23,866 nucleotides of DNA from Bacillota bacterium (GTDB lineage: Bacteria; Bacillota_A; Clostridia; DSM-8532), in contig JAFADM010000372.1 in the NCBI GenBank assembly GCA_023424865.1, positions 1-23,866 of the forward strand. Direction: 5' to 3'. Below the pieces are notes generated by a model. The model saw only the letters and a list, made by a program, of their open reading frames with translations, made no database searches and was not told the DNA's origin. Shown in pieces: positions 1-23,866 of the stretch. The translations under genes were made by a program, and so were the position numbers. Position 1 is the first letter of the stretch. Every line of letters begins with the position of its first letter.

Positions 1-1221
1 TATATCGGAGGCAAGGAGCTGGGCCAGGAAAACTCCGAACCCAATGCCGGTATGCAGATTAGCCTGGGCGCCATAAAGGAACAGAATTATCCCCTTCCCA
101 AGACCCTGGAGGATGTTGAAGCTATTGTGAAAGAATATGTAGCCAAGCATCCCACCACTGCCGACGGGCAGAAGACCATCGGCCTGTCCCTCTGCGGAGA
201 TGACTGGCTTACCATGATTACGGTAACCAATCCTGCCAACTTTGCCCTTGGAAATTCCGATGACGGCGAGTGGTATGTCAATAACGACACTCTGGAAGTA
301 ACCCGCCATGTAACAAGACCTGAGACAAAGGAATACTTCCGCTGGCTCAACCACATGAACGATATCGGACTTCTGGATCCGGAAAGCTTTATCCAGAAAG
401 AAGATCAGTACAAGGCAAAAATTGCTTCCGGACGTGTAGTGGCTCTTACCGATGCAAGATGGCATCTTGACGAGCCTGTCAGAGCCCTCAAGCAGGCAAA
501 CAATTACGATGCTACCTACGGCTTCTATCCTGTAACTCTGAAGGAGGAGTATAAATTTGCCGACTTCCAGAGCACCGGGTACCTGGGCGGCTATGCCCTC
601 TCTCTTACCAGCACCAATAAGGATCCGGTAAGAACCATTCAGTTCCTGGATTGGATGTGCACCGAGGAAGCCCAGATTTTAATTAACTGGGGTATAGAAG
701 GCGAGCATTATGATGTGGTTGACGGAAAGCGTGTATTAAGACCTGAAATTAAGGAAATGTACAACAGCGATCCCGCATTCCAGCAGAAAACCGGTATCCG
801 TGCCTACCGTTATCCCTTCCCTGCCTATGGCAATCGTGTAACAGATTCTACTGGCCAGTATTATGAAGCCTTTATCACCCAGGAAGAGGTTCTGGCACGC
901 CAGTCCGACATTGAAAACGAAGTTTTGGCCAAATACGGTGTTAAGAGCTGGAAAGAGCTCTATCCTCAGGCTGAAGATTTCCCAATTAAGAGCTACGGTG
1001 CCGCATGGCTTGTCAATATCGACGATCCCGACTGGAAGGCTGCTGACGACAAGATTCTCAGAACAGGCTACAGCATGATCGCCGCCGCTGTTATGGCAAA
1101 GCCCGCTGAGTTCGACCAGAAATGGGACGAATACATGAAAGCCCTTGACACGGCAGGTCTTGATTGGGTAACCGAGCAGTTTGAAAAAACCCTTAAGGAC
1201 AGGACCGAGCTTTGGAAATAA
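1..1221 (+). CDS. Sugar ABC transporter substrate-binding protein (CUT1, LplA/LipO-like), 5' partial
   Basis: The reading frame is open from base 1 to the TAA at 1221, so the signal peptide and N-terminal lobe lie off the left edge; the ATG at 52 is internal. About 406 residues remain. The protein would be an extracytoplasmic lipoprotein that binds an oligosaccharide and delivers it to an LplB/YtcP-type permease pair. The evidence is family resemblance: the LDWMCTEEAQILINWGIEG stretch (just after the middle of the fragment) has a clear counterpart in the complete binding protein at 20062 (LLNWGVEG context), and the rest is typical of large clostridial and paenibacillar binding proteins. It is the last gene of its operon, since a strong terminator follows; its permeases should lie upstream outside the window. 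No ATPase is adjacent, so the MsmX-like ATPase at 7613 may power it. The substrate cannot be inferred. The family is very likely; the exact role is unknown. Confidence 0.9.
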   Translation, partial: YIGGKELGQENSEPNAGMQISLGAIKEQNYPLPKTLEDVEAIVKEYVAKHPTTADGQKTIGLSLCGDDWLTMITVTNPANFALGNSDDGEWYVNNDTLEVTRHVTRPETKEYFRWLNHMNDIGLLDPESFIQKEDQYKAKIASGRVVALTDARWHLDEPVRALKQANNYDATYGFYPVTLKEEYKFADFQSTGYLGGYALSLTSTNKDPVRTIQFLDWMCTEEAQILINWGIEGEHYDVVDGKRVLRPEIKEMYNSDPAFQQKTGIRAYRYPFPAYGNRVTDSTGQYYEAFITQEEVLARQSDIENEVLAKYGVKSWKELYPQAEDFPIKSYGAAWLVNIDDPDWKAADDKILRTGYSMIAAAVMAKPAEFDQKWDEYMKALDTAGLDWVTEQFEKTLKDRTELWK

Positions 1222-1279
1222 GGTAAAAGTAAGGTAGAAAGATAGATTTGGACTAGAGAAAAGACGAAAGAATGGCAGA

Positions 1280-1317
1280 GCTGCTGCAGGAGTGAAAACC
1301 TCCTGCAGCAGCTTTTT
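1280..1317 (+). terminator. Rho-independent terminator of the binding-protein operon
   Basis: A perfect 13-bp stem (1280-1292 with 1300-1312, GCTGCTGCAGGAG and its complement) with a 7-nt loop is followed by TTTTT at 1313-1317. It sits about 60 nt after the stop codon. The U-tract is present only for the plus strand, so it is mainly a plus-strand terminator. Confidence 0.9.
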
Positions 1318-1392
1318 CGTTGGCAGTCCTTGGTGTAAGCAAATCTGGCTAAAAGGGAGGGGGTTCGATGTGCCGAGCTATTGATTGCACTT

Positions 1393-2754
1393 CTATCCCT
1401 TGTAGCTGACAGTTCTATTACCCCTGCCCGGAAGCCTGTAGCCGTGGCTTGTGTTTGCAATGGCTTTATCCGATACCACCGAGCCCGTTCTGAAAACCGA
1501 TAGCAGAATACCGATAAGAAACATGTTTAACAGCATTGCCGTGTTACCCTGAGACAGAAGAGGGAGGGACAGGGGTGAGGTAAACTGGAAACCTAAATTG
1601 TAAATCACATAGCTTATTACCTGAAGGGCAAAAGTCATCATTACGGACAGGGACACTAAAAGACCCAATCCGCTTTTTTGCTTCAAGCAAAGCCGGATGC
1701 CTTTTATCATAAAGAAAAGAAAGACACTTAGAATTACCGCAAAGGAAATCCAGCCTGAAAGCGCGATTAATACGGTGAGCAGAAGATCACTTTGAAGAAA
1801 CATGCTATTTGGGGTTAAGCCAAAGGAAGATAAATTGGCCCCGCTTCCATCACCGAGCCAACCGGCACCCGCAAGAAGCTCCCGGGTAATAATTGCCCAA
1901 TAACCGGAACCCTCCAGATCAAGGGAAGGGTTTATGACAATAAGCAAGCGCTGTAATTGGTAAGGATTCATGTTAAGCGCAAAGACAAAAAAGAGAGGGA
2001 GAAGGGGTGCAAAGAGCATTAAAAAGCCATACAGCCGTCTTATATGAAACCAGTTTTTTAACAGGGCAATAACAAGTAATGTAAGACTTGCTATGGAATA
2101 TAGCAGTAAGCCTGACATGGAGGGTATAAGGGCGGCTATAAAAGCGGGTAAAATAAAAGCGGCCTGGCACACAATAAGGCCCTTATAGCCCTTTTTTCCC
2201 ATGGAGAAAACTATTGCGGCAAAGGCAAGAGGAAATAACAAGGTGAGATAGGTGGTATAGTAGGATCGACCGTTAAGCGTTGGCGAGAAATAAAGAACCA
2301 CAGCCGACAGAACCATTACCGAAAAATAAACGGTTTTAGGAAATCTCCCGATTAGCGTAAAATCAGAAAAATAAGCGGTAAACAGTAGGGCCGTCCCTAA
2401 TACTGTGTAAAATAGCCATTTTATTAACATATCAGAGGCATTTTCCTCATTAAAGAAAAACAAGCGAACAGTAAAGCTGATAAGAAGCAATACCAGAGTT
2501 CCTCCCAGCATGGTCCACTGGGGCTTTGGCCGATGGGTACGATCAAACTGTGCCCCCAGCATAACCGGATCACCGGTTTCTTCAATGGCTTTTATTGTTG
2601 CTTCATCCTCCGTAAGGCCTTGTTTCATATAAAAGTCTCTTTGATCAAGGATATGATTTTTCAACTCCTCCTCAATAGGGGAGTGGGCTTTTTTCCAGCG
2701 TATTTGCTCGCACACCGTGTTTGTAAAGGCCGCAATTTTGTCAAAGGATTCCAT
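1393..2754 (-). CDS. SEDS-family (FtsW/RodA/SpoVE-like) membrane protein with N-terminal permease-prefix (HAAS) domain
   Basis: The start is the ATG at 2754 (MESFDK), preceded by GGAGGG and overlapping the end of the padR-like gene; a longer frame from 2796 has no ribosome site and would lie inside padR. The product is 453 residues. Residues 1-80 form a cytoplasmic helical prefix with the features of HAAS/permease-prefix domains (CEQIRWKK, the ETGDP turn, RTHRPKPQW). About ten hydrophobic segments follow. SEDS landmarks are visible: a GAGWLGDGSG loop, then an Asp at about residue 323 in QSDLLLT, matching the catalytic Asp of the DFIF-type motif, and a C-terminal SLPLLSQGNTAML matching the LPFISYGG region. 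The usual QPSE motif is not recognisable. SEDS proteins polymerise peptidoglycan glycan strands with a class B PBP, but no PBP is nearby. It is co-transcribed with the PadR regulator, so it is probably induced under a specific condition. The family is confident; the function is inferred. Confidence 0.85.
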   Translation of the reverse strand: MESFDKIAAFTNTVCEQIRWKKAHSPIEEELKNHILDQRDFYMKQGLTEDEATIKAIEETGDPVMLGAQFDRTHRPKPQWTMLGGTLVLLLISFTVRLFFFNEENASDMLIKWLFYTVLGTALLFTAYFSDFTLIGRFPKTVYFSVMVLSAVVLYFSPTLNGRSYYTTYLTLLFPLAFAAIVFSMGKKGYKGLIVCQAAFILPAFIAALIPSMSGLLLYSIASLTLLVIALLKNWFHIRRLYGFLMLFAPLLPLFFVFALNMNPYQLQRLLIVINPSLDLEGSGYWAIITRELLAGAGWLGDGSGANLSSFGLTPNSMFLQSDLLLTVLIALSGWISFAVILSVFLFFMIKGIRLCLKQKSGLGLLVSLSVMMTFALQVISYVIYNLGFQFTSPLSLPLLSQGNTAMLLNMFLIGILLSVFRTGSVVSDKAIANTSHGYRLPGRGNRTVSYKG

Positions 2755-3088
2755 AACTAACACCACCCTCCATGATTCGGTTAATAGCCTTGGCATAAGC
2801 GGACCATTCCGCCTGCTTTTCCGACAACAGCCCTTTGCCCTTCCCCGTAAGGTGATAATATTTCCTTATCCTGGCATTGTCGGCGTTTTCATCATAGGAG
2901 CTTACCATGCCTTCATTTTCAAGACCATGGAGTAAAGGGTAAAGGGTTCCTGTTTTCAGCCGAAAGGTATCATCCGACTTGTTTGCCAGTTCCTCAATAA
3001 TCTGATAACCGTACATATCCTTTTCTTCAAGCAATTTAAGTATGAGCATGGTTGTATTGCCTGAAAGAGGATTTTTTTCAGCTGCCAT
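2741..3088 (-). CDS. PadR-family transcriptional regulator
   Basis: A 115-residue protein starting at the ATG at 3088, with AGGAG about 10 nt upstream. Its winged helix is typical of PadR: TTMLILKLLEEKDMYGYQI at residues 12-30, then FRLKTGTLYPLLHGLENEG (recognition helix and wing) and YHLTGKGKGLL. Small PadR proteins of this type are dimeric repressors that often control an adjacent membrane protein gene. The stop codon overlaps the start of the SEDS gene by 14 nt, which implies translational coupling and one operon. A strong promoter with a perfect inverted repeat lies directly upstream (3111-3156), so autoregulation is likely. The inducing signal cannot be read from the sequence; for other PadR proteins signals include phenolic acids, antibiotics and envelope-active compounds. 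Confidence 0.95.
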   Translation of the reverse strand: MAAEKNPLSGNTTMLILKLLEEKDMYGYQIIEELANKSDDTFRLKTGTLYPLLHGLENEGMVSSYDENADNARIRKYYHLTGKGKGLLSEKQAEWSAYAKAINRIMEGGVSYGIL

Positions 3089-3110
3089 TCCTTTTTCTCC
3101 TTTCGATAGG

Positions 3111-3156
3111 TAGATAATCTACTTATAGTTATACGTAGATTATCTATATATGTCAA
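3111..3156 (-). promoter_or_regulatory. Promoter and probable PadR operator
   Basis: On the minus strand TTGACA (3156-3151), a 17-nt spacer and TATAAC (3133-3128) form a near-consensus sigma-A promoter. A perfect 12-bp inverted repeat, TAGATAATCTAC at 3111-3122 and its complement at 3135-3146, is placed so that one arm lies in the spacer and the other covers the expected transcription start. Each arm is itself almost a palindrome (AGAT-A-ATCT). This is ideal geometry for a dimeric repressor. Assigning it to the adjacent PadR is inference. Confidence 0.8.
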
Positions 3157-3198
3157 GGTGTGTCTTATTTTTCCTAGCCGGTTCACAAAAAAGTTTAT

Positions 3199-3227
3199 AA
3201 AAAAAAGGCACTGGATAAATCCAGGCC
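3199..3227 (-). terminator. Rho-independent terminator after glnS
   Basis: On the minus strand a GGC/GCC plus CTGGA/TCCAG stem (3227-3207, one bulged base, TTTA-type loop) runs straight into eight U residues (3206-3199). It ends the glnS transcript about 60 nt after the stop codon. Confidence 0.85.
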
Positions 3228-3288
3228 CTTTTTAACCAATCAGTTATTTCATCTGCGCACAGGCTTTATTATTAGCCTGTTTAAAGCT

Positions 3289-4971
3289 TTATTTTGCAGC
3301 GATTTTAGCCCATGTGTCCTTAAGTCCTACTGTTTTGTTAAACACCAGCTTGTCGGCAGTGGTGTCCTTGGTATCCACACAGAAATAGCCCATGCGTAAA
3401 AACTGGTAGCGGCTGCCACCTGCCGCACCCTTAAGAAAGGGCTCCACCTTGCTGTGTTTAAGAATTACCAGGGACTGTGGATTGAGGTTATCCTTGTAAT
3501 CCACGCCCTCGTCCACATCGTCAGGGTTCTCCACACTGAAGAGCATGTCATAAAGCCTTACTTCCACATCCAGGGCATGCTTTGCGGAAACCCAGTGAAT
3601 GGTTCCCTTAACCTTTCTTCCGTCAGGGGACTCCCCACCTCTGGAAGCCGGATCATAGGTGGCTCTTACCAGGGTGACTTTTCCATTTTCATCCGTTTCA
3701 TAGCCTGTACACTTTACAAAGTAGGCATTCTTAAGGCGAACCTCACCGTTGGGCTTAAGCCTGAAATATTTGCCGGGAGGATCAATCATAAAATCCTCCT
3801 GTTCGATGTAAAGCTCCTGGGAGAAGGGAACCTTGCGGGCTCCTCTTTCAGGCATTTCAGGATTGTTTTCAACATCGAACTCTTCGGTTAAATCCTCTGG
3901 GTAATTTTCAATAATAAGCTTTAAGGGGTTTAATACGCCCATCACACGATCTGCCGTCTTATTGAGGTCCTCACGGACACAGTGCTCCAAAAGGCCCCAT
4001 TCCACAACACCGTTGGTTTTGGAAACACCTACAAGATCAATAAAATTGCGGATGGAGGCAGGTGTAAAGCCTCTTCTGCGAAGCGCGCAAAGGGTGGGCA
4101 TGCGGGGATCGTCCCAGCCGTTGACATAATTTTTCTCAACAAGCTCACGAAGCTTTCTTTTGCTCATGACGGTGTAATTAATGTTGAGGCGGGAAAATTC
4201 ATACTGGCGGGGAGGATTTTTAATATCCAGCTTTTCCAGGACCCAATCGTAAAGAGGTCTGTGATCAACATATTCCAATGAACAAAGAGAGTGTGTTATG
4301 CCTTCAATGGCGTCCTGGAGAGGATGGGCAAAGTCATACATGGGATAGATACACCAGGTATCGCCGGTACGGTGGTGATGCTCTTTTTTAATGCGGTAAA
4401 CCACCGGATCCCGCATATTAATATTGGGGGAGGCCATATCTATTTTTGCTCGCAGAACCTTTGCGCCGCTTTCAAACTCGCCTCCACGCATGCGAGTGAA
4501 TAAATCAAGATTTTCTTCCACTGTCCGGCTGCGGTAGGGGCTTTCTTTGCCGGGCGCAGTAAGGGTACCGCGGTATTCACGGATTTCATCCACTGAAAGG
4601 TCATCGACGTAGGCAAGTCCTTTTTTTATGAGCGTGACGGCATAGTTGTAAATTTGCTCGCTGTAGTCGGAGCCGTAAAAGGGCCGTGGACCGAAATCGA
4701 AACCCAACCAGCGGATGTCTTCGATAATGGCGTCCACATACTCCACATCCTCCTTGGAGGGATTGGTGTCATCAAAACGCAGATTGCACTTTCCACCGTA
4801 ATTTTGAGCCATGCCGAAATCGATGCACATCGCCTTGGTATGGCCGATATGAAGATAACCGTTGGGTTCCGGAGGAAAGCGGGTGCAGATCTCCTTGACG
4901 GCTCCGCTCTTTAAATCTGCTTCGATAACTTCTTCAATAAAGTTCTTTTGTTTTCTTTCCAATTCTTCCAT
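3289..4971 (-). CDS. glnS: Glutaminyl-tRNA synthetase
   Basis: This 560-residue class I aminoacyl-tRNA synthetase charges tRNA-Gln with glutamine in the cytoplasm. The HIGH motif is at residues 41-44 within [13 protein letters not shown], the typical GlnRS form of it, and the second ATP-binding motif is VMSKR at 268-272. The length matches bacterial GlnRS, with the two beta-barrel anticodon-binding domains in the C-terminal half (about 340-550). GlnRS is not universal in Firmicutes, many of which use GatCAB transamidation, so its presence is informative but not rare in Clostridia. It follows argB in the same direction after a 178-nt gap holding its own predicted promoter and a strong leader hairpin. 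No T-box element is visible in that leader. The start ATG at 4971 has AAAGGA and AGGG upstream at loose spacing. The identification is essentially certain. Confidence 0.98.
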
Positions 4972-5045
4972 AAGAAACTGCCCTTTTTCCTTTCAACATA
5001 TCCCGTATGCAGGATGCACTTAAAGAGAATAAGCCTACAAGGCAG

Positions 5046-5077
5046 CCCACACCGGCAAACAATCTTGCCGGTGTGGG
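5046..5077 (-). other. Strong hairpin in the argB-glnS gap / glnS leader
   Basis: A perfect 13-bp GC-rich stem (5046-5058 with 5065-5077, CCACACCGGCAA core) encloses a 6-nt loop. Neither strand has a U-tract after it, so it is not a standard intrinsic terminator. If the promoter at 5111-5139 is used, the hairpin is about 27 nt into the glnS transcript. It could stabilise the mRNA, act as a processing site between argB and glnS, or act as a regulatory leader structure. A smaller GCC/GGC hairpin follows it on the same strand. Confidence 0.6.
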
Positions 5078-5110
5078 GTTAAAAACGGGTGCAGGCCAAT
5101 CATATTGCTT

Positions 5111-5139
5111 ATTATAAGGCAACTGTCGGGGAAAGTAAA
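5111..5139 (-). promoter_or_regulatory. Predicted sigma-A promoter for glnS
   Basis: On the minus strand TTTACT (5139-5134), exactly 17 nt, then a perfect TATAAT (5116-5111). It begins just after the argB stop codon and predicts a leader of about 130 nt for glnS. It lets glnS be expressed when the arginine-repressible arg promoter is off. Confidence 0.65.
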
Positions 5140-5149
5140 CTATAAGGTA

Positions 5150-6061
5150 TTACAGCATTTCTTTGTCATGGTAAGGCACAATCCGGTTTGTTATCATAGA
5201 ACCAATACCTTTGTTAGTGAATATTTCAAGCAAAATACAGTGGGGAATACGTCCGTCAATGATATGGGCCCTTCCCACACCCTTTTCAAGGGCGTTAACA
5301 CAGCCCAGAACCTTCGGAATCATCCCTTCGACGATTATTCCCTTGCGTATAAGGTCGTGAACCTCCTCGCTGGTTATAGCGTGGAGTATGTCATTGCTGT
5401 CCTTGCTGGGCTTCACACCTTCCACATCCGTTAAGAGGATGAGCTTTTCCGCTTTAAGAGAGGCTGCCAGCTCAGAGGCTACCGTATCGGCATTAATATT
5501 GTAGCTTTGCCCGTTCTTGTCCGTTCCGATGGGCGCTACCACCGGAATGTACTTATCCCGGGCTAGTATTTCCAATACGTGGGTATTTATGCGCGTTATT
5601 TCGCCCACAAAGCCCAGATCTACAGGCTCTCCGTCAATTATTTCATAATGCTTCTGACATTCCAGCAGCATGCCGTCAATACCGCAAAGACCTACCGCGC
5701 GGCCACCCTTTTCATTAATAAGGGAGACAATCTCCTTATTGGTTTTGCCCACCAGCACCATTCTGGCCACCTCAACGGTTTTGGCATCGGTTTTGCGAAG
5801 ACCGTTAACAAACTCCGACTGGATATCGAAGGTTTTAAGGGTCTTTGTAATATCCGGACCGCCGCCGTGAACGACAACAGGGTTCATTCCTATGTATTTG
5901 AGGAGCGTAATGTCCTCCATAACCGAATTCTTCAGCTCATCGCTTACCATGGCATTGCCGCCGTACTTAATGACTACGGTCTTGCCGTAAAGGGCCTGGA
6001 TGTAAGGCAGGGCCTCTACCAGAATCTCTGCCTTTTTAATGATATCAGTAAAATCAAACAT
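5150..6061 (-). CDS. argB: Acetylglutamate kinase
   Basis: The 303-residue protein phosphorylates N-acetyl-L-glutamate, the second step of arginine biosynthesis. The phosphate-binding KYGGN is at residues 32-36 and HGGGPDI, which contacts the substrate, at about 64-70; the C-terminal half shows the amino-acid kinase nucleotide site (ILLTDVEGV). An N-terminal helix of about 25 residues precedes the core. In characterised enzymes this extension goes with hexamer formation and arginine feedback inhibition, so inhibition is likely here (inference). The ATG at 6061 has AAAGG about 10-14 nt upstream. It lies 215 nt downstream of argC, separated by an unusual repeat, and is probably on the argC transcript. 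argJ, often found between argC and argB in Firmicutes, is absent here. Confidence 0.98.
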
Positions 6062-6183
6062 GGATTTATGCTGCCTTTCGCTATTAATTGCTTTATTTAA
6101 GAAGCTTAATTTTAAAACTTAATTATATGAAACCCTTTTAACTGGCCGATATTTAAAAAGCCAATTCACTTTCAGTCCTCACC

Positions 6184-6268
6184 TGCAATATTCGTATGCA
6201 AACTCGCTTGCAGTCTTCTAGTGCAATCTCGCATGCAATCCTTACCTGCAGGCTTTACTTGCAATGCA
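6184..6268. repeat. Degenerate tandem repeat with a phased TGCA core, period about 25 bp (12+13)
   Basis: Between argC and argB, TGCA occurs at 6184, 6197, 6209, 6222, 6234, 6247 and 6260: spacings of 13, 12, 13, 12, 13 and 13 nt. An eighth copy at 6265 is out of phase. Taken in pairs these are about three 25-bp units whose second half reads roughly TGCAANCTCGC. The period is not a multiple of three and stops occur, so it is not coding. Degenerate copies seem to continue a little to the left (about 6172). The function is unknown; it could be an array of protein-binding sites in the middle of the arg transcript or a decayed tandem duplication. Confidence 0.75.
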
Positions 6269-6276
6269 TTGACAGA

Positions 6277-7320
6277 TTACAGATACAGGGCCGGGCTTAA
6301 TAAACCCTCGGTTTCATCAAAGCCTGCCAGAATATTAAGGGATTGAACGGCCTGACCGGCGGCTCCCTTGCCCAGGTTATCCAGGGCCGACATAACAATG
6401 AGACGGTTAAGCCTTTTATCCACAACAAGCCCGATATCGGCATAATTGGTACCAGCTACAAAGCGGGTCTCCGGAAGAGCACCAAGGGGCAGGACCCGAA
6501 CAAAAGGCTCATCCTTATAAAATTCGGTGTACAGGTTGTGAATTTCCTCTGCGGCTGCAGCCGTTTGTGCAAGATTTAAATAACAGGTGGCCAGCATACC
6601 TCTTTTAACGGGAAGAAGGTGGGGCGTGAAGGACACCAGAACCGGCTTTCCAGCCAAAAGGGAGAGCTCCTGCTCTATTTCGGGGGTATGGCGGTGATTG
6701 GCAACGCCGTAAGGCTTAAAGCTTTCGGCAGACTCGCAGAAGGAATAGGCCAGCTCACTTTTCCGGCCTGCTCCGGACATGCCCGAGGCGGCATCGATAA
6801 TAATATTCTCGGTGCTGATAAGCCCCTTTTTAAGAACCGGAGCTATACCCAGGAGGGTACAGGTAGGATAGCACCCCGGATTGGCTATAAGAGAAGCCTC
6901 TTTAATGGATTCCCTATAAAGCTCGGGCAGCCCGTAAACGGACCCGGCAATAAGATCCGGTGCATTGTGCCCGCATTTGTACCATTTTTCATAGGTTTCC
7001 TTATCACGAAAACGGAAATCCGCGCTGTGATCCAGTACCTTCTTCCCTTTAGCAAGAAGCGGCGGTATAATTGTGGTTGAGACACCATGGGGAAGTGCGG
7101 TAATAAAAACCTCCGCCTTGTCCGAAAAAACATCGGGATCCATGGGATCGCATACCTTGTCAAATATTCCCCTCAGGCTGGGATAGACATTGGAAAAGGG
7201 TTGGCCTGCAAAGCTGTTGGAAACGACGGTGGTGATTTCGATATCCTTCCTCCTGCACAGCAGACGGATGACTTCAGCACCGACGTAACCGGTTGCTCCG
7301 ATAATACCTAGTTTTAACAT
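6277..7320 (-). CDS. argC: N-acetyl-gamma-glutamyl-phosphate reductase
   Basis: The 347-residue NADPH-dependent enzyme reduces N-acetylglutamyl-5-phosphate to the semialdehyde, the third step of arginine biosynthesis. The Rossmann motif GATGYVGAE is at residues 8-16, and the catalytic Cys is C150 in NPGCYPT. HSADFRF at about 98-104 and the conserved histidine of the NHRHTPEIEQ stretch in the C-terminal half are also present. The start ATG at 7320 has an excellent GAGGAGG 6 nt upstream. It is the first gene of the arg transcript, with a leader of about 100 nt after a promoter overlapped by an ARG box. Length and motifs match the family, and the call is certain. Confidence 0.98.
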   Translation of the reverse strand: MLKLGIIGATGYVGAEVIRLLCRRKDIEITTVVSNSFAGQPFSNVYPSLRGIFDKVCDPMDPDVFSDKAEVFITALPHGVSTTIIPPLLAKGKKVLDHSADFRFRDKETYEKWYKCGHNAPDLIAGSVYGLPELYRESIKEASLIANPGCYPTCTLLGIAPVLKKGLISTENIIIDAASGMSGAGRKSELAYSFCESAESFKPYGVANHRHTPEIEQELSLLAGKPVLVSFTPHLLPVKRGMLATCYLNLAQTAAAAEEIHNLYTEFYKDEPFVRVLPLGALPETRFVAGTNYADIGLVVDKRLNRLIVMSALDNLGKGAAGQAVQSLNILAGFDETEGLLSPALYL

Positions 7321-7428
7321 GAAGTTCCTCCTCTTAGGTTAGGATCCCAGGGTGTTTGCTAGGATTGCTTGTAATCAAAGGGCTCCCAGGGTATTTTCCA
7401 TTGTGATAAATAGCCTCACATATTTATA

Positions 7429-7459
7429 ATTATACAACAAACATGCATAAAAATTCAAC
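7429..7459 (-). promoter_or_regulatory. argC promoter overlapped by an ARG box (ArgR/AhrC operator)
   Basis: On the minus strand TTGAAT (7458-7453), an 18-nt spacer and a perfect TATAAT (7434-7429) form the promoter. The plus-strand text 7442-7459, CATGCATAAAAATTCAAC, matches the Bacillus AhrC operator consensus as I remember it (CATGAATAAAAATTCAAG) at 16 of 18 positions. It covers the -35 and spacer, so the arginine repressor should block RNA polymerase. Only one box is evident; ArgR/AhrC hexamers usually bind pairs, and a second box in the leader is not obvious. Confidence 0.8.
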
Positions 7460-7489
7460 TACCACGGCGCATTTGGTGAAAATAGCTTA

Positions 7490-7563
7490 TGCAAACTAGC
7501 TAAAAGCCAATTTTCTTTTTTGTAAAAAAATCAGGTAGCATAAAACTCTTGCAAAATGCTAAA
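7490..7563. repeat. Direct repeat TGCAAA-N-GCTAAA in the argC / ATPase divergent region
   Basis: TGCAAACTAGCTAAA at 7490-7504 recurs as TGCAAAATGCTAAA at 7550-7563, 60 bp apart. The first copy also resembles units of the argC-argB repeat (TGCAAACTCGCT at 6197). The pair flanks the place where the promoter of the plus-strand ATPase gene should be, so it may be an operator. With only two copies, chance is possible. Confidence 0.4.
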
Positions 7564-7612
7564 TTAATAGTGTAAGCGAAATTCGTACCGCACTTTGCAG
7601 GAGGTAATAGTA

Positions 7613-8725
7613 ATGGCTGGTGTAAAGCTTAATAATGTTTTTAAAGTATACGCAGGTAACGTTACGGCAGTTAGTGATTTCAATATTGACATTGAAGACA
7701 AGGAATTTATTATTCTTGTTGGACCGTCCGGATGCGGAAAGACCACAACCCTCAGAATGATCGCAGGACTTGAAGAGATTTCTTCCGGAGAGCTGTACAT
7801 AGGGGACAAGCTCTGCAACGATGTTGCTCCTAAGGACAGAGACATCGCGATGGTGTTCCAGAACTACGCTCTTTATCCTCACATGTCCGTGTTTGATAAC
7901 ATGGCATTCGGTCTTAAGCTCAGAAAAGTTCCCAAGGATGAGATCAAGAGAAAGGTACATGAAGCTGCGAGAATTCTCAGCATCGAGCACCTGCTTGACA
8001 GAAAGCCGAAGGCTCTTTCCGGCGGTCAGAGACAGCGTGTTGCCTTAGGCCGTGCTATCGTGCGTGAACCCAAGGTGTTCCTCATGGACGAACCTCTCTC
8101 CAACCTGGACGCTAAACTCAGAGTTCAGATGAGAACGGAAATCAGCAAGCTGCATCAGAAGCTTGATACCACCTTTATCTATGTTACCCATGACCAGACC
8201 GAAGCTCTTACCATGGGTACCCGAATTGTTGTTATGAAGGACGGCTTTGTACAGCAAATCGACAATCCTCAGAGACTCTACGATGAGCCCGTCAATATCT
8301 TTGTTGCCGGCTTTATCGGAAGCCCTCAGATGAACTTCGGAAATGCTATTGTTGAAAAGCAGGGCTCCAACGTTGTTCTTGCTTTCGGAAACTACAAGCT
8401 CGCTCTTCCCGCTAACAAGGCTGCTGAGATTGAGAAGCAGGGTTATGTGGGCAAGGAAGTTGTCTTCGGTATTCGCCCTGAGGATATTCATGACGAGATT
8501 GATTCCGCAGAAAATAACGGAAGCGCTCCCATGAAGGCTAATGTTGAGGTAACTGAAAGACTCGGTTCCGAAACCTACCTGTATGTTATTATCAACGATA
8601 TTAACTTTACCGCTCGTGTCAGCCCTAAATCCAAGACACAGGCTGGTGAAGAAGTGGCTCTTGTATTCGATATGGCCCGCATTCATCTGTTTGATAAGGA
8701 AACAGAAAAGGCTATTATCCACTAA
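7613..8725 (+). CDS. msmX: MsmX/UgpC-type sugar ABC transporter ATPase, stand-alone
   Basis: The start is the ATG at 7613 with AGGAGG 8 nt upstream; an upstream in-frame ATG at 7595 has no such site. The 370-residue protein has Walker A GPSGCGKTT (37-45), Q-loop Q83, signature LSGGQ (135-139), Walker B FLMDE (156-160), D-loop SNLDA and H-loop H193, then the MalK-like OB/TOBE regulatory domain from about 235. Such ATPases hydrolyse ATP on the cytoplasmic side of CUT1 carbohydrate transporters. In Bacillus subtilis MsmX serves several transporters that lack their own ATPase. Here the gene is alone between a divergent argC and a strong terminator, while both CUT1 loci in the window lack an ATPase, so a multitask role is likely (inference). 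UgpC/MalK is the alternative name. No convincing promoter could be picked. Confidence 0.95.
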   Translation: MAGVKLNNVFKVYAGNVTAVSDFNIDIEDKEFIILVGPSGCGKTTTLRMIAGLEEISSGELYIGDKLCNDVAPKDRDIAMVFQNYALYPHMSVFDNMAFGLKLRKVPKDEIKRKVHEAARILSIEHLLDRKPKALSGGQRQRVALGRAIVREPKVFLMDEPLSNLDAKLRVQMRTEISKLHQKLDTTFIYVTHDQTEALTMGTRIVVMKDGFVQQIDNPQRLYDEPVNIFVAGFIGSPQMNFGNAIVEKQGSNVVLAFGNYKLALPANKAAEIEKQGYVGKEVVFGIRPEDIHDEIDSAENNGSAPMKANVEVTERLGSETYLYVIINDINFTARVSPKSKTQAGEEVALVFDMARIHLFDKETEKAIIH

Positions 8726-8770
8726 TCGTATACAGGTTGCCTACAAAAGTGAATAAATCAAACTGATAAT

Positions 8771-8827
8771 AAAACCGGCCAGGGTTTAGCGGAAATGTTT
8801 TCTGTTAAATCCCTTGCCGGTTTTTTA
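8771..8827 (+). terminator. Rho-independent terminator of the ATPase gene
   Basis: AAAACCGGC-AGGG-TTTA on the left (8771-8788) pairs with TAAATCCCTTGCCGGTTTT on the right with two small irregularities, and a GGAAA/TTTC mini-stem lies in the loop. It runs into TTTTTT at 8821-8826, about 45 nt after the stop codon. Confidence 0.85.
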
Positions 8828-8833
8828 TATTTA

Positions 8834-8935
8834 GGGGTTTACGGAGTTCTCCGAACATAAATACTTATATAAACCCCGGTACCTATTTGCGTAAGGCGGG
8901 GATATTTCCCAAATTTAAGTATTCCAAACCCCGGG
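8834..8935. other. Non-coding stretch with nested and competing inverted repeats
   Basis: This is part of the 370-nt gap 8726-9095, which has no gene. GGGGTTTA (8834-8841) pairs with TAAACCCC (8870-8877), enclosing a perfect CGGAG-TT-CTCCG hairpin (8842-8853). A second CGGGG (8897-8901) could instead pair with CCCCG at 8874-8878, and a second AAACCCCGGG (8925-8934) could compete for GGGGTTT. The two AAACCCCGG copies sit in imperfect direct repeats of about 28 nt. There is no U-tract and no known riboswitch signature. It may be a structured RNA or a relic. Confidence 0.4.
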
Positions 8936-9001
8936 TATATTCAAAATAGTTAGAAATCGCACTGTAAATGCGTGGGACCAACGCTGCAGCTAAGGTTACC
9001 G

Positions 9002-9029
9002 TTGATTTATGGCGCAGTTATTATATAAT
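9002..9029 (+). promoter_or_regulatory. Predicted sigma-A promoter for the P-loop gene / sigH
   Basis: TTGATT (9002-9007), a 16-nt spacer and a perfect TATAAT (9024-9029), about 65 nt before the TTG start at 9096. It would transcribe the P-loop/Asp23 gene and probably sigH, since there is no terminator between them. Confidence 0.65.
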
Positions 9030-9095
9030 TGAAACAGATGTTAAGATAAAACGGACCTACGGGATCAGGCAGTTAGGATGGCTGGAGGATGAAAT

Positions 9096-9929
9096 TTGCA
9101 CACAGTAGGATTTATCGGACAAAGCGGTACGGGAAAAAGCCACAGAGCGCTGTGGGTTGCAAGGGAAAACGGTCTGGATTATATTATTGATGATGGACTT
9201 CTTATTCATGAAAATAATATTGTAGCAGGAAAATCGGCCAAGAAGGCGCCTTCAAAAATAAGCTCCGTAAAAATTGCTCTTTTTAGCGAGGCAGAGCATC
9301 GGAAACAGGTTGTTGATGCCATAAAACGCAATAAACCTCAGGGTATTTTAATCCTTGGGACCTCCGACGGCATGGTGGATAAAATTGCGGATATTCTGGA
9401 AATCGGCCCCATAGAAAGGCGCATTCGCATTGAGGATGTTGCCAGTCCCTATGAAATTGAGCAGGCGCGAAGTACCCGGATTAAGCAGGGAAAGCATGTT
9501 ATCCCTGTACCGGCTATCCAACTGAAAAAACAGTTTTCAGGTTATTTTTTGGATCCTCTCCAGCTTTTCAGGCGTAAGGGGAAGGGTGAATACCAAAATA
9601 TAGGCGAGAAATCGGTGGTTCGGCCTACCTTCAGTTATTTTGGCAGCTATACCATATCAGACTATGCCATCTATCAGGTGGTAAATCATATTATAAGTCA
9701 AATGCCTGAAATGGAGCGTATTACAAGATTTCGCACAAGTAACGGTGCAGAAGGCCTCTTTATTGATATGGACGTGACCATGGTGTTTGGCTATCCAATC
9801 ATAGAGGCTGCAAAAACAGCACAAAGTACCATCCGTACAGAACTGGACCGCTTTGCGGGTTTTAATGTAAGCAAGCTTATCCTTCATGTAAAAACGCTGG
9901 TGCTTGCCAAATCCGGTCAAAGTGAGTGA
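9096..9929 (+). CDS. P-loop ATPase fused to an Asp23/Gls24-like C-terminal domain
   Basis: The start is TTG at 9096 with GGAGG 7 nt upstream; an in-frame TGA at 9090-9092 rules out anything earlier, and the Walker A begins at residue 8. The 277-residue product has GQSGTGKS (8-15), an acidic IIDDG (30-34) that may be the Walker B, and ILILGTSDGM (84-93). A linker follows, and residues about 183-270 (YTISDYAIYQVVNHII to KLILHVKTLVL) have the pattern of the alkaline-shock Asp23/Gls24 fold. No signal peptide or TM segment is seen. I recognise this architecture as a recurring uncharacterised clostridial protein; its reaction is unknown. The Asp23 domain suggests a link to the cell envelope or stress. 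It lies 52 nt upstream of sigH in the same direction, so the two are probably co-transcribed and it may act in the transition to stationary phase or sporulation. Confidence 0.7.
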   Translation: MHTVGFIGQSGTGKSHRALWVARENGLDYIIDDGLLIHENNIVAGKSAKKAPSKISSVKIALFSEAEHRKQVVDAIKRNKPQGILILGTSDGMVDKIADILEIGPIERRIRIEDVASPYEIEQARSTRIKQGKHVIPVPAIQLKKQFSGYFLDPLQLFRRKGKGEYQNIGEKSVVRPTFSYFGSYTISDYAIYQVVNHIISQMPEMERITRFRTSNGAEGLFIDMDVTMVFGYPIIEAAKTAQSTIRTELDRFAGFNVSKLILHVKTLVLAKSGQSE

Positions 9930-9981
9930 TAAATACTAAAGGTGTCCACTGGGATACTTGCAGAAAACGGAGGTTAAACCT

Positions 9982-10635
9982 GTGATACACACGAATGATT
10001 TCAGAGATGGGGAGTTTGTCAATCTGGAGGATGAAGAGGTCATTCGGCATGTTCGGGGCGGCAATCACAGAGGAATGGAATACCTTATAGAAAAGTACAA
10101 GCCTCTGGTCCGCGGAAAGGCCCGATCCTACTTCCTTGTGGGAGCAGACAGGGAGGATATCGTTCAGGAGGGTATGATTGGTCTTTTTAAGGCTATCAGG
10201 GATTATAAGGATGATCGAAGCATACCCTTCAGGAATTTTGCCGAAATGTGCATTACACGTCAGATTATTACTGCGGTGAAAACGGCAACCCGACAAAAGC
10301 ACATCCCCCTTAATTCCTATGTTTCTCTCAATAAGCGCATTTACGACGACGATTCGGACAAAGCGCTTTCCGAAGTTTTGCAGGAGGGAACGGTGGGGAG
10401 CCCCGAGGATCTGTTTATAATTAAGGAAGACTACGGACTTATCGAAAGCAGGATGCAGGAGGTGCTGAGTCCCTTTGAAAAACAGGTTTTGTATAAATAC
10501 CTTTGCGGCATTGCCTATCAGGATATTGCAAGGCAGCTGAGCAAGCCTGTTAAATCGGTGGACAATGCGCTTCAACGGCTTAAAAAGAAAATTGAAAAAA
10601 GTGTGTTGGGTGCACGAGAAAGAGAAGCCCAATAA
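9982..10635 (+). CDS. sigH: RNA polymerase sigma-H factor
   Basis: The start is GTG at 9982, with GGAGG 8 nt upstream; the longer frame from TTG at 9958 has no ribosome site. The 217 residues match SigH in length and, across most of the protein, closely resemble Bacillus SigH as I remember it: KARSYF, ADREDIVQEGMIGL (region 2), then CITRQIITA, TATRQKHIPLNSYVSL, and KSVDNALQRLKKK in region 4. Sigma-H directs transition-state and early sporulation genes, which supports a spore-forming host. In many Firmicutes sigH sits near rlmB, secE and nusG; here it follows the P-loop/Asp23 gene and precedes a non-coding region and a hemerythrin gene, so the gene order is unusual. The identity is very confident. 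Confidence 0.97.
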   Translation: MIHTNDFRDGEFVNLEDEEVIRHVRGGNHRGMEYLIEKYKPLVRGKARSYFLVGADREDIVQEGMIGLFKAIRDYKDDRSIPFRNFAEMCITRQIITAVKTATRQKHIPLNSYVSLNKRIYDDDSDKALSEVLQEGTVGSPEDLFIIKEDYGLIESRMQEVLSPFEKQVLYKYLCGIAYQDIARQLSKPVKSVDNALQRLKKKIEKSVLGAREREAQ

Positions 10636-10697
10636 AGTTGGCGTTTAAAGGAAGTTCTGCCTGGAATATACTTATAAAACCTCTATACAAAACAAGT

Positions 10698-10718
10698 GCC
10701 TGTTGTTAAACAACAGGC
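10698..10718. other. Inverted repeat downstream of sigH
   Basis: GCCTGTTGTT and AACAACAGGC form a perfect 10-bp inverted repeat around one base (a usable hairpin has 8 bp and a 5-nt loop). No U-tract follows on the plus strand, so it is only a weak terminator candidate for sigH. It may instead be a protein site or part of the leader of the minigene at 10754. Confidence 0.5.
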
Positions 10719-10753
10719 GAATTGAAAAAATGTGCTAAAAAGGAGGTAAAAGT

Positions 10754-10780
10754 ATGTTAAGGTATCAGTGTCGTTTTTAA
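10754..10780 (+). CDS. Candidate 8-codon minigene / leader peptide (MLRYQCRF)
   Basis: ATG at 10754 has a perfect GGAGG at 10742-10746, 7 nt away, inside AAAAAGGAGG. It encodes only eight residues before TAA. The ribosome site is as good as that of any real gene in the window, yet nothing longer is open in this frame. It could be a leader peptide, the start of a decayed gene, or a chance site. There is no run of a single amino acid of the classic attenuator kind. It lies about 120 nt after sigH and 118 nt before the hemerythrin gene. Confidence 0.3.
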   Translation: MLRYQCRF

Positions 10781-10792
10781 TTATATAAGAAT

Positions 10793-10801
10793 TTTGTCGA
10801 A
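10793..10801 (+). promoter_or_regulatory. Spo0A-box match
   Basis: TTTGTCGAA is an exact match to the classical 0A box core (TGTCGAA). It lies in the AT-rich gap between sigH and the hemerythrin gene, about 100 nt before the latter's start. A weak promoter, TTGATC (10826-10831) - 17 nt - TTATAT (10849-10854), follows it, so phosphorylated Spo0A could control the hemerythrin gene. A 7-bp core can occur by chance. Confidence 0.4.
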
Positions 10802-10897
10802 AAAGCAAGAATGTTTTTAGTAATTTTGATCGATATAGTTATTGAAATTTATATAAAAATTTAGGCGATTTTAATGATTTTTTTGTGGGGTGGATGA

Positions 10898-11320
10898 ATG
10901 ATTAAATGGAGAAACGATTACAGCTGTTTTGACAGAACCATTGATGATCAGCATTTAAAAATTTTTGAGATGATTAATCAAATGCTCGCCATTGTGGATT
11001 TAGATGACGGTTTTGACCATTACGACGAAATACTGGGGCTTTTGGAAGAAGTGAAGAACTATACGGTATACCATTTTTCTCATGAAGAAAAGCTCTTCGA
11101 GCAGGAGGGATATGATTCTTTCAGCACCAAGCTCCATGTTCTTGAGCATAAGTCTTTTATTAAAAAGGTCTCAGAAATCGCTATTGATGAGATTGACGAG
11201 GATCAGACCATGGCTGTTCGCAAGGTGCTGGACTTTCTTTGTACCTGGCTGGAACAGCATATTCTGGACACCGACAGGAAGTTTGGGCAATTTTTAAAGG
11301 ATAAGTCCCTTGCTGTTTAA
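10898..11320 (+). CDS. Bacteriohemerythrin
   Basis: The 140-residue four-helix-bundle protein binds O2 at a non-heme di-iron centre. All seven iron ligands can be placed: H19, H59, E63 (HFSHEE), H80, H84 (HVLEH), H121 and D126 (HILDTD), so it should be functional. It is a single-domain cytoplasmic form with no signal peptide or fused signalling domain. In anaerobes such proteins are thought to sense, buffer or deliver oxygen. The ATG at 10898 has GGGGTGG about 5 nt upstream. It stands alone: an AT-rich region with a 0A-box match lies before it, and an extended -10 promoter for zapA follows within 30 nt of its stop. Confidence 0.95.
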   Translation: MIKWRNDYSCFDRTIDDQHLKIFEMINQMLAIVDLDDGFDHYDEILGLLEEVKNYTVYHFSHEEKLFEQEGYDSFSTKLHVLEHKSFIKKVSEIAIDEIDEDQTMAVRKVLDFLCTWLEQHILDTDRKFGQFLKDKSLAV

Positions 11321-11345
11321 AAATCTGAAAGCAAGAAAGAATTTA

Positions 11346-11354
11346 TGGTATAAT
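11346..11354 (+). promoter_or_regulatory. Extended -10 promoter for the zapA cluster
   Basis: TGGTATAAT (TGn plus a perfect TATAAT at 11349-11354) lies about 66 nt before zapA. The -35 is poor, as is common for extended -10 promoters. It should drive zapA and the genes behind it, which are tightly packed up to dut. Confidence 0.6.
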
Positions 11355-11420
11355 AGGGAAAGGCATGGGCGGACAGGCATCGCCTGCATCAAAAGATAAA
11401 ACCACTGGAGCTGGTAGCAA

Positions 11421-11885
11421 ATGCAGAATAAGAATAAAGTTAATATAAAAATTGCGGGAAGCGACTATTCACTTTGCGGTGAGGATTCCCCGGAGTATAT
11501 GCAGAAATTGGCAGTTTTTGTCGATAAAAGAATCCAGGAAATGATGAAAAGAACGCCGCTGCTCAGTGTTTCCATGGCCTCTGTCCTAGTATCCCTTAAC
11601 TTTGCCGATGAATTATTTAAGATGAGGGAAGCTCTTGTCAGGTTGGATGAGGAAAAAAATCGTCTTTCCACAGGCCGGGAGAATCTTGAAAAGGATATAA
11701 AAGCACTTACAGAAGAGGTTCACTATTTAAGTGAGCTTAACAATGTTCTTCTTGATGAATTGTCTGGTAATAAAACAAAGCCGCAAGATGGGGCGGCACC
11801 GTCTCCTCCGGAACAAACCGGGGAGGAGGGGTTGCATTCGGAGTCTGCTTCCGAAAAGTCGGATCAGCAAACGGAGGGTAAGTAA
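11421..11885 (+). CDS. zapA: Cell division protein ZapA
   Basis: The 154-residue protein has the ZapA N-terminal domain (KVNIKIAGSDYSL at residues 5-17, EYMQKLAVFVDKRIQEM at 25-41) followed by a long amphipathic coiled coil (about 65-112). ZapA binds and bundles FtsZ at the division site. The last 40 residues are a Pro/Glu/Ser-rich, probably disordered tail that makes the protein longer than minimal ZapA. GGAG lies 10 nt upstream of the ATG. Its TAA overlaps the next ATG (TAATG), so the two are translationally coupled. The zapA, membrane protein, U32 order fits clostridial gene neighbourhoods I recognise. Confidence is high for the family. Confidence 0.92.
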   Translation: MQNKNKVNIKIAGSDYSLCGEDSPEYMQKLAVFVDKRIQEMMKRTPLLSVSMASVLVSLNFADELFKMREALVRLDEEKNRLSTGRENLEKDIKALTEEVHYLSELNNVLLDELSGNKTKPQDGAAPSPPEQTGEEGLHSESASEKSDQQTEGK

Positions 11886-12424
11886 TGTTTGATGAAATGA
11901 TTTCCTGGGGAGAACTGATTACGCTGGTAGGATTTTTACTGGGAACAGGTGTTGCCATTGTATTAATCCTTGCTCTGGTTCAGCTCGTACGCGTTTTAAA
12001 GAATGTTAACGAAATACTCACAAAGAATAAAGAGAATATAGCCAAGTCCGTGGCTAAGCTGCCTGAAATTACGGAAAACGCCGCTCATGTGACTACTGTG
12101 CTAAAGAAAAACATGGACGGAATCGATAAGGTAGTCGAGGACGTGGGCAAAATTTCAGGTACTGTGAAAAAAGGTGTAGAAACCATACAGAATGACATTG
12201 TGTTAAAGGCCAAATCCATACTTGAAATAGTCGAGATGATAAAGAGCCTCTTTCAGAAAAAGAAGGATGCCCCCCCAAAAAAGAAGCAGGGTACGGTATA
12301 CCGCTACAAATATAAGCTTGGTCAGGACAAGCCTGATGAGGTGGAGGTAACTACGGGAGAAAAGGCGGATACAGCCCCTTATCCCAATTACAAGAAGATG
12401 GATAGCCCGGAGGAAGGCACATAA
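11885..12424 (+). CDS. Single-pass membrane protein with DUF948-like helical region
   Basis: A 179-residue protein with one TM helix near the N-terminus (about 11-35), then a long amphipathic helical stretch (VNEILTKNKENIAKSVAKL through VETIQNDIVLKAKS, about 40-115) with the look of DUF948-type proteins. A charged Lys/Pro-rich tail ends in a Tyr-containing segment. By topology the helical part is probably cytoplasmic, with a basic residue following the TM. The function is unknown; its overlap with zapA by one base and place before the U32 gene suggest a role near the divisome or envelope. It could also be a scaffold for the neighbouring proteins. No catalytic motif is present. Confidence 0.6.
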   Translation: MFDEMISWGELITLVGFLLGTGVAIVLILALVQLVRVLKNVNEILTKNKENIAKSVAKLPEITENAAHVTTVLKKNMDGIDKVVEDVGKISGTVKKGVETIQNDIVLKAKSILEIVEMIKSLFQKKKDAPPKKKQGTVYRYKYKLGQDKPDEVEVTTGEKADTAPYPNYKKMDSPEEGT

Positions 12425-12428
12425 AAGC

Positions 12429-14900
12429 ATGAGTATAAAAGCAAAGATGGAGCTGCTTGCGCCTGCAGGCAGCTTTGAAGCTCTAAAAGCGGCGGTTGCC
12501 AATGGCGCGGATGCGGTGTATTTTGGCGGCGGCCGCTTTAATGCACGAAAAAATGCAGAAAATTTTGAAGGTGAAACCCTGGCCTCGGCCATAGATTATG
12601 TCCGCGAGCGAGGGGTTAAAGCGTATATAACCTTAAACACTCTCTTGAAGGATACGGAGCTGGAGGAAGCTCTTGAGCTGGCCTCCTTTATATGGAAAGA
12701 GGGCGCCCATGGCGTGATTGTTCAGGATATGGGCTTATTAAAGCGTATCCGCGAAGCGCTTCCGGACCTGAACCTTCATGCCAGCACCCAGATGACGGTA
12801 ATGGACAGAAGTGGCGTGGACGCTCTTGGAAGCCTGGGTGTCAAGCGGGTCGTTCTGGCCAGGGAGCTTTCCCTGGAGGCCGTTTCGGCAATCGGCAGGA
12901 ATAACCCCGTGGAGCTGGAGGTTTTCGTCCACGGAGCGTTATGTGTCTGCTATTCGGGGCAGTGTCTTTTAAGCAGCGCAATAGGCGCAAGAAGCGGCAA
13001 CCGCGGCCTGTGCGCCCAGCCCTGCCGTCTGCCCTGGCGGGTGGGAAATGCTAAGGGGGAGCTTTTGCCCCCTGCATACCGCTTAAGTCCGAGGGATATG
13101 ATGGGACTTGATCATTTGCCCGGGCTTAGGGCTGCGGGTGTAACTTCCCTAAAAATTGAAGGCCGGATGAAGTCTCCCGAGTATGTGGCGGCTGTGACCG
13201 GTGTATACAGAAAATATCTGAACCTTTTGGAGGAAAAAGGCGAGGCAGGCTATCGAATTTATCCCGATGACAGGGAACGGCTTCTCCAGATTTTCAACAG
13301 GGGAGGCTTTACCGCTTCCTACCTGGAAGGCAGCAGGGACTGGAGCCGTCTTATTTACCCCCGGCATCCTAAAAACAGAGGTGTTCCACTGGGGACAGTA
13401 GAGGCTGTAAGAGAAGATGAGGCTTACGGCGAAACCCTGAAAATTAAACTGGAGAAAGCACTTAACCGGGGTGACGGTATTGAGGTAGAACTGCCGGGCG
13501 GGGAGCAGGGGGTGGCCAGCGCTCTTATTACCTCTATCCTTATAAATGGAGGTCATGTAGCCCAGGCTCCGGCCGGAGCTTCCCCCTGGGTAGGAGCTGT
13601 AAGAACCCCCTGTCCTGTCGGCGCCAAGGTTTGGCGTACCTCCTCCGTTAAGCTTTTGGAAAGCTTGAGAGAAACCTATGAGCGGGGTGAGAAGAGACGG
13701 ATTCCTGTAAAAATGGACTTTACAATGGCTGTAAATAAACCTGCCATCCTCACCATTAGGGATGATGACGGTCACAGGGTACAGGCCCAATCCGCCCAAA
13801 TCGCGGAAAAGGCTCAGGTCCGTCCCCTTTCGGAAAAAAGAGTTGAGGAACAGCTTAAAAAAACCCAGGACACCCCTTACGAAGCCGCAGGGGTGAGTAT
13901 AAGCCTGGATGGGGACAGCACCCTTCCCGTATCGGCTATTAACGCTCTAAGAAGGGAAGCGCTGGAGCTTCTCAAAGCAGCACGCCTGGCAAAGGCCAGG
14001 CTCCCTGTTCCAACATTTACGAAGGCACGACAAGCTGGAGGTTATGGCGTTAATACGGTTGAACAGCCCCAGCTAAGTCTTTTTTATGAATTTTATCCCC
14101 GTATTCCTGCCGCGCTTCCGGAAAATGTGGGCAGGGTCTATGTGCCGGTTTCCACTTTGGATCAGATGAAGGCTTTAAACGAAGTTTTTAGCGGAGAAAT
14201 CTTTATTCATACGCCGCCGGTTCTGTCTGCGGAGGGGCTGGAAAGACTAACAAACCAAATCCTTGAGCAGGAAGGTCTCCTAACAGGAATTTCATCCTCA
14301 AATATCGGAACCTTATCCTATTTAAGGAAAAGGTTCCCCAACCTTAAACACCACGGTGAAAGAGGGCTTCATGCCATGAACGCCCAGGCCGCCGCTTTTT
14401 TAAAGGATATGGGCGCTCAATCTCTAACTTTATCTCCGGAGCTTAATAGCGGGGAGGTTGCGGCTTTCCAGAAAAAGCTTCTTCCCCTTGAAGGCGAGGT
14501 TTACGGAAGGCTGCCCTTAATGACAATGGCCTCCTGTCCGGCAGGAGCCGATAAAGCCTGCTCAGGAAAGTGTGGGGTTTGTTCTAAACGAGAGGGAATC
14601 CTGGAGGATCGAAAAGGAGCCAGGTTCATTTATACCCGCAGCGGCGAGCCTGCTGTTACCCGCTTGTACAATCATCTTCCTGTGCTCATGGATGATGGGC
14701 ACCTTTTAAGAACCTTAGGCCTTCGCTGGCTCCGTCTCCTTTTTACCCTGGAAGAGCCGGAAATGGAAGGCGCGCTTATCCGTTATTATTCAGCTTTATT
14801 GAAGGACGAAGAAAAAAGCTTGAATGACAGGGACAAAGACCTTATCCGGGAGCTGAAAGCCTCGGGAATTACAAAATTACATTGGTTCAGAGGAGTATAA
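12429..14900 (+). CDS. Peptidase U32 family protein with DUF3656-like region (RlhA/TrhP relatives)
   Basis: An 823-residue protein. The N-terminal U32 domain starts ELLAPAGSFEALKAAVANGADAVYFGG and carries the family signature EVFVHGALCVCYSGQCLLS (from residue 164), with cysteines at 172, 174, 179, 195 and 199. Despite the name, studied relatives are RNA-modifying: RlhA hydroxylates 23S rRNA C2501 and TrhP modifies tRNA wobble uridine; the cysteines probably hold an iron-sulfur cluster. The length and the middle region (about 380-500) fit the long form with DUF3656. A second Cys cluster, CPAGADKACSGKCGVC, lies near residue 700, so the C-terminal third is a second U32-like half. The start at 12429 has AGGAAGG about 11 nt upstream; ATG at 12447 is an alternative. 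It lies 4 nt after the membrane protein gene. Whether the substrate is rRNA, tRNA or something else is not known. Confidence 0.95.
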   Translation: MSIKAKMELLAPAGSFEALKAAVANGADAVYFGGGRFNARKNAENFEGETLASAIDYVRERGVKAYITLNTLLKDTELEEALELASFIWKEGAHGVIVQDMGLLKRIREALPDLNLHASTQMTVMDRSGVDALGSLGVKRVVLARELSLEAVSAIGRNNPVELEVFVHGALCVCYSGQCLLSSAIGARSGNRGLCAQPCRLPWRVGNAKGELLPPAYRLSPRDMMGLDHLPGLRAAGVTSLKIEGRMKSPEYVAAVTGVYRKYLNLLEEKGEAGYRIYPDDRERLLQIFNRGGFTASYLEGSRDWSRLIYPRHPKNRGVPLGTVEAVREDEAYGETLKIKLEKALNRGDGIEVELPGGEQGVASALITSILINGGHVAQAPAGASPWVGAVRTPCPVGAKVWRTSSVKLLESLRETYERGEKRRIPVKMDFTMAVNKPAILTIRDDDGHRVQAQSAQIAEKAQVRPLSEKRVEEQLKKTQDTPYEAAGVSISLDGDSTLPVSAINALRREALELLKAARLAKARLPVPTFTKARQAGGYGVNTVEQPQLSLFYEFYPRIPAALPENVGRVYVPVSTLDQMKALNEVFSGEIFIHTPPVLSAEGLERLTNQILEQEGLLTGISSSNIGTLSYLRKRFPNLKHHGERGLHAMNAQAAAFLKDMGAQSLTLSPELNSGEVAAFQKKLLPLEGEVYGRLPLMTMASCPAGADKACSGKCGVCSKREGILEDRKGARFIYTRSGEPAVTRLYNHLPVLMDDGHLLRTLGLRWLRLLFTLEEPEMEGALIRYYSALLKDEEKSLNDRDKDLIRELKASGITKLHWFRGV

Positions 14901-14902
14901 CT

Positions 14903-15442
14903 ATGGCTTATTCGGAAGAAAAGGCAGACATATTTGTGGAAGTTATGAGGGAGGGAGTCAGCCTTCCAACCTATGCCAATGCCTGGGATGCGGGCATGGA
15001 TGTTTGTGCTGCGATGGAGGTGGTAGTGGAGCCGGGACAGACGGTTATCGTACCCACGGGTCTTAAAATGGCTATTCCCGAGGGATTTGAAATACAGGTA
15101 AGGCCTCGCAGCGGCTTAAGCTTAAAAACGCCACTCCGGCTTCCCAACAGTCCCGGCACCATTGATGCAGGCTACCGGGATGAAATCGGCATTATTATAA
15201 CCAATACCTCCCCCTGTGATGGAGCCTCTTCCGAAGAAAACAATGAAGAGCCCTATACCCTGGACAGAAAGGACAATAAAAAAGGATCCTATCTTATAAG
15301 AAAGGGGGACCGCATTGCTCAGCTTGTACTGTGCCGTGTTCCCCGCATTGCCTTTCATACCGTGGAATCGGTCCGTGACCTGGGAACAAACCGTGGAGGC
15401 GGCTTTGGCTCTTCCGGAATTAAAAGCGGCAAGGAGGGCTGA
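14903..15442 (+). CDS. dut: dUTP diphosphatase
   Basis: The enzyme hydrolyses dUTP to dUMP and pyrophosphate. All five motifs of the trimeric family are present: DAGMDVCA (29-36), RPRSGLS (67-73), NSPGTIDAGYRDEI (82-95, with catalytic D88 and substrate-stacking Y91), KGDRIAQL (134-141) and RGGGFGSSG (164-172). At 179 residues it is longer than the usual 145-150, mainly because of an acidic, polar insert of about 25 residues between motifs 3 and 4. The start is ATG at 14903 with GAGGAG 7 nt upstream, only 2 nt after the U32 stop codon, so it belongs to the zapA cluster. An in-frame ATG at 14882 inside the U32 gene has no ribosome site. Confidence 0.97.
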   Translation: MAYSEEKADIFVEVMREGVSLPTYANAWDAGMDVCAAMEVVVEPGQTVIVPTGLKMAIPEGFEIQVRPRSGLSLKTPLRLPNSPGTIDAGYRDEIGIIITNTSPCDGASSEENNEEPYTLDRKDNKKGSYLIRKGDRIAQLVLCRVPRIAFHTVESVRDLGTNRGGGFGSSGIKSGKEG

Positions 15443-15458
15443 CAGCATTTTATTTACA

Positions 15459-15486
15459 TTCACAGAATAATCCGATATGCTATAAA
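15459..15486 (+). promoter_or_regulatory. Predicted promoter of the AraC-type regulator gene
   Basis: TTCACA (15459-15464), a 16-nt spacer and TATAAA (15481-15486), each one base from consensus. The predicted leader is about 80 nt. No terminator for dut is visible between 15443 and 15571, so read-through from the zapA cluster is possible. Confidence 0.5.
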
Positions 15487-15571
15487 GGTATCTGTACTTT
15501 ATTTCAACCATCCTTTCAACGGAAAAAACACATCAATATAAGCTAAAATTCAGGTTATAAGGTGCGGTAGG

Positions 15572-17860
15572 ATGAAGAAGAAGGGTTTCTTTAAGACTTT
15601 ATTGCTGTCGAATTGTCTCATTCTGATGATATCCCTTATTGTAGCCATGATTGGCTATTTTGGCTATCGCGGCAATATTCTCAAATATACCAGTGATTAT
15701 AACATGGTGCTTTTAAATCAAATACGGAACATCATGGATGAGCGGGTTAGAAGCATAAACAACCTTATTTTCAGTATTTCGGTAAACCCTTCTGTGGAAA
15801 ACCTCCGCATAACCAGTAACCCCGAGGACAACAATAACCGCTACAATGCCATTCAGGCCATGAAAGCCCTGGAATCCTACCTGGCGGTATATAAATATGT
15901 GGATTCACTCTACCTTTATTTTGAGAAAAATGACCTGATTATCACCAATTCCTCCGTCTATTCCAGTACGCAAAAGTTCCTCGACTACTCCGATACAGCA
16001 TACTGGGAGGAGGCGAGCTGGAGGGATTTATTCCAAAAAACCCGGTACATTTCCTACAGCAATTCCAAAAACATGTCTACCCAAGGCGGAGAAAAAAACC
16101 TTTTTACCATTACCTACTGCCTTTATTCTAAAACCTCCGATTCAAAGGCTGTTTATATCATCTTAAATTTGGATTATTCCTTTCTTGAAAACTTTAAAAA
16201 TGATGCTAAATTTTTTCCCGACAGCCTGCTTATTGCAAAGGATCCTTCGGGCAATACCATGTTTTCCCTGGGCGAGGGATCCAAACTCTATGAGGAGGGC
16301 CTGACGGATATCTCCTTTACACAGAATACCCAGCTTCTCGGGCCTAAAGGACAGCGGCTTATTGCCACAAAATTATCTTCAACCTTAAATGAATGGGATT
16401 ACTTTTTTGTTCTTCCCGAAAATTTATTTGTGCAGAAAGCCACAGATATTTTTATATTCAGCGCCCTGCTGCTTATAATACTGGCCGGACTGGTTCTGGC
16501 ATATTTACTTGCAAAGCACAATTTTGTTCCCATCCGGAACATTACCCTTAAAATCAGCCACTATAAGCAAACCGGCCTGGAAACCTCCAACGGAGACAAT
16601 GAAATTGAGTACATAACCCAGGCCGTTACTCAATCCTTCGAGGAATTCAAACAAATTGAAAGCCAGCTGACAAAGCAAATTCCCATTGTGCAAATGCATA
16701 CCGTACGCAACCTTATTAACGGCAATTACAACGATTTGGAAAAGCTTATTCGCTTTTGCTCCTCCGTAGGCATTACCTTTCCTTATCCCTTCTATTATGT
16801 GGTGATCTACAGCTTTGATTCTCAGAGCATCCAGATGGATGATTTAAGCCTTGCAACGGCTCAGCTTCGCAATGAGGCCTTTACGTCCGTGATGGATGGC
16901 TTCATCATACATACGACGGATATAAACGAAAGCTATACCGTCTTGGGGCTCATAAACACTTCCGTTGACCTTTATAAAAACAAGGAGCTGTTTGAAGCCT
17001 ATTGCAGAGAGGTTTTGAAGAAGATTAACCTGTCCGCCCATATAACCATATCCCTGGGAAGTCAGGAGCTTAATTTAAAGGAAGTGCGCAAATCCTATCT
17101 CAGTGCTGACAGAGCCCTGCAGAATTACCTCATGCGTCTTACTGGGGGAATTATTTATGCCGGCAGCATGGAACCCGACAAGAATGCCTATTACTACCCC
17201 ATGGATCTGGAAATGCAGCTGGTTAACTATGTTAAATGTGGGAAAATCGATGAGGTCAATGCGATACTGGATCTTATCATCATGGAAAATTTCATTAAAA
17301 ACGAACTCTCCCTGGAGTCGGCGCGCTGCTTGATGTTCAGCATGATGGGAACGGCCATTCGCCTCATTAACAGCTCAGGTGTATCTAAAAACGGTGTTTT
17401 TGAGCAGTCTGCCCTAATAAATAAAATAATCTCCTGCAATAATGCCCAGGCTATGGAGGAAGCGCTGCGAAAGGTATACAGCATGCTATGCCAGGCTATC
17501 CAGGCAGAAAAAAAGAAAAAAGCCGACAATGTCATCCAGCTTATTGTTAATTATATTGCCAATCATTATTCCGACAATTCCTTAAGCCTTCTTTCCGTAT
17601 CAAACGAGATCGGTCTCAATCCCACTTACCTGTCCGGATATTTCAAAGAACAAACCGGAATGAACTTTCTTGTATACGTCAACAAAATACGCCTGGACAA
17701 GGCTCAGGAGAAGCTGAGGCAGACCGATAAGAGCATTAGTGAAATAGCGGCGGATACAGGCTATTCCAATAGCGGCGTCCTCATCCGGAATTTTAAGAAG
17801 TACCTGGGAATAACCCCCGGGCAGTTCAGGGAGCAGCTTGGCAAGAATGCATGTGAGTGA
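15572..17860 (+). CDS. Membrane-bound AraC-family regulator with extracytoplasmic sensor domain
   Basis: The 762-residue protein has TM1 at about 9-31, an extracytoplasmic sensor of about 260 residues (32-290), TM2 at about 291-314, a HAMP-like cytoplasmic linker and a middle domain (about 370-620), and a C-terminal AraC double helix-turn-helix (about 660-757: SLLSVSNEIGLNPTYLSGYFKEQTG, then ISEIAADTGYSNSGVLIRNFKKY). The sensor is probably Cache-like, by analogy with YesS/YtdP proteins rather than by motif. Such one-component regulators sense extracellular sugars and activate the neighbouring LplB/YtcP/binding-protein operon, which lies directly downstream here. AAGGTG precedes the ATG by 7 nt. 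A terminator at 17889 separates it from the transporter genes. The architecture is certain; the ligand is unknown. Confidence 0.95.
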   Translation: MKKKGFFKTLLLSNCLILMISLIVAMIGYFGYRGNILKYTSDYNMVLLNQIRNIMDERVRSINNLIFSISVNPSVENLRITSNPEDNNNRYNAIQAMKALESYLAVYKYVDSLYLYFEKNDLIITNSSVYSSTQKFLDYSDTAYWEEASWRDLFQKTRYISYSNSKNMSTQGGEKNLFTITYCLYSKTSDSKAVYIILNLDYSFLENFKNDAKFFPDSLLIAKDPSGNTMFSLGEGSKLYEEGLTDISFTQNTQLLGPKGQRLIATKLSSTLNEWDYFFVLPENLFVQKATDIFIFSALLLIILAGLVLAYLLAKHNFVPIRNITLKISHYKQTGLETSNGDNEIEYITQAVTQSFEEFKQIESQLTKQIPIVQMHTVRNLINGNYNDLEKLIRFCSSVGITFPYPFYYVVIYSFDSQSIQMDDLSLATAQLRNEAFTSVMDGFIIHTTDINESYTVLGLINTSVDLYKNKELFEAYCREVLKKINLSAHITISLGSQELNLKEVRKSYLSADRALQNYLMRLTGGIIYAGSMEPDKNAYYYPMDLEMQLVNYVKCGKIDEVNAILDLIIMENFIKNELSLESARCLMFSMMGTAIRLINSSGVSKNGVFEQSALINKIISCNNAQAMEEALRKVYSMLCQAIQAEKKKKADNVIQLIVNYIANHYSDNSLSLLSVSNEIGLNPTYLSGYFKEQTGMNFLVYVNKIRLDKAQEKLRQTDKSISEIAADTGYSNSGVLIRNFKKYLGITPGQFREQLGKNACE

Positions 17861-17888
17861 GCCGATATCAGGTAAAAATAGAAAGTAT

Positions 17889-17923
17889 AAAAGGCTTCAG
17901 GCTTTGTTTCTGAGGCTTTTTTT
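17889..17923 (+). terminator. Rho-independent terminator of the AraC-type regulator gene
   Basis: AAAAGGCTTCAG (17889-17900) pairs with CTGAGGCTTTT (two G-U pairs) across a 9-nt loop and continues into a T-run ending at 17923, about 30 nt after the stop codon. The remaining gap to 18126 holds no gene and no promoter I would defend. Confidence 0.8.
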
Positions 17924-18126
17924 GCGGGCATTTCTGTTCTTGTAAAACGCAACAAAGGCCAAGGGGGCGGGTCCCAGGCCTGCCTGAAAAATTGATCACT
18001 GAAATTTTGAATATGGCAAAGCTTAAAAATCAAACACGTTTTGAAGTATAGGCTATTTCCGTGAGAAGGGAATTTGACTACACTTATCCTAGCAATGAAC
18101 CCAACGAATGGGATGGAGGAGAAAAC

Positions 18127-19077
18127 GTGACGACGATACCGGCTGTACTCAAAAAGACCCGTGACTTCGCCCTGATAAAACGACTGGTCAAGGATTTTAA
18201 AAAAAATAAACTTATCTACCTGATGGCTTTACCCTGCATCCTGTATTTTGTGATATATCATTACTGGCCCATGTACGGAGCAACCATCGCCTTCAAGGAA
18301 TTCAGCCCCAGGCTGGGAATACTGGACAGTCCCTGGGTGGGTATAAAGTATTTTAAAAGCTTTTTTGAAAGCATTTATTTTGTGCGTATTTTAAAAAACA
18401 CCCTGATACTTAATTTCTTGAATATTATCTTTGGCTTTCCGGCTCCCATTCTTTTTGCCTTGTTAATGAATGAGCTGTCGGGCAACAGGTTTAAAAGAAC
18501 CGTCCAGACCGTTACCTACCTGCCTCATTTTATTTCTACGGTCATTATCTGCGGTATGCTCATTGACTTCAGCTCAAAATCCGGTCTTTTTAACAACATT
18601 ATTACGCTATTTGGCGGCCAGGCCTCTTCCTTATTGTTGAATCCTTCCTATTTCAGACCCATTTACATAGGAAGCGGTATCTGGCAGGAGGTAGGCTGGG
18701 GCTCCATCATTTATCTTTCCGCACTTACCTCCATTGATGAGGAACTCTATTCGGCAGCCCATATAGACGGAGCGGGGCGGTTTAAGCAGCTCATCCATAT
18801 TACCCTTCCGGGAATTCTTCCCACCATTATCATTATGCTCATCCTTCGAATGGGAAGCATCATGAACGTAGGCTTTGAAAAGGTTATGCTGCTTTATAAC
18901 CCGGCTACCTACGAGGTTGCGGATGTCATTTCAACCTTTGTGTACCGAAAGGGTATTGAAGAAGCTAATTACAGCTACAGTGCGGCTGTGGGCCTTTTTA
19001 ACTCGGTGGTTAATTTTCTGATGATTATAACCGCCAATTACATCAGCAGAAAAACCAATGAGAGCAGTCTGTGGTAA
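18127..19077 (+). CDS. CUT1 sugar ABC transporter permease, LplB-type
   Basis: The start is GTG at 18127 with GGAGG 7 nt upstream; an earlier in-frame GTG at 18061 has no ribosome site and would add 22 polar residues. The 316-residue integral membrane protein has about six TM segments (the first is LIYLMALPCILYFVIYHYW). The EAA loop that docks on the ATPase is EELYSAAHIDGAGRFKQLIHITLP in context. KEFSPRLGILDSPWVG after TM1 is typical of LplB proteins, which pair with a YtcP/LplC partner for oligosaccharide uptake. That partner follows 14 nt downstream and the binding protein after it. No ATPase gene is in the operon. Regulation is probably by the AraC-type protein encoded immediately upstream. 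Confidence 0.95.
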   Translation: MTTIPAVLKKTRDFALIKRLVKDFKKNKLIYLMALPCILYFVIYHYWPMYGATIAFKEFSPRLGILDSPWVGIKYFKSFFESIYFVRILKNTLILNFLNIIFGFPAPILFALLMNELSGNRFKRTVQTVTYLPHFISTVIICGMLIDFSSKSGLFNNIITLFGGQASSLLLNPSYFRPIYIGSGIWQEVGWGSIIYLSALTSIDEELYSAAHIDGAGRFKQLIHITLPGILPTIIIMLILRMGSIMNVGFEKVMLLYNPATYEVADVISTFVYRKGIEEANYSYSAAVGLFNSVVNFLMIITANYISRKTNESSLW

Positions 19078-19091
19078 AGGAGTAACTGGGA

Positions 19092-19973
19092 ATGAAAATA
19101 AAAAAATCACCAAGTCAGCGAGCTTTTGACGCATTTAATATCTTATTCATGATCCTAATGATGCTCATCACCCTGTATCCGTTTCTTTATGTTCTGTTTG
19201 GTTCTTTAAGCATGCCGGCGGAATTCTCCAAGCATACCGGCGTCCTTCTGGCGCCTCAGGGCTTTCAGCTTGACGCCTATTGGCTTGTGCTGCAAAATGA
19301 GGACATTCTGTCCGGCTACGCGAATACTTTGTTCTATGTGGGCGTGGGAACCACACTGAATGTCCTTTTTACCATTCTGACCGCGTTTGTGGTTTCCAGA
19401 AAAAACCTGATGCTAAAAAAATTAATGCTTATCATGATGACCATCACAATGTTCTTTGGCGGCGGCATGATTCCCACTTATTTAATGATGCAGAAGATAG
19501 GAATTATGGGAACCCGGTGGTCCCTCATTTTTCCGGGTTTAATTTCCGTTACCAATGTTATTATTATGAGGACCTCCTTTATGGGCATTCCGGCAGGCCT
19601 AGAGGAATCGGCCTATATTGACGGCGCCAATGACTTCAAGGTGCTGTTTCGAATTATTGTTCCGCTTTCTATGCCGGTCATTTCGGTAATGGTCCTGTTC
19701 TATGGTGTAAGCCACTGGAATTCCTGGTTTAACGCCATGCTGTACTTAAGAGACCGAAAGCTTTTCCCCCTTCAACTGATTTTAAGAGAAATCCTTGTTT
19801 TCAGCTCCACTGACGGCATGATGGTTTCTCTGGGAACCATTAAGGGCCAGGACATGAGTGAAATCATTAAGTATGCCACCATTATTGTGTCCACGCTTCC
19901 CATTCTATTAATTTATCCCATGCTGCAGAAGCATTTTGTGAAGGGCGTCATGATAGGCGCTATCAAAGGCTAG
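19092..19973 (+). CDS. CUT1 sugar ABC transporter permease, LplC/YtcP-type
   Basis: The 293-residue membrane protein has about six TM segments, with the EAA loop EESAYIDGANDFKVLFRIIVPLS in the second half. The signatures TMFFGGGMIPTYLMM and VSHWNSWFNAMLYL, and the C-terminal KHFVKGVMIGAIKG, are typical of YtcP/LplC proteins. It forms the heterodimeric channel with the LplB-type permease encoded 14 nt upstream. AAAGGAG lies about 11 nt before the ATG at 19092. The gene for the binding protein follows after 88 nt. Confidence 0.95.
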   Translation: MKIKKSPSQRAFDAFNILFMILMMLITLYPFLYVLFGSLSMPAEFSKHTGVLLAPQGFQLDAYWLVLQNEDILSGYANTLFYVGVGTTLNVLFTILTAFVVSRKNLMLKKLMLIMMTITMFFGGGMIPTYLMMQKIGIMGTRWSLIFPGLISVTNVIIMRTSFMGIPAGLEESAYIDGANDFKVLFRIIVPLSMPVISVMVLFYGVSHWNSWFNAMLYLRDRKLFPLQLILREILVFSSTDGMMVSLGTIKGQDMSEIIKYATIIVSTLPILLIYPMLQKHFVKGVMIGAIKG

Positions 19974-20061
19974 CCCAACCATTGTTTACAGCTATACATG
20001 CAGGAGAAATTTCTGTATGCTATAAATTTTAAGTCTTGTTATGGAACAAGGGAGGATTTTT

Positions 20062-21690
20062 ATGGTAAGAAAAAGGGCATTAACCAGAATTACAGCCTTC
20101 ATGCTGTCAGCCATCCTGTCCGTTGGCGTTCTGTCCGGCTGCGGGAAAGAAACCGCTTCCCCCGGAGGAAGCAGCAGCCCGTCACCCGGCTCCGGTTCGC
20201 CTGCTGCAACCCAAAAAGCGGATCCCGTAAAGCTCACCTGGTATCAGGTAAACCGTTCCAACAGTGTCGTCAAATCCATGAGTGAGGTTCTTGCCTTTCA
20301 GGAGCTGGCGAAGCTTGCCAACGTGGAAATTACCTTTGAGCACCCGGCGGCAGGTACCGATGCCAATGAACAGATTAATCTCTTAATTGCGTCCCAATCC
20401 CTGCCCGATATTATTTTCTGGAACTGGAAGTCCATGCCCGGAGGTATTTCCAAATACGTGGAGGAAGGAATTATTCTTCCCATTAATGACCTTGAAACCC
20501 CCTATTACGACGCGGTTCTGGAACAATACCCGGAATGCGCCAAGTTTGTCCCCCTCCAGGATGGGAGAATCCCTGCTTTCTACCAATTGGATCCGGATCC
20601 CAGAAGAACAACCTACAGTGGCTTCTGCATCCGTCAGGATTGGCTTGAAAAGCTGAATTTGTCCGCTCCCACTACCATGGACGAATGGCATACGGTATTA
20701 ACCGCATTTAAAAACCAGGACCCTAATAATAACGGTGTAAATGACGAAATACCCTTCCTGGATGAAAAGGGCAATATCCTAAGGGGCTTTACAGCTGCCT
20801 ACGGTGTGCTTGCCGGGCTTTGCTTCGACCCTGAAACAGGCAAGGTGGTTTACGGTCCTTCCCAGCCTTCTTACAGGGAGTTCCTGTCTACCATGAGCCA
20901 GTGGTATGAAGAAGGTCTTATTGACTCGGAATTTGCCAGCAACGACAGAAAAATGTTTACCGCAAAAATTCAGGGTGAAATCGGAGGAGCCTTCTATGCC
21001 TCCATTAATGTGGGAGTAGGCAATAATATTGCCGCGGTAAGGCCCACAAACCCCGATTTCTCCGTGGTTGGCATTCCTGCTCCCAAATCCTCCGGCGGTG
21101 TTGCCTATATGCCCCAAAACGATAATCTCATGAAGCTGGGCGAAGCAGGGGTTATTACCTCCAAATGCAAGGATCCTCAGGCAGCGGCTGCGCTCCTGGA
21201 TCTGGGCTATTCGGAAGAGGGCCGCACTCTCTTGAACTGGGGTGTGGAGGGCGTTACCTATACTGTTGAAAATGGCCAGAAGAAATTTGTGGATTCCATT
21301 ATGAATCCGGGCGAGGGCCTGTCCCCGTCCAATGCCATTCTCCAATTTGCCTACCCGGCCAACGGCAACGCCAAGGTGATGGATTTTGAGGCCGCAGCAC
21401 AAATTCAGTATGTCTACGAGGAATCGGTTGAGTCCATTAACAACTGGCTCGATGCGGATCCCTCCCTGATGCTCCACCCCAATATGTATTACACGCCTGA
21501 GGAGAGCTCACAGATTAGCAATATCCTCAACGAGGTTAAAACCTATCACGATGAGATGGCGCTTAAGTTTATCCTGGGTACCGAGCCTTTGAGCAAATTT
21601 GACGAGTATGTTCAAACCATCCGGAAGATGGGTATTGATGAGGCCATTAAGCTCACGCAGGATGCGGTTGACCGCCTTAACAGCAAATAA
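20062..21690 (+). CDS. Sugar ABC transporter substrate-binding lipoprotein (CUT1, LplA-like)
   Basis: The start is ATG at 20062 with GGAGG 6 nt upstream; the in-frame ATG at 20041 is the wrong side of that site. The product is 542 residues. A signal peptide ends in the lipobox LSGC with the lipidated Cys at residue 27, followed by a Ser/Pro/Gly-rich linker (31-52) that tethers it to the membrane. The mature protein is a two-lobed type of about 490 residues. DPNNNGVNDEI (220-230) is the EF-hand-like calcium loop common in this family. LLNWGVEG is the hinge-side signature shared with the partial binding protein at 1-1221. It delivers an unknown oligosaccharide to the two permeases upstream. It ends the operon, with a terminator 42 nt after the stop. 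Confidence 0.95.
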   Translation: MVRKRALTRITAFMLSAILSVGVLSGCGKETASPGGSSSPSPGSGSPAATQKADPVKLTWYQVNRSNSVVKSMSEVLAFQELAKLANVEITFEHPAAGTDANEQINLLIASQSLPDIIFWNWKSMPGGISKYVEEGIILPINDLETPYYDAVLEQYPECAKFVPLQDGRIPAFYQLDPDPRRTTYSGFCIRQDWLEKLNLSAPTTMDEWHTVLTAFKNQDPNNNGVNDEIPFLDEKGNILRGFTAAYGVLAGLCFDPETGKVVYGPSQPSYREFLSTMSQWYEEGLIDSEFASNDRKMFTAKIQGEIGGAFYASINVGVGNNIAAVRPTNPDFSVVGIPAPKSSGGVAYMPQNDNLMKLGEAGVITSKCKDPQAAAALLDLGYSEEGRTLLNWGVEGVTYTVENGQKKFVDSIMNPGEGLSPSNAILQFAYPANGNAKVMDFEAAAQIQYVYEESVESINNWLDADPSLMLHPNMYYTPEESSQISNILNEVKTYHDEMALKFILGTEPLSKFDEYVQTIRKMGIDEAIKLTQDAVDRLNSK

Positions 21691-21731
21691 GGCCGCAATC
21701 GCCTAAGCTTTTTAAGCTGAACTTCAAAGCT

Positions 21732-21772
21732 GAAAAGGCCCGGAGAACATTTTTTGTTCCCCGGGCCTTTTC
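21732..21772. terminator. Bidirectional terminator between the sugar locus and the ZorAB-like pair
   Basis: GAAAAGGCCCGG (21732-21743) pairs perfectly with CCGGGCCTTTTC (21761-21772), with an inner GAAC/GTTC extension. A/T ends on both sides give short U-tracts to both strands. It lies between convergent genes: 42 nt after the binding-protein stop and 3 nt after the OmpA-like gene on the other strand. Confidence 0.85.
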
Positions 21773-21775
21773 ACC

Positions 21776-22699
21776 CTAGTCCACATAATCCTTGATGATT
21801 TTTTCAATACTCGCATCCTTTATTCGGAGTGAAATTTCAATACGTCGGTTTTTTGTTTTGGAGGCTTCATCGGTATTGGGTGCAACGGGCCGGAATTCCG
21901 AGAAGCCCGCGGCCTGAAAGAAGCTGCCGTAATCCTTTTCCAGCCGGGGAGAGGCTTTCATCATGGCAATGATAACGGCGATGGCCCTGTCACAGGATAA
22001 GTAATAATTGTTGTCGTAGGAATCGTCGGAGTCCGCATAGCCCGCTATGGTGATGGATTCAATGTAGTCTCTGAAATTCTCGGTTTCCAGCATTTTCAAG
22101 AAGGCGCCGGCCAGCTTTTTTAATAACGCCTGGCCACCGGCGGTTATCTCACTGGAGCCTTTGTCGAAGATGAGGGTGCTGCTGATAACCAGACTGGCGT
22201 TTTTGTCAATGGTAACAAGGGGCTCTTCGGTGTTTTCAAAGGCAGATCCAAACTCCTCCTCCATCATTTTTTTTACCTGATTTAACAGGCTTACCCTTAA
22301 AACTGAAATCTCCTGGAGACGGGCTTGCACATCCTGGAGCTCCATTTCCTTGGAGCTTAGGGCCGAACGGTCTGAATTGAGTTGCTTTTCCAGCTCGCTT
22401 ATATGATCCTCCCTGACCGACAGTGTGCTTTCCATGGTGTTTAGAGCCGATTCCTTCTGTTCCAGCTCGGTATTGATTTCACGGAGAAGCTCCTGGCCCG
22501 CGGCCAGGTCCGTACGGGCCAGGCTTAGCTTGTCGTCCCAGGACTTAGTGGTTAAGATTTGCTTAATGAAAAGAATGAGTATAAGAAAAAAGAGGACAAA
22601 CACAAGGGAGGACATAATGTCCGTAAAAGAAGGCCAGTAGTGCTCTTCCTCACCGTCACCCCTTTTTCTTCGAAAGCTTGAGGATACATAGCTTCTCAT
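21776..22699 (-). CDS. MotB/ZorB-like protein: single TM, coiled coil, OmpA peptidoglycan-binding domain
   Basis: The 307-residue protein has a short cytoplasmic tail, then WPSFTDIMSSLVFVLFFLIL: the Asp (D27) at the start of the only TM helix (28-49) is where MotB and ZorB carry the ion-conducting Asp. Residues about 52-135 are a coiled coil, longer than I expect in ZorB. Residues about 162-292 are an OmpA/MotB peptidoglycan-binding domain with LIFDKGSSEI, AGYADSDD (D203), YLSCDRA and KNRRIEIS (R285-R286). Its ATG overlaps the stop of the MotA-like gene (ATGA), so the two are one translational unit. The predicted role is the wall-anchored rotor/stator arm of an ion-driven motor. It could belong to a Zorya-type defence system or an orphan envelope motor; no flagellar genes are near. 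It is the last gene of its operon. Confidence 0.85.
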   Translation of the reverse strand: MRSYVSSSFRRKRGDGEEEHYWPSFTDIMSSLVFVLFFLILILFIKQILTTKSWDDKLSLARTDLAAGQELLREINTELEQKESALNTMESTLSVREDHISELEKQLNSDRSALSSKEMELQDVQARLQEISVLRVSLLNQVKKMMEEEFGSAFENTEEPLVTIDKNASLVISSTLIFDKGSSEITAGGQALLKKLAGAFLKMLETENFRDYIESITIAGYADSDDSYDNNYYLSCDRAIAVIIAMMKASPRLEKDYGSFFQAAGFSEFRPVAPNTDEASKTKNRRIEISLRIKDASIEKIIKDYVD

Positions 22700-23820
22700 C
22701 CTCTCACACCTTCCTTGTAGCTCCCTGGTTTTTCCACTCTGGCGGCCGCAGCTTCACTGTAGTTTAAAAGCCGGTCGGGAATGCCATCAATAGCTTTAAG
22801 AAAGTGTTCTCTGTCCTTAATTGAAGACGACAGATGCTCCGACAGCTTGTGAAAAACGCCGGTAAGGTTTTCAAGCCTTACATGCTCCTCCTCCATGCCC
22901 AGGGTAAGAAGTTGAAGGGCCTCAGCGCTTTTAAACAGATGCGCGCTCCCTTCACGCAGGGCGTCGCCGCTTTTGTCGGCTGCGGTGCACAGGGCCGAAA
23001 CACTGGTTTCTGCTCGGTTAAGGTTTTCGGATAAGCCGGAATTAAACTCCTTAAGCACGGAAAAGGTGTCTGAAAAACCATGTATGGTATCACTAAGCTG
23101 AGATACGGCAGACTGAAGCGATTCGGACAAATCCTTCAAAACGGAAGGAGGCAGCGCCTCGTCCTTTTCCTGCTCCTTTTTATCAAGAGACTCGGAGGCA
23201 AGCTTGACATCAATGTACTCCTCCAGCTGGGACATTAAAAGATCCTTGGCATGGGAGGCACTGTAAAAGGCGGTAATTAAGGTAAAGAGTATGGAGAAGC
23301 CTGTTCCTGCAAGGCTTGTGATAAAAGCCACAGACATGCCCTGAAAAGTGGATAAAAGAAGGGTAAAGATGTCCTGAGCCGCCTCGTTTACCAGGGCCTG
23401 AGCCGTAATTTCCTCCACGGCAGAGCCCATGTGACCCACGGCGGAGGTTAACCCGATAAAGGTGCCGAAAAGGCCTGTTGTGATAAGCAGGCTGTTAACC
23501 CGCTTCAGAAAGCTCTCGGCACTTCCCAAAGCCCCCATATAAACATTAAGAGCCGTATCCAATACCGCTCCCGTATTTATGGCCTCAATACCGCTTTTGT
23601 ATGTACTGCGGCATTCTTCCGTTATCCAGATGAGCATATCCGTTTCAAGGCTCTCAGTTTCGCCTGCACAGTAAGCGGCCAGCTCCTCGGACAGGTAAAG
23701 GTAGCGCCGCCTTAAAAGAATATTCAAATAAAACGCGCCAAGAAAAAGAACCACCAGAGCAGCCGTGATAATAAAGCCTACCGGGCCAAGACGCTGATAA
23801 AGAGCCAGGAGGTTGTCCAT
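22696..23820 (-). CDS. MotA/TolQ/ExbB-family proton channel protein, ZorA-like
   Basis: The 374-residue protein has TM1 at about 14-36, TM2 at about 107-130 (LLITTGLFGTFIGLTSAV, the diagnostic MotA/ExbB signature) and TM3 at about 153-187 (AFITSLAGTGFSILFTL). About 185 residues of predicted cytoplasmic helix follow (SDTIHGFSDTFSVLKEFN and onward). A long cytoplasmic tail after TM3 is the feature that separates ZorA from ExbB and TolQ. With the OmpA-like partner it should form a 5:2 ion-driven motor in the cytoplasmic membrane (from known homologues). AAAGGTG lies about 10 nt before the ATG at 23820. An upstream gene seems to end 18 nt before it, so it is probably not the first gene of the operon. 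Family confidence is high; a defence role is inference. Confidence 0.85.
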   Translation of the reverse strand: MDNLLALYQRLGPVGFIITAALVVLFLGAFYLNILLRRRYLYLSEELAAYCAGETESLETDMLIWITEECRSTYKSGIEAINTGAVLDTALNVYMGALGSAESFLKRVNSLLITTGLFGTFIGLTSAVGHMGSAVEEITAQALVNEAAQDIFTLLLSTFQGMSVAFITSLAGTGFSILFTLITAFYSASHAKDLLMSQLEEYIDVKLASESLDKKEQEKDEALPPSVLKDLSESLQSAVSQLSDTIHGFSDTFSVLKEFNSGLSENLNRAETSVSALCTAADKSGDALREGSAHLFKSAEALQLLTLGMEEEHVRLENLTGVFHKLSEHLSSSIKDREHFLKAIDGIPDRLLNYSEAAAARVEKPGSYKEGVRG

Positions 23821-23838
23821 GTATAAACCACACCTTTC

Positions 23839-23866
23839 CTAGAGGAAATCCGGGACAGGGTCCAAA
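23839..23866 (-). CDS. Possible 3' end of an upstream gene (partial)
   Basis: Reading the minus strand from the right edge, one frame gives LDPVPDFL and a TAG at 23841-23839, followed by the ribosome site of the ZorA-like gene. The short spacing suggests an operon partner continuing off the right edge. Only eight codons are visible, so the product cannot be named and the frame may be chance. Confidence 0.3.

Follow-up and report, generated by a model that had tools for sequence, protein, structure and literature searches.

The closest described systems to the gene pair analysed here are the ZorA-ZorB motors of the Zorya antiphage systems (types I and II), the flagellar stators MotA-MotB and MotP-MotS, and the energisers TolQ-TolR and ExbB-ExbD. 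With ZorAB the pair has in common a MotA/ExbB core, a long and predicted helical cytoplasmic tail, a transmembrane (TM) aspartate, an OmpA-type peptidoglycan-binding domain and adjacency of the two genes, and with the flagellar stators the ion-channel core and the OmpA-type wall anchor. ExbD and TolR, unlike the B subunit described below, have no OmpA-type domain on a long helix. According to a 2025 study on MotAB evolution (PMC12505986), ZorAB was left out of the trees as too remote, the non-flagellar members were termed 'generic ion transporters', and generic B subunits are said to lack OmpA-type anchors, because of which the present family does not fall cleanly into either of the two classes of that study. 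No paper on this A-B pair was found in the literature searched, which mostly excluded subscription papers. We read the pair as a stand-alone, ion-driven 5:2 envelope motor of Clostridia, standing on the ZorAB side, not belonging to Zorya and mostly inherited vertically (probability roughly 0.6). The narrower statement that it is a non-Zorya motor of the ZorAB type is very probably correct; the motor type is well supported, while its role is what we infer.

The pair is located at the right end of a 23,866-nt stretch of DNA from a Bacillota bacterium (contig JAFADM010000372.1), hereafter the window. Gene A (22696..23820, minus strand) encodes a 374-aa motor subunit of the MotA/TolQ/ExbB fold with three TM segments and a helical cytoplasmic tail at approximately residues 188-363, and gene B (21776..22699, minus strand) a 307-aa MotB/ZorB-like subunit with a TM segment carrying Asp27, a helix at residues 25-154 and an OmpA-type peptidoglycan-binding domain at approximately residues 160-293. 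The stop codon of A and the start codon of B overlap in an ATGA (22696..22699, minus strand), from which translational coupling of the two genes would be expected; the same -4 overlap was present in 11 of the 75 other loci with both A and B clustered. A possible ribosome-binding site of A, AGGAAAGG, was read at 23833..23840 (minus strand), and the window ends 46 nt before the ATG of A, leaving the gene upstream of A outside it. The original prediction took the right-edge sequence to look like the end of another gene, a reading for which these 46 nt are the only sequence available. On the other side, between the convergent genes, a terminator-like hairpin follows the B gene (21731..21773, minus strand) with a 19-bp stem and a folding energy of -43.5 kcal/mol (z -9.1), equalled by none of 200 shuffles; its 3' arm terminates in UUUU with no long U run beyond. 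The original prediction had placed a terminator 3 nt after the second stop: the strong hairpin is present, while the distance is 2 nt. It had also described the ATGA overlap, a three-TM MotA/ExbB protein with a helical tail of about 185 residues and a MotB/OmpA-type partner with the TM aspartate D27, all of which agreed with the gene coordinates and with the analysis of the two proteins given below.

Protein A was matched by the Pfam model MotA_ExbB barely above its cut-off (24.6 against 22.9 bits), and hydropathy gave TM stretches at residues 7-36, 111-129 and 164-182. In the AlphaFold2 model (mean pLDDT 84.9, pTM 0.54) the third TM segment is followed by helices at 188-221 and 226-363, so that the cytoplasmic tail of about 185 residues is, as modelled, long and helical, a feature of Zorya-type ZorA. 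Structure comparison placed the fold of A closest to TolQ/ExbB, and the TolQ, ExbB and ZorA folds fitted it better than MotA. A search of PDB sequences with the A profile was discarded as family evidence, since unrelated coiled coils led the matches and ZorA came ninth (0.0081).

Protein B gave a Pfam OmpA match of 35 bits (cut-off 27.2) and a single hydropathy TM stretch at residues 27-45. Its model (mean pLDDT 81.2, pTM 0.59) consists of one helix at 25-154 followed by the OmpA-type domain; these 130 residues would comprise the TM segment and about 107 residues outside the membrane, or approximately 16 nm if straight (0.15 nm per residue). The codon of Asp27, by homology the ion-carrying TM aspartate, is at 22619..22621 (minus strand), and the surrounding WPxxxD was present in all 81 B proteins of the family, window included. 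A strict pattern [AT]D...N..LS..RA was found in 61 of the 81, the remaining 20 differing, by eye, mostly by A-to-S or S-to-G, with L060 lacking the Asp. The distance from the TM aspartate to the OmpA motif was 192-240 residues in the 81 family proteins (204 in the window), 131-151 in three ZorBs and 154-191 in 13 Clostridial MotBs.

The MotA_ExbB core, the single-TM partner with a TM aspartate and the adjacency of the genes place the pair within the MotA/ExbB superfamily. In the A tree the family grouped with ZorA, apart from flagellar MotA, and was split from TolQ/ExbB at 100/99; in the B tree it grouped with ZorB, apart from flagellar MotB, with the three ZorB rows and the family in an open fork, the family kept single in 74% of the bootstrap trees and a long-branch warning attached. 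The trees included only three Zorya sequences and few non-flagellar families, and the first of them used hand-chosen family rows (26 of 76 A and 26 of 81 B, with L139 dropped from the A tree). On these trees the pair does not fall with flagellar MotAB, lying outside that group in both, nor with TolQR/ExbBD, from which A splits off and B differs by its OmpA domain. This upholds the earlier descriptions of a ZorAB-like motor pair and of an uncharacterised motor of Gram-positive bacteria, and the phylogenetic check proposed with them, which asked whether the pair falls inside a known non-defence stator clade, found it outside the flagellar stators and A also outside TolQ/ExbB. The NCBIfam ranking of B still speaks against our reading, being nearer MotB than ZorB: PRK09039 'peptidoglycan-binding protein' came first (86.5 bits, 3e-24, under its cut-off of 305; its genomic partner was not among the tree rows), followed by the MotB model PRK07734 (54.6 bits), YiaD (52.9 bits) and ZorB1 (38.7 bits).

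Protein searches at E<=0.001 yielded 38 relatives of the A type, scores being computed only for the 7997 candidates with the most words in common, and 134 of the B type, of which 120 were listed. When the GTDB species genomes were searched with the B alignment, 265 relatives were obtained; the best 80 of these 265 and the window make up the 81 loci analysed. Nearly all of the best 80 were labelled Clostridia or other Bacillota, the exceptions including one Myxococcales and one delta proteobacterium. The Myxococcales contig (L067) carries an A-B pair with an A similar to the short-tailed Clostridial form, by possible transfer or binning error, and the locus titled delta proteobacterium (L058) falls within the Clostridial short-tail clade, so its label may be wrong. 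A and B were adjacent in 78 of the 81 loci, window counted (76 by clustering, L067 and L069 by tblastn), which is more than chance; in L018 they are 241 nt apart, and in L016, L017 and L039 the B start is less than 0.7 kb from a contig end.

Matches of B with E below 1e-50 were found in 34 of the 293 genomes of the class of Thermoclostridium caenicola (the genome of L005). Within one order the gene was present in 23 of 33 genomes (E<=1e-30) and in the Acetivibrio family in 7 of 12 (E<=1e-119); its absence from 10 of the 33 makes the distribution patchy and counts against our reading. A phage search with B gave no relative, the 15 pattern matches in viral contigs included no confirmed relative, and plasmids gave no match with A and four weak OmpA-domain matches with B; an origin from mobile elements was rejected on this basis.

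The window shares a locus with part of its relatives. At least two genes of a convergent block, in the order M20-type peptidase, dUTPase, U32 peptidase, 179-aa-type ORF, ZapA and further genes, were found in 20 of the 80 loci, and the window has the same block from the dUTPase on (zapA, 179-aa ORF, U32 peptidase and dUTPase, 11421..15442, plus strand). Between this block and B there are an AraC-type regulator, ABC-transporter permease-type genes and a lipoprotein-type gene (15572..21690, plus strand; two of the four genes with Pfam matches at 1e-5, the other two by eye), in the place where close relatives have the M20-type peptidase gene beside B; neither group belongs to the motor. Solute-binding-type genes at 1-1221 and 20041-21690 of the window look alike by eye, the second without a Pfam match at 1e-5. 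Upstream of A, loci of the closest group carry some or all of three genes, for a DHODB-type iron-sulphur protein, a protein read by eye as GltD-like, and glutamate dehydrogenase; other clades have different neighbours, such as AddB/AddA-like genes (by eye). Among single loci, the divergent pairs L152 and L159, from genomes without a FliG match, are directly upstream of dnaG and rpoD, those of L154 and L155 adjoin rpsO and pnp (L159 and L155 being matched by their N-termini, by eye), and in L046 (6853-8841) and L059 (6981-8882) the pair is immediately preceded, on its own strand, by a gene for an S-layer-homology protein. Because of the shared neighbourhood and the frequency of the gene in one order and in the Acetivibrio family, the pair appears to have been inherited mostly vertically, although the neighbourhood is absent from 60 of the 80 loci, which weighs against this part of our reading.

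Counting the residues after a fixed marker in TM3 at 76 loci showed three classes of A tail: 146-181 residues (35 loci), 190-204 residues (12 loci, including the window) and 314-325 residues (29 loci). A TPR-like gene directly followed B in all 29 long-tail loci (two of these genes being contig-end fragments found by BLAST) and in none of the 47 with shorter tails, so a universal partner it is not. The same was seen in whole genomes, where the TPR-like profile matched strongly in five of five long-tail genomes, while of 16 with shorter tails 11 had no match and five a weak one. Outside the 76 loci, L154 and L155 (A of 512-514 aa) have a TPR-like gene and L152 and L159 (A of 306 and 289 aa) have none; in L069 and L160 the counterpart is distant or doubtful. 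The label 'TPR' is only probable, because the Pfam TPR models matched slightly below their own cut-offs. The covariation of tail length with this gene suggests that the TPR-like protein may dock on the cytoplasmic rod of A. A C-terminal box, P[DE][QRK] followed by Y or H, was present in all 12 medium and all 29 long tails; as a family-wide motif it was rejected, the strict pattern occurring in 14 of 76 proteins and the looser one in none of the 35 short tails.

In a tree of the family alone the tail/TPR state required two changes, and a single change was obtained in none of 200 bootstrap trees; two independent changes are thus favoured by the tree, with a single one statistically allowed (p-AU 0.162). 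The arrangements A-B-TPR and A-B occupy the same place in the shared neighbourhood, which points to loss or gain of the TPR-like gene on the spot.

The alternative that survives best, while improbable, is a Tol/Ton-like energiser: an ordinary transducer of force, serving perhaps cell division or the remodelling of the wall, whose output would not involve a rotating cytoplasmic rod. It would account for the fold of A being nearest to TolQ/ExbB, for zapA in the shared neighbourhood and for a murG-looking glycosyltransferase-28 gene close to one member. It is opposed by the OmpA-type domain of B on its long helix, which sets it apart from ExbD and TolR, by the long tail of A and its separate branch, and by the covariation of tail length with a presumed cytoplasmic partner. 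Monoderm Bacillota have no outer membrane, and the family members are mostly such organisms, leaving no outer membrane for energising.

Still less likely is a flagellar function, in which the pair would serve as an extra or alternative stator or would brake or regulate the flagellar motor. A separate MotA-sized MotA_ExbB protein was present in each of the 13 pair-bearing genomes that were searched, and FliG was found in 28 of 34 pair-bearing genomes against 89 of the remaining 259 in the class sample (Fisher p 1e-7, ignoring kinship); this link with flagellated genomes hints at motility. FliG matches were absent, however, from six pair-bearing genomes, whose drafts are possibly incomplete, the association takes no account of kinship, and the pair stands on a branch separate from the flagellar one in both trees, with a fold of A nearer TolQ/ExbB and ZorA than MotA and an Asp-to-motif stretch longer than in Clostridial MotBs. 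Spo0A was present in 34 of 43 pair-bearing genomes, a count covering such genomes alone.

The pair stayed below the curated NCBIfam cut-offs for Zorya (ZorA 24.8 against 100 bits, ZorB1 38.7 against 400 and ZorB2 31.7 against 400), and with the PADLOC models A reached 36.2 bits, a weak ZorA match, and B 106.9 bits; among relatives two A proteins scored 47.3 and 47.8 bits and one B protein 109.7. The ZorB score was rejected as proof of Zorya, since the PADLOC ZorB models matched four of four flagellar MotB proteins as well, and for this reason only the match of A is telling: the ZorA model gave no match with two MotA proteins and 14.7 bits with TolQ. In a true Zorya used as a control (L138), ZorA, ZorB and ZorE stand in a row, with PADLOC scores of 308.6, 304.4 and 234.3 bits, far above the pair, and with the nuclease adjoining. 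That locus (L138:7876-10958) is a PADLOC-confirmed type II Zorya in Bacillota; by eye, L145:5841-9251 (ZorA-ZorB-HNH) is type II-like and L146:2118-5612 (ZorA-ZorB, a 397-aa gene and a helicase-like gene) type I-like.

For the neighbours, 399 proteins, each 90 aa or longer and encoded no more than three genes away from the pair, were reduced to 220 representatives, and after removal of ten contig-end ORFs 210 were scanned (E<=1e-8). No effector model of Zorya (ZorC with ZorD, ZorE, ZorF with ZorG) matched among 208 of the 210, the other two being an AddB/AddA-like pair, for which 25 of the 49 matching families were listed. Other defence models matched single neighbours, including a REase_II nicking endonuclease (one protein per batch), AriA, DolB, PD-T4-6 and others. 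The type II ZorA model matched two of 291 genomes of the class, namely the true Zorya L138, which was confirmed, and L139, and another type II model gave three matches in 398 genomes across the phylum. By eye, L139 (6768-9886) has a 508-aa MotA/ExbB-like gene and a 524-aa, surface-exposed-looking TM partner without an OmpA domain, among polysaccharide-type genes. The model NF033914 found no match in 140 Myxococcota genomes, where the control was likewise silent, and 49 kb of E. coli ATCC 8739, taken at a guessed position, contained no zorAB. The occurrence was not of the patchy, mobile, defence-associated type, given a household locus shared by 20 of the 80 loci and the window, presence in 23 of 33 genomes of one order and no relative in viral contigs or phages; at class level the gene is still patchy (34 of 293).

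The original prediction had suggested a Zorya variant with reversed gene order and effectors upstream. The upstream gene of the window itself is beyond its edge; across relatives, where conservation of the upstream neighbours was to be checked, the closest ones carry metabolic genes there and no Zor effector model matched among the 208 fully listed neighbours, and the variant is not supported by neighbours, locus (20 of 80 and the window) or scores, nor by any clear viral, phage or plasmid relative. A Zorya-type antiphage system whose effectors are missing, distant or unrecognised, upstream of the window or elsewhere, is the least likely explanation: the grouping with ZorA/ZorB, the weak PADLOC ZorA matches, the defence-model matches of some neighbours, the unseen gene upstream of A and the presence of both the helical tail and the peptidoglycan-binding domain, required for Zorya defence according to PMC11890865, are outweighed by the lack of Zor effector matches beside the relatives' pairs, the household setting, the frequency of strong B matches (34 genomes of 293, whereas a type II ZorA, the only type sought in this class, was confirmed in just one of 291), the lack of viral or phage relatives and the small value of ZorB scores. 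Further differences from ZorAB are the longer Asp-to-OmpA-motif stretch of B and the TPR-like partner in one lineage.

For the stand-alone envelope motor, the following working mode may be envisaged. By homology with the solved ZorAB, as described in PMC11890865, five A subunits would surround two B helices (A5B2), and, with the B domains anchored to the peptidoglycan, ion flow past Asp27 would rotate the A ring. The long helix of B would carry the wall domain approximately 16 nm outwards, which would suit a thick-walled cell. Judging from its covariation with the TPR-like gene, the tail of A may be a rod of set length, of which an extra part would carry the TPR-like protein in one lineage, lineages without the gene having a shorter rod. 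Such a rod could pass rotation or load inwards and relay an envelope signal to the cytoplasm, with the TPR-like protein as the likely first receiver in the long-tailed lineage. The role might be to report or act on the state of the cell wall through the rod, a proposal that we regard as tentative.

New here are the three classes of A tail and the tie of the TPR-like gene to the long class. Matches to a motor pair alone are no ground for the label 'Zorya', as a PADLOC model of ZorB gave even a flagellar MotB 88.8 bits. No everyday, non-defence relative of ZorAB was found in the literature searched, and a motor on the ZorAB side that belongs to the ordinary gene content of many Clostridia would, if true, supply one. 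It is conceivable, if rather doubtful, that this household Gram-positive rotary motor with its length-set, TPR-docking rod is a surviving relative of the non-defence motor that gave Zorya its ZorAB engine. If the reading is true, the family would offer a non-defence comparison for the passing of signals through the tail, and the TPR-like protein that the rod would carry could be tested as its partner.
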